In this document: positions 1-64,000 of the stretch, in pieces | Numbering within the stretch: the first letter of the stretch is position 1 | Layout: each line of letters starts with the position of its first letter | Assembly: GCA_027482225.1 (NCBI GenBank) | Contig: JAIXWD010000016.1 | Span: 206,050-270,049, forward strand | Origin: Bacteroidota bacterium | GTDB lineage: Bacteria; Bacteroidota; Bacteroidia; UKL13-3 | Reading direction: 5' to 3' | DNA length: 64,000 nt | The notes under the pieces: generated by a model | What the model saw: the letters and a program-made list of their open reading frames with translations, nothing else | Database searches by the model: none | What the model was told of the DNA's origin: nothing | Program-made: the position numbers and the translations under genes

Positions 1-1233
1 GACGCGAGCATTAAAAGTTGGTATGTTGCCAAGTATTTGGGTATAAAAAAAGATGCCTTGTATAATGAGCAAATTTTAAAACGTATTGATGCCCGATTAA
101 GTCAGTTGTCATATATTCAAACAACTCGCCCATCTCTAATATATTTTGTTGGTGCAACAGCTAAACCTGTTGTCTATTTAACTAATAAAAAAAGTAGTAG
201 CATTGATGGTATCATAGGTTTTGCTCCGAGTAGTGATAATAATAAAGATAAATTGCTAATTACAGGGGAGGCTAATTTGAAATTGCATAATTTATTTGGT
301 ACTGGAAAAGGTTTTGATTTGGCATACAGGAGTTTTTTAAGTGGCTCACAAGAGCTAAAAACACGTATTACTTGGCCTTATATTGCTCGAAGTAATATTG
401 GGGTTGATTATGAATTAAACTTGTTGAAATTTGATAGTACTTTTTTAGATGTAAAGCATGATTTAGGCATTCAATATAGATTTGTTGGTAGCGATTATAT
501 TAAGTTGTTTTACATTATACAAAATACATCATTGTTAAACATTGATACCAATGCCATAAGAATTACAAAAGCCCTACCTGTATCAAATGATTTAAAAGTA
601 AATTTATATGGATTGAGTGCCAAAGTTGTGCGATACGATTATTACTTAAATCCCAGAAAAGGTTTTGGATTTGATGTTTCTGCAGCCGTTGGATCAAAAC
701 AAATTATACGGAATCCCACGGTAGATGCAATTAAGTTAACCCAAACTGATGGTTCAGTAAAAAGTTTATATGATAGCAAAAAGTTGTCCTCCACACAGTA
801 CAGGTTATTGTTTAAAGGAGATGTGTTTGTACCCCTTACTCAGCGAAGTACCATAAGGGTTGAAGGTAATTTCGGTCATGTGCAAAGTCCTGTGTTGTTT
901 TTTAGTGAGTTATTCAGACTTGGTGGAATTCGTTCATTAAAAGGGTTCGATGAACAGGCTATATTTGCTTCATCCTACGGAATAATAAACACAGAGATTA
1001 GATATTTGTTGCAACAAAATAGCCATGTTATGTTATTTTGGAATGGAGCATGGTATCAAAATACAATCAGAAAACCAATTATAGAAGACACTCCCTTTGG
1101 TTTTGGTGCCGGGTTGAATTTTGAAACAGGAGCTGGGATCTTTTCTTTATATTATGCTGTAGGTAAACAATTTAATAACAGTATAGAATTTAATAAGGCT
1201 AAAATACATTTTGGTTTTGTGAATTATTTTTAA
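1..1233 (+). CDS. BamA/TamA-like outer membrane protein, 5' end outside the window
   Basis: This is the C-terminal part of an Omp85-type outer-membrane beta-barrel protein; such proteins insert or translocate other proteins across the outer membrane. The frame is open from base 1, so the gene begins upstream; a TTG at 37 is only an internal codon. The first 70 or so residues look like the end of a POTRA domain. They are followed by alternating amphipathic strands typical of the surface-antigen barrel, including a GGIRSLKGF motif near residue 300 that resembles the conserved barrel motif around the lid loop. The chain ends in Phe, as outer-membrane barrels usually do. The stop codon is followed immediately by the next ATG, so the two genes are co-transcribed. 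Whether it is BamA itself or a TamA/patatin-linked paralogue cannot be told without the N-terminus. A second barrel insertase would not be surprising in this phylum. Confidence 0.75.
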   Translation, partial: DASIKSWYVAKYLGIKKDALYNEQILKRIDARLSQLSYIQTTRPSLIYFVGATAKPVVYLTNKKSSSIDGIIGFAPSSDNNKDKLLITGEANLKLHNLFGTGKGFDLAYRSFLSGSQELKTRITWPYIARSNIGVDYELNLLKFDSTFLDVKHDLGIQYRFVGSDYIKLFYIIQNTSLLNIDTNAIRITKALPVSNDLKVNLYGLSAKVVRYDYYLNPRKGFGFDVSAAVGSKQIIRNPTVDAIKLTQTDGSVKSLYDSKKLSSTQYRLLFKGDVFVPLTQRSTIRVEGNFGHVQSPVLFFSELFRLGGIRSLKGFDEQAIFASSYGIINTEIRYLLQQNSHVMLFWNGAWYQNTIRKPIIEDTPFGFGAGLNFETGAGIFSLYYAVGKQFNNSIEFNKAKIHFGFVNYF

Positions 1234-2202
1234 ATGAGATTAGTAATAATATATATCGTCATTCTATTTAACATGTTTGCATGTAAAAGTGTGTTAGCAC
1301 AAAATAATGCTGATAGTTTTAATTTTTCAGCTGATACAACTTATGTTAGCGATAGTCTATATACTGATAGTGTTTTTCAATCAACAATCTTTAGAAATAG
1401 AAGTTCTTATAGTTTGATGGATACATTAACTAATGATACCATACTTAATCGTATTTTTAAATCTTACGCGACCATAAATAACCAATATATTGAACGTAAA
1501 ACCGCACGTAAAAATTTACCCACTGTTAAAGAAATTAAGCTCCGCGATGTAGATCAAAACAAATGGAAGTTCATTGCGATCATTTTTATTTTGGCTTATG
1601 TTGCTTTTGTTCGTATATCCAATTCTAATAACTTTCGTACCTTTATTTTATCGGTATTCAATTTAAAGTTAAGTCGTAAAATTTGGGAAGATCAGCGGTC
1701 TTTCTTTGGTTTTGTGATTATTCAGCTTTTTGCAATTTACCTTTTTATTGCAGCCTTGTTTATTACCAATTACATGGAGCTAAAGCATTTACTTTATTTC
1801 GAAAACTACAAAATTCAGTTTGGTTTGGTAATCATAGTATTAACATTGGTATATTTAGCAAAGTTTCTGCTTCACTATATTTTAGGTGTATTATTGCAAA
1901 TGAAAAATTTAGCTGTTGGTTTTGTTAGCAATACCATATCAGTAAATAACTTTGTAGCATTAGTTATTTTCCCAGTAACAGTTTTTAGCATATACGCAAA
2001 TAATGCCTTTTTAGCTGTTGTGCTTTCACAAGCCATTATCGCAATTTTCTTTTTTAGCGTGGTTTATCGAGTTATTCGGATTCTGCTTTTAAGTAATAGT
2101 TTTTTCAGTTTCCCAACATTTTATTTATTTCTTTATCTTTGCGCACTTGAAATAGCACCTTGGTTTATTATTGTTAAATTTTTAAACAATTATCACTCTT
2201 GA
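1234..2202 (+). CDS. DUF4271 inner-membrane protein
   Basis: A 322-residue protein with an N-terminal signal-like hydrophobic stretch ending near residue 22 (LAQ). A polar Ser/Thr/Asp-rich periplasmic segment runs to about residue 105, followed by about six predicted transmembrane helices to the C-terminus. This architecture matches the Bacteroidota-specific DUF4271 family, whose function is unknown. The ATG abuts the stop of the barrel gene, and its own stop overlaps the start of hemD by 4 bases (TTGA), so the three genes are translationally coupled. DUF4271 next to uroporphyrinogen-III synthase and upstream of T9SS genes is, as I recall, a recurrent Bacteroidota arrangement, which hints at an envelope role, but the sequence does not show one. 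Confidence 0.75.
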   Translation: MRLVIIYIVILFNMFACKSVLAQNNADSFNFSADTTYVSDSLYTDSVFQSTIFRNRSSYSLMDTLTNDTILNRIFKSYATINNQYIERKTARKNLPTVKEIKLRDVDQNKWKFIAIIFILAYVAFVRISNSNNFRTFILSVFNLKLSRKIWEDQRSFFGFVIIQLFAIYLFIAALFITNYMELKHLLYFENYKIQFGLVIIVLTLVYLAKFLLHYILGVLLQMKNLAVGFVSNTISVNNFVALVIFPVTVFSIYANNAFLAVVLSQAIIAIFFFSVVYRVIRILLLSNSFFSFPTFYLFLYLCALEIAPWFIIVKFLNNYHS

Positions 2203-2957
2203 AAAACGCCAAAATAAAAAGTATTATTATTTCTCAACCCAAACCGGAGTCTGACAAGTCACCGTACTTTGAGTTAGCCAAGCGTTTAAGCTTAAAGATG
2301 GATTTTAGACCTTTTATTACAGTGTCACCAATTCCTTACAAAGAGTTTAAAACCCAAAAGGTTAATATTTTAGATTACACAGCTATTATCCTTAACTCCC
2401 GGAATTCGGTTGACCATTTCTTTAGAATGTGTATCGAGGCTAAAATCGAGATGCCTCCTGAAACTAAGTATTTTTGTGTAAACGATAGTATTGCAAATTA
2501 TTTAGCTAAGTACATTCAAGTACGCAAGCGTAAGGTATTTACTGGTAAATCTACCGAAACAGAGTTGTTAAATGTGATTAAAAACCACCCTACCGAAAAC
2601 TATCTTTTCCCTTGTAGTGACTGGCGAAAGCCAGACATCGAAAAGTTTATGAAGAAGAATAAGTTTAAATATAAAGAAGCATTCTTCTATCTAATTGTTT
2701 CCTCTGATTTAAGCGATTTAACCAATGTAAACTACGATATTATATGCTTTTTTAGCCCAGCTGATATCCGTTCTTTATTCGAAAATTTCCCTGAATTTAA
2801 ACAAAATAATACCCTTATTGCTGCTTGGGGGGCAACAACAGTTAAAGCAATTATTGATGCTAAATTAAAGGTAAATATAATGGCTCCAAGCCCTGAAAGC
2901 CCAAGTATGATAATGGCTTTGGATAAGCACATCGAATCTCACAATAAGAAAATGTAA
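2199..2957 (+). CDS. hemD: uroporphyrinogen-III synthase
   Basis: HemD cyclises hydroxymethylbilane to uroporphyrinogen III, the branch-point tetrapyrrole for haem and sirohaem; it acts in the cytoplasm. The 252-residue length and the two-lobed alpha/beta pattern fit the family. The beginning (KSIIISQPKPES) is the usual start of the Bacteroidota version, and the C-terminal lobe has the AAWGATTVKA and APSPESPS segments typical of the enzyme. Overall sequence conservation in HemD is low, so the call rests on pattern and context. Translation must begin at a TTG (2199) that overlaps the TGA of the DUF4271 gene; no in-frame ATG lies early enough to keep the conserved N-terminus. A strong terminator follows at 2979. 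Confidence 0.8.
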   Translation: MKNAKIKSIIISQPKPESDKSPYFELAKRLSLKMDFRPFITVSPIPYKEFKTQKVNILDYTAIILNSRNSVDHFFRMCIEAKIEMPPETKYFCVNDSIANYLAKYIQVRKRKVFTGKSTETELLNVIKNHPTENYLFPCSDWRKPDIEKFMKKNKFKYKEAFFYLIVSSDLSDLTNVNYDIICFFSPADIRSLFENFPEFKQNNTLIAAWGATTVKAIIDAKLKVNIMAPSPESPSMIMALDKHIESHNKKM

Positions 2958-2978
2958 CTTGATGTAACATTACTTTTA

Positions 2979-3008
2979 AGCGGCAACACCAGTGTTGTCG
3001 CTTTTTTT
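2979..3008 (+). terminator. Rho-independent terminator after hemD
   Basis: An 11-bp stem, 2979-2989 pairing with 2992-3002 with one G-T pair (the innermost pair probably opens to give a four-base loop), is followed by seven T residues. It separates the hemD transcript from the T9SS genes. Confidence 0.85.
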
Positions 3009-3021
3009 GTTTTAAAAACCA

Positions 3022-3052
3022 TTTGACTTATTAAAATAATGTTGTATACTTG
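3022..3052 (+). promoter_or_regulatory. predicted Bacteroidota-type promoter for sprF/porP
   Basis: TTTG at 3022-3025, a 19-base spacer, then TATACTTG at 3045-3052. This fits the Bacteroidota housekeeping sigma consensus (TTG near -33, TAnnTTTG near -7) with one mismatch. It lies directly after the hemD terminator and 34 bases before the sprF start. Confidence 0.55.
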
Positions 3053-3086
3053 TTAATCAAAAATAAAACAACACTACTTTAATCGC

Positions 3087-4043
3087 ATGAAGAAACTACT
3101 ACTAGGCATATTATTGGCAACCGGTGCAAGTTCTGTCTTTGCTCAGCAAGATGCGCAATTCACGCAGTTCTTCCGCAATAAACTTAATTATAATTCGGCT
3201 TTTGCAGGAAGTGAAGATGGGAAAATTTGTGCCTCGCTTTTATATCGTACACAGTGGTTAGGCTTCGGCTCTAAAGAAAAAGGTCAAAGCCCATCAACTT
3301 TTGGTGGCAACGTACATGCTCCGCTATTGGGCGGAAAGTTAGGTTTAGGTTTAAATATCTTTAGCGATAATCAAGGTTTTGAAAGTACTTTAACGCCAAC
3401 AATTTCTGTAGCATATCACCATACTTTCCAAAATCAACATAAGTTATCGGGTGGTATTGGCATCGGTTTTATTCAAAAATCACTTGATGGAGGTAAGCTT
3501 AAACCACAAAATGATGGTGACAAAGCGATACCAAACAGTTTAGTTAACGGAAATGCCTTGGATTTGAACTTCGGTATATATTACCAAATTCCATCAATTG
3601 CCGGATTTGATAAGGTTTATGCAAGCTTATCAGGTACGCATTTAAATCAGGCACAAGTTAATTATGGACCAATAAAATATAATGCAACCATGCACTATTA
3701 TTTAATGCTTGGTGGTGTTTATGATATGGGTACATTTACTATTGAGCCCAATATTTTTGTTAAAAATGCGATAAAAACTTCACTTGATTTAAATGTAATG
3801 ACAACCTATAATGGAAATATATTAGGAGGTATAACTTACCGTTCGGTAGACGCATTGGCATTGCTTGCGGGTTATAAATTTTCTGATGTATCAAGCGCTA
3901 TGGTATCTTATGATTTAACAACAAGTAAGCTATCACAGTTTAGTAATGGTACAGTAGAAATTAGCTACAGACATTGTTTTGGATTTAAAACAGAGCCTCC
4001 AGTAAAAACCATAAGACCAATTTATACACCAAGATTTTTATAG
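3087..4043 (+). CDS. sprF: PorP/SprF family type IX secretion outer-membrane protein
   Basis: PorP/SprF proteins are outer-membrane beta-barrels that work with the T9SS, in some cases anchoring or guiding specific cargo. The 318-residue protein has a signal peptide (cleavage after SVFAQ, about residue 19). The family opening then follows, with QDAQFTQFF and an N-x-AFAGS segment, and strand after strand of a small barrel (GLGLNIFSDNQG, GGIGIGF, ISYRHCFGF). It lies 119 bases upstream of gldK, the usual position for the copy linked to the core operon. Its own promoter is at 3022, and a second predicted promoter precedes gldK. Genomes in this phylum carry many paralogues, so the porP or sprF label describes the family rather than strict orthology. 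Confidence 0.9.
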   Translation: MKKLLLGILLATGASSVFAQQDAQFTQFFRNKLNYNSAFAGSEDGKICASLLYRTQWLGFGSKEKGQSPSTFGGNVHAPLLGGKLGLGLNIFSDNQGFESTLTPTISVAYHHTFQNQHKLSGGIGIGFIQKSLDGGKLKPQNDGDKAIPNSLVNGNALDLNFGIYYQIPSIAGFDKVYASLSGTHLNQAQVNYGPIKYNATMHYYLMLGGVYDMGTFTIEPNIFVKNAIKTSLDLNVMTTYNGNILGGITYRSVDALALLAGYKFSDVSSAMVSYDLTTSKLSQFSNGTVEISYRHCFGFKTEPPVKTIRPIYTPRFL

Positions 4044-4102
4044 TGATTAACAATAAGTTAGCTGTGGTGAACGTTAAGAATCTAAAAAAAACTACAGCGA
4101 AG

Positions 4103-4132
4103 TTGTATTTTTAGTCAAATTATATAATTTTG
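4103..4132 (+). promoter_or_regulatory. predicted promoter before gldK
   Basis: TTG at 4103-4105, 19 bases, then TAATTTTG at 4125-4132, a perfect match to TAnnTTTG. It sits 30 bases before the gldK ATG in the sprF-gldK gap and suggests that gldKLMN can be transcribed independently of sprF. Confidence 0.6.
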
Positions 4133-4162
4133 CCTTATTAAAACTAACTATATCATTCCAAA

Positions 4163-5464
4163 ATGAAAAACATCAAATGGTTTATATCAGCCCTAATTTT
4201 AGGTACATTGTTCGGCTGCGGCATGAGCAGTGACAAGGGCGAACTAACCGGTGTACCAGGAAGAAGAACATGGTTTCACCCACAACCTTATGGAACAATT
4301 TACGTTCCTTCAGGATCAATTCATGTGGGTGCCAATGAGCAAGACATCCCAATGGCTCAAATTGCCCCAAATAGGCAAATAACCATTACATCTTTTTACA
4401 TGGATGAAACAGAGATTACAAACAACGAATATCGTCAGTTCGTATATTGGGTTCAAGATTCTTTGTTCAGAAATAAACTTGCCGAAAACAATCCTGAGAA
4501 GTATTTTTTCCCACTACCTGAGGGTGAAGAGGACGAATCTATGCGTGGGTTGAATTGGGAAGAGAAAATAGACGAGGAAGATGTTAAAGCAACAGAAGAT
4601 ATTAAAAACTTCTTTTATAACCAAGCTGAAACTTACTACAAAGTGAAGCAAATTGATGTTAGAAAGCTAGTGTATAGTTATGATTTTATTGATCAACGTG
4701 CTGCTGCTCAAGTAAAACGTCAAAACTGGAAAAATGTAAACCGTGCTGATTTCAAAAAGAAAAAAGAAGTAGAGATATACCCTGATACATTGGTATTTAT
4801 TCGCGATTACACTTATTCATACAATGACCCAATGACTCAGGTTTATTTCTGGCATCCAAAATATGATGATTATCCTGTTGTCGGTGTTAATTGGCATCAA
4901 GCAAATGCATTTTGTGATTGGAGAACAAAATATCTAAATTCATTCTATGCAGATATTCTTGAAAATACTGTAACGAGTTTCCGTTTGCCTACAGAATATG
5001 AGTGGGAGTACGCTGCTCGTGGAGGTCGTGATCAAACTATGTATCCATGGGGTGGCCCATATATTCGCAATGCCAAAGGATGTGCACTTGCTAACTTTAA
5101 ACCAGGTCGTGGTGAATATAGTTCTGATGGTGGGGTTTATCCTATACGTGTGGCATCATACTTTCCAAATGATTTTGGTTTGTATGATATGGCAGGCAAT
5201 TTAGCAGAGTGGACTAGTACAGCATACGCTGAATCAGGGAATTTATTTACTCATGACTTAAATCCTGATTTTCAGTATGATGCGAAAGAAAGTGATCCTG
5301 AAACTCTTAAACGTAAAACTATACGTGGTGGGTCTTGGAAAGATGTAGCATACTTCGTGCAAAACGGTTCTCGTTCATACGAATATCAAGACAGTTGTAA
5401 TTCTTATGTAGGATTCCGTTGCGTAATGAGTTACATTGGACGTTCAAATCGTGACAAAAATTAA
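4163..5464 (+). CDS. gldK: type IX secretion lipoprotein GldK/PorK
   Basis: GldK/PorK is an outer-membrane-tethered lipoprotein that forms a periplasmic ring with GldN/PorN in the T9SS. The 433-residue protein has a lipobox (LFGC) with Cys19. A formylglycine-generating-enzyme-like (SUMF1) fold follows, with MDETEITNNEYRQF near residue 76, VNWHQANAFCDWR, FRLPTEYEWEYAARGG, GLYDMAGNLAEW and RGGSW, ending in GFRCVMS. An acidic, charged insertion at roughly residues 115-200 separates the first block from the rest, as in other GldK proteins. The protein is structural here; no sulfatase substrate is nearby. It is the first gene of a gldK-L-M-N operon and has a good promoter at 4103. Confidence 0.95.
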   Translation: MKNIKWFISALILGTLFGCGMSSDKGELTGVPGRRTWFHPQPYGTIYVPSGSIHVGANEQDIPMAQIAPNRQITITSFYMDETEITNNEYRQFVYWVQDSLFRNKLAENNPEKYFFPLPEGEEDESMRGLNWEEKIDEEDVKATEDIKNFFYNQAETYYKVKQIDVRKLVYSYDFIDQRAAAQVKRQNWKNVNRADFKKKKEVEIYPDTLVFIRDYTYSYNDPMTQVYFWHPKYDDYPVVGVNWHQANAFCDWRTKYLNSFYADILENTVTSFRLPTEYEWEYAARGGRDQTMYPWGGPYIRNAKGCALANFKPGRGEYSSDGGVYPIRVASYFPNDFGLYDMAGNLAEWTSTAYAESGNLFTHDLNPDFQYDAKESDPETLKRKTIRGGSWKDVAYFVQNGSRSYEYQDSCNSYVGFRCVMSYIGRSNRDKN

Positions 5465-5526
5465 TAATACATAAAAACAACAATTATAATAAATTAAAAT
5501 TAACCTTTTAAAAACAGATTTCTAAC

Positions 5527-6339
5527 ATGTCAAGTTCAAAAAGTATCTTCGAAAGCGAAAAATTTAAAAAAATAATGGCCAAAGTATACGGACTTGGGGC
5601 CGCGGTTGTAATTGTGGGAGCATTATTTAAAATATTGCATTGGCCAGGTGCAGATGTGATGTTAATGGTGGGTTTATTAACTGAAGCATTTCTATTTACA
5701 ATTTCTGCATTTGAACCTTTACACAAAGAAACTGATTGGACTTTGGTTTATCCAGAATTAGCAGGTTTAGATTCTACTGAAAAAGGAAAAAAAAGCGCTG
5801 CATCAGGTACAGTTTCTCAACAGTTAGATAAAATGATGGAAGAAGCCAAAGTTGGTCCAGAGTTAATTCAAAGTTTGGGAAATGGTTTGAAAAGTTTGAA
5901 TGAGAATGTAACAAATTTAAAAGATTTATCATCTGCTGCGGTTGCAACTGATGAGTACACAAAAAGTGTTCAAAATGCTGCAGTATCAGTTAATGGAATA
6001 AGTAGCTCATACGCAAAAGCTGTTGATGCTATCGGTGGATTAGTTACAGCTTCTGAAGGTTCAAAAGAGTACGGAGCTCAAATTGATAGAATGACCAAAA
6101 ATTTAAGCTCGCTAAATGCAGTTTATGAATTGGAAATTACTGAATCGAATAACCACTTGAAGTCTATAAACGAATTCGTTGGTAACCTATCTAAAGTAGT
6201 GAATAATCTGTCTGAAACACAATCAGAAACAGAAAACTTCAAAAATGAAATGGGTAAACTTTCAACCAATTTAACTGCCCTAAACAATGTTTATGGTAAT
6301 ATGTTAGCTGCAATGAATGTTAATCGTTCTTCTAACTAA
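5527..6339 (+). CDS. gldL: type IX secretion motor membrane protein GldL/PorL
   Basis: GldL forms the inner-membrane pentamer that, with GldM dimers, turns the proton-motive force into motion to power secretion and gliding. The 270-residue protein has two closely spaced transmembrane helices at about residues 18-36 and 43-63. Between and within them lie the family residues: Lys35 and His38 in ALFKILHWPGAD, and a membrane-embedded Glu53 in GLLTEAFLF, which I take to be the candidate proton-pathway acid. The rest is a long cytoplasmic region predicted to be mostly helical (residues 95-265). It lies 62 bases after gldK in a gap with no terminator, so it is in the same operon. Confidence 0.95.
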   Translation: MSSSKSIFESEKFKKIMAKVYGLGAAVVIVGALFKILHWPGADVMLMVGLLTEAFLFTISAFEPLHKETDWTLVYPELAGLDSTEKGKKSAASGTVSQQLDKMMEEAKVGPELIQSLGNGLKSLNENVTNLKDLSSAAVATDEYTKSVQNAAVSVNGISSSYAKAVDAIGGLVTASEGSKEYGAQIDRMTKNLSSLNAVYELEITESNNHLKSINEFVGNLSKVVNNLSETQSETENFKNEMGKLSTNLTALNNVYGNMLAAMNVNRSSN

Positions 6340-6401
6340 TTATATTTAGTTATAATAAATTTTCGATTCAATAATTACTAAATTAAGGGAGAATATAAAA
6401 G

Positions 6402-7991
6402 ATGTCAGATAGTAATGCATCACCAAGGCAGAAGATGATTAACATGATGTATCTCGTGTTAACAGCGCTATTAGCGTTAAATGTTTCTGCCGAAATCCTG
6501 AAAGCCTTCCACTTGGTGGAGGTAAGTATGGTAAGAGCTAGTGAGAATATAGATATAAAGAATAAAGAAACTTTAACAGCCATAGCTAAATACAAGGCCG
6601 ATCACCCAACTGATCCTATTGCAATAGATTTAGAAGGCAAGGCAAAGCAAGCTTCTGAAATTTCTAAAGAAGCCATAAAATATTTCCATGATTTAAAAGA
6701 GGAACTTGTTACTGCTACCGGTGGTAGACACGAAGATACCAATGGCGATGGTAAAACTGATGACGAGGAGCTTATTGGTGCAAGTAATACCGAAATTCAT
6801 GCAAACATGATGATTGTTCAAAAAAGGGGCGAAGAGGTTAAGAAAAAGATTAATGATACCCGTGAGAAATTCTTAGCTTTAATGCCTGCGGATAAAAAGT
6901 CATTTATAAAAAGTGATTTAGTTACCCCAGACCCTCCACCACATGAAGGTGTTAAAATTTCATGGGAATCACAAATGTTTGAACATACACCTTTGGCTGC
7001 TGTTTCTACTTTACTAACCAAAATTGAAAACGACATTAAAAACACTGAAACACAAGTTTTAGATTATTTCCGTTCAAATTTAACAGGTGATGTTATTGTT
7101 ATTGACAATTTCAAAGCTCAAGTTATTCCTACAAATGGTACATACGTTTCTGTTGGTAGTAAATATGCAGCTGATATTTTTCTTGCTGCTGCTTCATCAA
7201 AATCTGATGCAACTGTTTCTGTTAATGGCCGTGAGATAAAAAGTGAAGAAGGTATTGGTAAATTTGAAACATCACCAGGTAGCGAAGGAGAACAAAAGTT
7301 CAAGGGTATTATTACAACTAAACGTGCCTCTGGAAAAGTAGAACAATATCCATTTGAATTTGCCTTTACAGCAGTAAAACCAATTGCAGTAATTGCTGCA
7401 ACAAAAATGAATGTTGTATACATTGGTTTAGATAATCCAATTTCAGTTTCTGTTCCTGGATATGCAGCAAGTGATATAAGTGTAAGTTTGGATCCTTCTA
7501 GTGCAGGTCAATTAAAACCAGATCCTAAGCAAAAAGGTTCGTACTTGTTATCACTAAACAAATCTGCTAGCAAAGTAAAAGTTGTAGCATCTGTAAAAGA
7601 TAGAGGAACTGGAGCAACCAAAAAAATGGGTGAACAAGAATATCGTGTTCGTATGGTTCCAGATCCAATACCTGCTTTAGGAACAATTGAAGTTAGTGGT
7701 GGTGTTGCGGCTGCTCAAGTTAAAACACAAACTGTAGTTCGTGCTCCATTAAAGAATTTCGCATTCGATGGTGTTAATTATATTCCATACGAGTTTCAAT
7801 TTGTAATGATTCCTAAACGTGGAGGTGCTCCTATGGTTGAAAAAGGTAATGGACAAATGCTATCTTCTAATATGCAAAGCGCACTTGCCAGAGCGGTTAA
7901 AGGAGATAAAATCATTATTACTTCTATAAAAGTAAAAGGACCAGATGGTGCAAGACAATTGCCTACACCACTTGTTTTTGATGTTCAATAA
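6402..7991 (+). CDS. gldM: type IX secretion motor rod protein GldM/PorM
   Basis: GldM is a single-pass inner-membrane protein whose long periplasmic rod connects the GldL motor to the GldK-GldN ring. The 529-residue protein starts with the family signature SPRQKMINMMYLVLTALLAL: a short cytoplasmic N-terminus and one transmembrane helix that fits into the GldL ring. A helical D1 region to about residue 220 and three Ig-like beta domains follow, the last ending in LPTPLVFDVQ. A purine-rich AAGGGAGA lies 16-20 bases before the ATG, too far away to be a normal Shine-Dalgarno sequence. The gene is followed by gldN after four bases. Confidence 0.95.
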   Translation: MSDSNASPRQKMINMMYLVLTALLALNVSAEILKAFHLVEVSMVRASENIDIKNKETLTAIAKYKADHPTDPIAIDLEGKAKQASEISKEAIKYFHDLKEELVTATGGRHEDTNGDGKTDDEELIGASNTEIHANMMIVQKRGEEVKKKINDTREKFLALMPADKKSFIKSDLVTPDPPPHEGVKISWESQMFEHTPLAAVSTLLTKIENDIKNTETQVLDYFRSNLTGDVIVIDNFKAQVIPTNGTYVSVGSKYAADIFLAAASSKSDATVSVNGREIKSEEGIGKFETSPGSEGEQKFKGIITTKRASGKVEQYPFEFAFTAVKPIAVIAATKMNVVYIGLDNPISVSVPGYAASDISVSLDPSSAGQLKPDPKQKGSYLLSLNKSASKVKVVASVKDRGTGATKKMGEQEYRVRMVPDPIPALGTIEVSGGVAAAQVKTQTVVRAPLKNFAFDGVNYIPYEFQFVMIPKRGGAPMVEKGNGQMLSSNMQSALARAVKGDKIIITSIKVKGPDGARQLPTPLVFDVQ

Positions 7992-7995
7992 GATT

Positions 7996-8853
7996 ATGAA
8001 AAAGATAATATTTTTAGTAGTAGCCGCTTTAGCTGTTTTGCCTTCAATGGCGCAAGGTGTATATGACGATTTCATTTACACGCGTCAGGCAGTAACTGAA
8101 CGTAAAGTTGTTGATTGGCCTTATCTTAGAGAGGCTGATGTTTTATGGGCTAAACGAATTTGGCGCGTTGTTGATACTCGCGAAAAGCAAAATCAGCCTA
8201 TGCAATGGCCTAAAAACCCTTTAAATATTATCATTTATAATGCTATCGTTTCAGGAAAACTTACAGCATACAAAGATGATTCTTTGAATAGTTTCCGCAG
8301 TCCTGAGGAGTTTGTTAACTACTTTAGTGATAAAAAGCCAGATAAAAAATTAATAGATCCAAATGGTGATCCTGAGGACCCATCTAATTTTTACATGGAT
8401 ACAATCTTAATCAAGTTAGCTGCTACAGATATTAAAAAATATAAAGTTGTTGAAGATTGGATTTTCGATAAAAAAGAATCAAGAATGTATGTTCGTATTA
8501 TTGCTATTGCTCCAATTGTTGCTCCTAAAGTTGAGGGTGCTGAGATAGGTGAAGTTGAATGGGCATGGTTAAAATACCACAAAGATGTGAGTGATGCAGA
8601 TCCAGCTGACGTGAGAAGTATTCTTGTAAACATGGAAGTTTTTAACCGTCAAAATGACGCAGCACGTTTAACTTATGATGATTGGTTTGAACAACGTTTG
8701 TTCAGCAGTTACATTGTTAAAGAAGCAAATCCTTATGATGCTGCAATTAAAGAATTTTCTGATTTTAAAGATGATGGTGTAGCTGCTCTATTAGAGTCTG
8801 AAAGAATTAAAAATGAATTGTTCGAAAAAGAACATGACTTATGGGAGTACTAG
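7996..8853 (+). CDS. gldN: type IX secretion periplasmic ring protein GldN/PorN
   Basis: GldN/PorN binds GldK to form the large periplasmic ring under the outer membrane. I place the start at the ATG at 7996 because it gives a clean signal peptide (MKKIIFLVV..., cleavage after SMAQ); the frame is open back to 7945, but that extension lies inside gldM. The 285-residue product then shows the family features: YDDFIYTRQAVTERKVVDWPYLREADVLWAKRIWR read in pieces, followed by MQWPKNPLN, YKVVEDWIFDK and LTYDDWFEQRLFSSYIVKEAN near the C-terminus. It is the last gene of the operon and ends 19 bases before a strong bidirectional terminator. Confidence 0.95.
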   Translation: MKKIIFLVVAALAVLPSMAQGVYDDFIYTRQAVTERKVVDWPYLREADVLWAKRIWRVVDTREKQNQPMQWPKNPLNIIIYNAIVSGKLTAYKDDSLNSFRSPEEFVNYFSDKKPDKKLIDPNGDPEDPSNFYMDTILIKLAATDIKKYKVVEDWIFDKKESRMYVRIIAIAPIVAPKVEGAEIGEVEWAWLKYHKDVSDADPADVRSILVNMEVFNRQNDAARLTYDDWFEQRLFSSYIVKEANPYDAAIKEFSDFKDDGVAALLESERIKNELFEKEHDLWEY

Positions 8854-8872
8854 TGTTCTAAATAAAAAATTA

Positions 8873-8899
8873 AAACCCGAACATCGTTCGGGTTTTTTT
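8873..8899. terminator. bidirectional terminator between gldN and dtd
   Basis: A perfect 10-bp stem (8873-8882 with 8886-8895, three-base loop) is flanked by A-rich sequence on the left and T-rich sequence on the right. It can therefore end both the gldKLMN transcript and the convergent dtd transcript, whose stop codon it touches. Confidence 0.85.
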
Positions 8900-9350
8900 A
8901 TGATTTGTTTTTACTATCAATTATTATAGTTACAGGGCCGTCATTGGATAAACTAACTTTCATATCTGCGCCAAAAATACCTGTAGGAACAGGCTTTTTA
9001 ATTTCATTTTCAAGTATTTTGTGAAAAGTATGGTATTGTGTTTTGGCTAAATTGGGTTCAGATGCCATTATGTAACTTGGACGGTTTCCTTTTTTTGTAC
9101 TGGCATAAAGTGTAAATTGACTAACCAATAAGATATTGTAATCCATATCAATACAACTTAAGTTCATTATTCCTTGTTCGTCATTAAATATTCTTAGGTT
9201 TACAATTTTTTTACTCATCCATTCAAAATCGTCTATTCGATCACTTTCTTCGAAACCCGCTAAAAGTAATATGCCATTAGTTATTTGACCAGTTATATTA
9301 TCATCTACACGAACAAATGCCTCTGATACACGTTGTACAATCACTTTCAT
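8898..9350 (-). CDS. dtd: D-aminoacyl-tRNA deacylase
   Basis: Dtd hydrolyses D-amino acids, and mischarged glycine, from tRNA, a chirality proofreading step in translation. The 150-residue length is standard. The N-terminus MKVIVQRVSEAFVRVD, the SQFTLYA motif near residue 77 and the NDGPVTIIID motif near residue 137 are the family signatures; the last carries the cross-subunit Gly-Pro pair of the active site. It lies 2 bases downstream of rsgA, and rsgA in turn overlaps crcB, so crcB-rsgA-dtd form a minus-strand operon. The stop codon overlaps the terminator stem shared with gldN. Confidence 0.95.
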   Translation of the reverse strand: MKVIVQRVSEAFVRVDDNITGQITNGILLLAGFEESDRIDDFEWMSKKIVNLRIFNDEQGIMNLSCIDMDYNILLVSQFTLYASTKKGNRPSYIMASEPNLAKTQYHTFHKILENEIKKPVPTGIFGADMKVSLSNDGPVTIIIDSKNKS

Positions 9351-9352
9351 AA

Positions 9353-10279
9353 TTATTCGTAGTAATCTTTTTTGGTTAAGATGTTTATATAACTGTCATA
9401 ACGTTCGTGTCCTATATTCCCTTTTTCAACGGCTTCTTTAACTGCACATCCTGGTTCATTCAAATGTTTACAATTATTAAATCGGCATTTTGTGATGTAA
9501 GGATGCATCTCCTTAAAGTAATGAGAAATTTCACTTTCATTAAAATCAACTATACCAAATTCTTTTATACCTGGTGTATCTATAATACTTCCTCCAAAAC
9601 TAAGGTCGAACATTTCAGCAAATGTGGTGGTGTGTATTCCCTTTTGTGAAAAGTTTGAAATGTCTCCTGTTTTAAGATTTAAACCTGGCGAAATATGATT
9701 TAATAATGATGACTTTCCTACGCCAGAATGACCTGCTACTAATGTATTTTTATTTTTTAATATTGATTTTAGTTGTTCTGTGTTTTTACCAGATATTACT
9801 GAAGTCTCCATGCAAGTGTAACCAATGTTTTTATATATTGACATGGTCTCTTGAAGTATCTCTTCCAATGGTCCCTCATATAAATCTGCTTTATTAAATA
9901 TAACAATAGTTGGTATATGATAAGCTTCAGCAGTCATTATAAAGCGATCAATAAATCCTAATGATGTTTGTGGTTGTACCAAAGCCGCAACAAGTAATGC
10001 TTGATCTAAATTACTAGCTATAATGTGTGTTTGTTTTGAAAGATTACTAGATTTTCTGATGATATAATTTTTTCTGTCGAGAATTTTATTGATTACAGCT
10101 GTATTTTGTTGGTTGTTATCTTCTATTGTATATTCAACAAAATCACCAACAGCAATTGGGTTTGTATGTTTAATTCCTTCAAGTCTAAACTTCCCTTTAA
10201 TCCTACATTTTATAAAATCACCTTCCTGTGTTTTAACCAGATACCAACTTCCCGTTGATTTTACCACAACACCCCTCAT
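9353..10279 (-). CDS. rsgA: ribosome small-subunit maturation GTPase RsgA
   Basis: RsgA is a circularly permuted GTPase that checks late 30S subunit maturation. The 308-residue protein has an N-terminal OB fold (residues 1-70). The permuted GTPase motifs follow in the order G4 (FNKADL, near 118), G5, G1 (GHSGVGKSS, near 183) and G3 (DTPG, near 236). A C-terminal zinc knuckle, CRFNNCKHLNEPGCAVK, is present. The ATG overlaps the crcB stop (ATGA), indicating translational coupling. All key residues are present. Confidence 0.96.
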   Translation of the reverse strand: MRGVVVKSTGSWYLVKTQEGDFIKCRIKGKFRLEGIKHTNPIAVGDFVEYTIEDNNQQNTAVINKILDRKNYIIRKSSNLSKQTHIIASNLDQALLVAALVQPQTSLGFIDRFIMTAEAYHIPTIVIFNKADLYEGPLEEILQETMSIYKNIGYTCMETSVISGKNTEQLKSILKNKNTLVAGHSGVGKSSLLNHISPGLNLKTGDISNFSQKGIHTTTFAEMFDLSFGGSIIDTPGIKEFGIVDFNESEISHYFKEMHPYITKCRFNNCKHLNEPGCAVKEAVEKGNIGHERYDSYINILTKKDYYE

Positions 10280-10656
10280 ATCTTTACTAAAAATTGATGA
10301 ACATGGTAACCTATAAATGCTCCAATTATTCCTATTGAATTACTTAGTAACACATAACTGGCGGCCACAAGTGATTTGCCATTTTTTAATAAGTAAAAAC
10401 TTTCGAGTGAAAAACTGCTAAATGTTGTAAATCCACCTAATAATCCGATAATAACAAAATACTGGATTAGTTCATTGGTTTGAGTGTTTTGTAAAATAGA
10501 TGCTGCAATTCCAATGCAAAAGCATCCTACTACATTAATTAAGAATGTATGTATAGGAAATGCTATCGTGTTTTCAGGTTTAATTACAAGTCCTACCCCA
10601 TATCTTAATAAGGCGCCAACTGCTCCTCCTAGTGCTATATAAGCTATTATTTTCAC
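10276..10656 (-). CDS. crcB: fluoride channel CrcB/Fluc
   Basis: CrcB/Fluc proteins are small dual-topology fluoride channels that work as dimers in the cytoplasmic membrane. The 126-residue product, from a GTG at 10656, has four transmembrane helices and the motifs GGAVGALLRYG, NVVGCF and GLLGGFTTFSSFS, where the Gly-Thr-Thr-x-Ser-x-Ser stretch lines the pore. The frame stays open to 10815, but the extra 53 residues read through the adk promoter region, do not look like CrcB and would overlap adk, so I prefer the GTG. The 148-bp gap to the divergent adk gene contains no sequence that I recognise as a fluoride riboswitch. Confidence 0.88.
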   Translation of the reverse strand: MKIIAYIALGGAVGALLRYGVGLVIKPENTIAFPIHTFLINVVGCFCIGIAASILQNTQTNELIQYFVIIGLLGGFTTFSSFSLESFYLLKNGKSLVAASYVLLSNSIGIIGAFIGYHVHQFLVKI

Positions 10657-10804
10657 GCAGTAAAGATAGTATATTTTGCGATTGCACAATTGGCATATCC
10701 TGTTTGATGAATATATATATAAAATAACAAAAAGGAGGACGTGAAGTACCATTTGACAATAAAAACGTGTAAATTGCGCATCCTTAAAATTAATACTTAC
10801 ATCA

Positions 10805-11383
10805 ATGTTAAACATTGTACTATTTGGCCCTCCGGGTGCTGGAAAAGGAACTCAATCCGTTAAACTTATCGAAAAATTCGATTTGGTTCACCTATCTACA
10901 GGTGATATTTTTAGAGCAAATATTAAAGGAGGTACTGAGTTAGGTATCTTAGCAAAAAGTTATATAGATAAGGGGCAATTAGTACCTGATGAGGTGACCA
11001 TTGGTATGCTTGCTAGTGAGGTAAATGCTAATCCTAGCGCTAAAGGGTTTATTTTTGATGGGTTCCCACGTACACAAGCACAAGCATTGGCATTAGACAA
11101 TTTATTAAAAGAAAAGGATGCCGCAATTACCATGATGCTTGCATTAGAAGTTGAAGAGGAAGAATTACGCAAGCGATTGCTACTTCGAGGTGAGGAGAGT
11201 GGCCGTGTTGATGATCAAAATCCTGAAGTGATACAAAACCGCATTAACGTGTATAATGCAGAAACAATGCCTGTTAAAGATTATTATATGGCTCAAAATA
11301 AATACAAAGGCATTAATGGAATTGGCCAAGTTGAGGTTATTTTTAACCAATTATGTCAAGCCATTGAGGGTGCTGCTAACTAA
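10805..11383 (+). CDS. adk: adenylate kinase
   Basis: Adenylate kinase interconverts ATP + AMP and 2 ADP. The 192-residue protein is the short-LID form: P-loop GPPGAGKGTQ at residues 8-17, STGDIFR and GFPRTQAQA for AMP binding, and RVDDQNPEVIQNR in place of the long zinc-binding LID. It is followed after 21 bases by obgE, and the two are probably co-transcribed. The divergent crcB gene starts 148 bases upstream. The start ATG at 10805 leaves the normal N-terminus (MLNIVLFG). Confidence 0.96.
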   Translation: MLNIVLFGPPGAGKGTQSVKLIEKFDLVHLSTGDIFRANIKGGTELGILAKSYIDKGQLVPDEVTIGMLASEVNANPSAKGFIFDGFPRTQAQALALDNLLKEKDAAITMMLALEVEEEELRKRLLLRGEESGRVDDQNPEVIQNRINVYNAETMPVKDYYMAQNKYKGINGIGQVEVIFNQLCQAIEGAAN

Positions 11384-11404
11384 TATTAAGGATTACCAAA
11401 ATAA

Positions 11405-12397
11405 ATGGCCGAATCTAATTTTGTTGATTATGTGAAAATTTGTTGTCGCTCTGGTAAAGGTGGGGATGGCTGTATGCATTTATTGCGCGATAAGAAAACG
11501 GCAATGGGTGGACCTGATGGTGGAGATGGTGGCAGAGGTGGGGATATTATTGTTAGAGGAAATGCACAAATGTGGACGTTACTGCATTTGAAATACCGCA
11601 AGCATGTTATAGCAGAACCAGGAGGAAATGGAAGAGATTCGAACTGCCATGGTAAAGATGGTAAAGATGATTATTTAGATGTTCCACTTGGTACGGTAGC
11701 TAAAGATGCTGAAACGGGGGAGTTTTTATTCGAAATTACTCGTGATGGACAAGAAGAGATTTTGTTAAAAGGCGGAAGAGGTGGTTTAGGGAATGCGAAT
11801 TTTAAGAGCAGCACCAATCAAACACCGCGTTATGCAATTCCTGGTAGAGAAGGTAAAGAAGAATGGAAAATATTAGAGCTAAAGGTACTTGCTGATATTG
11901 GATTGGTTGGTTTTCCCAATGCAGGAAAATCTACTTTATTAAGTGTAATAACAGCTGCAAAACCTGAAATAGCAGACTATCCATTTACCACCATTGTGCC
12001 TAATTTAGGTATTGTTGAATACAGAGATTATAAAAGTTTTGTTGTTGCTGATATACCTGGAATTATAGAAGGTGCGCATGAGGGGAAGGGTCTTGGACTA
12101 AGATTCTTGCGTCATATTGAACGTAATGCCACATTATTATTTATGATTCCTGCGGATAGTAAAGACATCAAGGCCGAGTATAAAGTGTTGTTGAATGAAT
12201 TGAAAAAATTCAATAAAGAGTTGCTGGATAAAAAAAGACTATTGGCCATCACTAAATCTGATTTATTGGATAAGGAATTGATGGCTGAAATGAAAAAAGA
12301 ATTACCTAAAGTGCCGCACATTTTTATCAGTTCGGCAACTAATTTCAACATCATACAGCTTAAAGATAAGTTGTGGTCTATGATCAACGAGGATTAA
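11405..12397 (+). CDS. obgE: Obg family ribosome-associated GTPase
   Basis: Obg/CgtA is an essential GTPase involved in 50S subunit assembly and stress signalling. The 330-residue protein has the glycine-rich Obg fold (residues 1-158, with repeated GGDGGRGGD-like turns). A G domain follows, with G1 [10 protein letters not shown] near 168, DIPGIIEGA and the guanine-specificity motif TKSDLLD near 284. The variable C-terminal OCT domain is absent, which is common in this phylum. It lies 21 bases after adk. No terminator is visible in the 120-bp AT-rich gap to the convergent phosphoesterase. Confidence 0.96.
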
Positions 12398-12517
12398 AAC
12401 GAATGAGAATTGCTTTAGAATAATATCAATCCACTTAGTAATTCTTAGTTCTACTTTCTCGTATATTTTGTCATTTAAAACAATAAATTAGTTAAACCTA
12501 TTTTATAAAAGGTGGTT

Positions 12518-13816
12518 TTAAGAAAGCTTACCAAACTTCTTTAATTCGAATAGGGTAATTTCTGGCATAATACCTACACGCCCTGGATAGCCTAAGAAAC
12601 CAAATCCCCTATTAACATATAACCTACTTCCGTTCACTTCATATAAGCCTGCCCAATGTGGGTAAATATATTGTGATGGACTCCATCTGATTTTACCGAA
12701 TTCGAAACCAAATTGCATTCCGTGGGTATGGCCACTAAAGGTTACATCAATATCTGGATGTTTAATACTTACAATATCATCGAAATGACTTGGGTCGTGA
12801 GAAAGTAATAACTTAACAGGCACATCGGGCATGTTTTTAATGGCTTGATCTATATCTCCAAACTTTTGGAAACGACCTTTATTTCCCCAGTTTTCAACCC
12901 CTATTAAACCTATACGTTGCCCGCCTTTATCTATAGTTAGGTGTTCGTTACGCATTAGGTGCCATCCCATGTCAAAGTGTAATTTCGCTAAGTCGTCTAA
13001 GTTTTTTTGTTTTGCGGCCTTTGTTTCCCAACTAATATAATCACCATAATCGTGATTGCCATAGATACTGAAAATACCCATTGGCGCTTTTAACTCGCTA
13101 AACATGTTAGCATAATTATATGCTTCTTTTGTTTCGTTATTAACCAAATCGCCCGTAAAAAATATCACATCAGGTTTTTCAGCCATCATCATATCCATTC
13201 CTTTTTTTACAGCATCTTGATCTAGTAAACTGCCTGTGTGAATATCGCTTAATTGCGCAATTTTTAAGCCCTCGAATGCAGGTGGTAAGTTTTTTAGGTA
13301 CAAGGGCACGTGATGAATTCGATAGTCATAGCCGCCTTTAAATACACCTTTGGTAAGTAAAATTAATGGAGCGGCTGCTGTAAGAGTTCCTGCTTGTGCA
13401 AGAAACTGACTACGAGATATTTTTTTAGAGACTGAAACTGTTTCTGAAGCAGTATCATCATTATCATTAGGACTTTGGTTGAAATTACTTGTCTTTTTTA
13501 TCCATAGAAATGCACGTCTTAAATCATCAACCAAAACAAAAAGCAGGAGCGTGAATTTACTCAAGTATATGATAAATATACTCGCGGCAATGTATACTCG
13601 GTACTTGCCATTTGTTTCCAATTCAATAAATAAATAACCTATGGTAAATAAGGTAATTAGAATAATGGGTATACCCCACCAAATTATCCTACCCCAATAG
13701 GTTACCTGCTTTCCTTTTTTTTCTAAAATATGTTTTACACCATGCCATGCGTATATATCAATAAACAACATAAATGCTATTGTGATAAGCGCGATTTTAA
13801 TTTTATATTCCTGCAT
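12518..13816 (-). CDS. membrane-anchored calcineurin-like metallophosphoesterase
   Basis: The 432-residue protein has three or four N-terminal transmembrane helices (to about residue 110) and a linker. A hydrophobic segment after KKISRSQFLAQAG resembles a signal or anchor. A calcineurin-like phosphoesterase domain follows from about residue 185, with a complete set of metal motifs: LSDIHTG, FTGDLVN, YGNHDYG, SHDP and SGHTHGMQFG. This resembles the YkuE/YaeI group, some of which hydrolyse UDP-2,3-diacylglucosamine or other phosphodiesters; the substrate here is unknown. The gene is divergent from ispE, with 46 bases between the starts. Confidence 0.85.
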   Translation of the reverse strand: MQEYKIKIALITIAFMLFIDIYAWHGVKHILEKKGKQVTYWGRIIWWGIPIILITLFTIGYLFIELETNGKYRVYIAASIFIIYLSKFTLLLFVLVDDLRRAFLWIKKTSNFNQSPNDNDDTASETVSVSKKISRSQFLAQAGTLTAAAPLILLTKGVFKGGYDYRIHHVPLYLKNLPPAFEGLKIAQLSDIHTGSLLDQDAVKKGMDMMMAEKPDVIFFTGDLVNNETKEAYNYANMFSELKAPMGIFSIYGNHDYGDYISWETKAAKQKNLDDLAKLHFDMGWHLMRNEHLTIDKGGQRIGLIGVENWGNKGRFQKFGDIDQAIKNMPDVPVKLLLSHDPSHFDDIVSIKHPDIDVTFSGHTHGMQFGFEFGKIRWSPSQYIYPHWAGLYEVNGSRLYVNRGFGFLGYPGRVGIMPEITLFELKKFGKLS

Positions 13817-13862
13817 TATTTATGTGTTAATTTGCAATTGTACAAAGGTAAATAATAAAGCA

Positions 13863-14696
13863 ATGATTAGTTATCCGAATGCTAAAATCAATTTAGGATT
13901 ACACGTTATTAATAAACGTGATGACGGTTTTCATAATATTGAAACAGTTTTTTATCCAATTAATTTTAGTGATATGCTAGAATGTATAGAGAACAAGGCT
14001 TATGCCAAAAACAATAAATGTGTTTTTGTACAACATGGATTACATATTAGTGGCAACATTGACACTAATTTGGTTTTACGTGCTTATAAGCTGTTGGATA
14101 AAGAATTTGATTTGCCTCCTGTGTTGGTTCACTTAAACAAGTTGCTACCCATGGGTGCTGGTTTAGGTGGAGGCAGCAGTGATGCAGCTTATATGTTAAA
14201 AATGTTGAATAAACTTTTTGATCTTAATCTCGATACAACATCCTTAGAAAGTAGAGCAGCCGTGTTAGGAAGTGATTGTTCATTTTTTATTCAAAATAAG
14301 CCAGCATATTTATTTGGAAAAGGTCACGAGTTGGAGCCTTTTGATTTATCGTTAACTGGTAAATATTTGGTTTTAGTGAACACCGGAGCGCACAGCAATA
14401 CAGCCATCGCATACAAATATGCTAAGCGAAGAGAAGTTTTTAATGAAGAACAATCTTTAAAAAAGGTAATCAAATTACCAATAGAATCTTGGAAAGAAAA
14501 TTTGGTAAATGATTTTGAACTTTCGGTTTTTGAGAGCATTCCTGAGCTTAAAGAAGTTAAGAGTTGGTTGTACAAACAAGGTGCTACATACGCAGCTATG
14601 AGTGGGAGTGGGGCTTCTATGCTTGGTTTATTCGATGAGGTACCCAAGCTAGAAGGCAAGTGGAGTAAATATGTTGTTTATAAAGATTGGTTATAA
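13863..14696 (+). CDS. ispE: 4-diphosphocytidyl-2-C-methyl-D-erythritol kinase
   Basis: IspE is the GHMP kinase of the MEP isoprenoid pathway and phosphorylates CDP-methylerythritol on the 2-hydroxyl. The 277-residue protein from the ATG at 13863 starts with SYPNAKINLGLHV, as the family does; an open extension to 13782 runs back into the divergent gene and is not used. The ATP-binding motif PMGAGLGGGSSDAA is near residue 100 and the C-terminal GHMP motif AAMSGSGASMLGLF near 245. A perfect palindromic hairpin follows the stop. Confidence 0.95.
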   Translation: MISYPNAKINLGLHVINKRDDGFHNIETVFYPINFSDMLECIENKAYAKNNKCVFVQHGLHISGNIDTNLVLRAYKLLDKEFDLPPVLVHLNKLLPMGAGLGGGSSDAAYMLKMLNKLFDLNLDTTSLESRAAVLGSDCSFFIQNKPAYLFGKGHELEPFDLSLTGKYLVLVNTGAHSNTAIAYKYAKRREVFNEEQSLKKVIKLPIESWKENLVNDFELSVFESIPELKEVKSWLYKQGATYAAMSGSGASMLGLFDEVPKLEGKWSKYVVYKDWL

Positions 14697-14703
14697 TAAA
14701 ATA

Positions 14704-14733
14704 AAAGGGCCGATTGCATGCAATCGACCCTTT
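14704..14733. terminator. hairpin terminator between ispE and a T9SS cargo gene
   Basis: A 6-bp outer stem, one C/A mismatch and a 16-base perfect palindrome form a long hairpin at 14704-14733. The T-tract on either side is modest. It lies between two convergent genes and probably serves both. Confidence 0.65.
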
Positions 14734-14752
14734 GTTATAAAAAGAAATAAAT

Positions 14753-15862
14753 TTATCGGCTAACGTTGAATTTTACAGTGGCTTGACCATCACTGCCAAT
14801 TATATTAACTAAGTATAATCCACTGTTCAAATTGTCAGTTGGTAAGGTAATCTTGGTTTGATTGTTTCCTACAACTTTAAAGCTATTTAGCGTTTTTCCG
14901 GTAATATCGCTAATTACAACCGAGTAGGTTTGATTGGCTGATAGGTTTGCCTCAATATTTAATATATCATTTGACGGGTTTGGATATGTAATAGTATTAA
15001 AATTGTTTGCAATTCGGTTGTATAAACCTGTTGATGTAGGACGAGGAACCTGATACCTGAATTCAACTTGTGTATTTGGTGTATCAGTAAGCATGGTTGC
15101 TTCAGCAAGAAAATACTTGCTATTTTCACTTAGCCATATATAGCTTACATCAAGTTGATTGCTTGGGAATTCGAATGGTAAATCTCCTAATGGTATTTCT
15201 ATCCAAATCATTCTTGATGGATTTAAAGGATTTGGTCGCCCACCTTCGAACTTAAAGTCGGTTATCGAGCTTTGCTTTAGTCTTAAAGAGCCATATTCAC
15301 CTGTTGGTGTTTTAAGTGTTCCCCATCCATCGCACAACACGTCTAACTTTATGATAAGTGTGATTCTTACCGAATCAAACAAAGGTACTTGCAATAATGA
15401 AGCAGGTAAAACAAAGCTTGATTCTATGGTATCTCTTGTTCTTGTTTGGTAGCTTAGCGGAAATGAGATGCTATTCAAGCCCAAGAATGCATCGCCATTT
15501 CCGAAAGGAACTGGATTGGGCAAAATCGTTTTAACGCCATTGCTAGTTACATTCATAAAAATAACCTCATCAAGATTTTCGTCTTCAACCAAAACATGGG
15601 TAATGTTTGCAGGAGCGGGAACAGGAGAATTTGCTGGAGATAGGAATATTGATTCCGAAATGCGTTGCTTGCCTGTAGCTGAGAAGTCCCAAACTTTATT
15701 TGCACCGTTGTTTGTCGCTAGGTTGCTATTAGTCTTGGTGGTGGTATCAACCCCGTAAAAAATAGTATCACCTGGTTGTGCAAAGTTTGTACTAGTAAGT
15801 GTAATTTGGGCTTGCGATATGCATGCAGTTAATACAGAAATAGCTAAAAGAAACTTTTTCAT
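14753..15862 (-). CDS. secreted protein with T9SS type A sorting domain
   Basis: A 369-residue exported protein of unknown function. It has a signal peptide (cleavage after ISQAQ, about residue 19) and a central beta-rich region without a domain I recognise, apart from a VWDFSATGKQ stretch near residue 58 of a kind I often see in secreted Bacteroidota proteins. The C-terminal domain, about 75 residues, begins at YPNPSNDILNIE and ends in GLYLVNIIGSDGQATVKFNV, the canonical T9SS type A sorting pattern. It would be exported by the machinery encoded at 3087-8853 and anchored or released at the surface. No neighbour suggests a specific task. Confidence 0.85.
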   Translation of the reverse strand: MKKFLLAISVLTACISQAQITLTSTNFAQPGDTIFYGVDTTTKTNSNLATNNGANKVWDFSATGKQRISESIFLSPANSPVPAPANITHVLVEDENLDEVIFMNVTSNGVKTILPNPVPFGNGDAFLGLNSISFPLSYQTRTRDTIESSFVLPASLLQVPLFDSVRITLIIKLDVLCDGWGTLKTPTGEYGSLRLKQSSITDFKFEGGRPNPLNPSRMIWIEIPLGDLPFEFPSNQLDVSYIWLSENSKYFLAEATMLTDTPNTQVEFRYQVPRPTSTGLYNRIANNFNTITYPNPSNDILNIEANLSANQTYSVVISDITGKTLNSFKVVGNNQTKITLPTDNLNSGLYLVNIIGSDGQATVKFNVSR

Positions 15863-15970
15863 TTTATTTAAATTTTGGGTTTTACTGTTAATCTCACAAA
15901 CAAATATAGCTTTTTATATTTTAAGTGAAATGTGTATTGTTGAAATTTTATGGCAATAAAAAGTGCTATG

Positions 15971-16618
15971 CTAGTTGTTAGGTTTTAATTTATGTTTTAT
16001 AAATTCTACTAAAATAGGAAGCAATGAAACACCAATAATACCAAACACAACTAGTTCAAAATTTTTCTTCACCCATTCAATGTTACCGAACATATAGCCT
16101 GCCATGGTTAACATGGTAACCCAAACAATTGCACCTGCGATACAGTAGGTAATGTATTTGCTGTAAGTCATACTGCCTACTCCAGCAACAAACGGAGCAA
16201 AGGTTCTTACAATAGGAACAAAACGTGCGATAATAATAGTTCTTGCACCATGTTTCTCGTAGAAAGAATGGGTTTTATCTAAGTAATCTTTACGTATGGT
16301 AAAAAGTCCAAAAAGTTTTGCTCCTTCTCCTTTTTTAGCTAGGTATCGGCCAATAAAATAGTTGGTATTATCTCCGGCTAAAGCAGCAGCAATAAGTAGT
16401 ATAATAATTAGAAATACGTTTAGGTTATTAACTTCATTGGCAGCTAATGCACCTGCAGCGAAAAGCAAAGAGTCGCCAGGTAAAAAGGGGGTTACAACCA
16501 AACCAGTTTCGGCAAAAACAATTAAAAATAATAAAGCGTAAACCAATGCTCCATATGCCTGAACAAAATCTTGTAAGTGTTGGTTAATGTGTAATACAAA
16601 ATCAATAATTTCTTTCAT
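15971..16618 (-). CDS. DedA family membrane protein
   Basis: DedA (VTT/SNARE-associated) proteins are inner-membrane proteins, several of which recycle undecaprenyl phosphate or other lipids across the membrane. From the ATG at 16618 the product is 215 residues. It has several hydrophobic helices and the family motifs FAETGLVVTPFLPGDSLLFAAG (first re-entrant region), GDNTNYFIGRYLAKK, ARFVPIVRTFAPFVAGVG with the conserved Arg-Phe-x-Pro-x-x-Arg, and a final helix before the basic C-terminus. An upstream in-frame ATG at 16648 adds ten unlikely residues. It is divergent from the tiny lipoprotein and glycosyltransferase genes. Confidence 0.9.
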   Translation of the reverse strand: MKEIIDFVLHINQHLQDFVQAYGALVYALLFLIVFAETGLVVTPFLPGDSLLFAAGALAANEVNNLNVFLIIILLIAAALAGDNTNYFIGRYLAKKGEGAKLFGLFTIRKDYLDKTHSFYEKHGARTIIIARFVPIVRTFAPFVAGVGSMTYSKYITYCIAGAIVWVTMLTMAGYMFGNIEWVKKNFELVVFGIIGVSLLPILVEFIKHKLKPNN

Positions 16619-16665
16619 AATTTTATAAGTTGCTGCAATGTTAAGCATAATTACTAATTTTGCTT

Positions 16666-16782
16666 GTGCTTAAAAAATTAATAACATATACCATATTGGC
16701 TGCGTTAGCTCTAAGTATAGTTAGTATACAAGCTTGCAAAACCTCTAAGTCTCGTAAAAAAGGTTGTAACTGTCAGTTTTAA
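16666..16782 (+). CDS. 38-residue predicted lipoprotein with Cys-rich basic tail
   Basis: This is a very short gene read from a GTG at 16666. The product starts LKKLITYTILAALALSIVS, a hydrophobic signal, followed by a lipobox-like IQAC with Cys at residue 23. It ends in the basic tail KTSKSRKKGCNCQF. The stop TAA abuts the ATG of the glycosyltransferase gene with no gap, as expected for coupled genes. From memory, tiny lipoproteins with a basic stretch and a terminal G-C-x-C motif recur in Bacteroidota, but I know of no function. A TAATTTTG element at 16655-16662 looks like a -7 box but would place the transcript start inside the GTG, so either the promoter or the start needs checking. Confidence 0.6.
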   Translation: MLKKLITYTILAALALSIVSIQACKTSKSRKKGCNCQF

Positions 16783-17595
16783 ATGAATACCCCATTAATT
16801 AGTTTAATAACGGTATGTTACAATGCCGAAAGGTTGATAAAAGACACACTCGATAGTGCCATCAACCAAACTTATAAAAACATCGAGTTAGTTATTATTG
16901 ATGGAGGCAGTAAAGACAACACCGTTGCTGAGGTTAAAAAGTTTGAATCTTACATTGGTACTTTAATTAGTGAGCCCGATAAAGGAATTTATGATGCCAT
17001 GAACAAAGGCATTAAAGCTGCAAAAGGCGAGTGGTTTTACTTTTTAAATGCGGGTGATTCGTTTTATAACAAAACGGTTTTGGAAGATGTATTTACAAAT
17101 CGAAATTTAACACGAGTAGATTTTATATACGCCAAAATGCAGACGGTAAATGAACCAACGGGTATTAATTACATTGGTGGGCATGAGGTTTCGTTCAAAG
17201 ATTTTTATTTTAAGTATCCCATTTGTCATCAAACCACGTTTACACGCAAATCGGTGTTTGAATACATGACTTATTTAGATGCAAGTCTTAAAATTATGGC
17301 TGATAACAAGTGGCAAATGACTTTTTTTAAACAACATGAAAACAAAGCTTTGTTTATTGATAAGATAGTGGCTTTTTACGATATACAAGGGGCATCATAC
17401 CATAAAAGAATGAAAGGATATCGCGAGTTTTTGGGGTATATTGGTAAGTTATTACCCTTTCATATTTATTTGGCCAATGTGCTTATGTACCCAATGATTT
17501 GGGCCAAGGTTAAGTTTATTCGAACATTTCAGCAAACAGCTTGGTTTAAAGCCTACCGTAACCTTAAGTTTAAGAACAAAAAGGCTAATGTTTAA
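16783..17595 (+). CDS. glycosyltransferase family 2
   Basis: A 270-residue GT-A fold enzyme that should transfer a sugar from a nucleotide-sugar to an envelope polysaccharide or lipid acceptor. Visible family features are SLITVCYNAERLIKDTLDS at the start, IDGGSKDNT near residue 45, the DKGIYDAMNKGI block near 70 and FLNAGD near 90 (metal-binding D). The C-terminal part has two weakly hydrophobic stretches (residues 215-245), suggesting membrane association. It resembles the WcaA-like colanic-acid type group. It sits alone apart from the abutting tiny lipoprotein gene; no polysaccharide cluster is present, so donor and acceptor are unknown. Confidence 0.88.
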   Translation: MNTPLISLITVCYNAERLIKDTLDSAINQTYKNIELVIIDGGSKDNTVAEVKKFESYIGTLISEPDKGIYDAMNKGIKAAKGEWFYFLNAGDSFYNKTVLEDVFTNRNLTRVDFIYAKMQTVNEPTGINYIGGHEVSFKDFYFKYPICHQTTFTRKSVFEYMTYLDASLKIMADNKWQMTFFKQHENKALFIDKIVAFYDIQGASYHKRMKGYREFLGYIGKLLPFHIYLANVLMYPMIWAKVKFIRTFQQTAWFKAYRNLKFKNKKANV

Positions 17596-17653
17596 AAAAT
17601 GTTATATAGTTAAACGCCCAACATTTATATTGCGCACGCTTAATTCTTAACGC

Positions 17654-18190
17654 ATGATTTTATCAGACAAACGTATACTTGAAGAAATAGAAAAAGGAAC
17701 CATATTAATTGAACCTTTTAAACCGGAGTGTTTAGGTACTAACTCGTACGATGTTCATTTGGGTCGTTATTTGGCTACATACAAAGACCGTATACTTGAT
17801 GCTCGCGAGCACAACAAGATTGAAACATTTGAAATTCCTCAAGAGGGTTTTGTATTGCAACCCAATACCTTGTACTTAGGAGTTACTGCCGAATATACCG
17901 AAACACATGCACACGTTCCGTTTTTGGAGGGTAAAAGCAGTACCGGACGTTTGGGTATTGATATACATGCAACAGCAGGTAAAGGTGATGTTGGTTTCTG
18001 CAACACGTGGACATTAGAAATTTCGTGTGCGCAACCGGTACGTATTTATGCTGGTATGCCTATTGGGCAGTTAATTTATTTTGCTGTAGAGGGTGATATT
18101 GAAACCATGTACAACACTAAGAAAAACGCGAAATACAACAAACGTGGAGTTAAGCCAGTTGAAAGTATGATGTGGAAGAATAAATTCTAA
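17654..18190 (+). CDS. dcd: dCTP deaminase
   Basis: Dcd converts dCTP to dUTP, feeding dTTP synthesis. At 178 residues it matches the usual length of this phylum's enzyme. Family motifs are visible: CLGTNSYDVHLG near residue 25, LEGKSSTGRLGIDIHATAGKGD near 95-116 (substrate-binding Ser-Thr-Gly-Arg and following loop), FCNTWTLEIS with the catalytic Glu, and PIGQLIYF. It is transcribed from a short gap after the glycosyltransferase, and a good terminator follows. Confidence 0.94.
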   Translation: MILSDKRILEEIEKGTILIEPFKPECLGTNSYDVHLGRYLATYKDRILDAREHNKIETFEIPQEGFVLQPNTLYLGVTAEYTETHAHVPFLEGKSSTGRLGIDIHATAGKGDVGFCNTWTLEISCAQPVRIYAGMPIGQLIYFAVEGDIETMYNTKKNAKYNKRGVKPVESMMWKNKF

Positions 18191-18210
18191 AATTTATAAT
18201 TGGTAATACA

Positions 18211-18248
18211 AAAATCCCGCCTTGTAATTTTACATAGCGGGATTTTTT
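18211..18248. terminator. terminator between dcd and a convergent unknown gene
   Basis: A perfect 10-bp stem (18211-18220 with 18237-18246) with a 16-base loop. It is A-rich to the left and followed by T residues, so it can work in both directions. Confidence 0.75.
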
Positions 18249-18948
18249 ATTTGCTGAAATATTCTTTGGTTTGATAACAATCGCAAAACAAGTTGTATGC
18301 TGTCCATTTGCCAAAACGAACCGTTGGTATACCTGCCTGAGTAAGTTGATATCCCGCGTTGTTTAATAATCCTCCGGGTAAAAAAGTAACCACAAAATTC
18401 ACCTTCATATTGTTTTTAGGGTTAAGCCATTGATTGGCTATTTGTGCGTTGGTGTACTTCTTTAAGTTGTTATATAATTCATTGCTCAACGAGTCGTTGT
18501 TGTTGGTTAATGTGGTATTTATATCCTGAAACCTACCATTGTTGTACAACAAATAACTTGTGTAGTTTTTAGCTTTAAAATTACCCCAAAACACACTGCC
18601 ATTATTATTAATGTTAATGCTTAAATGTGTGTTGAGTTGTTGATTATAATACTCGTGCAAACGCACCAATCCGGTTGAATCAAATTGAAGGTAAATGTAA
18701 CCAAAATCAAATGATTTTTTTTGATCGTATTTTACACCTTTTTTAAAGTAAATCCTATCACACAAAAACAAGGAATTACCCAAAGCAACAAATCCAATAT
18801 AGGGGTAGTTAATCGGTTTTGATTTTAGGGCACAAGAGTCTTTGATTAAACTCACACTATAATCGCCATCGAAATAAAAGGTAGTATCAACTTGTGAAAA
18901 AGTAAAAGTAGAAATGAATAACCCAAAAAATAGTAAATGGATTTTCAT
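18247..18948 (-). CDS. exported protein of unknown function
   Basis: I do not recognise this protein. From the ATG at 18948 (a GTG at 18954 is an alternative that overlaps the upstream gene's stop) the product is 233 residues. It has a signal peptide (LLFFGLFISTFTFSQ) and a mature region rich in Tyr, Asn and Asp with beta-strand character. A C-terminal block, VRFGKWTAYNLFCDCYQTKEY, contains a Cys-x-Cys pair. There is no lipobox and no T9SS sorting domain, so it is probably periplasmic. It is the last gene of a minus-strand run with the flavin reductase gene, with only five bases between. Confidence 0.6.
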   Translation of the reverse strand: MKIHLLFFGLFISTFTFSQVDTTFYFDGDYSVSLIKDSCALKSKPINYPYIGFVALGNSLFLCDRIYFKKGVKYDQKKSFDFGYIYLQFDSTGLVRLHEYYNQQLNTHLSININNNGSVFWGNFKAKNYTSYLLYNNGRFQDINTTLTNNNDSLSNELYNNLKKYTNAQIANQWLNPKNNMKVNFVVTFLPGGLLNNAGYQLTQAGIPTVRFGKWTAYNLFCDCYQTKEYFSK

Positions 18949-18953
18949 ATCCA

Positions 18954-19850
18954 CTAACTCAATAATATTTTCCAGGCAGCTTCAACCTCTTTAAGCTCTA
19001 AATACTGATGAGCCAATTGGTGTTTGGCTTTAACCAAAGCGTCACCGGTTTGCGTTTGTATGATGTTTAGTAAGTCTTTGTTCATTCTTTTAAACACCTC
19101 AATATCGCTGGCATCGGGTAAGTTTTCTGTATTGCCAAGCATACCCAAATCGTTGCCGGTTAAAACAGTACTTGTTCTAATTTCAATAGGTAATGCATCA
19201 ACCCCAATACCTAAAGTGGTTAAAGGTTTTGGCACTTCAAACAAAGCTTCGCCATGTGCACGTGCATACCAATCGCCACCTAAGCGAGATACCAGATCTA
19301 TTTTTTGTTGGTCAATTTTTCCAACGGCATTTAATACATCAATATTTACGTGCATTAATTTTACTTCGCAAATCACCAAATTACCTGCGCCACCTTCGGT
19401 TCCTAGTGGAATAACTTGATTAACAACACATTCAAATTGCACAGGAGATTCTTTCACTCGAGGTGGTCTTATGGTTAAAGAAGGTTCTTCTGTTAATCCT
19501 GCTTTAATAAACTCGTTGGTACCACGCGGATATTCAGTGCTACTTAAACTTGTTTGTTGCACCATGTTATAATTAACCACGTTTATACATACTTCGGCAA
19601 CTTCAAGAACATTCTCTAAAGTATGTTTGGTGGTGTTATCGCGACCTCTGCGTGCAGGTGAAAAAATTAAAATAGGAGGTTTGGTGCTAAACATGTTGAA
19701 GAAACTAAATGGACTTAAATTTACGTTTCCATTTGTATCTACAGTGCTTGCAAAACATATAGGTCTTGGAGCAATAGCTCCTTGCATCAAACCTTGTAAT
19801 TCCATTACCTTTAACTCGTCAGGGTTATAGGTGCGGTATTGATTGGTCAT
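18954..19850 (-). CDS. flavin reductase-like FMN-binding protein
   Basis: The first 200 or so residues match the flavin reductase/NADH-FMN oxidoreductase split-barrel family: MQGAIAPRPICFASTVDTNGNVNLSPFSFFNMFS near 22-55, FSPARRGRDNTTKHTLEN, and ECVVNQVIPLG. The family reduces or binds flavins to serve partner oxygenases, or acts as flavoredoxin. The 298-residue protein is about 90 residues longer than the minimal fold; the extra C-terminal part (from about 205) is mostly helical and ends in a Leu/Glu/Ala-rich segment. That longer form is common in Bacteroidota. No partner oxygenase gene is adjacent, so the substrate is unknown. Confidence 0.85.
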   Translation of the reverse strand: MTNQYRTYNPDELKVMELQGLMQGAIAPRPICFASTVDTNGNVNLSPFSFFNMFSTKPPILIFSPARRGRDNTTKHTLENVLEVAEVCINVVNYNMVQQTSLSSTEYPRGTNEFIKAGLTEEPSLTIRPPRVKESPVQFECVVNQVIPLGTEGGAGNLVICEVKLMHVNIDVLNAVGKIDQQKIDLVSRLGGDWYARAHGEALFEVPKPLTTLGIGVDALPIEIRTSTVLTGNDLGMLGNTENLPDASDIEVFKRMNKDLLNIIQTQTGDALVKAKHQLAHQYLELKEVEAAWKILLS

Positions 19851-19866
19851 TTACTTTTGAATTAAA

Positions 19867-20553
19867 TTATAGAATAGCATTAAGTGATGATGCTTCACCA
19901 ACTAACCCTTGAGCACATTTTAAAATACGACCGGGATATTTTTGAATTATACGGTAGTCATGTGTAGCCATTAAAATTGCTGTTCCTTGTTGGGCAATGT
20001 TATGCAACAGATTCATGATATCATCACTTACCTTGGGGTCAAGATTACCTGTAGGTTCATCAGCTAAAATAATTTCTGGTTCGTTAAGTAATGCTCGTGC
20101 AATAACAACACGTTGTTGCTCTCCACCACTTAACTCATGTGGCATCTTATAATCTTTTGTTTGTAATCCAACTAGTTCTAAGACTCTCGAAATTCGGTCT
20201 TTTATTTTATTATCGTCTTTCCATCCTGTAGCTTTTAAAACAAACGAAAGGTTTTGAAAAACTGTTCTATCAGTTAAAAGTTGAAAGTCCTGAAACACGA
20301 TGCCTAACTTTCTTCTTAAAAACGGAATATCTTTAGGTTTAAGTTTTGTTAGGTCGAAACCGGCTATATTTCCTGTTCCTTTCTCTAACTTTATTTCGCC
20401 ATAAAGTGTTTTAAGTAAACTGCTTTTACCGCTACCAGTTTGGCCAATTAGATAAACAAACTCACCTTGGCCGATTTTAACATCAACATCACTTAATATG
20501 AGGTTATGACCTTGAAATATTTGTACATCTGTTAAATCTATTACTGTTTCCAT
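19867..20553 (-). CDS. ftsE: cell division ABC transporter ATP-binding protein FtsE
   Basis: FtsE is the ATPase that, with FtsX, activates septal peptidoglycan hydrolases. The 228-residue product from the ATG at 20553 has Walker A GQTGSGKSS near residue 38, the Q-loop VFQDFQLL, the signature LSGGEQQRVVIARALL, Walker B IILADEPTGNLDP and the switch His in MATHDYRII. The length and YLIGQTGSGKSSLLKTLYGE fit FtsE better than LolD. The in-frame extension to 20601 runs into the small upstream gene. ftsX is not adjacent, so in this organism the pair is split or ftsX lies elsewhere. Confidence 0.85.
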   Translation of the reverse strand: METVIDLTDVQIFQGHNLILSDVDVKIGQGEFVYLIGQTGSGKSSLLKTLYGEIKLEKGTGNIAGFDLTKLKPKDIPFLRRKLGIVFQDFQLLTDRTVFQNLSFVLKATGWKDDNKIKDRISRVLELVGLQTKDYKMPHELSGGEQQRVVIARALLNEPEIILADEPTGNLDPKVSDDIMNLLHNIAQQGTAILMATHDYRIIQKYPGRILKCAQGLVGEASSLNAIL

Positions 20554-20560
20554 AATTTTG

Positions 20561-20764
20561 TTACCAATTAATTTTGTGCATTTTTCCGAAAGGTATTTCA
20601 TTTAAGAGTTTAAAAACATCTTCAATTTTGTCTCCTAATCCACATTTTTCCAATGCACGCTCAGGTCTGTCGGTTCTAAAGTAGGCAATTAGAGTGAAAT
20701 TATCATCTCTAAGTTGAACGTAATCAGGTATTTTAGCCTTTCCTTTTATTTTAATTATGTACAA
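20561..20764 (-). CDS. small conserved-looking protein upstream of ftsE
   Basis: A 67-residue soluble protein of unknown function, starting at a TTG (TTG TAC ATA, giving MYIIKIKGKAKIPDYVQ). It has no signal peptide or transmembrane segment; the sequence alternates short strands (IIKIKGK, FTLIAYF) with an amphipathic helix (KIEDVFKLLNEI). It ends seven bases before the ftsE ATG and shares its promoter, so the two are co-expressed. I recall similar small proteins next to ftsE in other Bacteroidota but know of no role; a link to division is only inference from position. Confidence 0.7.
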   Translation of the reverse strand: MYIIKIKGKAKIPDYVQLRDDNFTLIAYFRTDRPERALEKCGLGDKIEDVFKLLNEIPFGKMHKINW

Positions 20765-20853
20765 AATATAATAAATTTAGTTGTGTAAAAAATAAGTGCT
20801 GTAAAATTAAACGAATTCCTTGTATAATTGCACTTGCAAAATTATAAAAAAAC

Positions 20854-22611
20854 ATGAGACTACTTAAACAGGTTTCTTACTCTTTTTTGTTGGCTGCCGC
20901 AGCAATCACTTCTGGTTGTAGTGTAAAAACAAACATGGGTAACAACAATTACACCGTAACACCAAACCCGTTGGAGGTAAAAGGCGATTCAATTTTAATT
21001 ATGATGAGTGCCAACATTCCAGCTAAGTCTTTTAATCCCAAAGCGAATGTTCAGTTTCAGCCTTATTTAAAAACAGCTAAGGGAGACGTACAACTAAAAG
21101 CGGTAACGCTAGGTGGCGAAAAAGTTTTAGAGTCAGTTGATTTTAAAATTGATTCGAAAACAGGTGGTAAAATTACTTACACTGAAAAAATTCCTTACAA
21201 TTCAGATTTAAAGCGTGCAACCTTGTATCCAAGTTTTGCTGTTAGAGTAAATGGTAATTATCAGGCAATTGAGGCTGTAAAAGGTTCTACTCTCACTGAT
21301 AAAGTTTTGGCAGAAGGCACAATCACTACTTCTTTGTTAATTAAGTCTAGCGAAACTCCAGTATTTGATGGTACTGCCTACACTGCTTCATTCAGCACCA
21401 ATGCAGTTGATATTTATTTTCCGCTTGATGGAGATAGATTTAATCCAAGCTTCAAATCTGGTAAATCAATTAGTAACAAAAAGCAATTGGAGTCATTGAA
21501 AAAATCTTTAAAGTCTAACAAAAATTGGACAGTTAAAGGAATTGCAATCAATGGTTTTGCATCACCTGAAGGAGAGTTGCAAAGAAACTCTGGGTTATCT
21601 CAAGGACGTGCTAATTCTACTTTCAGTTACATGAAAAAAGAGTTGAAGAAATTAGGTTTCACAGAAGTTAATGACCAAAATTTAACTATGGGTGCTACTT
21701 TAGCAGAAGATTGGTCAGGTTTAGCTAAATTAATCGAAGCTTCTTCTCTTAAGAATAAAGCTGCTTTGATTGCAATCATCAGTAATAACTCATTATCAGA
21801 TTCAGATAAAGAAGTTCAAATTAGGCAAAACGATAAAAAATCTTGGGATAAAATTAAATCAGAAATGTTGCCTAAACTGCGTAAATCGGAATTAGTAGTT
21901 AAAGGTCAAACACCATTAAAAACTGATGCTGAATTATTAGCAATGGTTAATATTGACTCGTTAAGCGATATTGAGATGTTACACTTAGCCCTTATCACTA
22001 CTGATAATGTAAAGAAAATGGAAGTTTACAACAAATTTCAAACTAAATTCCCTAATGATTGGAGAGGATTTAATAATGCTGGTGCATTGGCATTAACTAC
22101 TGGTGATATGGCTAAAGCGGGAAATGATTTAACTCGTGCAAATGAACTATCACCAGAGAATGGTGCAGTATTGGCAAACATGGGTGTTGTTGCTAAAAAT
22201 AAAGGTAACATTAAACAAGCAGAAGATTTATACAAACAAGCAGAAGCAAAAGGAGTTGATGTTAGTTACCACAAGGCAATTATTGCTGTTAAAAAAGGTG
22301 ATTATGCAAGCGCTGTCAGCTTATTTAATAGATCAGGAAAAAAAGATTTTAATACAGCGTTAGCACAATTATTAAATGGTGACGCTTCAGGTGCAAAAAC
22401 AACCATTGATAATATGGCCCCTGATCAATTGAACTGGGAATTGTATTACTTACGTGCAATTGCAGGTGCTCGTTTAAATAATGCAGAAGTTGTTACAAGT
22501 AACTTAACTCGTGCAGTGCAACAAAATGAAGCTGTTCGTCAAATGGCAAAAGAAGATGTTGAGTTCATCAAGTTATCTGGTAACCCAACTTTTGAAGGTG
22601 CTATTCGCTAA
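20854..22611 (+). CDS. TPR lipoprotein with an OmpA-like segment
   Basis: A 585-residue lipoprotein (lipobox SGC, Cys22). The N-terminal third (40-190) is a beta-rich region with a repeated PNPLEVKGDSI-type start. Residues 190-350 contain an OmpA-C-like stretch (VKGIAINGFASPEGELQRN, LSQGRANSTFSYMKKEL), the signature of a peptidoglycan-binding domain, but with an insertion and long charged loops. From about 395 onward there are four or five tetratricopeptide-like helical repeats (FNNAGALALTTGDMAKAG, LANMGVVAKNKGNIKQAEDLY). The protein is likely anchored to the outer membrane and bound to the cell wall, acting as a scaffold. It is monocistronic, with a terminator directly after it. Confidence 0.75.
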   Translation: MRLLKQVSYSFLLAAAAITSGCSVKTNMGNNNYTVTPNPLEVKGDSILIMMSANIPAKSFNPKANVQFQPYLKTAKGDVQLKAVTLGGEKVLESVDFKIDSKTGGKITYTEKIPYNSDLKRATLYPSFAVRVNGNYQAIEAVKGSTLTDKVLAEGTITTSLLIKSSETPVFDGTAYTASFSTNAVDIYFPLDGDRFNPSFKSGKSISNKKQLESLKKSLKSNKNWTVKGIAINGFASPEGELQRNSGLSQGRANSTFSYMKKELKKLGFTEVNDQNLTMGATLAEDWSGLAKLIEASSLKNKAALIAIISNNSLSDSDKEVQIRQNDKKSWDKIKSEMLPKLRKSELVVKGQTPLKTDAELLAMVNIDSLSDIEMLHLALITTDNVKKMEVYNKFQTKFPNDWRGFNNAGALALTTGDMAKAGNDLTRANELSPENGAVLANMGVVAKNKGNIKQAEDLYKQAEAKGVDVSYHKAIIAVKKGDYASAVSLFNRSGKKDFNTALAQLLNGDASGAKTTIDNMAPDQLNWELYYLRAIAGARLNNAEVVTSNLTRAVQQNEAVRQMAKEDVEFIKLSGNPTFEGAIR

Positions 22612-22632
22612 ACATAAATAAAAATAAAATTT

Positions 22633-22664
22633 AAAAGGGTTGAAACTATTTCAACCCTTTTTTT
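22633..22664 (+). terminator. terminator after the TPR lipoprotein gene
   Basis: A perfect 13-bp stem (22633-22645 with 22649-22661, three-base loop), with a run of seven T residues starting in the stem. It isolates this gene from prfB, whose start is only 29 bases downstream. Confidence 0.85.
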
Positions 22665-22692
22665 ATTCATTAAAATAATAAGAACAATTAAC

Positions 22693-23779
22693 ATGACAGC
22701 AGATCAGTTAAAAGCATTACGTTTAAGGGTTGAAGACCTGAGGAGGTATCTTTGACGTTGATGGGAAACAAATATTAATTCAAGACGAAGAGAACCAAAC
22801 TTTGCAACCTTCCTTTTGGGATGACCCTAAAAGAGCGGAGCAGATCTTAAAAAGCATCAAACAAAAAAAGATTTGGACTGACGCTTATCAAGCAACTGAA
22901 AATGCGGTTGAGGATTTAAGTGTGTTGTATGAGTTTTTTACGATGGGGGAAGCTAAAGAAGAAGAAGTTGAAGTTGCTTATAAATCTTCCATTGATATGG
23001 TAGAATCATTGGAGCTGAAAAATATGTTGAGTGGCGAAGAGGATCAGTTTAATTGTATTCTTCACATCAATTCCGGGGCAGGAGGAACTGAGAGCCAAGA
23101 TTGGGCAGAAATGCTGATGCGTATGTACATTATGTATTCTGATAAACATGGTTTTAAAGCAAGTGTTGTTGATGAACAACCGGGTGAAGGCGCAGGTATA
23201 AAATCTTGTTCGATAGAAATTACAGGTGATTTTGCCTATGGTTATTTAAAAGGTGAAAATGGTGTGCATCGTTTGGTGCGTATTTCACCGTTTGATGCCA
23301 ATGCTCGCAGACACACTTCGTTTGCATCAGTTTATTGTTATCCGATAATTGATGATAGCATTGAGATTGAAATTAAAGATGCAGATATTGAAATTCAAAC
23401 ATCGCGTAGTGGTGGTGCCGGTGGACAAAATGTAAATAAGGTTGAAACCAAAGTGCAATTAACGCACAAGCCTACTGGTATTGTTATTGTTTGTCAGGTA
23501 GAGCGAAGCCAAAGTGCAAATAAAGAGCGTGCATTTAAAATGTTAAAATCCCAGTTATATGAAATGGAGTTGCGTAAACGCAATGAAGCTAAACAAATAT
23601 TAGAGGCAGGAAAGAAAAGAATAGAGTGGGGATCTCAGATACGTAATTATGTTTTTCATCCATATAAGCTGGTAAAAGACTTGCGTACAGATTTTGAAAC
23701 TAGTGATGTGCAGGGTGTAATGGATGGCGAATTAGATCAATTTATAAAAGCATATTTAATGGAAGAGTCTCAACATTAG
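22693..23779 (+). CDS. prfB: peptide chain release factor 2, made by programmed +1 frameshift
   Basis: RF2 terminates translation at UGA and UAA. The gene is in two frames: ATG at 22693 with 20 codons to a TGA at 22753-22755, then the +1 frame from GAC (22754) to 23779. Together they give a 361-residue protein, the normal RF2 length. The joined sequence reads through the family N-terminus into [15 protein letters not shown]. The catalytic GGQ is in [16 protein letters not shown], and recognition-domain features ([31 protein letters not shown]) are intact. Low RF2 levels let the ribosome shift at CUU-UGA, so the gene regulates itself. Annotation software that ignores the shift will call a truncated gene starting near 22802. 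Confidence 0.97.
22741..22756 (+). promoter_or_regulatory. prfB programmed +1 frameshift site
   Basis: AGGAGG (22741-22746), TAT, then CTT TGA C (22750-22756). The Shine-Dalgarno-like hexamer ends three bases before the slippery CTT, the spacing known to push the ribosome forward in Escherichia coli. The UGA is the in-frame stop that RF2 itself recognises. The site matches the well-known bacterial prfB recoding motif almost exactly. Confidence 0.97.
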
Positions 23780-23790
23780 TTATTACAAAC

Positions 23791-23822
23791 AAAAAAGCCC
23801 TCGAAACTTCGAGGGCTTTTTT
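23791..23822 (+). terminator. terminator after prfB
   Basis: Six A residues, a 9-bp G+C-rich stem (23797-23805 with 23808-23816) and a T-run extending the pairing with the A-run. A strong intrinsic terminator 12 bases after the prfB stop. Confidence 0.88.
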
Positions 23823-24124
23823 GTGTAATCAAAAAAATGAAACCTATTATAACATGGCAACTTCCGTTACCGGGCTTCCAATTAATCCCAAATTCAGTTT
23901 ATTATTCAATCGGCCTGAATAGATAAATAATTTGTAAATCATCAACTTTAGCGAATTGTTTAACAAATTTTAAATCTGGGTTTTCTTAATTTTGCCAATT
24001 GCATTTATTTTTAATTGCAATGGCTAATGTTGAAGTGGTAAAAATTTAATCTAAAACTCAACATTATTTTATATGCATAAATCAAATAGTTACCATTTAC
24101 ATAGTATCTAATGATTCATGTGGG
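23823..24124. other. 302-base gap without a gene
   Basis: AT-rich sequence between prfB and a minus-strand unknown gene. The longest in-frame stretches are under about 30 codons. A TAATTTTG box at about 23987-23994 looks like a plus-strand -7 element, but nothing with coding character follows it. I see no tRNA, repeat or strong hairpin here. Confidence 0.5.
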
Positions 24125-24451
24125 TTAAAAGTTCAACAACGGAGCCGACTCTTCAGTAATTTTAGAAGTTAAATCTTCTTTAGTGTCAACTTTTTTGTTG
24201 CTGCCGTTTCCGTTAGTAACGGTTTTTAACTTGTTATATTCACCCAAGCCAAAAACCTCATACTTGTTTTCTTTTAAAAACATACCTAATGCAATGGCTT
24301 GTTTAATGTTGCCAATTTGCACGTCAATTTCAAACTCATCATTAATCATTGGACGAGGAGTGATAGTTAAAATAACTTTTTGATCCATTAAGTAATCAAA
24401 CAAAAATGCAGTAGTTTTTCTCTTCGCTAGAACGGTTACCTTTTCTTCCAT
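24125..24451 (-). CDS. small protein of unknown function
   Basis: I do not recognise this 108-residue protein. It has no signal peptide or transmembrane segment. The first 70 residues (VTVLAKRKTTAFLFDYLMDQKVILTITPR read in parts, then DVQIGNIKQAIALGMFLKENKYEVFGL) suggest a compact alpha/beta domain. The rest is a low-complexity, polar tail with Asn-Gly-Asn-Gly, Lys and Glu/Ser-rich stretches. It stands alone: 302 bases without genes downstream and 289 AT-rich bases upstream. The codon usage matches its neighbours and the domain looks genuine, but no role can be suggested. Confidence 0.6.
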   Translation of the reverse strand: MEEKVTVLAKRKTTAFLFDYLMDQKVILTITPRPMINDEFEIDVQIGNIKQAIALGMFLKENKYEVFGLGEYNKLKTVTNGNGSNKKVDTKEDLTSKITEESAPLLNF

Positions 24452-24740
24452 TATATGGTAATTTTTTTAAAGTGTTGATAATCTGAGTGTATGTTTCTGT
24501 TAAAACATGTTGTAAATATACATTGCAAGCTTGGTTTACCCGAATCTTAATACTGATAGATACACACAAAATTTATGAATTACTTTGCGCTTATGCACAT
24601 TGAAAATAAATATGTTAGTAACATGTTATTATCTGCTATGTTATAAACATCCATTTTCTTTTTTTGGGAAAAAGTAGTCCATATATAAACCTGCGAATTG
24701 GCTTTAATATAAAACCAACTTTATTTTAAAACAGGGTAGT

Positions 24741-25412
24741 TTATGCGGCTAAACGTTGGTTATGTAAGTAATCTACCACATTTTGTGCTAGTTTTAAGTC
24801 TTTTAGGTAGTTTTCAATATCGCCCGTAAGCATTTTGCAATGTGCTCTTAATCTATATGCATCAGCATAATGGTCATCTATACTTATTGCTTTATTTAAA
24901 TCGCCAATTGCAACTTCTGGTTTGTTGTATTTAACAAATACAAGCGCTCTCCAATAATATAGGTCTTTTCTAAATGGACTTACTACAATGGCTTTATTAA
25001 TAAAATGGTATGCTTCATCATAATCCTTTTGTAAGTAACATAATTCTGCGGCCATCATTAAAAAATTTGCATTTTGGTTATCTATTTCAAGTGCTTTAAC
25101 TAAAAAGGTTAATGCAACGTCATAGTTTAAGTTTATCTTATATAGTTCTGCCAAATGGAAAAATACTTCCGAATTGTTTTCTCTTTCCTCCAACATATTA
25201 GTCAAAATGGTTTGTGCTGTTTTAAGCTTACCCATGTAAATGTAACACAAAGCTCGTTTTGTTTGTGCTACTTTGTTTTCACTATCAAGCAATAGCACCA
25301 TATTAAATAAATGAAGTGCTTCTGTAAATTCACCGCGATGTAAAGTCTGTAAGGCATTGTCTAAAATCTGAGTAGGTTTTACGGTGTAAACCATTTGTTC
25401 TAGTTTATTCAT
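24741..25412 (-). CDS. tetratricopeptide repeat protein
   Basis: The 223-residue product from the ATG at 25412 (a TTG at 25442 is open but less likely) is almost entirely TPR. At least five 34-residue helix pairs are visible, among them FTEALHLFNMVLLLDSENKVAQ, SEVFFHLAELYKINLNYDVALTFLVKALEID, DYDEAYHFINKAIVVSPF and KPEVAIGDLNKAISIDDHYADAYRLRA. There is no signal peptide, so it should be a cytoplasmic scaffold that binds other proteins. No partner can be read from the neighbourhood. About 220 bases of AT-rich sequence separate it from the divergent gene at 25634. Confidence 0.85.
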   Translation of the reverse strand: MNKLEQMVYTVKPTQILDNALQTLHRGEFTEALHLFNMVLLLDSENKVAQTKRALCYIYMGKLKTAQTILTNMLEERENNSEVFFHLAELYKINLNYDVALTFLVKALEIDNQNANFLMMAAELCYLQKDYDEAYHFINKAIVVSPFRKDLYYWRALVFVKYNKPEVAIGDLNKAISIDDHYADAYRLRAHCKMLTGDIENYLKDLKLAQNVVDYLHNQRLAA

Positions 25413-25578
25413 GACGTTATTTGTTTTTATTTCTGAGTACAAAGTTTGTTTACCACTTCGCAGCCTATTTGCGAAGTGTTCGGTATTTTATTAATTATAT
25501 TATAATCAAGTATTTAATTCAGAAAAAGAAAGGTTTTTAAATTGTTATAATTTGAAACTATGCAAATAATTTCATGTA

Positions 25579-25606
25579 TTGTGACATGTGTTAATTGTTA
25601 ACTTTG
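25579..25606 (+). promoter_or_regulatory. predicted promoter for the NAD(P)-binding protein gene
   Basis: TAACTTTG at 25599-25606 matches TAnnTTTG. A TTG lies at 25579-25581 with a 17-base spacer, slightly short. The start codon at 25634 is 27 bases downstream. Confidence 0.4.
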
Positions 25607-25633
25607 TCATCAAATTAGTAACAAATTCAAAAA

Positions 25634-26284
25634 ATGAAAACAGCATTAGTTATAGGGGCAACAGGAGCAGTTGGCAAAGCCTTAGTATATCAATTATTAG
25701 AAGATAATAGCTATTTAGGTATTTTGGTTTTATCGCGCAAGCCGTTAACCATTAAACATCATAAGTTAAGTGTTATGATTGTTAATTTTGATGAGTTGAA
25801 TGAATACAGTGACCAAATGGCTGCTGATGATGTATACTGCTGTATAGGTACAACCATTAAAGTGGCTGGCAGTAAACCAGCTTTTTATAAAATTGATCAC
25901 GATTACGTGCTTGATGTGGCGCGTATTTGTAAACAAAAAGGGGCATCACAGTTTATTTTAGTTACCGCAATGGGGGCTGATTATAACTCTACAATTTTTT
26001 ATAATAAGGTTAAGGGCGATATAGAGCTACATGTGGCTAATTTAAATTATAATAGTTTCATCACTGTTCGCCCAAGTTTATTATTAACTAACCGCAGTGA
26101 GTTTAGGTTTGGGGAATGGATAGCTCAAGTATTGATGAAGTATACTAGGTTTTTATTTATTGGTTCGTTAAAAAAGATAAAAGCGATTCCCGTTGAGATG
26201 GTAGCTAAATCAATGATATATTATGCCCAAAAAGGACTAAAGGGTAACCATATATTTACAAATGATATGCTGTTTATTAAGTAA
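25634..26284 (+). CDS. NAD(P)-binding oxidoreductase of the atypical SDR type
   Basis: The 216-residue protein starts with a Rossmann nucleotide-binding loop (VIGATGAVGKALVYQLL, residues 6-22). It continues with the strand-helix pattern of NmrA/HTATIP2-like short-chain dehydrogenases: DDVYCCIGTTIKVAGS near 72, FILVTAMGADYNS near 112 and FYNKVKGDIE with a Tyr-x-x-x-Lys pair. Proteins of this kind are oxidoreductases or NAD(P)H-sensing regulators, and the substrate cannot be deduced. The gene is monocistronic and converges on the unknown gene at 26294, with 9 bases between the stops and no hairpin. Confidence 0.82.
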   Translation: MKTALVIGATGAVGKALVYQLLEDNSYLGILVLSRKPLTIKHHKLSVMIVNFDELNEYSDQMAADDVYCCIGTTIKVAGSKPAFYKIDHDYVLDVARICKQKGASQFILVTAMGADYNSTIFYNKVKGDIELHVANLNYNSFITVRPSLLLTNRSEFRFGEWIAQVLMKYTRFLFIGSLKKIKAIPVEMVAKSMIYYAQKGLKGNHIFTNDMLFIK

Positions 26285-26293
26285 TAAATATCA

Positions 26294-27214
26294 TTACTTC
26301 TGCATGTCAAACTCTTTAAGCATATCTGTTTGCTTTTCCCAATGGCCAGTTTTTTTATTAAATTTATAAAAGTCGTAACTGCCATCTGGTACATAAGTTT
26401 CTGGATGTCCGAAGTCTTGCGGACGAGTTGGAGCAACGTTTTCTTGTACTAAAATATTTTTACTTGGCTCATGTCGTAGCACCATATTAGCATTGTTGTT
26501 GTATTCAAATATCATACGCTTTAAAGGCTGTTTAAAACGTTTGTCTTTTAAATCGAAAATTGAAGCGCCAAAACGAGGTTCATTTTTTTCAAAATACAAT
26601 GATTCAACTATTTTTTTGTTGCTCATCATCGTATTGCCATCCCAACCAATCAATGTGTAGTAGGTTTGCTTTTTATAGGTGTTAGCAATTATTTTATAGT
26701 ACAATGCTCCAAACCAATGTTCACTGCTAACTGTTGTATCCAAAGCGTTTTTAATAAAATCAGAACGATCTATTAATGGATAATAACTTCTAAGATTGGT
26801 AGTGTCTTTAACTGTTTTTAAATAATCGGGGTTGAGTTGAATTACACCGTAGTTTCTATAGCTTTGATTGTTTAGTGCTAAATTCCAAGTAATAATACGG
26901 AAAACATTATCAGGAGATGGCAATACCGATATGTTTTTAATGGTGTCAAAGTTATAAAAGTAAGAATTTTCAATGCGCAAAGCTTTTACAAAATTTTTAA
27001 CAAAGTGATAGGCCGATGTTAATCGTTCTTGTTCATCAGTAGAAGTAATCATCAATTTACCTAATGCTTCAAGTCTAATTTCAAGATCATTTAAAGTATC
27101 TAGATTTAATGAATCTATCCTATTAACTGAGCCAGTAGATAATTTTTGAGCCTTTACATTGAGTATACTTAATGAGCCAAGAATTAAAAATATGGTAAAA
27201 ATGTTTGGTTTCAT
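26294..27214 (-). CDS. exported protein of unknown function
   Basis: I do not recognise a named family. From the ATG at 27214 (an earlier ATG at 27232 is possible) the 306-residue product has a signal peptide with cleavage after NVKAQ. A polar, mixed alpha/beta mature part contains aromatic-rich strands (YYTLIGWDGNTMMS near 200, PRFGASIFDLKD near 225) and a C-terminal FGHPETYVPDGSYDFYKFNKKTGHWEK block with a Gly-His-Pro-Glu-Thr-Tyr motif. There is no lipobox or T9SS domain, so it is probably periplasmic. It is downstream of the thiolase gene but separated from it by a terminator, so it is expressed independently. Confidence 0.65.
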   Translation of the reverse strand: MKPNIFTIFLILGSLSILNVKAQKLSTGSVNRIDSLNLDTLNDLEIRLEALGKLMITSTDEQERLTSAYHFVKNFVKALRIENSYFYNFDTIKNISVLPSPDNVFRIITWNLALNNQSYRNYGVIQLNPDYLKTVKDTTNLRSYYPLIDRSDFIKNALDTTVSSEHWFGALYYKIIANTYKKQTYYTLIGWDGNTMMSNKKIVESLYFEKNEPRFGASIFDLKDKRFKQPLKRMIFEYNNNANMVLRHEPSKNILVQENVAPTRPQDFGHPETYVPDGSYDFYKFNKKTGHWEKQTDMLKEFDMQK

Positions 27215-27275
27215 ATTGTTTGTAAATATCATAAAAACGCATCAGCATTCAAAACTAGTTATTACCCTGGTAAAC

Positions 27276-27301
27276 AAAAAAGCACTCCGAAGAGTGCTTT
27301 T
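27276..27301 (-). terminator. terminator after the thiolase gene
   Basis: An 8-bp G+C-containing stem extended by A-T pairs (27278-27287 with 27292-27301) and a CGAA tetraloop (TTCG on the minus strand). On the minus strand it is followed by a T-run, 26 bases beyond the thiolase stop. Confidence 0.8.
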
Positions 27302-27326
27302 GATATGTAAAAGTGTTTTGGATTAA

Positions 27327-28505
27327 TTATACTTTTTTAATAACCAGCGCAGATGCTCCACCGCCACCGTTGCAAATTCCAGTAACACCAATGTTACCAT
27401 CTTCTTGGTTTAAAATACTTGTTAAAGTAGCAACAATACGGCTACCGCTATTTCCTAAAGCATGACCCAAAGCAATAGCTCCACCATAAACGTTTACTTT
27501 TTTACTGTCAATACCTAATAAGCGGTTGTTAATTATTCCCACAACGGCAAATGCTTCGTTAAACTCGAAATAATCAACATCTTTAATATCTATACCAGCC
27601 ATCTTTAAAGCCTTAGGAACAGCCAATGAAGGTGCTGTTGTAAACCATTCAGGAGCATGAGCGGCATCAGCAAAACCAATAATTTGTGCAATCGGTTTTA
27701 AACCTAATTCTTTTACTTTTTCGCCACTCATCAATACCAATGCACTTGCTCCATCACTAAGTGGAGAAGCATTTCCAGCCGTTACTGTACCAGTTTTGTC
27801 AAATGCAGGTTTTAATGTTATCATTTTATCAAAGTTGGCTTTTGTGTATTGCTCATCTTCGGTCATTAAAATTGGATCTTTTCCCCTAACAGGAATTTCA
27901 ACAGGAACAATCTCTGAGTCGAAACCTTTTTTAGCAAATGCTGCCCGGGCACGTGTGTAGCTTTCCATAGCAAAAGTATCTTGTTCTTCGCGGCTAATGT
28001 TATGTTCGCGAGCACACAATTCGCCTGCATTACCCATATGAAAATCTTTGTAAACATCCCACAAACCATCTTTTATCAAACCATCTGTAATTTGTCCGTG
28101 GCCTAATCGGTAGCCGTTACGCGCTTTATCCATATAGTAAGGCACATTACTCATACTCTCCATACCACCAGCAACAACCACATCATTAGCACCTAACATA
28201 ATGCTTTGTGCACCTAGCATAATGGCTTTACTACCTGATGCACATACTTTGTTTACTGTGGTTGATGGTACAGTATTAGGAATGCCTGCGGCAATCATTG
28301 CTTGGGTTGCAGGTGCTTGGCCAATGCCAGCACTTAAAACGTTTCCCATGTATACTTCATTTACCAATTCAGGGTTGATGTTTGCTTTTGCTAAAGCACC
28401 TTTAATGGCAATTGTTCCTAGCTGAGTGGCAGTAAAACCAGATAAGGCTCCACCAAAACTACCAACCGGAGTTCGGGCAACCGATACAATAAATACTTCT
28501 TTCAT
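27327..28505 (-). CDS. thiolase (acetyl-CoA C-acyltransferase)
   Basis: A 392-residue thiolase that either condenses two acetyl-CoA to acetoacetyl-CoA or cleaves 3-ketoacyl-CoA in beta-oxidation; it is cytoplasmic. The catalytic residues are all present: nucleophile Cys88 in NKVCASGSKA, the NEAF motif, the His in the IALGHALGNSGSR block, and the second Cys in GICNGGGGASA. The usual GHPIGASG sequence reads GHALGNSG here, a variant I associate with the Bacteroidota clade. Sequence alone does not separate AtoB-like from FadA-like function. It is monocistronic, with a terminator downstream. Confidence 0.93.
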   Translation of the reverse strand: MKEVFIVSVARTPVGSFGGALSGFTATQLGTIAIKGALAKANINPELVNEVYMGNVLSAGIGQAPATQAMIAAGIPNTVPSTTVNKVCASGSKAIMLGAQSIMLGANDVVVAGGMESMSNVPYYMDKARNGYRLGHGQITDGLIKDGLWDVYKDFHMGNAGELCAREHNISREEQDTFAMESYTRARAAFAKKGFDSEIVPVEIPVRGKDPILMTEDEQYTKANFDKMITLKPAFDKTGTVTAGNASPLSDGASALVLMSGEKVKELGLKPIAQIIGFADAAHAPEWFTTAPSLAVPKALKMAGIDIKDVDYFEFNEAFAVVGIINNRLLGIDSKKVNVYGGAIALGHALGNSGSRIVATLTSILNQEDGNIGVTGICNGGGGASALVIKKV

Positions 28506-28635
28506 AATATTTTTTTTGGTGTTTAAACACTAATTAAAATTTAGGTTCTGTTTAAAAATTGCACAAATGTAGGAATTTTAAAATTTAAGGAGTGTTTATT
28601 TTTATATCCTTACTTTAATATCGTAATTCGCACTC

Positions 28636-29385
28636 ATGGGTATCAATAGAGCTTTTGTTTATGGTGATTTGCTTTTCGAAACCATCAGGTTTTCTGGAGG
28701 GGAGTTAGTAAATATTGATTTTCATACCAAAAGGATAGAAAAGGGAGCTAAATTGCTAGGGTTTGTATTACCGAGCACATGGGGCGTTAATTATTTGTCA
28801 GATTTGATATTGCCCCAAATTAATTCAAATAACTCTCGTATTCGTTTGATTATGAGTAGACAAGGTGAAGGGTTTTATTTGCCCGATAACAACGAAATAA
28901 GTTTTTACTTAGAGCAATGGCCTTTGTTACCTAAAAAATTATTGGTTGATAATATTGATGTTTTTGATGGTCAATATAAAGCCTGTAATTCTCTTTCTAA
29001 TTTAAAAAGTGGAAACGCATTGATTTATGTTTTAGCCTCGAAATATGCTGCAGCCAATCACTTAGATGATGCACTTATAATGAATCAATATGGTAGATTG
29101 GCTGAAACAACCAGCAGCAATGTTTTTTGGATAAAGGATGGCGTCATATCAACCCCGCCATTAACAGAGGGGCCCGTAGCAGGTATAATGCGTGAAGTAG
29201 TCATGGAATTAGTGAGTAAAAAAGGATTCTTGTTACAAGAAAGAGAATTAACCATTGATGAATTAATGGTTGCTGATGAGTGTTTTTTAACTAATGCGCT
29301 TAATGGCATAACCTCGGTAAGTAAATTTAGAGGTAGGGAATTTCAACAAGAAATTACATCATTGTTTCAACGTGAAATAAAATAA
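28636..29385 (+). CDS. class IV PLP-dependent aminotransferase/lyase (PabC- or IlvE-like)
   Basis: A 249-residue fold-type IV PLP enzyme. Visible family marks are FVYGDLLFETIRF near residue 8, the conserved Lys in LSNLKSGNALIYVLA near 121 (probable Schiff-base lysine), LAETTSSNVFWIKDG near 155, and PVAGIMREVVME near 181. The length (about 250 rather than 300) and RLAETTSSNVFW favour aminodeoxychorismate lyase or a D-amino acid transaminase over branched-chain aminotransferase, but this is a preference rather than proof. No pabA or pabB is adjacent. The ATG at 28636 matches the expected N-terminus. Confidence 0.8.
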   Translation: MGINRAFVYGDLLFETIRFSGGELVNIDFHTKRIEKGAKLLGFVLPSTWGVNYLSDLILPQINSNNSRIRLIMSRQGEGFYLPDNNEISFYLEQWPLLPKKLLVDNIDVFDGQYKACNSLSNLKSGNALIYVLASKYAAANHLDDALIMNQYGRLAETTSSNVFWIKDGVISTPPLTEGPVAGIMREVVMELVSKKGFLLQERELTIDELMVADECFLTNALNGITSVSKFRGREFQQEITSLFQREIK

Positions 29386-29413
29386 TATGGTGGCTTATTT
29401 AGCCACCTTGTCA

Positions 29414-29935
29414 TTACAAAATACCATCATCTAAAATGTCATCATCAATGTTTTCTTCATATGGAGCTGGTATAGTTTCAGTAGGGGCTGTTGATTTATT
29501 TCTATTGGCGTCACGCTTTTTATCAGCTTTATGAACTTCTCTGCGCTTTTTTATTTTAGCTTTACGCTCGGCCTTCATCTTGTCGTATTCAGTTTTTTGT
29601 TGTTCGTTTAACACTTGTTTCACCCGCTCATCGTTTTTGTACATTTGTGCATGAACAGCTTTTCGTTTTTCTTCTTTTGTGGCGTTTTTAACAGATGCTT
29701 TTAACGATTTCATTTCATTACGATTTTGCTTCAAAATTACTTTAAGTTTTGTTTCTTGATAAGGGCTTAGATTAAGCCTTTTACTCATTTTCGCAAAAGC
29801 ACTATCTTTATTCATGTTTTTGTGTTGGAGTTTGTGCTGGTTTATACCATTTTTTTGTTCTTGTGCCCTAACTAACGAGGCAGTAAAAATTAATAAAATC
29901 AATGTAATAGCGCTAAGTTTAATTGAAGTTTTCAT
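29414..29935 (-). CDS. exported helical protein, Spy/CpxP-like
   Basis: A 173-residue exported protein with a signal peptide (cleavage after VRAQ, about residue 25). The mature part is extremely basic and charged, with two helical blocks. The first contains an L-x-x-Y-Q motif (LNLSPYQETKLKVILKQN) and the second VLNEQQKTEYDKMKAER, which resemble the LTxxQ repeats of Spy/CpxP periplasmic chaperones. A Lys/Arg-rich linker and an acidic tail (DDDILDD) follow. A role in binding unfolded envelope proteins or metals is inferred from this resemblance only. It is divergent from mnmA and convergent with the aminotransferase gene. Confidence 0.7.
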   Translation of the reverse strand: MKTSIKLSAITLILLIFTASLVRAQEQKNGINQHKLQHKNMNKDSAFAKMSKRLNLSPYQETKLKVILKQNRNEMKSLKASVKNATKEEKRKAVHAQMYKNDERVKQVLNEQQKTEYDKMKAERKAKIKKRREVHKADKKRDANRNKSTAPTETIPAPYEENIDDDILDDGIL

Positions 29936-30002
29936 AAATTATCGTATTTATTAATCTTCGATAACTTTAATTTAATAAGGTTTAATGGTTGAACAAATAA
30001 AA

Positions 30003-30034
30003 TTGTTCTAATATCAAATTCAGCCTTAACTTTG
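30003..30034 (+). promoter_or_regulatory. predicted promoter for mnmA
   Basis: TTG at 30003-30005, 21 bases, then TAACTTTG at 30027-30034, an exact TAnnTTTG. The transcript would carry a short leader containing the CAGGG/CCCTG hairpin (30061-30077) just before the ATG. Confidence 0.55.
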
Positions 30035-30092
30035 TAATTCAAATTTTATTATTCAATCAACAGGGCTATTTACCCTGCTATGTTTTGAAACT

Positions 30093-31193
30093 ATGAGTAA
30101 ACACGGAAAAATTTTGGTTGCCATGAGTGGCGGCTTAGATAGCACAGTTTCCGCAGTAATGCTGCGAGAAGAAGGTTATGAAGTTGTAGGAGTAACCATG
30201 AAAACATGGGATTACGCAACAAGTGGAGGGAGTAAAAAAGAAACAGGTTGCTGCAGTCTTGATTCAATAAATGATGCCAGGAGTATTGCGGTTAAGCATG
30301 GCATTCACCATATGATTTTAGATATTAGAGATGAGTTTGGTGATTTTGTAATTGAAAATTTCGTAGATGAATATTTGGCAGGCCGCACACCTAATCCTTG
30401 TGTTTTATGCAATACACACATTAAATGGGAAGCCCTTTTAAAAAGAGCAAATCAGTTGGATTGTGATTTTATTGCCACAGGACATTACGCTAATGTACGT
30501 GAAGAAAACAGTAGGTTTGTTGTAAGTAAGGGTTTAGATGAAAATAAAGATCAATCCTATGTTTTGTGGGGTTTAACACAACAAAGCTTATCTCGCACAC
30601 AATTTCCGCTAGGTAAATATCGTAAAAGCGAAATACGCCAAATGGCTATTGATATGGGATATGATGAATTGGTGAAAAAAAGTGAAAGTTACGAAATATG
30701 TTTTGTTCCTGATAACGATTACCGTGGGTTTTTAATGCGGAGAGTTGAAGGCCTTGAAGATCGTGTTGATGGAGGTAACTTTGTTAGTAGCGAGGGTAAA
30801 ATTTTGGGCAAACACAAAGGTTATCCTTTTTATACTATTGGTCAACGTAAGGGGCTTGAAATTGCAGTAGGTGAGCCATTGTATGTTGTCTCTATTCACC
30901 CTGAAACAAATACTGTTGTATTGGGCAAAGAAGAAGATCTAAACCGCAAAGGAATGTGGGTGAGGGGTATAAACATGGGTAAATATTCTGGGTTAACGGA
31001 ACCTTTAGAAGCAGTAACCAAAATCAGGTATAAAAATGCCGGAACAACAAGCACATTGTATCAAGAAGGCAATCGTATGAAAGTTATTTTTGATGCTGAT
31101 GTTAAGGGAATTGCACCAGGACAATCTGCTGTGTTTTATGAAGGCGATGATGTGCTTGGAGGCGGTTGGATTGAAAGTAGTTTTGAAGTATAG
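30093..31193 (+). CDS. mnmA: tRNA-specific 2-thiouridylase MnmA
   Basis: MnmA thiolates U34 of Lys, Glu and Gln tRNAs, using persulfide sulfur. The 366-residue protein has the PP-loop SGGLDSTVSA (residues 9-18), the catalytic Cys in NPCVLCN near 105, the second catalytic Cys in SYEICFVPD near 202, and DKDQSYVLWGL-like tRNA contacts (ENKDQSYVLWG here). The C-terminal barrel has TIGQRKGLEIA. All catalytic residues are intact. It is followed after about 50 bases by a lipoprotein and a subtilase gene, and all three are probably one operon. Confidence 0.96.
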   Translation: MSKHGKILVAMSGGLDSTVSAVMLREEGYEVVGVTMKTWDYATSGGSKKETGCCSLDSINDARSIAVKHGIHHMILDIRDEFGDFVIENFVDEYLAGRTPNPCVLCNTHIKWEALLKRANQLDCDFIATGHYANVREENSRFVVSKGLDENKDQSYVLWGLTQQSLSRTQFPLGKYRKSEIRQMAIDMGYDELVKKSESYEICFVPDNDYRGFLMRRVEGLEDRVDGGNFVSSEGKILGKHKGYPFYTIGQRKGLEIAVGEPLYVVSIHPETNTVVLGKEEDLNRKGMWVRGINMGKYSGLTEPLEAVTKIRYKNAGTTSTLYQEGNRMKVIFDADVKGIAPGQSAVFYEGDDVLGGGWIESSFEV

Positions 31194-31244
31194 TAATTGC
31201 TTTTCGATACCAAATAACTAGTATATTCGTTTCAACAATATTGC

Positions 31245-31913
31245 ATGAAAAAACTATTTTTTTTACTAAGTACTATTATTGTGTTGGCTGCCTGTAATCG
31301 AAATGATAATTTGGAGGGTGTTCCACAAATTGGAACAGCATATTTCCCTTTAAAGCTCGGTTCAATATGGGTGTATAAGGTTGATTCTATTGCCTATGAT
31401 GACAACGGTCCAAAACAGGCTATAGATACTTTTTATTATCAATACAAAGAACAAATAACCGAAGTACAAACAGACGATACGGGACAACCATTGTATTTGG
31501 TAAGTAGGTTTTTTAGACAAAACGATAGTGATACTTGGCAACAAGTAAGAAATTATTCAGCCCAAATTATTGACAATAAAGTACAGCGTGTGGAGGAAAA
31601 TACACGTTTTGTAAAGATTGTATTTCCGATTAAATCCCGCAATACATGGAACGGAAACATGTTTAATGCTAAGGGTACCCAAATTTATAAATTAATTGAT
31701 TTTGAGTTTCCATATACTTTTCAGTCTTCTTTTTACAAAAGTATAAAAGTTGAACAAGTGAACATATTAAACTTTATTGAAGAAATTAAACGCTATGAAA
31801 AGTACGCAGAAAATATTGGAATGGTAGAAACATTGTATGATTCATTAAACACCCAAACAACTGGAACCAAGGGTTTTCGTTTGCGAATAAATCTAGTGAG
31901 CTTTACCCAATAG
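31245..31913 (+). CDS. lipoprotein of unknown function
   Basis: A 222-residue lipoprotein with a lipobox LAAC (Cys17) and Asn-Arg-Asn after it. The mature part begins with FPLKLGSIWVYKVDSI near residue 36, a stretch of the type that opens many small beta-sandwich lipoproteins. Alternating strands with Tyr, Gln and Thr follow. No catalytic motif is visible. The gene lies one base upstream of the subtilase ATG and 50 bases downstream of mnmA, so it is co-transcribed. I recall a lipoprotein in this position in other Bacteroidota, but its function is unknown to me. Confidence 0.75.
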   Translation: MKKLFFLLSTIIVLAACNRNDNLEGVPQIGTAYFPLKLGSIWVYKVDSIAYDDNGPKQAIDTFYYQYKEQITEVQTDDTGQPLYLVSRFFRQNDSDTWQQVRNYSAQIIDNKVQRVEENTRFVKIVFPIKSRNTWNGNMFNAKGTQIYKLIDFEFPYTFQSSFYKSIKVEQVNILNFIEEIKRYEKYAENIGMVETLYDSLNTQTTGTKGFRLRINLVSFTQ

Positions 31914-31914
31914 A

Positions 31915-33588
31915 ATGAGGGTTGTACATAGTTTTATATTCTTTATATTCATTTGTGTTGTAACAACAGTTCATGCACAGCAAAAAATGGCATATAAATT
32001 TGCCGTTTTCTTTAGCAATAAAGATACAGTAACATATCCAATTTCAAAACCTGAATTATTCTTATCGGCCAAATCAATCAAGCGCAAGCAGCAACAAAAT
32101 ATTGTTGTTGATGTGTTTGATGTGCCAGTTAATTCTTTACACATTGAAGCATTGATAAAAGCTGGATTTAATGTGCACAATACTAGCCGTTGGTTTAATT
32201 GTGCCATTGTTTTTTCTGACAATAAACATGCAGCAGAAAGCCTAAAAAAAATTATTGGTGTAACACAGGTAATTGATGTTGGATTCAGTGAAAAAAAAAC
32301 AAATACGCAAATAAATAAACCAGTTGATTTGGGTGAAATGGTAACCCAATTAGAACAAAAGTTTTCCAATGTAAAAAATAAAATAAACCAAGATTCTAAC
32401 ATCTATGGGTCGGGTTATACGCAAGCAGAAATGATTAATGCCACAAAGCTTCATCAGATAAATTTAAATGGTAGTGGTGTTACCATAGCCGTTATAGATG
32501 CAGGTTATAGTAATGCCAATAAACACGTTGTGTTTAAGCATGCGCTTAAACACGTAATTGCTACTTACGATTTTGTTGATATGGAGGCTAATGTTTTTGA
32601 TAACGATGATCATGGCACAGCCGTTTGGAGCTGTTTAGCTGCTAACGATACTTTTAGTTTTATTGGCACAGCTCCTTCTGCAAAGTATTTACTTTTACGA
32701 TCTGAAGATGCCAAAACGGAGTTTCCTGTAGAAGAATTTTATTGGGCTATAGCCGCTGAATATGCCGATAGTATTGGTGCTGATATCATCAGTTCTTCAT
32801 TAGGTTATAATGAATTTGATCATGATAAATATAACTATGAGCAAAAGCATCTTGATGGTAAAACAACTTGGATAACTCAAGCGGCAAATCTTGCGTCAAA
32901 AAAAGGGTTGTTTGTAATAAATAGTGCAGGCAATGAAGGCGATAATTTATGGAAACAAATTGCGTTTCCTGCCGATGCAAATGATGTGGTTACTGTTGGT
33001 GCCGTTGATAAAAAACAACGCTTTGCAGGGTTTTCTTCTGTAGGATTAACAGCCGATGGTCGTATTAAACCTGATTTAATGGCTTTAGGAGAAAACGTAA
33101 CAATTGCAAATGAAATGGGTTCCATTTATGAGGGTGATGGTACCAGTTACTCGTGCCCTATTTTAGCTGGTGGTATTGCTTGTTTATGGCCACTATTAAA
33201 AAACTACAATGCTACTCAAATTATAAACTGGTTACATATGAGTGGGTCAAACTACTATAAGCCTAATAAGTACTTTGGTTATGGAGTTCCTGACTTATAC
33301 TTGGTTTATCTATTATCTACAAATTACAAGAACGATTCATTGCTTGATGTTTCAGTATTGGATGATAAAAACCATCATTTAACTTTTTATGCAAACCACG
33401 AAGAAAAACTGAAAATTACATTTGTAAACGCCTTGGGTAAGCAGGTTTTTTCTCAAACAGAAAATTTGAAACAGCCAGGTATAATTAGGTTTAAATTAAA
33501 CGGCTCTAAAAAACTTAGAAATGGTGTTTATACATTACATATTTTATGTGATGGTAAAAAAGTTATACAACGATTGGTGGTGATATAG
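31915..33588 (+). CDS. secreted subtilisin-like (S8) serine protease
   Basis: A 557-residue exported protease. A signal peptide (cleavage after VHAQ, about residue 22) is followed by a roughly 140-residue pro-region containing SIKRKQQQNI. The catalytic domain runs from about residue 180 to 470: Asp195 (VTIAVIDAGYSN), His233 (NDDHGTAVWS), oxyanion Asn340 (INSAGNEGDN) and Ser411 (GDGTSYSCPILAGG). The last 75 residues form a small beta domain ending in NGVYTLHILCDGKKVIQRLVVI, a slightly divergent version of a T9SS type A sorting domain. It is therefore a likely T9SS substrate and surface or extracellular protease, perhaps for nutrient scavenging or processing of other secreted proteins. Confidence 0.9.
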   Translation: MRVVHSFIFFIFICVVTTVHAQQKMAYKFAVFFSNKDTVTYPISKPELFLSAKSIKRKQQQNIVVDVFDVPVNSLHIEALIKAGFNVHNTSRWFNCAIVFSDNKHAAESLKKIIGVTQVIDVGFSEKKTNTQINKPVDLGEMVTQLEQKFSNVKNKINQDSNIYGSGYTQAEMINATKLHQINLNGSGVTIAVIDAGYSNANKHVVFKHALKHVIATYDFVDMEANVFDNDDHGTAVWSCLAANDTFSFIGTAPSAKYLLLRSEDAKTEFPVEEFYWAIAAEYADSIGADIISSSLGYNEFDHDKYNYEQKHLDGKTTWITQAANLASKKGLFVINSAGNEGDNLWKQIAFPADANDVVTVGAVDKKQRFAGFSSVGLTADGRIKPDLMALGENVTIANEMGSIYEGDGTSYSCPILAGGIACLWPLLKNYNATQIINWLHMSGSNYYKPNKYFGYGVPDLYLVYLLSTNYKNDSLLDVSVLDDKNHHLTFYANHEEKLKITFVNALGKQVFSQTENLKQPGIIRFKLNGSKKLRNGVYTLHILCDGKKVIQRLVVI

Positions 33589-33602
33589 TTAAATTCCAAT
33601 TC

Positions 33603-34094
33603 ATGAAAACGACAAATGAACTAGAACAATTTTTAGAAAATGAATTTTGCAATTGGTTATCTTCATTAACTTATGAAAATGTTGCATTTTGGGGTAAAAT
33701 GGATGCACAACAAATGGTAGAGCATTTAATTATTGCAGTAAATGTTAGTAATGGTAAACAATTGATTACACTAGCTACTTCAATTGATAAAGTTGACAAA
33801 TTAAAAAAAAATGCATTACTGAGTGATAGGCCTATGCAACGAGAATTTAAAAATGTTGCCTTGCCAATAGATCCTATACCTCACGAATACGCTAACTTGC
33901 AGGCTGCAAAAGAAGGTTTAATAGAGGCTGTTCAAGCATTTAAATACCATTTTAATGCACAAGTAGAAAAGACCCAATTACACAATATTTTTGGCGAATT
34001 AAATTACCATGAGTGGTTATGGTTTCACTATAAACATTTCATACATCACTTTAGCCAGTTTGGTATTATACCTATTGTAGATAGAATTAATTAG
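33603..34094 (+). CDS. DinB/DUF1569-like four-helix bundle protein
   Basis: A 163-residue cytoplasmic, mostly helical protein. The pattern fits the DinB/YfiT-like four-helix-bundle superfamily, and DUF1569 in particular: a helix pair with WGKMDAQQMVEHLI near residue 30 (first conserved His), a Pro-containing loop (LPIDPIPHEY) and a final helix with WLWFHYKHFIHHFSQF near 135 containing the other two candidate metal ligands. Family members bind a divalent metal with three His and are often thiol-dependent transferases, including bacillithiol- or mycothiol-dependent ones. It sits next to bshB1 (convergent, 2 bases between the stops), a suggestive but unproven link. Confidence 0.65.
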   Translation: MKTTNELEQFLENEFCNWLSSLTYENVAFWGKMDAQQMVEHLIIAVNVSNGKQLITLATSIDKVDKLKKNALLSDRPMQREFKNVALPIDPIPHEYANLQAAKEGLIEAVQAFKYHFNAQVEKTQLHNIFGELNYHEWLWFHYKHFIHHFSQFGIIPIVDRIN

Positions 34095-34096
34095 TT

Positions 34097-34819
34097 TTAT
34101 AAAAGTTTAGTTAAATCCTTAGAACCGACTGGTCGTTTAACAGTGAATCCTTCAGCATAGGTAACATTAATCAATCTTCCAAGTTGACGTGCTCTACCTT
34201 CTAAAAATGCCCAAAAATCTGCTGAAGAAATAGGTGTTTCTGGTTCGTTTATGTTTGAAGCTGGATTAAAAAACTGCGATTTAAACGCCTTTATGGCTTC
34301 ATTTTTTTGGTTGAAATAAGGGGTAATATCAAAAATTATATCTGGTTTAGTGTAATAATCTTGAATGTAATGATAGGTTGATTTTGGTCGCCAAGCCTCT
34401 TGGTGTTTTCCATCCTGTTGGGTTACTATTTTACACAAGCCACTTAAAAAACAAGCCTCGTGTACCAAATCAGCTGCTCGTCCATGATCTACGTGTCTGT
34501 CGAATTCACTGTTGCACAGCACAATTTCCGGCTGATACTTACGAATGATGGTAATTACTTTCAATAAACTCTCTTCGTCTTTTACAAAAAATCCATCCCT
34601 CATTCTCAAGTTTTCGCGGGCATGTATTCCTAATATTTTGCTAGATTCAATTGCTTCTTCATCACGTATCTCTGCCGAACCACGTGTGCCTAATTCACCT
34701 CTTGTTAAATCAATAATACCTACTTTTTTACCCAAAGCAATGTGTGCTAGCAAAGTTCCTGCTGCTGCTAATTCTACATCATCTGGGTGAGCTGCAAATG
34801 CCAAAATATCAATTTTCAT
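34097..34819 (-). CDS. bshB1: bacillithiol biosynthesis deacetylase BshB1
   Basis: BshB1 deacetylates N-acetylglucosaminyl malate, the second step of bacillithiol synthesis. The 240-residue LmbE-like protein has the zinc motif AAHPDDVELAAAG (His12, Asp15) and the distinctive BshB1 segments DLTRGELGTRGSAEIRDEEA and RMRDGFF near residue 76. The third zinc ligand is in FDRHVDHGRAADLV near 107. The N-terminus and length match. bshA and bshC are not in the window, which is usual in Bacteroidota, where they are dispersed. It implies that the cell uses bacillithiol as its low-molecular-weight thiol. Confidence 0.92.
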   Translation of the reverse strand: MKIDILAFAAHPDDVELAAAGTLLAHIALGKKVGIIDLTRGELGTRGSAEIRDEEAIESSKILGIHARENLRMRDGFFVKDEESLLKVITIIRKYQPEIVLCNSEFDRHVDHGRAADLVHEACFLSGLCKIVTQQDGKHQEAWRPKSTYHYIQDYYTKPDIIFDITPYFNQKNEAIKAFKSQFFNPASNINEPETPISSADFWAFLEGRARQLGRLINVTYAEGFTVKRPVGSKDLTKLL

Positions 34820-34866
34820 TGTGCGAATATAAACGTGTTTAACCTATTATTTCTTTGTAGCTTTTA

Positions 34867-35913
34867 TCACAAATCTGATATCGTTAATTTAACCTTATCT
34901 GTGGTTGGGTGAGCTGTACAGGTTAAAATACGACCCTCAATTACATCTTTATCTGTTAATACTTGGTTGTAATGCAGATGAACAGAACCACTATTTAATT
35001 GGCAAACACAACTGCTACACATTCCGCGCATACAACTGTATGGAAGTTCTATGTTGTTTTTTTGTGCAGCTTGTAAAATGGTTTGTCCAGCTTTTAAGTT
35101 TATAGTATGATTGGTGTTGTCTACGATAATAGTTACCTCTGAATCGGTGTATTCAGGTGTTTCTCCATCTCTTAATAAACCTCCCTCATCATCTTCGTCT
35201 TCATGTGATGTAAATGTCTCTTTATATAATTGCTCTTGGCTAAAGCCCATGGTAAGTAGGGTTATAAAAATCATTTCCATGAATACAAATGGTCCGCAGG
35301 TGTAAAATATAACATCTTTTTTATTGGGCACTTTTTGTGATACAATTTCTTCAAGCATAAATCGGTTTAGCCTTGCCTTCATTAGGTTTTTGTTGTCGCT
35401 AAACAACCAAATTATTTCAAATCTATTCTTAAATTGTTGTGTGAGTTTATTTAACTCATCATAAAAAATACAATCATCTTTGCTTGAGTTAGAATAAGTC
35501 AAAAGCACTTTGCTGGTACTCATAAACAAAGTTTGTTTTATCAATCCTAAAATAGGGCCGATGCCAACACCGGCTGCCATAAAAAACAAATGACTGGGTA
35601 AATTATTCGATAAAATAAATCTCCCATTTGGTTTTAGTATATTAATAGAATCACTTATTTTAAGTTTATTGTGTAAATAACGTGTTGCTTCTCCATTTTC
35701 TATCAGTTTAACGGCAATGCATAATTCATGATCAATCTCACTTGCACTACATAACGAATATGGTCTGCGAATTTCTCTACCATCAATATTTAATACTATG
35801 GTAATATATTGACCAGTATAGTATTTAAAATTCTTAGGGATGTCAAAATAAATACATTTTGAATCGTTGGTGGCCGAAATTATTTTTTTTGTAATGATTG
35901 TAAAATCTGACAT
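34867..35913 (-). CDS. ferredoxin-NADP reductase-like protein with 2Fe-2S domain (PaaE-like)
   Basis: A 348-residue soluble electron-transfer protein. From N to C: an FAD-binding barrel (YTGQYITIVL, RRPYSLCSASE near residue 55), an NAD(P)-binding domain (FMAAGVGIGPILGLIKQTL near 110, FYTCGPFVFMEMIF near 208), and a plant-type 2Fe-2S domain with Cys spacing C-x4-C-x2-C (CMRGMCSSC near 292) and the fourth Cys in GRILTCTAHP. This order is that of PaaE/HmpX-like reductases that feed electrons to oxygenases or desaturases. No oxygenase is adjacent, so the partner is unknown. An acidic insertion (SHEDEDDEGG) links the last two domains. Confidence 0.88.
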   Translation of the reverse strand: MSDFTIITKKIISATNDSKCIYFDIPKNFKYYTGQYITIVLNIDGREIRRPYSLCSASEIDHELCIAVKLIENGEATRYLHNKLKISDSINILKPNGRFILSNNLPSHLFFMAAGVGIGPILGLIKQTLFMSTSKVLLTYSNSSKDDCIFYDELNKLTQQFKNRFEIIWLFSDNKNLMKARLNRFMLEEIVSQKVPNKKDVIFYTCGPFVFMEMIFITLLTMGFSQEQLYKETFTSHEDEDDEGGLLRDGETPEYTDSEVTIIVDNTNHTINLKAGQTILQAAQKNNIELPYSCMRGMCSSCVCQLNSGSVHLHYNQVLTDKDVIEGRILTCTAHPTTDKVKLTISDL

Positions 35914-36133
35914 ACTATTTTAGGTTTTTATCCAATCGATATTTACAATAATAGATGTATTCGCACACTTTTTTGTTTTGTTTTAGGCGCATCGGCATTT
36001 GTTTAATCAGGTTATTAGTTTTAAAATTTTATGAATAAATGAGTAAATTCTCTGATTAAAATCAGATTTTTGTTTGCTTGAAACTTATGTCTGATGTTCG
36101 GCTGATGTGTTTTATTTGCACCTTAATAACGCA

Positions 36134-36370
36134 ATGGAAATCATAATTATTTATCCGGTTTTTGTTGGTATGGGTATTGCCACCGCTGAACTTGCTAGTC
36201 AAAAAGGTTATAAAGCAAGGTGGTGGTTTTTATTCGGAATGCTAATTCCTTTGATATCAACCATAATATTATTCATGCTTAATAATAAGCGAATACATGA
36301 ATTATCTGAAACCATTACACAACCCAATGTTACACATAATGATAAAATATTGTATAAAAAACCTATATAA
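36134..36370 (+). CDS. small membrane protein of unknown function
   Basis: A 78-residue protein from the ATG at 36134; a GTG at 36107 is open but probably lies before the transcript start. It has two hydrophobic segments, IIIIYPVFVGMGIATAEL and WWFLFGMLIPLISTIILFML, separated by a basic turn (ASQKGYKARW), and a polar tail. This resembles the many short two-helix proteins with a K-G-x-x-x-x-W-W-F motif that I have seen described only as hypothetical in bacteria. It ends 26 bases before ccmC and could be co-transcribed with it; a function in cytochrome assembly is not indicated by the sequence. Confidence 0.65.
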   Translation: MEIIIIYPVFVGMGIATAELASQKGYKARWWFLFGMLIPLISTIILFMLNNKRIHELSETITQPNVTHNDKILYKKPI

Positions 36371-36396
36371 TTTGTGGTTCATATAACTACCTTTGT

Positions 36397-37062
36397 ATGG
36401 TGATTAAATGGTGGAAAATATTAGGTGCGCTATTGGTTTTATACGCACTTATCTGGGGGTTAATAACACCCATACCTAAGCTTGCAATTTTAGAAGAAAG
36501 CATACGTAACTTATTTTACCACGTACCCATGTGGTTTGGTATGGTACTATTATTATTAGGCTCAATGGTTAACGCAATTAAATTTTTGCGTAAAGGTTAC
36601 TTAAAGGATGATATCAAATCGGCACAACTTACAAACGTTGGAGTTTTGTTTGGTATGATGGGTATTGTAACTGGAATGATTTGGGCTAAAAATACTTGGG
36701 GTGCATATTGGACAAACGATCCAAAGTTAAATAGTGCTGCCATAGGTATGTTGATTTATCTAGCCTACATCGTTTTGCGCAGTAGCATTGAAGATGAAGA
36801 AAAACGTGCTCGAGTTTCGGCCGTATACAATATATTTAGTTTTCCCATTTTCGTGGTGTTAATTTTTATTTTACCCCGATTAACTGCTAGTTTGCACCCA
36901 GGTAATGGTGGTAATCCTGGGTTTAATAGTTATGATTTAGATAGCAAACTACGTTTGGTGTTTTATCCGGCAGTAATTGGTTGGACGTTAATAGGATATT
37001 GGATTGCTGATTTGGCCATTCGTAAAGAAATTATAAAACAAAAACAAATTGACAATGAATAG
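36397..37062 (+). CDS. ccmC: cytochrome c maturation haem-export protein CcmC
   Basis: CcmC binds haem with a tryptophan-rich periplasmic loop and loads it onto CcmE. The 221-residue protein has six transmembrane helices and the family marks: YHVPMWF near residue 41 (first haem-ligand His42), the WWD-like motif WGAYWTNDPK at 101-110, and SLHPGN near 168 (second His). It is the first gene of a tight ccmC-ccmD-ccmE cluster; the next start overlaps its stop by eight bases. The ABC components ccmA and ccmB are not in the window. Confidence 0.9.
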   Translation: MVIKWWKILGALLVLYALIWGLITPIPKLAILEESIRNLFYHVPMWFGMVLLLLGSMVNAIKFLRKGYLKDDIKSAQLTNVGVLFGMMGIVTGMIWAKNTWGAYWTNDPKLNSAAIGMLIYLAYIVLRSSIEDEEKRARVSAVYNIFSFPIFVVLIFILPRLTASLHPGNGGNPGFNSYDLDSKLRLVFYPAVIGWTLIGYWIADLAIRKEIIKQKQIDNE

Positions 37063-37222
37063 TATACTTAATACAATCTTGTTGCAAACACAAGTTGCTA
37101 CAGAGCAAGCTACATCTCTTAAATTTGAAGTTACGGTAGCTGTAATTGCCGTTATATTTATTGGTATTGTTGGATACTTAATTAGTATCGACAGAAAACT
37201 TTCAAAACTAGAAAATAAATAG
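37055..37222 (+). CDS. CcmD-like single-pass membrane protein
   Basis: A 55-residue protein from an ATG that overlaps the ccmC stop (ATGAATAG). It has a short polar N-terminus, one hydrophobic helix (VTVAVIAVIFIGIVGYLI) and a Lys-rich cytoplasmic end (SIDRKLSKLENK). The size, single helix, basic tail and position between ccmC and ccmE are those of CcmD, which helps release haem-loaded CcmE from CcmABC. CcmD sequences are too short and variable for a family assignment by motif, so the call rests on topology and position. It is easily missed by gene finders with a length cutoff. Confidence 0.75.
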   Translation: MNSILNTILLQTQVATEQATSLKFEVTVAVIAVIFIGIVGYLISIDRKLSKLENK

Positions 37223-37226
37223 AGCG

Positions 37227-37613
37227 ATGAAAAATACGCATATTACTATCATCGCTTTAATAGCTGTTGCTATTGGCGCTATCATTAGCACTTATGGTGA
37301 CTCAAGTACTTACGAGGGTTTCACCAAAGCAGCCGAAAACCCCGATAAAGAGTACCATGTGGTTGGTGTTTTAAATAAAGAAAAACCACGCGAGTATAAT
37401 CCGCAGTTAGACGCAAACTTATTTACATTTTATTTAATAGACGAGCAGGGTAAAGAAAGTAAAGTAGTTTATAGAGCCCCAGAACCTGCCGATTTTGAAC
37501 GTAGCGAAAAAGTGGTTTTAATTGGAAAAATGAATGGCGATTATTTTGAAGCCAACAAAATTTTGTTAAAATGCCCAAGTAAGTATAATGAAGGACAAGC
37601 ACCTCAAGGATAA
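37227..37613 (+). CDS. ccmE: haem chaperone CcmE, CXXXY variant
   Basis: CcmE carries haem from CcmC to the CcmF lyase. The 128-residue protein has an N-terminal anchor helix (ITIIALIAVAIGAIISTYG) and an OB-fold beta barrel with YHVVGVLN and FTFYLIDEQGKESKVVYRAPEPADFERSE read in segments, then VVLIGKMNGDYFEANKILLKC. The haem-attachment motif is the unusual part: where the classical protein has H-x-x-x-Y, this one has C116-P-S-K-Y120. Cys variants are known from some archaea, sulfate reducers and other bacteria and are thought to be a functional alternative that often lacks CcmH. It starts four bases after the CcmD-like gene, in the same operon. Confidence 0.88.
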   Translation: MKNTHITIIALIAVAIGAIISTYGDSSTYEGFTKAAENPDKEYHVVGVLNKEKPREYNPQLDANLFTFYLIDEQGKESKVVYRAPEPADFERSEKVVLIGKMNGDYFEANKILLKCPSKYNEGQAPQG

Positions 37614-37633
37614 TATATTTTGCCAATAAAATT

Positions 37634-37668
37634 AAACGCCCGACTGAATTAATCTATCGGGCGTTTTT
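37634..37668 (+). terminator. terminator after ccmE
   Basis: A perfect 10-bp stem (37634-37643 with 37657-37666) with a 13-base loop, followed by further T residues. It ends the ccmC-D-E transcript and makes ccmF a separate unit. Confidence 0.8.
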
Positions 37669-37808
37669 AATGCTATCTGTTTATAAGTCAATACACAGCA
37701 AAATCAAATAACCTAATCTTATAACCAAGTGTAAAATAAGCATACAACAAGGCTTTTTTGTGATTTTAAAGGTTATTTTTGCACTCAAATATTAATGCAT
37801 TTTATATC

Positions 37809-40208
37809 GTGAACGAAGTACAATTTATTGGCGAACGACTGATATACGGAAACCTAGGGCATTTAGCCGTTGTAGTTTCATTTGGTACAGCTATTATCTC
37901 AACCTTTGCATATTTATTTGCTGCGAATAACCCCCAGGAAAAGTCGTGGCAAAAAATTGCAACAGCCGCATTTTATACCCACACAATATCTGTACTCAGT
38001 GTAGTTTTGATGTTGTTTTTAATTATTCGTTTGCATTTGTTCGAGTACCATTATGCTTGGCAACATTCATCTACTGACTTACCACTTGAGTACATGGTAT
38101 CATGTTTTTGGGAAGGACAAGAAGGTAGTTTTCTATTATGGATTTTTTGGCATGTAGTAATTGGTAATATATTGGTACGTTCAGCCAAATCATGGAAATT
38201 TGAAGTAATGGCGGTGGTAATGATGTGCCAAATTGTGCTTACATCAATGCTTATTGGGGTTAAAATTTTAGGATACAAAATTGGCAGCAGTCCTTTTGAA
38301 TTATTGCGCAATGCAATAGAAGGTCCAATATTTAAACAAGCCGATTACCTCAGTAAAATTAAAGACGGAAATGGGTTAAATCCTTTATTACAAAATTATT
38401 GGATGGTTATTCACCCACCCACATTGTTTTTTGGATTTGCCACCACCATTGTTCCGTTTGCATATGTAATTGCAGGCTTATGGAAACGTGATTATGTAGG
38501 TTGGTTAAAACCTGCTTTGCCATGGGCACTAATTAGTGTTATGGTGTTGGGTACAGGTATTATTATGGGAGGTTTCTGGGCATACGAAAGTTTAAGTTTT
38601 GGTGGTTATTGGGCCTGGGATCCGGTAGAGAATGCATCACTTGTTCCTTGGTTGATTTTAATTGCTGGTGTACACGTAATGATTATATACAAAACAACAG
38701 GTAATGCGTTAATTGTTGGCATGATACTGATTATTTCAACTTTCTTATTGGTGTTATACGCAACTTTTTTAACCCGTAGTGGTATTTTAGGAAATGCATC
38801 TGTTCATTCATTTACAGATTTAGGCATGAGCGGGCAGTTGTTGTTGTTTATGTTTGTTTTTCTTGGATTATCAGTTTTTATGCTGGTTAAACGTTGGAAA
38901 GAGTTACCACGAAGTGCCAAAGATGAAGATGCTTACACCCGTGAATTCTGGATGTTTATTGGCAGTTTGGTTCTAACTATTTCTGCATTTCAAATAATTC
39001 TAACCACATCACTACCTGTTTTTAATAAAGTGTTTGGAACTAATATGGCTCCTCCTAGCGATGTTATTCAACATTATAACAAATGGCAAATGCCAATGGC
39101 CATTATCATTGCATTACTTACGGGTATTGCTCAGTTGTTAAAATATAAAAAAAATACTAGGGAGGGATTGATTAATATTTTAACTCAAGCTGCTATATCA
39201 ATTGTACTATCTGCTGTAGCCATGTTCTTATTAGAACTTAAAAATTGGTTTTATGTTGGGTTAATGTTTGCTTCTGTTTATGCGATTGTAGCAAACTTAT
39301 TTACCATGCGGCCTTATTTAACTGGTAAGTTTAAAATGGCTGGAGCAAACGTTGCGCACATCGGTTTTGGATTATTATTAGTTGGTGTATTGGTTTCTTC
39401 TGCCAATAAACAAGTAATATCCATTAATCAAAGCGGTATGCAATTAAACCCCGAATTTGATGCACAAGCCAATATGGAGCATGTTTACCTTGAAAAAGGT
39501 AAATCTTTACGTATGGGTGATTATGAAATTGAGTATAAGGCAGACTCAACAGAATGGGTTAATAATTATTTTCAGGTACATTATAAAAAAATCAAACCAA
39601 ATTCTAATGAGGTTGATTATGAATTTGATTTATATCCAAATGCACAAATCAATCCTAAAATGGGATTGGTAGCAAACCCTGATACCAAACATTACATCAG
39701 CCATGATGTATTTACATACGTAAGTTCTGTGCCAAAAGAAAAAACAACCAAGTTTGTTCACGAAAAATTACATGAAGTTAAACTTGGCGATACCATATAC
39801 ACCAACGATGGTTATGCTATATTAGAGAACATAAACTCTAACGCAAAAGAATCTAACTTAGATGTTAAGAATTTAAGTTTGTTAATTGCTGCAGAGTTAA
39901 AAGTTTATGCATTAAATGGTACTTATAGTGCTACTCCAATGTACGGAATACGAGAGAATTCAGAGATTAAGTTTGAAAGTATTGTTGATGAAGCAAAGTT
40001 GAGATTTAAGTTTATGGGGGTTAATCCTCAAACCAAAACCATAACCATAGAAACTGCTGAGCAAGATACCAGTGGAGATTTTATTATAATGAAAGCTATT
40101 GTATTTCCTTGGATTAATTTTGTTTGGGCAGGAACTATTATCATGATTGTTGGCTTTCTATTGGCTATTTGGCGTAGATTGTCTGAAAATCAACGTTTGC
40201 GAAATTAG
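37809..40208 (+). CDS. ccmF: cytochrome c haem lyase CcmF-like protein
   Basis: CcmF takes haem from CcmE and joins it to apocytochrome c. The protein has about 800 residues (799 from the GTG at 37809). It has many transmembrane helices, the tryptophan-rich motif FGGYWAWDPVENASLVPWL near 270, an upstream YMVSCFWEGQEGSFLLWIFW block with conserved Trp and His residues, and MVIHPPTLFFGFA. The periplasmic domain (about residues 560-760) is followed by a last helix. The open frame begins at a TTG at 37779, but that codon overlaps the TATTTTTG promoter-like box at 37774-37781, so the GTG is the better start. ccmG and ccmH are not in the window. Confidence 0.9.
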   Translation: MNEVQFIGERLIYGNLGHLAVVVSFGTAIISTFAYLFAANNPQEKSWQKIATAAFYTHTISVLSVVLMLFLIIRLHLFEYHYAWQHSSTDLPLEYMVSCFWEGQEGSFLLWIFWHVVIGNILVRSAKSWKFEVMAVVMMCQIVLTSMLIGVKILGYKIGSSPFELLRNAIEGPIFKQADYLSKIKDGNGLNPLLQNYWMVIHPPTLFFGFATTIVPFAYVIAGLWKRDYVGWLKPALPWALISVMVLGTGIIMGGFWAYESLSFGGYWAWDPVENASLVPWLILIAGVHVMIIYKTTGNALIVGMILIISTFLLVLYATFLTRSGILGNASVHSFTDLGMSGQLLLFMFVFLGLSVFMLVKRWKELPRSAKDEDAYTREFWMFIGSLVLTISAFQIILTTSLPVFNKVFGTNMAPPSDVIQHYNKWQMPMAIIIALLTGIAQLLKYKKNTREGLINILTQAAISIVLSAVAMFLLELKNWFYVGLMFASVYAIVANLFTMRPYLTGKFKMAGANVAHIGFGLLLVGVLVSSANKQVISINQSGMQLNPEFDAQANMEHVYLEKGKSLRMGDYEIEYKADSTEWVNNYFQVHYKKIKPNSNEVDYEFDLYPNAQINPKMGLVANPDTKHYISHDVFTYVSSVPKEKTTKFVHEKLHEVKLGDTIYTNDGYAILENINSNAKESNLDVKNLSLLIAAELKVYALNGTYSATPMYGIRENSEIKFESIVDEAKLRFKFMGVNPQTKTITIETAEQDTSGDFIIMKAIVFPWINFVWAGTIIMIVGFLLAIWRRLSENQRLRN

Positions 40209-40408
40209 GTTTAGGAAGTTGATATCACAATATTGACTTATTGAGTTTACTTTGGGTATGATCAGCAATGGAATAAAGACCTAAAAGGGCTTTCTAGTAG
40301 ATAGGATTATTAACTTTAATAAACAACCTATCAACCATTTGTCAATCAATTTGCCTAGAAGGTGTAAATTAATTATGTTTATACTTCAATTGATATAATT
40401 TAATTTTA

Positions 40409-41188
40409 TTGAAAACTGCTGTTATCATAGGATCTGGAAATGTAGCCACTTGTTTTGCAAAAGTATTTGTAAAAAAGGGCATTTCAATTGATGCTGTTTA
40501 TAGTCGTAATTTAAATCATGCAAAACAACTTGCAGATAAAGTGGGAGGTATTGCGATTAATAATTTTAATAAACTTCCTATCAATGCCGATTTATATTTA
40601 ATTGCGGTTAGTGATAATGCTATAGAAAATGTTTCAAACCAATTAAAGGTGAATGGATTGGTATTGCATACATCTGGTTTTACTGCTATGGCTACATTAA
40701 AAAACAATAAGCGATACGGGGTTTTTTATGGTCTGCAAACCTTTAATAAAAACTCAAAAACTGATTTAGATAATGTTCCTTTTTTAATAGAAGCATCAAG
40801 TCTTGAAGATGAAAAAATATTAATGCATTTTGCTTTAAGTATCAGTAAAAATGTACAAGTGGCAAATACAGATCAACGCCAAGCATTGCATGTTGCAGCG
40901 GTGTTTGCCAATAATTTTTCTAACCACCTATTTGCAATTGCAAAACAATTGTTGGAGCAGCACCAATTGTCGTTCGATTTATTAAAGCCTATTATTTTGC
41001 AAACAGCTCAAAATGCAGTAACACATAATCCTATTGATGTTCAAACTGGACCTGTTGTTAGAAATGATACAGCTACTATTTCTGCCCATCTAGAAGTTTT
41101 AAAGCAATACCCTGAGTATAGACAGATTTATGAATTAATTAGTAAAAGCATACGTGAGCTTCATGTTAATTCAACTAAAAATAATTGA
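40409..41188 (+). CDS. DUF2520 family NADP-binding dehydrogenase-like protein
   Basis: A 259-residue two-domain protein. The N-terminal Rossmann domain starts KTAVIIGSGNVATCFAKVF and continues with DLYLIAVSDNAIENV and LVLHTSGFTAM. The C-terminal helical DUF2520 domain contains ALHVAAVFANNFSNHLFAIAKQLL. It resembles F420-dependent/pyrroline-5-carboxylate-reductase-like oxidoreductases, and the true substrate is unknown. The start is a TTG at 40409, needed to keep the beta strand before the glycine loop. It is seven bases upstream of kdsC, an association that I believe is common in Bacteroidota. The 200 bases upstream contain no gene and no strong hairpin. Confidence 0.85.
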   Translation: MKTAVIIGSGNVATCFAKVFVKKGISIDAVYSRNLNHAKQLADKVGGIAINNFNKLPINADLYLIAVSDNAIENVSNQLKVNGLVLHTSGFTAMATLKNNKRYGVFYGLQTFNKNSKTDLDNVPFLIEASSLEDEKILMHFALSISKNVQVANTDQRQALHVAAVFANNFSNHLFAIAKQLLEQHQLSFDLLKPIILQTAQNAVTHNPIDVQTGPVVRNDTATISAHLEVLKQYPEYRQIYELISKSIRELHVNSTKNN

Positions 41189-41195
41189 TGGAATT

Positions 41196-41717
41196 ATGAT
41201 GAATAAAGAATTAGAAAATATTAAGTGTTTTGTGTTTGATGTTGATGGAGTTTTAACAGATGGAATGACCCTTGCATTAGAAAGTGGCGAACAAGCTAGG
41301 GCATTTAATATTAAAGATGGTTATGGGATAGAGCGTGCTTTACTTGCTGGTTTTCATTTGGCTATTATAAGCGGAGGGAGTCAAATTGGTGTTCGTAAGC
41401 GATTAGAGTTTTTAAAAATAAAACATATTTATTTAGGTGTTAAAAATAAGTTACACGTGCTCACTCAATTGTGTGAAGAAATTAAGGTAAAACCTGAAGA
41501 AATTCTTTATGTGGGTGATGATTTACCAGATTATGAAGTAATGCAATCGATTGGTATTCCTTGTTGTCCAGCTGATGCAGTGAATGATATTAAAGAAGTT
41601 TCTAAGTATGTTTGCGATAACAATGGTGGACATGGTTGCGTAAGAGAAGTAATAGAAATGGTGATGCGTAGACAAGGAAAATGGATGCGTTTTGAAAATG
41701 AAAATATAAATAACTAA
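41196..41717 (+). CDS. kdsC: KdsC-type HAD phosphatase (Kdo-8-phosphate phosphatase)
   Basis: KdsC removes phosphate from 3-deoxy-D-manno-octulosonate 8-phosphate to give Kdo for the lipopolysaccharide core. The 173-residue cap-less HAD protein starts at the ATG at 41196 (a second ATG is at 41199; an open extension to 41154 overlaps the previous gene). It has motif I FDVDGVLTDG (Asp15, Asp17), motif II IISGGS, the GVKNKLHVL segment with the conserved Lys, motif III VGDDLPDYEVM, and the tail HGCVREVIEMVM that closes over the substrate. A role in sialic acid synthesis is less likely here. Confidence 0.92.
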   Translation: MMNKELENIKCFVFDVDGVLTDGMTLALESGEQARAFNIKDGYGIERALLAGFHLAIISGGSQIGVRKRLEFLKIKHIYLGVKNKLHVLTQLCEEIKVKPEEILYVGDDLPDYEVMQSIGIPCCPADAVNDIKEVSKYVCDNNGGHGCVREVIEMVMRRQGKWMRFENENINN

Positions 41718-41748
41718 ACAACGTTATTTATATAACAAAAGATCATAT

Positions 41749-43008
41749 ATGAAACATTTTACATTTTTGTTTTTTTACCTGGTTTTTATACATACAGCAA
41801 ATGCAAATAGGGTGCTTGTGCCTATGGATCCATCACAAAAAAACCACTTAAAAGCATATGGAGTTGCTTATTGGGTTCTTAAACAAGATTTAGATGTAGA
41901 TTGGTTACTTAACTACCGTGATGGAAGTTTTATGTTGCCATACACTGATGCCATAGAGAAAGAATGCAGGATACGTGGTGTATCTTACGAGTTAATTAGT
42001 GAAGCAGAATTTGGTTTGATATTAAATGAAATTGCCAAACCGGATGTAAATATGGAGTTGGTTAAGCTACATAAAGCCCCCAAAATTGCTGTGTATTCAC
42101 CCAAAACGAAACAACCTTGGGATGATGCTGTAACCATGGTGTTAACCTATGCAGAAATACCTTATGAAACTGTTTTTGATGATGAAGTACTATCTGGAAA
42201 ATTACCCACCTACGATTGGTTGCACCTACACCACGAGGATTTTACAGGCCAGTATGGGAAGTTTTGGGCTTCGTTTCAAAACGCTGCATGGTACCAAGCG
42301 GAGGTAAGAGAAAATGAAGGGATGGCTGCTAAACATGGATTTAAAAAAGTTAGTGAGTTGAAATTGGCCGTAGCAAAAAAAATAAGAGACTTTGTTGCTG
42401 GAGGTGGCTTTTTATTTGCTATGTGTAGTGCCACCGATAGTTATGATATTGCCTTGGCTGCTGATGGTGTTGATATTTGTGAGTCGATGTTTGATGGCGA
42501 CCCCGCAGACAATGCAGCAGATGGTAAATTAAATTACCAAAATACATTTGCGTTCAAAGATTTTAAATTAAAAATGAACCCATACGAATACGAGTATTCG
42601 TATATTGATAACACGCCCGAAACACGACCTGTAACTGAACAAAATGATGTATTTACCTTGTTTGACTTTTCAGCAAAATGGGATGTTGTACCAACTATGT
42701 TATGCCAAAACCACACCAAAGTGTTAAAAGGGTTTTACGGACAAACCACTGCTTATCGCAAGCAGTTTATTAAAAGTGATGTATTGGTGTTGGGAGAAAC
42801 TAAAACACTTGGAGAAGCACGATATATTCATGGCACATCGGGTAAAGGCACTTGGACATTTTATGGTGGACACGACCCTGAAGATTACCAACACCAAGTA
42901 GGAGAGCCACCTACAGATTTAAACTTACATCCCAACTCACCGGGATATAGGTTAATATTAAACAATATTTTGTTTCCATCTGCCAAGAAGAAAAAAATGA
43001 AAACGTAA
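41749..43008 (+). CDS. exported protein with a glutamine-amidotransferase-like fold ('asparagine synthetase B')
   Basis: A 419-residue exported protein (signal peptide, cleavage near TANA, residue 19). The opening VLVPMDPSQKNHLKAYGVAYW and IAVYSPKTKQPWDDAV belong to a group that, as I recall, is labelled 'asparagine synthetase B' in Bacteroidota databases. The central GGGFLFAMCSATDSYD block resembles the nucleophile elbow of class I glutamine amidotransferases, with Cys229 as a candidate nucleophile. The later GTSGKGTWTFYGGHDPEDYQHQ carries a conserved His. A secreted amide-bond hydrolase is possible, but a synthetase reaction is unlikely outside the cytoplasm. It is followed by a terminator and is probably monocistronic. 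Confidence 0.7.
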   Translation: MKHFTFLFFYLVFIHTANANRVLVPMDPSQKNHLKAYGVAYWVLKQDLDVDWLLNYRDGSFMLPYTDAIEKECRIRGVSYELISEAEFGLILNEIAKPDVNMELVKLHKAPKIAVYSPKTKQPWDDAVTMVLTYAEIPYETVFDDEVLSGKLPTYDWLHLHHEDFTGQYGKFWASFQNAAWYQAEVRENEGMAAKHGFKKVSELKLAVAKKIRDFVAGGGFLFAMCSATDSYDIALAADGVDICESMFDGDPADNAADGKLNYQNTFAFKDFKLKMNPYEYEYSYIDNTPETRPVTEQNDVFTLFDFSAKWDVVPTMLCQNHTKVLKGFYGQTTAYRKQFIKSDVLVLGETKTLGEARYIHGTSGKGTWTFYGGHDPEDYQHQVGEPPTDLNLHPNSPGYRLILNNILFPSAKKKKMKT

Positions 43009-43016
43009 CTATAAAC

Positions 43017-43041
43017 AAAAAGCCACTGATGTGGCTTTTTG
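43017..43041. terminator. bidirectional terminator between two convergent genes
   Basis: A perfect 10-bp stem (43017-43026 with 43031-43040) with a four-base TGAT loop, A-rich on the left and T-rich on the right. It serves the exported-protein gene and, from the other side, the response-regulator gene. Confidence 0.82.
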
Positions 43042-43062
43042 TTTAATAAAAATTAGTGCGTG

Positions 43063-43680
43063 TTAACTATTTCCATGATAGCGGGCAATTAATTCCCCTT
43101 TGCTGTTTATATGCAATTTTCGGTATATGTTTTTTATATGTTTTCTAACTGTATCAATAGAAATATTCAAATTGTCGGCAACTAGTTTGTAACTTAGTCC
43201 TGCAACAATCCCATCCACAACTTGTTTTTCACGTTCGCCTAAATCTTCGGTAATGTTTTGTTTAGCATTAAAAAAATCAAACACCTTACGTGCAATTGCT
43301 GGTGTTATTGGGGAACCTCCACTGTTAATATCAATAATTGCATCTTTAATTTTGGTGAGCGGAGTTTCTTTACTTAAGTATCCATCAGCCCCAGCTTGAA
43401 TCGATTTAAATACACTATCATTATCGTAATTAACACTTAGCATCAAAATGGCTGCATGCGGAAATTTTGTTTTTAATTCTGGGATAAGTTCAATGCCTGA
43501 AATACCCGGAAGGTTTATATCCAATAAAACCACATCAGGATTTTTTGTCCATGTTGATATTCTAAATTTTTCAGCATTAGAAAAAGCGCCAACAAGTTCA
43601 AATTCGTTCTGGTTTCCTAAGTATTCTCTTAGGGCTTCCTGAATATTAAAATCGTCTTCAATAAGTAAAATTGAAATCAT
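43063..43680 (-). CDS. NarL/LuxR-type response regulator
   Basis: A 205-residue two-component transcription factor. The receiver domain has the acidic pair Glu8-Asp9-Asp10, phosphoryl acceptor Asp54 (VVLLDINLPG), the conserved Ser/Thr (MLSVNYD) and the Lys in SKETPL. The C-terminal LuxR helix-turn-helix contains LGEREKQVVDGIVAGLSYKLVADNLNISIDTVRKHIKNIYRKL. It lies 58 bases downstream of the propeller-type sensor kinase, which is almost certainly its partner, and is transcribed in the same direction. The next minus-strand genes upstream of the kinase (porin and anchor-B protein) are candidate targets by position. Confidence 0.94.
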   Translation of the reverse strand: MISILLIEDDFNIQEALREYLGNQNEFELVGAFSNAEKFRISTWTKNPDVVLLDINLPGISGIELIPELKTKFPHAAILMLSVNYDNDSVFKSIQAGADGYLSKETPLTKIKDAIIDINSGGSPITPAIARKVFDFFNAKQNITEDLGEREKQVVDGIVAGLSYKLVADNLNISIDTVRKHIKNIYRKLHINSKGELIARYHGNS

Positions 43681-43738
43681 AACTAAGGCGTAATTTAATT
43701 ATTAAATACAATTTTTATAGATACATAATCATGTACCA

Positions 43739-46714
43739 TTAAAATCGCTTGGTTAATTCAAGCCTGTAATTATTCTTCGAATCAATGTAGATGTTAGCTT
43801 TCATTTTCCGGGCACGCATTTCGATGTTTCTTATACCCATTCCAATTCTAGTTATTGATTCATCAGATTTTCCATTATTTTCAATCACCAAATGGAGCAG
43901 TTTATTGTTGTATGTGAAGTTTATTGATACTTGTGTAGCATTGGCATGCTTAACAATATTGTTTAATGCTTCTTTAAATATTAAGTAGGTATTTTGTCTA
44001 ATCACCAACTCAATTTGTTGGTTTGGAGAGTCAATGTATTTATTAAATGTATGGCTTATACTTTCTCCATCAAAAATTAGTGCTATGTATTCATGCATCC
44101 TATCTATTAAATCACAACACTTGTCGTTTCTTGCATCAATACTCCAAACTACATCTCTCATGTTTGACACTGCAGTACGGCTTGTTTCGGCTATTTTATT
44201 TAAGGCTTGTATATTGGTTTGGTTATTTTCTGTTTTCAACAACTCAGCTTGCATTCCAACAGCTGTTAAAATACTTCCTACCTCATCATGTAAATCGCTT
44301 GATATTTGTAATCGCAGATTAGCTAATTCTTTTAATCTAGAAAGCTTTAATCTAAAAAAAGTAATTACCGTTATTAGCATTGCTAAAAAAAACAAGAAAA
44401 TAAACCACCATTTTGTATAGAAATATCCTTCGGCATTAATATTAATAACAAATGGTTTAGCAAGCCATTTTCCATGTGTTCCGGAGGCCTTAATGAAAAT
44501 CTTGTAGGTGCCTGGTTTAAGATCAGTAAAACGTATGAAATTCCTACTACCAATATCTATCCATTCGTTATCAACGCCTTCAATCATGTATGAAAAGGCA
44601 TTGTTCTCCGGCTGACTGTAATTATTCATTCCGAATTCTATTTCTAAAATTTTATTATTGGTTGGTAAGTTTAATGTATGATTTTGTTGGCAGTTGTATA
44701 ATGTTATTTCTTCATTTCCGTTAAGCTGATAAATTTTTGAAATAAAAATTTTATCCTTGGTTGTTGTATTCTTAATATTATTGTTTTTTTCTATAATATT
44801 ATAACCGTTGAGTCCACCAATAAATAAAGTGCCGCTAGTATTTACATATGTTGCTCCATGGTTAAACTCATTGTGGCTTAGTCCATGCTCAGTATATAAG
44901 TTAGTAAATGTTTTTGTAGTTGGATTGATTTTACAAATTCCATTATAAGTTGTTGCCCAAATAGTATTTACATCGGTTTGTTTTATTCCTGCAATAAAGT
45001 CGTTTGCAAAGCCCTTGTTAAAAGTATAGTTATTCAGTTGCTGCGATCTGTAATGATAAGAATAAAGCCCCTTTCCTAAAGTGCCTATCCATAACATATT
45101 ACTTGTGTTGTCCTTTAATAGACAAGTAACAGGCGTGTTGTATAACTTACTTAATTGTTCTGGTAAAGCTAACGCGTTTAAATTTTTATCACATTTTGCA
45201 ATTCCTTTGCTTGTTGCAATCCAATAATAACCATCAGTATATTCTATATGGTAAATCATTGAATTATCAGTATTCACATTGCCTATCTTGATTGTTTTTT
45301 TTACGAATTTTTCTTTCTGCTTGTCGAAAATTACTAATCCTGAATAAGAACCAAGCAATAACCTGTTTTGGGTTGAATCATTAAAAATACAAAGTAAAAA
45401 TCTGGGTTTAATTCCTTCTGATGTTTTGTTAAGAATAAGGGCTTCCTTTGTTATTAGATTATATTTTATTAGTCCTGAGCCTTCACTCGCTATCCATAAA
45501 GTTTGGTTTTCGTATGCCAGTGCATATGGTACAAAGCCATATTTTTTTTCAGGAATAAGTAATTCATATTTTGTGAATGGAGGAGATGTTTTTATTACAC
45601 CCTCGTAGGTTGCCAATAACATAGAATGGTCTGTTAATTCGCATGCGCCCCTTACACTGTGGTTGTTTTCATCATTTTTGAAAGATGTATTCCTGAAAAT
45701 ATGTTTAATGCTTTGTTCTGATGGAGTAAATTTTAGTAATCCGAAGTTTGTTCCTACCCAAATATCATTATTACTTCTATAAATGCATTTAATACCATAG
45801 TTTGGTTCACCTAATATGTTAAATATAGACGATACATCTTGCTCTATTTTGTTGTCATAATAGAGCAATTTCTGATCACCAACAGCAATCCATCCTTTGT
45901 TTTTATCTTCACTTAGGATAATATTTGCATTGGGATGTAATAAGTTTTTGCTTACAAGTAAACTTGTTGTATTCGTGTCAAGTTTATATACCCCTCCTAT
46001 GGCACTAACTAGTATTCCATTAGTATTGGAGTAATTCATGGAAAATACATCCATGGTGTAGAGTTTTTGGCTAATTACTTTTTTACCTTTTAAACTTAAA
46101 ATATACAGTTGTTTTCTAGCACTTGTAAACCAAATATGTTGGTTTTTATCTTCCACTGCCGAAGTTATAACTTCGAATAAGGAATCATTAGAATAGGGGT
46201 TTTTTATTTGTATAAATTTCCCATCACGCATTAGCCAGCAAACTCCTTGTTCTCCGCTAATAAATGTAAAGCCCGATTGGCCAGTATATAAAACCCTAAT
46301 ATCTGTTTTTAATTTACAATTATTCTGAAGTTGTGGAAGGCAAATCTCTTTTGAACTGTAATTATTTATATTTATACTATGTAATCCCTTACTTGTACCC
46401 ACCCATAATATGCTGTCATTTATAATTGACATACAATTAATAGGTTCATTATCTAGTTTATTATTAGCTTCTATTTGATTGTACTTAAGAAAAGTTCTTC
46501 CATCAAAGCGAATTAAACCAGTTTGCGTTCCAAGCCAAATATATCCATTTGGGTCTTTAATTATACAATTAATTACTCTGTTTTGTAATCCGTCTATTGT
46601 ATTCCAAAATCTTACATTGGAAATATTAATCGCATTTGCTTTTTGTTGCGACAACAAGATACATGCAAAAATAATAATGCAAAAATAGACACGCCTCAAT
46701 TTTAGATACAACAA
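43739..46714 (-). CDS. ligand-sensor histidine kinase with beta-propeller and Y_Y_Y domain
   Basis: A 991-residue membrane sensor. From N to C it has a signal peptide (cleavage near KANA) and a periplasmic region of two seven-bladed Reg_prop-type propellers: repeats such as WLGTQTGLIRFDG, WVGTSKGLHSI, WVGTNFGLLKF, WIASEGSGLIKYN and WIATSKGIAKCD at about 45-60-residue spacing. A Y_Y_Y beta-sandwich follows (FSYMIEGVDNEWIDIG near 700), then one transmembrane helix near 770-790. The C-terminus has a HisKA_3 dimerisation domain with phospho-acceptor His809 (SDLHDEVGSIL) and a degenerate-end HATPase. Unlike the hybrid two-component systems common in this phylum, the output is a separate NarL-type regulator, encoded just downstream. 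The signal is unknown. Confidence 0.92.
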   Translation of the reverse strand: MLYLKLRRVYFCIIIFACILLSQQKANAINISNVRFWNTIDGLQNRVINCIIKDPNGYIWLGTQTGLIRFDGRTFLKYNQIEANNKLDNEPINCMSIINDSILWVGTSKGLHSININNYSSKEICLPQLQNNCKLKTDIRVLYTGQSGFTFISGEQGVCWLMRDGKFIQIKNPYSNDSLFEVITSAVEDKNQHIWFTSARKQLYILSLKGKKVISQKLYTMDVFSMNYSNTNGILVSAIGGVYKLDTNTTSLLVSKNLLHPNANIILSEDKNKGWIAVGDQKLLYYDNKIEQDVSSIFNILGEPNYGIKCIYRSNNDIWVGTNFGLLKFTPSEQSIKHIFRNTSFKNDENNHSVRGACELTDHSMLLATYEGVIKTSPPFTKYELLIPEKKYGFVPYALAYENQTLWIASEGSGLIKYNLITKEALILNKTSEGIKPRFLLCIFNDSTQNRLLLGSYSGLVIFDKQKEKFVKKTIKIGNVNTDNSMIYHIEYTDGYYWIATSKGIAKCDKNLNALALPEQLSKLYNTPVTCLLKDNTSNMLWIGTLGKGLYSYHYRSQQLNNYTFNKGFANDFIAGIKQTDVNTIWATTYNGICKINPTTKTFTNLYTEHGLSHNEFNHGATYVNTSGTLFIGGLNGYNIIEKNNNIKNTTTKDKIFISKIYQLNGNEEITLYNCQQNHTLNLPTNNKILEIEFGMNNYSQPENNAFSYMIEGVDNEWIDIGSRNFIRFTDLKPGTYKIFIKASGTHGKWLAKPFVININAEGYFYTKWWFIFLFFLAMLITVITFFRLKLSRLKELANLRLQISSDLHDEVGSILTAVGMQAELLKTENNQTNIQALNKIAETSRTAVSNMRDVVWSIDARNDKCCDLIDRMHEYIALIFDGESISHTFNKYIDSPNQQIELVIRQNTYLIFKEALNNIVKHANATQVSINFTYNNKLLHLVIENNGKSDESITRIGMGIRNIEMRARKMKANIYIDSKNNYRLELTKRF

Positions 46715-46857
46715 ATGTTTGCAGTTGATAATAAGTGATTTTAGTAATTTTTAAATTTATCAGGCTGCATTAATTTTCTTACTTAACAATTAAAAAATGG
46801 TTTATTTAATTGCACTAATTATTCAATACATCCAGATGCAATTTAAGACCTGACGAC

Positions 46858-46888
46858 AGTACTATTTTTCATAAAAATAGTACTATTT
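46858..46888. repeat. palindromic AGTACTATT repeat between sensor kinase and porin genes
   Basis: AGTACTATTTTT (46858-46869) and its exact inverse (46873-46884) flank a three-base loop, so the site can form a 12-bp A+T-rich hairpin. The element AGTACTATTT occurs twice, and the second copy sits in a perfect 14-base palindrome, AAATAGTACTATTT (46875-46888). It lies in a 231-base gap between the porin stop and the kinase start. It could be an operator for the adjacent regulator or the end of the porin transcript; the lack of G+C argues against a strong terminator. Confidence 0.6.
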
Positions 46889-46945
46889 GGTATTTCTGTT
46901 TTGGGGAGAAATGAATGATTTTACTTTCAGAATCTTAACGTTTGG

Positions 46946-48823
46946 TTAATTATAAAAACGCCAACGTACCCCCATTCTAAAACTTTGCAAAGAAATAGGA
47001 TGATGTGGTGTATTGTAAAATCCATTATTGATTACATTTTGGTTTGCATGCTCGTATATTCCAAAAAGTACAGCACGTTTAATTTGCATACTTACAAATG
47101 GATTAATTAGGGGGTAATTTCCAATTTTGTTTTGTTCTTGAATGTAAAACATACGTGTTGCTGGACTCCAGCCCATGCCATAATATGCTGTGTTGTAAAA
47201 TACGTCAATTCCTAATTGTATTTTGCTGGTATAAAAGTTCGTTTGGAAATAGTACCGCAACATTCCACCAAAACTTGGTACAGGTATATACTTTGCATTG
47301 CTTTGTTGGTAATGTAAATTATGCCTAAAGAAAAATTTACCTGCTTTAATTGTTTTGTCTAACTGAATGTGCAGTACATTGGCGTTACCACTTGCTTGCT
47401 GGGGCAATAAATTTTGATTTATGTATGTGTAATTGCTAATTAAACAATGATTGATACTTATGGTAAAGTTGTTTTTAAGTGTATTTGTTTTTACAATTAT
47501 ATGTTGACTTAAACTGCTTGAATTATCAAATTTGTTATCCCATATAAATTGGTTTGAAGCAAATTTTAACATTGAAAAATCTGGAGTGTAAACCTGTTGT
47601 GACCCACTAACCGTTAATTCTAAAGGTCTAGTGTTATAAATTAAACCTGCTTTTAGTAGGTGGTTGTTCTTATTATATCCCCACAAAACAGCACTTGCAT
47701 CAGCAAAAAAACTAAAGGTGTTATACCCTTTTTTTCTATTTTCAAATTGTACCTCGGCAATTAAATTTTGATGATTATTAACATATGTTGATTGCGATAC
47801 TACCGCTGCTTGATGATAGATTCCCGCATTTAAATAAGTCCGCTTTAATTCATTAGTTGTGCTCTGCCAACTGTAACTAATTTTGTTTTCTAATAGGCCG
47901 TTATGTATTGAATCGTAGGTTTGATTAGCAATGGTTGAATAAAATTGATTAGGTAAAAGTATATTGTTGCTATCTCCAGAATTAATAAAAATATGAGAGG
48001 TTTCTTCAGCCTTAATTGTATAACTGATTTGAGATTTAGGTTCAAAATGATATAATGTGTCATCTACTTTTACTGTGGTATAAGATTTGCCAAATCGATA
48101 ATATTGTTTAACCCAAGCACTTCGGTTACGGTATTGGTTTTGACTTGAAATTAAATTAACATTTACCGTTTTATTTCTCCCACTTAATGCTTCAAAAGCC
48201 GAGTCGTTTGTTATCCCACCGTTTTCCTCAAGCGTTCCTTTGTTCCATGTAAATGCAGCTAATAAATAATACCTTTTATTTTTAGAGTGGTAATTGGTAG
48301 TTACTTGTGTGTTGTAATGACCTGTTTTTTGTCTCAATAAAAAACCTTCAGAAGAGATACGCTGAAAATCAATTCCTACATTCCAGCGTGGTAAAATGTT
48401 TTGAGTGTGCGTTGCTTTTAAAAACAAGAGTTCCTTTGATCCTTGAGTGTAAAATAATTCGGTAAATGGTTGGGTTGTATTATAAAATCGAGCCTGTTGG
48501 GATAATAAAAAATAGCTTTCATATGGATTAAACATTACATTAAATCCTATTGATTGATTGATTGTGAAAATTGCGCTCCGTCCTGCTGTACCAATATTAC
48601 CTAAATCTTGAAATAAAACATTCTTTTGATACATAGGATGAAAAATTTCTGTTTCATTCATGTTGGTATCTAATGTGAGGTAATTAATATCCCTATCAAT
48701 ACCCCAAGCATTGTTATATATAAATGGATATTTCCTAATGCTGTCCTGTGCCCAAAGGTTTTCTGAACTTAATAAGATTACTATACCTAAGATTATATAT
48801 AATAAATTAGCGTTTTGCTTCAC
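46946..48823 (-). CDS. Porin_10-type outer membrane protein
   Basis: A 625-residue outer-membrane beta-barrel, read from a GTG at 48823. It has a signal peptide (cleavage after NLWAQ), then the family stretch NLWAQDSIRKYPF to VLFQDLGNIGTAGRSAIF read in parts. It continues with about twenty amphipathic strands rich in Tyr/Asn/Gln/Thr (YYLLAAFTWNKGTL, KRAVLFGIYEHANQN) and ends in GVRWRFYN with the usual aromatic end. These putative porins are Bacteroidota-specific; the permeant is unknown. The upstream anchor-B gene ends one base before this start, so the two are co-transcribed. Confidence 0.85.
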   Translation of the reverse strand: MKQNANLLYIILGIVILLSSENLWAQDSIRKYPFIYNNAWGIDRDINYLTLDTNMNETEIFHPMYQKNVLFQDLGNIGTAGRSAIFTINQSIGFNVMFNPYESYFLLSQQARFYNTTQPFTELFYTQGSKELLFLKATHTQNILPRWNVGIDFQRISSEGFLLRQKTGHYNTQVTTNYHSKNKRYYLLAAFTWNKGTLEENGGITNDSAFEALSGRNKTVNVNLISSQNQYRNRSAWVKQYYRFGKSYTTVKVDDTLYHFEPKSQISYTIKAEETSHIFINSGDSNNILLPNQFYSTIANQTYDSIHNGLLENKISYSWQSTTNELKRTYLNAGIYHQAAVVSQSTYVNNHQNLIAEVQFENRKKGYNTFSFFADASAVLWGYNKNNHLLKAGLIYNTRPLELTVSGSQQVYTPDFSMLKFASNQFIWDNKFDNSSSLSQHIIVKTNTLKNNFTISINHCLISNYTYINQNLLPQQASGNANVLHIQLDKTIKAGKFFFRHNLHYQQSNAKYIPVPSFGGMLRYYFQTNFYTSKIQLGIDVFYNTAYYGMGWSPATRMFYIQEQNKIGNYPLINPFVSMQIKRAVLFGIYEHANQNVINNGFYNTPHHPISLQSFRMGVRWRFYN

Positions 48824-48824
48824 G

Positions 48825-50240
48825 TTATTGTTTTAGTAGTTGAGCTTTATAAATATGCTCGTCTGTTGTTAATTTCAAAAGATATAAACCTGATTCTAAA
48901 TTCAATTCTGTGTTGATTTTGTTGGCTCCAGTATTTAAATTAAATTTCTTTTCGGTTACAAGTTTACCCTGCAAATTGTAAACTGCCAAATTACATGTTT
49001 GTGGCTTGGTTACATTTATCGTAAAATTAATATCTTGGTTAAATGGGTTTGGGTATACATTTAAATTCAATATGGTTTTTGCGTATTGGTTAACGTTTAA
49101 ACGTGCCGTGGTTCGCAATAGAAACAATCCATTGGTCATGTCGCTGGCCAATATTACACCCGATGGTAAAAAAGGCCACACCCCCCAACAACCTCTATAT
49201 CCGTTACTATATGATTGAGGGTATGTATCGTAATAAGCAGTTATTTTAGGGTTGGCTTTATCTTGTAAATCATAAACATGTACTCCTCCATAATACATGC
49301 TTGCATAAGCATATCGTCCTTTCCAATATGCATTGTGTGGCGATCCAGATTCTTTAAAAGGATTACCCACTATACGTGGATTGTTGATTTCTCTTAAATC
49401 ATAAATTTTCATACCAACTCCTTCTGGTGTTTCATCGCAAAATAAAATATACTTACCACTACTATCAAGCCAACTGCTATGGTTGTATGCATTTGCTGGG
49501 TAGGGCGGTGTTATAGCGCTTAACAATATAGTATTTGAAGCATCTCTAACATCAAAAATAAATAACCCTGCATTTTCGCTGCTACAATAAGCGGTGTCAT
49601 TACGCACATAACTTTCGTGAACGCGAGTTCCTTCATATGGTGCAGGATATTTTAATGTACCAATTTTTTTTGGTACTACCGGATTTTCCAACGAGACAAT
49701 ATCCATTGGAAAAACGTCTATTTTACCTGTTATTGGATTTTTACGTTTGTTTAAATTCATATACATCCGCTTCGATTTTTCTTCAATAAAAATGGTATGC
49801 GATAAAGCACTAATGCTATCACTCTCATAAACTTTTATAACCGAGTCTGGTAAGTATTTCATGTCAAAAATCTGCAAGTTACCCGGAGTAGTGCATTGGT
49901 CGCTAGTGGCATACAAATAATGCGAGTAGGGATAATAATCGCGGTTAACACAACCCCGGTTTGTACCAAAAAACTTGGCACATAATTTTATTTGGTAAGG
50001 ATTTGTTATATCAAAAAAGTAAATACTGTCAGTAGTCCCTGCAATCATATACTCACGATTTTTAACCGTGTCTTTCCATCCCATTACGTCATTCCAAATT
50101 TGTGTATCACCTAATTTTGTTAGGTTTGTATCGTTGTAATGACTTAACAGTTCCATGTGCAAGCTTTCTTGCGCAAATACTTTTTGCTGTTCACAAAACA
50201 ACAATAGCAATGCAATCAACATTAGTTTAACTATTTTCAT
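48825..50240 (-). CDS. choice-of-anchor B secreted protein with T9SS sorting domain
   Basis: A 471-residue exported protein. It has a signal peptide (cleavage after KVFAQ). The body consists of repeated beta-propeller-like LVIVD strands: IYFFDITNPYQIKLCAKFFG, LFIFDVRDASNTILLS, MKIYDLREINNPRIVG and VHVYDLQDKANPKITA. The last 75 residues are a T9SS type A sorting domain (VYPNPFNQDINFTINV to GLYLLKLTTDEHIYKAQLLKQ). The choice-of-anchor B family is a set of surface proteins whose ligand is unknown. It overlaps the end of lpxK by 14 bases and precedes the porin by one base, giving a compact lpxK-anchorB-porin minus-strand unit. Confidence 0.88.
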   Translation of the reverse strand: MKIVKLMLIALLLLFCEQQKVFAQESLHMELLSHYNDTNLTKLGDTQIWNDVMGWKDTVKNREYMIAGTTDSIYFFDITNPYQIKLCAKFFGTNRGCVNRDYYPYSHYLYATSDQCTTPGNLQIFDMKYLPDSVIKVYESDSISALSHTIFIEEKSKRMYMNLNKRKNPITGKIDVFPMDIVSLENPVVPKKIGTLKYPAPYEGTRVHESYVRNDTAYCSSENAGLFIFDVRDASNTILLSAITPPYPANAYNHSSWLDSSGKYILFCDETPEGVGMKIYDLREINNPRIVGNPFKESGSPHNAYWKGRYAYASMYYGGVHVYDLQDKANPKITAYYDTYPQSYSNGYRGCWGVWPFLPSGVILASDMTNGLFLLRTTARLNVNQYAKTILNLNVYPNPFNQDINFTINVTKPQTCNLAVYNLQGKLVTEKKFNLNTGANKINTELNLESGLYLLKLTTDEHIYKAQLLKQ

Positions 50241-51306
50241 GTTGTGCGTTTTCTAACTCGGTTTTTATGTATTGATTTATTTGCTGTAACAAGTGATGTT
50301 CTTGATCAAACAAAATTTCTATTCCAATTGGAATATACCAAATAGGTAAATGGTTGATGTGGGGTAATATCTTTGAACTTTTTAATTTTACGGCATCTTT
50401 CTCTGTAGTAATTATAATACTGTTAGGATGAATAGAGGCAGTAGCGGCTAGTTGTTGAATGCGGTCGTCCGTGTATGTTTGGTGATCGCTAAATACCAAT
50501 GGAATAACTTGTTTTTGGATACTTTTTATATGGTTAATAAATAAGTTTGCTTTGGCAATCCCAGCAAGGGCCACAGTGGGTTGTTGGCTATTGGGAAAAC
50601 CTTGTTGTTTTGCAGTGTCGGTAATGGCAATAATATTGTTATACGTTATGGTACTAAAATATACGGTTTGATGAGATTGTAATTTCAGTTTTTGTGTAAT
50701 GCTGTTTTTTTCTTCTTCGCTTAAATTATGAGGACATTTAGTTACTATAATTACATCCGCACGATTAGCCCCTGTCTTATTTTCTCGGAGTAACCCAGCA
50801 GGCATTAAAAAATCGTTGTAGTAAGGGCGGTTATAATCACATAGTACAATGTTAAATCCTGCCTGTATGCTTAAATGTTGAAATCCGTCATCCATTAAAA
50901 CCACCTCTGTATTGGGCTCATCACTCAACAACGAGGGTATGCCAAGCACACGGTTTTCACTTACTGCAACAGGTACTTGTAAAAACTTTTGTTTAATTTG
51001 GTAAGGTTCATCACCAATTTGTTCGGGCGTACTCATTGGGGTTGATAACATATACCCAATGGTTTTACGTTTGTAACCTCTACTCAATACTGCTACATGG
51101 TAATTCCCGCTTAAGTTTTTAATGAGCCACTCTATATGAGGAGTTTTACCTGTACCGCCTGCTGTAAGGTTTCCTATACAAATAATAGGAAAATCAAATT
51201 TACTTCTTGTATATAACCCCGACTTGTATAACCATTTGCGAAATGAAATAATTAAGCCATAAAGCCAAGAGAAGGGTATAAGCATGTAGAATAAAAACTT
51301 CGGCAT
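50227..51306 (-). CDS. lpxK: tetraacyldisaccharide 4'-kinase
   Basis: LpxK adds the 4'-phosphate to tetraacyldisaccharide-1-phosphate in lipid A synthesis at the inner membrane. The 359-residue protein has an N-terminal membrane-binding helix and the modified P-loop GNLTAGGTGKTPHIEWL near residue 43. It also has VAVLSRGYKRKT, the conserved DDGFQHL near 138 (Asp-Asp-Gly-Phe-Gln-His, with the catalytic Asp), and SDHQTYTDDR. The Walker-type motifs are complete. It precedes and overlaps a surface protein gene, an arrangement without an obvious biochemical reason. Confidence 0.93.
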   Translation of the reverse strand: MPKFLFYMLIPFSWLYGLIISFRKWLYKSGLYTRSKFDFPIICIGNLTAGGTGKTPHIEWLIKNLSGNYHVAVLSRGYKRKTIGYMLSTPMSTPEQIGDEPYQIKQKFLQVPVAVSENRVLGIPSLLSDEPNTEVVLMDDGFQHLSIQAGFNIVLCDYNRPYYNDFLMPAGLLRENKTGANRADVIIVTKCPHNLSEEEKNSITQKLKLQSHQTVYFSTITYNNIIAITDTAKQQGFPNSQQPTVALAGIAKANLFINHIKSIQKQVIPLVFSDHQTYTDDRIQQLAATASIHPNSIIITTEKDAVKLKSSKILPHINHLPIWYIPIGIEILFDQEHHLLQQINQYIKTELENAQHENS

Positions 51307-51406
51307 CTGTAGTCAAATATAATCTTTAAAAATTAATATGTTTTATTCATGATATTGAAGTCTGGTTGTAATGAATTTAATGATAATTATAGAGGAGTAA
51401 AAACGA

Positions 51407-51440
51407 CAAAAAAAATCCCGTAATTTAAGGTACGGGATTT
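51407..51440 (-). terminator. terminator after the large T9SS cargo gene
   Basis: A perfect 10-bp stem (51413-51422 with 51431-51440) with an eight-base loop. On the minus strand it is followed by an eight-T run, 20 bases beyond the cargo gene's stop. Confidence 0.82.
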
Positions 51441-51460
51441 CTAATTATTAATAAGGAATA

Positions 51461-53557
51461 TTATCTTTTAACGATACGCTGTGTTGTAACTTCAGTACCG
51501 TTAGTTATGCGTATAAAATAAATACCTAATGGTAATGTTTCTGTATCTAATGTTAACGTGTTTTCGCCTTTGTTTACACTCATGTTTGTGTTTTGGTGCG
51601 ATTTACCTAACATATCAATTATTTGCATGTTAGCGCTACCTTCATTTAAGCTGTTATACTTAATGTTAAGACTTGTGTTAAAAGGGTTTGGAGTGGTAAT
51701 CACTTCAGTGGTTTTAACCGTTTCTATGTTTACACAAGTTACTTTAGAATATGCGCTTGCACCATCAAAATCAATTTGTTTTAGGCGGTAGCAAATGTTA
51801 CCAGTTAATCCGTGCGCATCAGTATAGCTGTATGTTTTTGTAATGTTGCTGTTTCCAGCACCTTTAATAAAACCAATCACTTGGTATTTAGCACCATTAA
51901 TACTGCGTTGTAATTCAAAACCTTTGTTGTTGTTTTCGCTTGCGGTTGACCATTTTAAGTGAACACTTCCTTCCTCTTTTGAACCAGTGAAGAATTTTAA
52001 AACAACTGGAAGTGTGTTACTACCAGTTGATAATAATGATAAGAAGTTGCCTGATGCTGGATTGTAAGTTGAACTAGAAGTAATACTTGTTGTGGTATTT
52101 GCTGAATTGCCAATGTTCGTGTATGCTCCGTTTACCGATGTTGCTTGCCCGACACCTAATGTTGCTGTATTCTGCACGCCATCAATTGATGGAATAAAGT
52201 TCATTACCACACTACCACCACTAGTTGCTGTACCTGAAATTAAATTAGTTTGGTAGTAGAATGATTGTGATAATGTTCCTCCTGCAAAGGTTCCTGCAGA
52301 ATTAGAATTAAATACTTCTGCACTGATAATAGGTGAGGCAGGAGTGGTTAATGCAACAGAAACAGGACGATAAGTATTTCCTTTTCCAAGTGGAAATAAT
52401 TTTGTTGCTGTGGCAGCTGACCATGTATGACGAAGTGGTCCAGAGACAAAACTATTGGTATTTCCACCAGCAACAGAAATGTTTGAAGATAGTGTTATTG
52501 GTGAAGAGTTGACCAATCTTCCGTTGTTGAAAACAATTGTATCGTTAATTGTTATTGGAGTTAATACGTTTATTGTTGCGTTGGTGTCGTTTAACAATAG
52601 TCCACGGAAAATAATTGGAGAAGTTCCACCAATTATTCTGGTTCGTGTATTTGAATTTGTGTTAGCTATGTTCACATTGATAAAACGATTAGTATTCGAA
52701 AGTGAGATAGTGCCATTGTTAATAATATCACCTCCCAAAATATTGAACGTAGCATAGCTTGGTACTGTTGCACTTTGAGCTATTATGCTAGCCCCGGTTT
52801 CAACTATTAAACCACCATACCAGTTTGGAACACCTATTACGTTATTTGAACCTATGTTTGAAACTATGTTGTTGGCCGTATTTCCAACATTAAAAGTTGA
52901 ACCAGCTTTTAATGTTAAACTCGTAATTGTAAGTGTGCTTGTACTTGTTTGAATGAAGTTAACTACTTTAGCATTGATTCCATTGCCAATTTGTAAATCA
53001 CCTAATCTTGCTCCTGCACCTAGTGAAACATTTGCTGTTCCTGTTCCTATAATCCTAACAAATCCTTCATTCATATTTAAACCAGCACTACCATTTGCAT
53101 TGGTATTACTTGCAGATGTAGTATAGGTTACACCATTGTAACCATTAAGGAATAGAATAGCATCACCATTTCCGTTACTTGTTAGTTTAGGCCTACCTCC
53201 TTGAAGGCCGTTTCCACTTCCTCCTGTTATGCTCAATCCCCCAAAAACGGTTAATGAAGGTAAAGCGGGTGCTGGTGCAAACTGAATAGTTGGTCCTGTA
53301 TTAGCAACGTTTCCAGAACCAATCATATATAAAGCCCCACAAACAGCAGATCCATCTATTGTTATAGTTGCTCCACTGTTATTTGTTATTGAAATTACTA
53401 CAGAGTCTGTGGCAGTTGGCAATGTTCCTCCAGACCAATTTGCCGCAACACTCCAATTGCCAGATCCTGTTCCACCATTTGCAACCCAAGTTTTTTGTGC
53501 TTTAGTATTTGAGCATAAAGCCCCAAACATTATAATCGCGAGTAATAGTTTTTTCAT
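51461..53557 (-). CDS. large secreted beta-helix-like protein with T9SS type A sorting domain
   Basis: A 698-residue exported protein. A signal peptide (cleavage near TKAQ) is followed by a long repetitive, Gly/Asn/Thr/Ser-rich region to about residue 530: TWVANGGTGSGNWSVAANWSGG near the start, then many short strands with N-x-G and T-I-x-x-L motifs that suggest a right-handed beta-helix or adhesin-like fold. From about 545 the common Bacteroidota tail appears: LPVVLKFFTGSKEEGSVHLKW and ENNNKGFELQRS (an Ig-like repeat). It ends in a T9SS type A sorting domain (TPNPFNTSLNIKYNS to LPLGIYFIRITNGTEVTTQRIVKR). Its role is probably surface adhesion or polymer binding. It is monocistronic, with a terminator. 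Confidence 0.88.
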   Translation of the reverse strand: MKKLLLAIIMFGALCSNTKAQKTWVANGGTGSGNWSVAANWSGGTLPTATDSVVISITNNSGATITIDGSAVCGALYMIGSGNVANTGPTIQFAPAPALPSLTVFGGLSITGGSGNGLQGGRPKLTSNGNGDAILFLNGYNGVTYTTSASNTNANGSAGLNMNEGFVRIIGTGTANVSLGAGARLGDLQIGNGINAKVVNFIQTSTSTLTITSLTLKAGSTFNVGNTANNIVSNIGSNNVIGVPNWYGGLIVETGASIIAQSATVPSYATFNILGGDIINNGTISLSNTNRFINVNIANTNSNTRTRIIGGTSPIIFRGLLLNDTNATINVLTPITINDTIVFNNGRLVNSSPITLSSNISVAGGNTNSFVSGPLRHTWSAATATKLFPLGKGNTYRPVSVALTTPASPIISAEVFNSNSAGTFAGGTLSQSFYYQTNLISGTATSGGSVVMNFIPSIDGVQNTATLGVGQATSVNGAYTNIGNSANTTTSITSSSTYNPASGNFLSLLSTGSNTLPVVLKFFTGSKEEGSVHLKWSTASENNNKGFELQRSINGAKYQVIGFIKGAGNSNITKTYSYTDAHGLTGNICYRLKQIDFDGASAYSKVTCVNIETVKTTEVITTPNPFNTSLNIKYNSLNEGSANMQIIDMLGKSHQNTNMSVNKGENTLTLDTETLPLGIYFIRITNGTEVTTQRIVKR

Positions 53558-53647
53558 TTCTTAAAAATTAAAGTACGAAAGTAATTATTTTACCTATAGT
53601 ACCAAGTGAACAATTAATTAAATATTTTACTATTTAACTCTACTAAT

Positions 53648-54697
53648 TTAGTTTGCCGAGCCCTTTTTTAGTGTAAAACCAAATGTAGTGCCTTGCCCAA
53701 TGGTGCTGCGAACGTTAATGGTTTGTTGATGAGCCTCTATGATATGTTTAACAATGGCTAAGCCTAAACCTGTTCCTCCGGCACCACTTTCTCTTGTCCT
53801 ACTTTTATCAACACGATAAAAACGTTCGAAAATTCGAGGTAAATGATCTTGCGATATTCCTTCTCCGTTATCTCCAATCTCAATTAAAATATTTTCGTCC
53901 ATATCATAGTAGGCCGCTGTGGTAGTGCCCAACTCTTTTCCATATTTAATAGAGTTGTTAACTAAGTTTAAAACTACTTGCCTTATGCGATACCTATCAC
54001 CAAACACCCAAAATGGTTTGTTGCAACCTTCTTTTATAATTAAACTAATGCCACGTTCTTTCGCCCTTACTTCTAATTGTTCATAAACATCTTTCACCAA
54101 AGCATTCATATCAAAACGTTCCATTTCCATCACCAATTCGCCACTTTCTAATTGCGATATGGCCAATAAATCGGCAACTAAATCGCTTAACCTATCTGCA
54201 CTTTTAGCTGCCTTTCTTAGAAATCTAACGTTCACTTCTGGATCATCAATGGCACCGTCAATAAGCGTGTGAATGTAACCTTGTAAATTAAAAATGGGGG
54301 TTTTTAACTCATGACTAACATTGCCTAAAAACTCTTTACGGAAATCAGCTAAACGCTTTAGTTCTTCCATTTGTTGCTTTTGGTCGCGCGCCCAACTAAT
54401 TACCTCTTTGTTCATTTTAGAAATGGGATCGTTTAACAGGCTATATTTACTTAGCTGGGCATCATATTTCTGTGTTTTTAAGCTATGAATGGTTTTGTAA
54501 ATGAGTTTTATTTTACGGTAAATGAAATACTCAACACTGTAAAAAAACAATATGAAGCTTGCAGTAAATGTGAGCATCAGAATAATAAGGGCTTGTTTGG
54601 TATCATTGTTCATCAAATAATTTGATGATGCCAACAATAAAGAAAGCACTGCTGCAACAAAAACTGTTATATAAAGCGGTTTAGGGTTTCTAATCAT
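53648..54697 (-). CDS. PhoR-like sensor histidine kinase
   Basis: A 349-residue two-helix membrane kinase with transmembrane segments at about 10-29 and 37-57 and almost no periplasmic loop. It therefore likely senses a membrane-internal or partner-protein signal. The HisKA domain has the phospho-acceptor His129 in GNVSHELKTP, and the ATP-binding domain has N-box NLVNNSIKYG, G1 DNGEGIS, F-box ERFYRVDKSR and G2 GGTGLGLAIVKH. It overlaps the upstream response regulator gene by four bases (ATGA), so the pair is translationally coupled. Similar PhoR/RprX-like kinases are widespread in Bacteroidota. Confidence 0.94.
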   Translation of the reverse strand: MIRNPKPLYITVFVAAVLSLLLASSNYLMNNDTKQALIILMLTFTASFILFFYSVEYFIYRKIKLIYKTIHSLKTQKYDAQLSKYSLLNDPISKMNKEVISWARDQKQQMEELKRLADFRKEFLGNVSHELKTPIFNLQGYIHTLIDGAIDDPEVNVRFLRKAAKSADRLSDLVADLLAISQLESGELVMEMERFDMNALVKDVYEQLEVRAKERGISLIIKEGCNKPFWVFGDRYRIRQVVLNLVNNSIKYGKELGTTTAAYYDMDENILIEIGDNGEGISQDHLPRIFERFYRVDKSRTRESGAGGTGLGLAIVKHIIEAHQQTINVRSTIGQGTTFGFTLKKGSAN

Positions 54698-55371
54698 AAT
54701 TCAAATTTATATCCAACACCTTTCACCGTGCCAATATAATCATCACCAATTTTTTCACGAAGTTTACGAATATGAACATCAATGGTTCTGTCTACAACCA
54801 ATACTTCATCACCCCAAACTTTTTCTAATATGTGCTCACGTGTAAAAACTTTACCTGGTTTACTAGCCAATAAATAAAGCAATTCAAATTCCTTACGCGC
54901 CAGTTGAATTTTAGCATCGCCTTTATAAACCAAAAAGGTTTCTCTATCAATAATGATATCTCCTGCTGTTATCTTTTGTTCAACAACTTCTTTGCTTTTT
55001 CGTCTTAAAATAGCGCTAATACGACTCAATAATACCCTTGGCTTTATTGGTTTAGATATGTAATCATCAGCACCTGCATTAAAACCTGCAATTTCACTGT
55101 ATTCCTCAGCACGTGCAGTTAAAAACACAACGAAGGTTTTATCAAAATCACTGTCAGATTTAATTTGTTTACACGCTTCAATGCCATCCATTACAGGCAT
55201 CATCACATCTAACAATATTAAATCGGGTTTAATTTTTTTACCAATGGTAATAGCCTCTTGGCCATTATGTGCTAAATGAACATCGTAGTCTTCTTTTTTC
55301 AGGTTGTACTGAATAAATTCAAGAATGTCGTTTTCATCATCAACCACTAAAATTTTGTGCGTGTTTCCCAT
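54694..55371 (-). CDS. OmpR/PhoB-type response regulator
   Basis: A 225-residue transcription factor from the ATG at 55371 (an ATG at 55392 is open but less typical). The receiver has DDEND near residue 11, phosphoryl acceptor Asp55 (LILLDVMMPVMDG), the switch Thr in VVFLTARAEE and Lys in DDYISKPIKPR. The C-terminal winged helix has LARKEFELLYLLASKPGKVFTREHIL and TIDVHIRKLREKIG. It is coupled to the PhoR-like kinase. The upstream 600-base gap is noncoding and hairpin-rich, so its own promoter must lie there. Confidence 0.95.
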   Translation of the reverse strand: MGNTHKILVVDDENDILEFIQYNLKKEDYDVHLAHNGQEAITIGKKIKPDLILLDVMMPVMDGIEACKQIKSDSDFDKTFVVFLTARAEEYSEIAGFNAGADDYISKPIKPRVLLSRISAILRRKSKEVVEQKITAGDIIIDRETFLVYKGDAKIQLARKEFELLYLLASKPGKVFTREHILEKVWGDEVLVVDRTIDVHIRKLREKIGDDYIGTVKGVGYKFEL

Positions 55372-56015
55372 GTCTGAATTTTTGTGTAACATTCGTGCTA
55401 TCTTATAAGTTCAATATTACGGAAAAGTTAATTTAATGTTAAGCCCCCTTGGGTTTATTCTTTTTTGGGGTGATATAAATTTTGGTTTGCGAAACCTTCT
55501 GACGCGATACGCGTCAGTAAGGTTGAGTGATAATGATTTTTGATTTTTAGTTTTTTACCTTAGAGGTAAAAGAGTTTTTCGCAGAGTATTGGCTTATTCG
55601 AGTGCGCCTTGGGCTGCTATTGCTTTGGTGCGTGTATCGAAACGAAGTTCAGTGGAGCTAAAATATGAATGAGTAGAAGTAATTACCTTAACAATCCGCT
55701 TCTCGATACACCCCGATGTAAAATCGGGACAATCGAAGTGAATGTTTCGTTCAAACATTTATTGCCTTATTTAAGTTAATCACTCACTAATGCCGCAGTC
55801 GTTGCTTTGCGTTCTCTCAATTTTGTGAGCGACAGTGCTCTAATCCTCGCAAGTCTATTCAAGAACCTCTGTGTGAAAACTCCCAAAGGTCTGACGCTTT
55901 TAAGGGTGCTGACCTAGGATTTTCTTAATGCCGAAGTCATTGCTAACAGACGCTTCGGTATTTATCAATGGTCTGCGTTAATTTTTTTGAAGAGGTTAAT
56001 AACCACCAACAGGGT
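55372..56015. repeat. gene-free region with several hairpins and repeated words
   Basis: No coding sequence is apparent in 644 bases. The region is visibly richer in G+C than other gaps here. It holds a long hairpin at 55494-55523 (ACCTT plus a perfect 8-bp stem around ATA, with one bulged T). A nested hairpin at 55699-55738 has an inner CCCGAT/ATCGGG stem and an outer CTTC-T-CGAT/ATCGAAG stem. A 9-base inverted repeat pairs GTGTATCGA (55632-55640) with TCGATACAC (55703-55711). Two near-identical 19-mers, TAATGCCGnAGTCnTTGCT, lie at 55788-55806 and 55926-55944. It looks like one or more interspersed intergenic repeats rather than random spacer. Whether it is transcribed is unknown. Confidence 0.6.
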
Positions 56016-57116
56016 TTATTTTAAAATTTCTCCAAGTTTTTCCTCTAATGCTTTACCGCGTAAATTTTTGGCTACAATTTTACCCTCTGCATCAATTAAA
56101 ACTGTAAACGGTATTGATTCTATATTGTATAAATTTACAACAGACGAATTCCATTTCATTAAATCACTTACATGGGTCCATAGCAATTTATCATCATTAA
56201 TGGCTTTTTGCCAAGCATCTCTGTTGTCATCAAGCGATACACTAAAAATCTCAAAACCTCTAATTTTGTATTTATTATAAGCTTTAACCAAGTTTGGACT
56301 TTCCTCGCGGCATGGGCGACACCAGCTGGCCCAAAAATCAACCAAAACGGTTTTACCACGTAAGCTAGATAAAGAAATTGTTTTTCCAAAAGGGTCTTGT
56401 AATACAATATCAGGAGCTAAACTTCCTTCAGCTGTTTTTCCTAATACTTCAATTCGCTTATGTAAGTCTTGTGCGTATTTACTTTTAGCAAATTCATCAT
56501 AATATTTTGAATCTACTTGTTTCAAAAAATCGAAGTTAGCTTGTGGCATTAAATAGTTGGTTGCAAAATAAGGCACCAACGAGTTTTCTAGTTGCATGGT
56601 GGTTTGTTGCATTTCAACCTCACGTGCTTTAATAATACTATCGTACTCGGCACGTATCTGTTCTTGAACGGCAACTGGGGGAATATTGTCTCCGTATTGG
56701 GCATATTTACCTTCTATGGTTTTTACCAATTGCATATACTTGTTGTTAACCTTGAGCAGTTGTTTTAATTTCTCAGTTTCGCTGCTGCCTTTAACGGTAT
56801 ATTCTTCTGGTTTATTGGCATCTATATTAAGAAGGATTTCTGCCATTGAATCAACCACCAAAACTGCTGCGCTATTGTTCATCTGTATAACACAAAAGGT
56901 TCTTTCGCTTATATTACCATTAAACTCAAATGATCCATCAGGAGCAACCGTTGCCGAATCGATAAAAACCAAACCTTTCGGTGTTAGTTCTTGTATTGTA
57001 ATTTGATTACCAATTAAATTACGGATGGTTCCCTTTACAATAAATCCTTTTTTTTCTTCAGTTTTAGTGCAGGCAATGGAAAGGAATAATAAGGTTACTA
57101 CAAAAATATTTTTCAT
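56016..57116 (-). CDS. TlpA-like thiol-disulfide reductase lipoprotein with DUF4369 domain
   Basis: A 366-residue lipoprotein (lipobox SIAC, Cys16). The N-terminal DUF4369 beta domain spans about residues 22-125 (KGTIRNLIGNQITIQEL). A helical linker (about 125-225) precedes a C-terminal thioredoxin-like domain with the redox motif Cys266-Arg-Pro-Cys269 in VDFWASWCRPCREESP and the cis-Pro loop ESIPFTVLIDAEG. Such proteins reduce disulfides in the periplasm, in cytochrome c maturation among other tasks; this organism has the CcmC/E/F route but ccmG is not in view, so a link is possible but not shown. It is separated from gatB by a 61-base gap. Confidence 0.9.
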   Translation of the reverse strand: MKNIFVVTLLFLSIACTKTEEKKGFIVKGTIRNLIGNQITIQELTPKGLVFIDSATVAPDGSFEFNGNISERTFCVIQMNNSAAVLVVDSMAEILLNIDANKPEEYTVKGSSETEKLKQLLKVNNKYMQLVKTIEGKYAQYGDNIPPVAVQEQIRAEYDSIIKAREVEMQQTTMQLENSLVPYFATNYLMPQANFDFLKQVDSKYYDEFAKSKYAQDLHKRIEVLGKTAEGSLAPDIVLQDPFGKTISLSSLRGKTVLVDFWASWCRPCREESPNLVKAYNKYKIRGFEIFSVSLDDNRDAWQKAINDDKLLWTHVSDLMKWNSSVVNLYNIESIPFTVLIDAEGKIVAKNLRGKALEEKLGEILK

Positions 57117-57177
57117 GTTTAATGTGTGTTAAAGTTCGAAACAAAATGTTTATCGCTTCAAACCAATTTATATTATA

Positions 57178-58635
57178 TTAAGCTCTATCAAGTGTATCTT
57201 TAACCATTTGGCTAGCAACTTTAGGGTCTGCTTTACCTTTAGATAATTTCATCACTTCGCCCATAAATAAGCCAACTAAACTTACTTTCCCACCTTTGTA
57301 TTCAATAACTTTTTCGGGGAATTTAGCTACAGCAGCATCAATCCATTGTTGTAGTTCATCGCTATTGCTTTCCTGAATTAAGTTTAAGGCTTCAGCTATT
57401 TGTAACGCAGTTTTTTCAGGTTGATTGATTAACTCGCCAAACACATTTTGTGTGGCCACTGAATTACTTATTTTACCTTCATCAATCAATAAAATAATTT
57501 CAGCAATTTGAGCTGGTTTCAATACAAAATCATTGATATCAATTGCATTTTCGTTTAGGTAACCTTTTACTTGAACCATAACCCAATTGGCAGCCGCTTT
57601 AGTATTGTTGGTGTGTTGTAAAATGGCTTCGAAATATTCTGCCACTTCTCTGCTTTCGGTTAATACACCTGCATCATATTCACTTAAGCCATATTCGTTT
57701 GTAAACTTGGCAAACAATGCTTTTGGCAATTGTGGCATTAAGTGTTTTACTTCATCAATAAAATGTTGGGTAATGCGCAAAGGTGGCAAATCAGGTTCAG
57801 GGAAATAACGGTAGTCACTAGCACCTTCTTTGGTACGCATAACAATAGTTATTCCTTTAGTTGCTTCAAATGTGCGGGTCTCTTGATATATTTTTTCTCC
57901 GTTTTCTATTGCTTCAATTTGGCGTTTTATCTCATGGTCTATGGCACGTTGCACGTTGCGAATAGAGTTCATGTTTTTTACTTCTACCTTAACTCCAAAT
58001 TCTTGAGCACCATGTAACCTTACTGATACATTCGCATCACAACGCATGCTTCCTTCTTCCATATTGCCATCGCATATGCCCAAATAACGCACTAACTTCC
58101 GCACTTCGGTTAAAAACTGATAAGCTTCTTCGCCTGTGTGCATTTCTGGGTGTGATACCATTTCTATCAAAGCAGTTCCTGCACGGTTGTAGTCAATTAG
58201 GGTATCAAATACATCTTGGTCGTGCATGCTTTTTCCGGTATCCTCTTCCATGTGTATGCGAATTAAACCTACACGTTTCTTACTACCATCTTTAAGTTTA
58301 ATATCAATATGTCCATTTTCGCAAATAGGTGTATTGTGTTGTGATATTTGGTATCCCTTTGGCAAATCAGCATAAAAGTAATTTTTACGTGCGTAATAAT
58401 TATGTTCAGCAATATCGCAACCGCAGGCTATACCTAATTTTACTGCATTTTTTACAGCTTCTTTGTTGTGCACTGGCAAGGTGCCTGGATGACCTAAACT
58501 TATCGGACTAACTAACGTATTTGGTGAAGCTCCATATTCTACAGCATCGCTACAAAATGCTTTACTTTTATTAAGCATTTGTGCATGCACTTCTAATCCT
58601 ATAACTGCTTCGTATTTATTGTAATCAATGCTCAT
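57178..58635 (-). CDS. gatB: Asp/Glu-tRNA amidotransferase subunit B
   Basis: GatB is the kinase and tRNA-binding subunit of GatCAB, which amidates misacylated Glu-tRNA(Gln) and Asp-tRNA(Asn). The 485-residue length is normal. The cradle domain has GLEVHAQMLNKSKAFC, DLPKGYQISQHNTPI and HMEEDTGKSMHD (metal and phosphate contacts). The conserved MVSHPEM, ADVSVR-equivalent CDANVSVRL and KNMNSIRNVQRAI follow, and the helical tail is GatB_Yqey-like, ending MVKDTLDRA. gatA and gatC are not adjacent, as is common in this phylum. Confidence 0.95.
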   Translation of the reverse strand: MSIDYNKYEAVIGLEVHAQMLNKSKAFCSDAVEYGASPNTLVSPISLGHPGTLPVHNKEAVKNAVKLGIACGCDIAEHNYYARKNYFYADLPKGYQISQHNTPICENGHIDIKLKDGSKKRVGLIRIHMEEDTGKSMHDQDVFDTLIDYNRAGTALIEMVSHPEMHTGEEAYQFLTEVRKLVRYLGICDGNMEEGSMRCDANVSVRLHGAQEFGVKVEVKNMNSIRNVQRAIDHEIKRQIEAIENGEKIYQETRTFEATKGITIVMRTKEGASDYRYFPEPDLPPLRITQHFIDEVKHLMPQLPKALFAKFTNEYGLSEYDAGVLTESREVAEYFEAILQHTNNTKAAANWVMVQVKGYLNENAIDINDFVLKPAQIAEIILLIDEGKISNSVATQNVFGELINQPEKTALQIAEALNLIQESNSDELQQWIDAAVAKFPEKVIEYKGGKVSLVGLFMGEVMKLSKGKADPKVASQMVKDTLDRA

Positions 58636-58739
58636 GTAAACTTAAATCTAATTGCATGCGAAATTAAACATAAAATTTGGTTTAAGGGGCCAAAATAATA
58701 TACTGTTGTTAGATGTTTAATTGCCTGATTTATTGTGTT

Positions 58740-59492
58740 TTATTTGGTTTGGGTGAATTCGCAGGTAACGCCTTCTTTGTTGGTAAGTAACAAAGAGTTG
58801 TTGTTTATTTGGTATGAATCGAGGTTGTTAAATACCGACAAAAATGCAAATTCCATAGCATTGGTACAAGCAATTTTGGTGGTGGATATACTACCCATAT
58901 GTATTTTGTATTTGCGCAGAACAAATTTGCCATTAAAACGATTGCAACCTGTGCCACCCGAAACGGTGCTTTGTTCACCATTAATTTCAATAAATGGAAT
59001 GTTTGACCCTAATTGTGATAGAATGGCTTTACGGTTAATTTTAATCAAAGTCCATTTGCCGTTAATGCGTTTATCGTAGATGTTTATGCCACAACCACTC
59101 AGCGTATCGTTTCCATATAATGCTGCAACTCGTATTTGGTGTTTTTCTCTACTCACCGCATCGAAACAAGGTTGATGAAGTAGCATTAAATTAAACTTAC
59201 CATTTGGTGTATTGTAAGTTAAAAAATAAGTTTGGCTATCGGTAGGTAATATGTTTTTTATAGGATGAACAAACGATTGATTGTTCATACCTTCAAACCT
59301 CATTTCTTTACCATCATATATTTCCAAATTCCAAAATGGTTCTTGACCATAAGCAAAAAAACTCACACCTTTTTCCAATAATCGGGTGTTTCTATCAGTG
59401 TTTTTTTGAGTTGATGTTTTAACTTTTATGCCTCTACATGCTGCTAATAGTAATATCAATAAAATTAAAATACAGGATTTATTTTTTAGCAT
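58740..59492 (-). CDS. META-domain lipoprotein
   Basis: A 250-residue lipoprotein with a lipobox LAAC (Cys19). The N-terminal half (residues 40-140) resembles a COG3650-like region: FFAYGQEPFWNLEIYDGKEMRF, and an FDAVSREKH segment with conserved Cys. The C-terminal part from about 145 is a META/HslJ domain: NGKWTLIKINRKAI, FIEINGEQSTVSGGTGCNRFNGKF, and STTKIACTNAMEF. The pair Cys183/Cys209, roughly in the GTGCNRF and IACTNAM positions, is typical. HslJ proteins are linked to outer-membrane stress and novobiocin resistance, but the molecular role is unknown. It follows the acyl-CoA-binding protein gene by 11 bases and is probably in its operon. Confidence 0.85.
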   Translation of the reverse strand: MLKNKSCILILLILLLAACRGIKVKTSTQKNTDRNTRLLEKGVSFFAYGQEPFWNLEIYDGKEMRFEGMNNQSFVHPIKNILPTDSQTYFLTYNTPNGKFNLMLLHQPCFDAVSREKHQIRVAALYGNDTLSGCGINIYDKRINGKWTLIKINRKAILSQLGSNIPFIEINGEQSTVSGGTGCNRFNGKFVLRKYKIHMGSISTTKIACTNAMEFAFLSVFNNLDSYQINNNSLLLTNKEGVTCEFTQTK

Positions 59493-59503
59493 GATGTAGT
59501 ATT

Positions 59504-59758
59504 TTATTCAAAAAGACTATTCACCAAATCAACATAATGTTGCATGGCTTGCTCGCGTGTTAAACCTTTTTTACTGGCCCATGCGTTGTATTTTGCAGCG
59601 TTTATAAAATCGAACATGCCCGGTTTTTCACCATGTACATCGCCAACTGATGCTTGTTTGTGATAAGAATATAAATCCAACAAAATATCATTGCTTGGGC
59701 GTTGCGATAAGGTATGTACACGCCTTGATGATTCTTCAAATTGTTCCTCTAATGTCAT
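59504..59758 (-). CDS. acyl-CoA-binding protein
   Basis: An 84-residue helical protein of the ACBP family, which binds medium- and long-chain acyl-CoA esters in the cytoplasm. The motifs LYSYHKQASVGDV (ligand-binding Tyr, Lys and the following turn), KPGMFDFINAAKYNAWASKKGL and QAMQHYVDLV match the four-helix fold, including the conserved Lys and Tyr residues that contact the CoA. ACBP is best known in eukaryotes but is present in many Bacteroidota; the exact function in bacteria is unclear. The gene is separated from alaS by a terminator. Confidence 0.93.
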   Translation of the reverse strand: MTLEEQFEESSRRVHTLSQRPSNDILLDLYSYHKQASVGDVHGEKPGMFDFINAAKYNAWASKKGLTREQAMQHYVDLVNSLFE

Positions 59759-59783
59759 GATTTTAAAATTTAATTTAAAATAA

Positions 59784-59812
59784 AAGCTGTTTCGTGAAAA
59801 ACGAAACAGCTT
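59784..59812 (-). terminator. terminator after alaS
   Basis: A perfect 12-bp stem (59784-59795 with 59801-59812) and a five-base loop, followed on the minus strand by TTTTATTTT, 21 bases beyond the alaS stop. Confidence 0.85.
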
Positions 59813-59832
59813 AATCTATATTTTTTTGCGTT

Positions 59833-62454
59833 TTAAATGATATTTTTAGCTTTTTCTAAAGCCTCATTCAAACCGATTAGTTTATTGCCTCCTGCAGTAG
59901 CATAAAATGGTTGTCCGCCACCTCCACCTTCAATTTCCTTAGCTAAGTCTTTTATAATATTACCAGCATGCAATTTTTTATCAGCAACTAAGTTATCGCT
60001 AATAATTACGCTTAACATGGGTTTGCCGTTTAACTCACAACCCAATACACAAAACAAATTTTCTACCTCTGTTTTAAGCTGGAATGATAAGTTCTTTAGC
60101 TGCTCTGCGGAAGAGATTGTTATGAGTTGAATAAGTTGATTGGTTGATTGGTTTGTTACGATTTTAGTTTTGAGTTCTTGTTTGATTAAGGTTGTTTTTT
60201 CGTTTTCGAACACTTCCAATTTCTTCAACAACTCAGCTTTATCAGCAACCAATTGCTCAACCGATTTTTTCAAATCTTTGGCACTTAGCAATTGTTTTAA
60301 TTCGTTTACTAAATTCCATTGTGTATTGGTTAATTCTTCAACAGCGGTAGATGTAATGGCTTCAATCCTCCTTACGCCAGCAGCAACAGCACTTTCGCTA
60401 ATGATTTTAAAAGCACCAATATTACCAGTAGCTTTTACGTGTGTACCTCCACATAATTCACGGCTATAGTTTTCGTCAAATGTTATAACACGAACACTTT
60501 CGCCATATTTTTCACCAAACAACATCATAGCGCCCATATTTTGAGCTTCAGAAATTGGTACACTTCTGCGTTCATCTATACTAATATTCTCTCTAATTTT
60601 TTGGTTAACGATGTGTTCTACTTCTGCAATTTCTTCAGCTGTCATTGCTGAAAAATGAGAGAAATCAAAACGTAAATATTCGCTATTAACTAAACTGCCT
60701 TTTTGTTGCACGTGCGTACCTAATACACTGCGTAAAGCTGCATGTAATAGGTGTGAAGCAGTGTGGTTATTGGTTGTTTTTTTTCGTCTTCCTATGTTTA
60801 AATATGCCTTAAAATATGCGGTTGGCTCAGATGGAAGTTTATCTACAACTATTATTGGTAGGCCGTTCTCTTTAATAGTATTTACAACTTCTATACGTTC
60901 ATTTGAAAATTCAAGCCACCCTGTATCACCAACTTGTCCTCCACCTTCAGGATAGAATATATTATCAAGAATTACTATTTGAAACAGAGTGTCTTTTCCT
61001 TTTTTTACTTTCCTATATTGAACTACATAGTTTTGGTTTATACTTTCAATTCTCTCATAATAATCTTTTGTGTTATCCAAGACACCACCACCGATACTAT
61101 CAGGGAAGCCAGGAATCCAATCATCAGTAGTTAATTCGGTGGCTTTACGAGAGCGTTCTTTTTGTTGCAACAGCTCCTGTTCAAATCCCGCTTCGTCCAC
61201 TTTAAGACCTCTTTCAGAAGCAATTAGTTTGGTTAAATCTAATGGGAATCCGAATGTGTCATAAAGTTCAAAAACCACTTTTCCATCAAGTTCTTTGATG
61301 CCATCAAGCTTTTTAATACCATTTTCCAACGTCTTCAAAAAACTTACTTCTTCTTCTCTAATTACTTTTACCACAAAATCTTTTTGTTGGTGCAATTCAG
61401 GGAATACATTTTTAAAACTTTCGGCAATAATATCATCAGCTAATTTGCATAAAAATGGTTCTTTTAAATTTAAAAATTGGTATTGGTAACGCACGGCTCT
61501 ACGTAAAATTCTTCTAATAACATAACCCGCACCATTATTACTTGGTAATTGTCCATCGGCAATGGCAAAACTAATGGCACGAATATGATCAGCCATTACA
61601 CGCATGGCAATATCTTGCTTACTATCGCTAAAGTTGTATTTAACACCTGAGTGTTTTTCAATAAACTGAATAGAAGGAACAAACACATCGGTATCATAGT
61701 TCGATGATTTACCTTCAATGGCGCGAACCAAACGTTCAAAGCCCATTCCAGTATCTACGTGTTGTGCTGGTAGTTTTTCTAATGAACCATCTGCTTTACG
61801 GTTAAATTCCATAAACACGTTGTTCCAAATTTCTATCACTTGTGGGTGGTCGTTATTAACCAAAGTAGCACCGTTAACAGTTGCACGTTCTTCATCAGTT
61901 CGCAAATCCACATGTATTTCTGAACAGGGTCCGCATGGTCCTGTGTCACCCATTTCCCAGAAATTATCTTTTTTATTGCCGTTTAAAATACGTTTTTCAT
62001 CAATCCAAAGTTTCCAATTATCAAATGCTTCTTGATCAAACGCAAGTCCTTCTTTGGCATCTCCTTCAAATACGGTAACATATAAACGGTCTTTAGGTAG
62101 TTTATAAACCTCAGTTAATAATTCCCAAGCCCACTCAATGGCTTCTTTTTTAAAATAGTCGCCAAAACTCCAATTACCCAACATTTCAAACATCGTATGA
62201 TGATAGGTATCAACACCTACTTCTTCTAAATCATTATGCTTACCGCTTACTCGTAAACATTTTTGGGTATCTACCACACGTTTGTATTTAGGTGTTTCAT
62301 TGCCTAAAAACCAGTCTTTAAACTGATTCATGCCCGCATTGGTAAACATTAATGTAGGATCGTTTTTTACAACGATAGGAGCCGATGGAACTATTTGGTG
62401 CCCTTTAGCAGCAAAAAAATCGAGGAACTGTTGTCTTATTTGTGCGCTTGTCAT
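59833..62454 (-). CDS. alaS: alanyl-tRNA synthetase
   Basis: AlaS charges tRNA(Ala) with alanine and edits Ser and Gly. The 873-residue protein is complete: the class II catalytic domain (residues 1-250) has PTLMFTNAGMNQFKDWFLG and the MGDTGPCGPCSEIHVDL loop. The editing domain has the zinc motif HTASHLLHAAL (His-x3-His) near 567 and CGGTH near 663. The C-terminal C-Ala domain ends with GGGGGQPFYATAGG near 840. It is divergent from the M23 endopeptidase gene, with 118 bases between the starts. Confidence 0.97.
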   Translation of the reverse strand: MTSAQIRQQFLDFFAAKGHQIVPSAPIVVKNDPTLMFTNAGMNQFKDWFLGNETPKYKRVVDTQKCLRVSGKHNDLEEVGVDTYHHTMFEMLGNWSFGDYFKKEAIEWAWELLTEVYKLPKDRLYVTVFEGDAKEGLAFDQEAFDNWKLWIDEKRILNGNKKDNFWEMGDTGPCGPCSEIHVDLRTDEERATVNGATLVNNDHPQVIEIWNNVFMEFNRKADGSLEKLPAQHVDTGMGFERLVRAIEGKSSNYDTDVFVPSIQFIEKHSGVKYNFSDSKQDIAMRVMADHIRAISFAIADGQLPSNNGAGYVIRRILRRAVRYQYQFLNLKEPFLCKLADDIIAESFKNVFPELHQQKDFVVKVIREEEVSFLKTLENGIKKLDGIKELDGKVVFELYDTFGFPLDLTKLIASERGLKVDEAGFEQELLQQKERSRKATELTTDDWIPGFPDSIGGGVLDNTKDYYERIESINQNYVVQYRKVKKGKDTLFQIVILDNIFYPEGGGQVGDTGWLEFSNERIEVVNTIKENGLPIIVVDKLPSEPTAYFKAYLNIGRRKKTTNNHTASHLLHAALRSVLGTHVQQKGSLVNSEYLRFDFSHFSAMTAEEIAEVEHIVNQKIRENISIDERRSVPISEAQNMGAMMLFGEKYGESVRVITFDENYSRELCGGTHVKATGNIGAFKIISESAVAAGVRRIEAITSTAVEELTNTQWNLVNELKQLLSAKDLKKSVEQLVADKAELLKKLEVFENEKTTLIKQELKTKIVTNQSTNQLIQLITISSAEQLKNLSFQLKTEVENLFCVLGCELNGKPMLSVIISDNLVADKKLHAGNIIKDLAKEIEGGGGGQPFYATAGGNKLIGLNEALEKAKNII

Positions 62455-62572
62455 GTATCTTTATATCAGCTACTTGTTTTATTTTTGGTTGATTTAAAAA
62501 GTGTAATGGTTATTTTTGTTTTTGCATGTTACAAAAAAGGATGCATATTCAAGTTTCCACTAACAATTTAGG

Positions 62573-63535
62573 ATGGCAAAAATAAAATACTTTTACAATC
62601 CACATAGCTTAGATTTTGAGAAAGCTAGAATAAGTGTGCGCACCTTAGCGCTTCGCGTGTTTGGCTTTTTAAGTGCAAGTATAGTGGCTGGTGCAAGTTT
62701 GCTGTTGGTTGCTTATTATTACATTGATTCGCCTAAAGAGAAAATTCTAAAGCGTGAATTGGAGAATTATGAGCTTCAGGCTAAGGTACTTAATAAGAAA
62801 GTAGACAAGTTATATGCCTCAATTGGAGAGTTAAAAGAAAGAGATGCAAGTATTTATCGTGCTATTTTTGAGGCTGATCCTGTTAATTACAATACCCGAA
62901 AGGCAAGTGTTAACGATTATAAAGATTTGGAAGGTTTTGCCAATAGCGAGAGTTTGAAGGCCTTGAATCAACGTGTAGATGCCTTGGCCGATCAAGTAAC
63001 CATTCAAACTAAATCGATGGAACAATTGGCTAAGTTAGCTGAAAATAAAACAGACTTTTTAGCTTCTATTCCAGCTATTCAACCAGTAAGTAATAAAAAA
63101 CTACGCAGTATGGCATCAGGTTTTGGTTATCGCTTACACCCCATATACAAAACTTATAAGATGCATAGTGGTATTGATTTTACAGCGCCAACTGGTACAC
63201 CCATTTATGCTACAGGTAATGGAAGAATTGTACCTGCACCCAACGGGGTAAGTGGTTATGGAAATCATGTGGTAATTGACCATGGTTTTGGGTATAAAAC
63301 ACTATATGCACACATGTACAAAAGCAAGGTGCGCTTGGGTGAGCGTGTTAAACGTGGCCAATTGATAGGTTACGTAGGTAATACAGGTTTATCGTCAGGT
63401 CCACATTTACATTACGAGGTAATAAAAAATGGAAATAAAATTAATCCGATAAATTATTTCTTTAACGACTTAACGGAAACGGATTATGCAGCCATGCGTG
63501 AAATTGCCGAACGCCCAACACAATCGTTTGACTAG
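62573..63535 (+). CDS. M23 family peptidoglycan endopeptidase
   Basis: A 320-residue membrane-anchored LytM/M23 metallopeptidase that should cut peptide cross-links in peptidoglycan. The N-terminal transmembrane helix is at about 29-50 and coiled-coil heptads run through about 53-95 and 125-155. The zinc domain from about 180 to 290 has all ligands: His198 and Asp202 in MHSGIDFTAP, His247 in LYAHM, and His280 in GPHLHYEV. The N-terminal MAKIKYFYNPHSLDFE is the start of the Bacteroidota form. It precedes a MerR-type gene by about 70 bases, an arrangement that, as I recall, recurs next to alaS in this phylum. Confidence 0.94.
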   Translation: MAKIKYFYNPHSLDFEKARISVRTLALRVFGFLSASIVAGASLLLVAYYYIDSPKEKILKRELENYELQAKVLNKKVDKLYASIGELKERDASIYRAIFEADPVNYNTRKASVNDYKDLEGFANSESLKALNQRVDALADQVTIQTKSMEQLAKLAENKTDFLASIPAIQPVSNKKLRSMASGFGYRLHPIYKTYKMHSGIDFTAPTGTPIYATGNGRIVPAPNGVSGYGNHVVIDHGFGYKTLYAHMYKSKVRLGERVKRGQLIGYVGNTGLSSGPHLHYEVIKNGNKINPINYFFNDLTETDYAAMREIAERPTQSFD

Positions 63536-63606
63536 GGGGATTAAATATGTTGATAGAGCTGATTTGAGTAGTGAGTTTTGGTTTAAAGTTGAATTGTATA
63601 CAAACA

Positions 63607-63930
63607 ATGACTGATAAAATTGAAAAAAAATATTTTACCATAGGCGAAGTATCAGCCATGATTGGAGAGGCTAGCTCACTCATTCGTTTTTGGGAGAAAG
63701 AATTTACTGTTTTAAAACCCTTAAAAACAGAAAAAGGAACCAGGAAATATGATGCAAAGTCTATTGAGTTGATAAAGTATATTCATTATTTGGTTAAGCA
63801 AAAAGGATATACGTTAGAAGGCGCTAAGGATGCTTTGCGCAAAGATCAGCATATTGGAGGAAGGGCTGAGGTAATTGCAAAACTGAATGATGTAAAATCT
63901 TTTTTGGTTAGTCTCAAGGAAAGTATTTAA
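63607..63930 (+). CDS. MerR-family transcriptional regulator
   Basis: A 107-residue DNA-binding protein from the ATG at 63607 (the open extension to 63571 overlaps the intergenic leader). The winged helix-turn-helix is complete: KKYFTIGEVSAMIGEASSLIRFWEKEF with the usual Arg-Phe-Trp-Glu, then GTRKYDAKSIELIKYIHYLVKQKGYTLEGAKDAL. The chain ends after a short dimerisation helix and lacks a cofactor-binding domain, as in many Bacteroidota MerR proteins. It lies downstream of the M23 gene and may be co-transcribed. Its target is unknown; no Cys-rich metal-binding motif is present. The remaining 70 bases hold nothing recognisable. Confidence 0.92.
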   Translation: MTDKIEKKYFTIGEVSAMIGEASSLIRFWEKEFTVLKPLKTEKGTRKYDAKSIELIKYIHYLVKQKGYTLEGAKDALRKDQHIGGRAEVIAKLNDVKSFLVSLKESI

Positions 63931-64000
63931 ATGCTTGATAGCTCTATTTTAATAACTAATTAATTGAATGTTTATCATTATTTTTTATGTGTTTTATTAC

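Follow-up and report, generated by a model that had tools for sequence, protein, structure and literature searches.

A Cys-type CcmE with a CPSKY motif in a Bacteroidota ccmCDEF cluster, very probably part of a CcmH-free System I* pathway

The window, i.e. the whole stretch of 64,000 nucleotides analysed here from the genome of a Bacteroidota bacterium, contains the ccmCDEF cluster, whose genes and main features are collected in Table 1 together with related genes found elsewhere in the same genome. The initial annotation, made from the sequence alone, had placed ccmC, a CcmD-like gene and ccmF beside a ccmE; this is correct, as indicated by the matches to PF01578, PF20077, TIGR04391 and PF16327.

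Table 1. Position of the ccm genes and of related features. Positions given without prefix are those of the window; G000 is the genome to which the window belongs, C designates a contig and L a locus.
Feature	Position	Strand	Description
ccmC	36397..37062	+	haem-handling protein, 221 aa; PF01578 66.6 bits, above cut-off
CcmC WWD-like loop, WGAYWTNDPKLN	36697-36732 (aa 101-112)	+	position of the WGxxWxWD loop
ccmD-like gene	37055..37222	+	small membrane protein, 55 aa; PF20077 CcmD_alt 43.2 bits and TIGR04391, both above cut-off
ccmE	37227..37613	+	haem chaperone of the Cys type, 128 aa; OB fold with a single TM helix; PF03100 above cut-off
CPSKY motif	37572..37586	+	C116 in place of the haem-binding His; Y120 at the position of the axial-ligand Tyr
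ccmF	37809..40208	+	holocytochrome c synthase, 799 aa; PF01578 and PF16327 above cut-off
ccmB	G000:C7:284335-284940		14 kb beyond the window; one in the genome
ccmA	G000:C3:290840-291484 (L136:4841-5485)	-	215-aa ATPase; ccmA is the best NCBIfam family, under cut-off
CXXCH protein	G000:C3, L138:2524-4455	-	644 aa, seven CXXCH and a C-terminal TPR array

The reading frame of ccmE opens with the ATG at 37227 and closes with the stop at 37613. The codons at 37572-37586 are TGC CCA AGT AAG TAT, i.e. CPSKY, residue 116 being encoded by the TGC at 37572-37574; C116 is the sole Cys of the protein. The identity of CcmE is given by its Pfam score (PF03100, 44.5 bits for a cut-off of 24.6), and in a profile built on 62 relatives H130 and Y134 of the E. 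coli protein (1sr3, 8ce8) are matched by C116 and Y120, respectively, C116 being also aligned with the Cys of the Desulfovibrio vulgaris CcmE (2kct). The codon and this alignment thus confirm what had first been read from the sequence, a Cys where the haem-binding His would stand. The AlphaFold (AF2) model of CcmE (pLDDT 86.3) presents an N-terminal helix (residues 3-23) and five strands forming an OB fold, so that the membrane anchor and the OB-fold periplasmic domain expected of a CcmE are both present. Compared with solved CcmEs (VIA), this model gives Z scores of 9.9 (1lm0/1j6q), 9.2 (1sr3) and 9.0 (2kct); however, unrelated OB folds give similar scores, so that the fold is a weak proof of a CcmE and the sequence profile a stronger one.

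The alignment of Bacteroidota CcmEs, which the initial annotation suggested, finds C116 and Y120, but also P117 and S118, invariant among the 62 relatives. CPSKY was present in every CcmE of the first set retrieved from relatives, and in a wider set the 123 distinct CcmE proteins all have the Cys, in the form C-x-S-x-Y. At the scale of the phylum, sampled by 395 evenly drawn genomes where CcmE was called by HMM (PF03100), 253 genomes are CcmE-positive and 249 of these match a KCPSKY pattern in their DNA, the positions of pattern and HMM generally agreeing among the matches listed. The four others comprise one TQCPSKY (G160), two TKCPSRY (G164 and G208) and one genome, G126, which falls outside this reading. 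Besides, two genomes under the HMM threshold (G253 and G391) nevertheless encode a CPSKY CcmE; G012, where the pattern occurs by chance and no CcmE is found, was rejected as a carrier of the Cys type. The Cys motif is the norm of the phylum and no peculiarity of this genome; His-type CcmE sequences, with which the Cys type could have been compared, are lacking in the phylum.

The neighbours of ccmE keep the residues on which haem handling depends. For CcmC the best NCBIfam family is TIGR01191 (ccmC), with a score under cut-off; it aligns to the E. coli CcmC (7f02) and retains both periplasmic His, H42 and H167, in columns conserved in relatives. In CcmF the four functional His (H202, H289, H333 and H517), invariant in 79/79 relatives, are present and the WWD loop GGYWAWDPVEN is intact. 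Aligned to the Thermus CcmF (6zmq), this protein has 799 aa versus 660, i.e. about 140 aa more. The extra length seemingly lies in the C-terminal periplasmic part, at about aa 540-765.

As the initial annotation had proposed, we searched the genome (2.72 Mb, 24 contigs, 99.92% complete) for ccmA and ccmB: both are present, outside the ccmCDEF cluster. The assignment of CcmA deserves discussion, since the TIGR01189 (ccmA) search, which yields 35 ABC ATPase matches in the genome and none above cut-off, is ambiguous alone. For the ATPase of Table 1 the identities LolD, GldA and LptB were ruled out by NCBIfam. The corresponding matches are found in all 42 genomes of the same class with a CcmE detected by HMM (own genome included, 395-genome search) and also in G253 and G391; in the remaining genomes of the class there is one weak match only (G296, 4e-27). 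In three genomes out of three from other classes, a ccmABC(D)EF operon opens with the best match to this ATPase, which stands directly upstream of ccmB. This co-occurrence with CcmE and this operon position identify the ATPase as CcmA. In the present genome its gene directly follows a run of genes which we take, from reading their sequence, to be lpxD, lpxC/fabZ and lpxA, and it is the last gene of this run in the 6 Bacteroidia checked (6/6). Around ccmB, no ABC ATPase was found within 1.5 kb at any of the 57 loci with ccmB, many of these loci being only partial.

This genome also contains substrates for such a system. Four cytochrome c (CBB3-type) domains score above cut-off, one protein carries seven CXXCH, and CXXCH patterns number 245 in the genome versus 132 in the reversed control; on these grounds c-type cytochromes are present.

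The initial annotation had supposed a Ccm pathway working without CcmH. In this direction, PF03918 has no match in the genome, while CcmA, CcmB, CcmC and CcmF are there; with the CcmD-like protein and CcmE they make up a full CcmABCDEF set lacking CcmH, a variant already described as System I*. ResB (PF05140) has no match either, thus System II (CcsBA/ResBC) is absent, and the only two PF01578 proteins of the genome are the CcmC and CcmF of the cluster. Across the phylum PF03918 exceeds the cut-off in 4 of the 395 genomes, and those inspected are Cys-rich, zinc-ribbon-like ORFs. Weak matches in a few genomes (L123, L124, L126-L130 and L132, mostly of family f18) were not counted as CcmH, since they fall on Cys-rich ORFs with repeated CxxC; they are probably not CcmH. 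These ORFs are 250-330 aa long, with zinc-ribbon-like CxxC and a conserved FxCxCGxC. As candidates for CcmG, thioredoxin-like proteins are too common for a search to single one out, and among the ccm loci scanned none appears as a constant neighbour. The extra length of CcmF could be a candidate substitute for the work of CcmH. The absence of CcmH is not diagnostic, because about one third of Cys-type bacteria possess CcmH (PMC3601427).

System I* is the Cys-type System I defined in archaea and Desulfovibrio, the bacterial phyla named being delta-proteobacteria, chloroflexi and firmicutes (PMC3601427). This variant is able to produce cytochrome c in E. coli in the absence of CcmH and CcmG, and the Cys of its CcmE binds haem (PMC3601427). 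CPSKY is there the majority motif of Cys-type CcmEs, in 25 of 36 bacterial genomes. At the level of sequence, all the tested features of System I* are found in our genome: the Cys, the Tyr of CXXXY, no His-type CcmE, CcmA, CcmB, CcmC and CcmF, and the absence of CcmH. We are therefore highly confident that this CcmE is part of a Cys-type System I* lacking CcmH, the standard form among the Bacteroidota having a System I, in which a Cys-linked haem would pass from CcmC to CcmF. CcmC and CcmD would present haem at the periplasmic face, where C116 would accept it, most likely by a bond with a haem vinyl carbon, Y120 serving as putative axial ligand of the haem iron. CcmA and CcmB, although encoded away from ccmCDEF, would then free the holo-CcmE, and CcmF would hand haem on to the CXXCH apocytochromes with no need for CcmH. 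How the haem is bound, whether covalently, and in what order it is passed on are those steps suggested by experiments on Desulfovibrio and Methanosarcina. For the linkage in a Bacteroidota CXXXY CcmE, which the initial annotation considered not well characterised, this judgement held up: our literature search found no paper reporting a haem-binding test on any Bacteroidota CcmE.

Alternatively, C116 might be a non-covalent thiolate ligand of haem only, CcmE being then a simple haem relay without covalent intermediate. Such a behaviour is reported for the Cys-type CcmE of D. vulgaris, which binds ferric haem non-covalently in vitro, unlike that of D. desulfuricans (PMC3884852), so that covalency is perhaps not general; besides, it has been argued that a stable thioether could not easily be cleaved afterwards (PMC3601427). 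On the other hand the D. desulfuricans CcmE was demonstrated to bind haem covalently (PMC3601427), and for Methanosarcina acetivorans haem on CcmE requires Cys120, the protein being haem-stained solely when this Cys is present (PMC9084895). We thus consider a purely non-covalent role of C116 unlikely. Another possibility is that the CcmE of the window is a degenerate paralogue and that a working His-type CcmE is located elsewhere, which would account for the missing His and which the initial annotation regarded as what could overturn its reading. However, PF03100 gives a single match in this 99.92%-complete genome, so that no second CcmE exists, barring a gene lost in an assembly gap; the conservation of the ccmC-D-E-F cluster and the invariance of four of the five motif residues (C, P, S and Y) in the 62 relatives also make a degenerate copy very improbable. 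As for a His codon misread by sequencing or assembly, nothing speaks in its favour and its probability is practically nil, because the CPSKY of near-identical relatives (96-98% identity, L035-L038) comes from assemblies made independently, which rules out another codon at 37572-37574, and because CPSKY recurs in nearly all sampled CcmE-positive genomes of the phylum.

CcmC displays a second change, in its WGxxWxWD loop. The last Trp of this loop (W125 in E. coli) is replaced in 67/67 aligned Bacteroidia rows, where the window's own CcmC is counted three times via overlapping loci; N, S or G are mostly found instead, but also Q and others, and the position of the E. coli Arg128 is mostly occupied by Lys. 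Among the CcmCs from other classes of the phylum, 30 of 33 keep both the Trp and the Arg. As both groups of classes have a CPSKY CcmE, the change of Trp is unconnected with the Cys of CcmE. The WxWD motif has been called a hallmark of haem-handling proteins (PMC10457321), and since the CcmC loop lacks a classical Trp here, haem loading could differ in detail. We tentatively propose, as an idea that has some chance of being right and that we do not favour, that Bacteroidia possess a distinct subtype of System I*, with a CcmC devoid of the WxWD Trp and changed from R128 to Lys, a CcmA encoded in the lipid A operon and a long CcmF working in the absence of CcmH. If so, the positioning of haem by CcmC for a Cys-type CcmE may depart from what is modelled for E. 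coli and Desulfovibrio.

On the side of the literature, Cytophagia and Chitinophagia are listed among the System I classes in a 2025 paper whose topic is CcmCD (PMC12077264). We found no paper on the Cys motif in Bacteroidota CcmE, which may well stand in the subscription literature, including the original System I* paper. The loss of Trp in CcmC and the move of ccmA into the lpx operon may be newer as findings than the Cys of CcmE. So far System I* has been known mainly from archaea and sulfate reducers; our census points to a Cys-type maturation without CcmH as the rule for the System-I Bacteroidota. As many of these are culturable aerobes, they would be useful hosts for questions on the release of Cys-bound haem and on the functioning of CcmF without CcmH.

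Among the known systems, the one described here compares best with the System I* of D. desulfuricans and D. vulgaris: in both a Cys replaces the haem His with a Tyr four residues on, CcmA to CcmF are present and CcmH absent, and most members of the group have CPSKY (PMC3601427). It differs by the phylum, by ccmA and ccmB being unlinked from ccmCDEF and by a CcmC without the last Trp of WxWD. The archaeal Ccm of M. acetivorans likewise has a CXXXY CcmE and no CcmH (PMC9084895); it has no CcmD and a split CcmF, whereas here a CcmD-like gene accompanies an undivided, long CcmF (799 aa). With the System I of E. coli (CcmABCDEFGH) are shared the OB-fold CcmE, CcmC, CcmF and CcmAB, the haem-ligand His of CcmC and CcmF being conserved; at variance with it, the HXXXY CcmE and the obligatory CcmH and CcmG of E. 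coli stand against a Cys and no CcmH in our genome.
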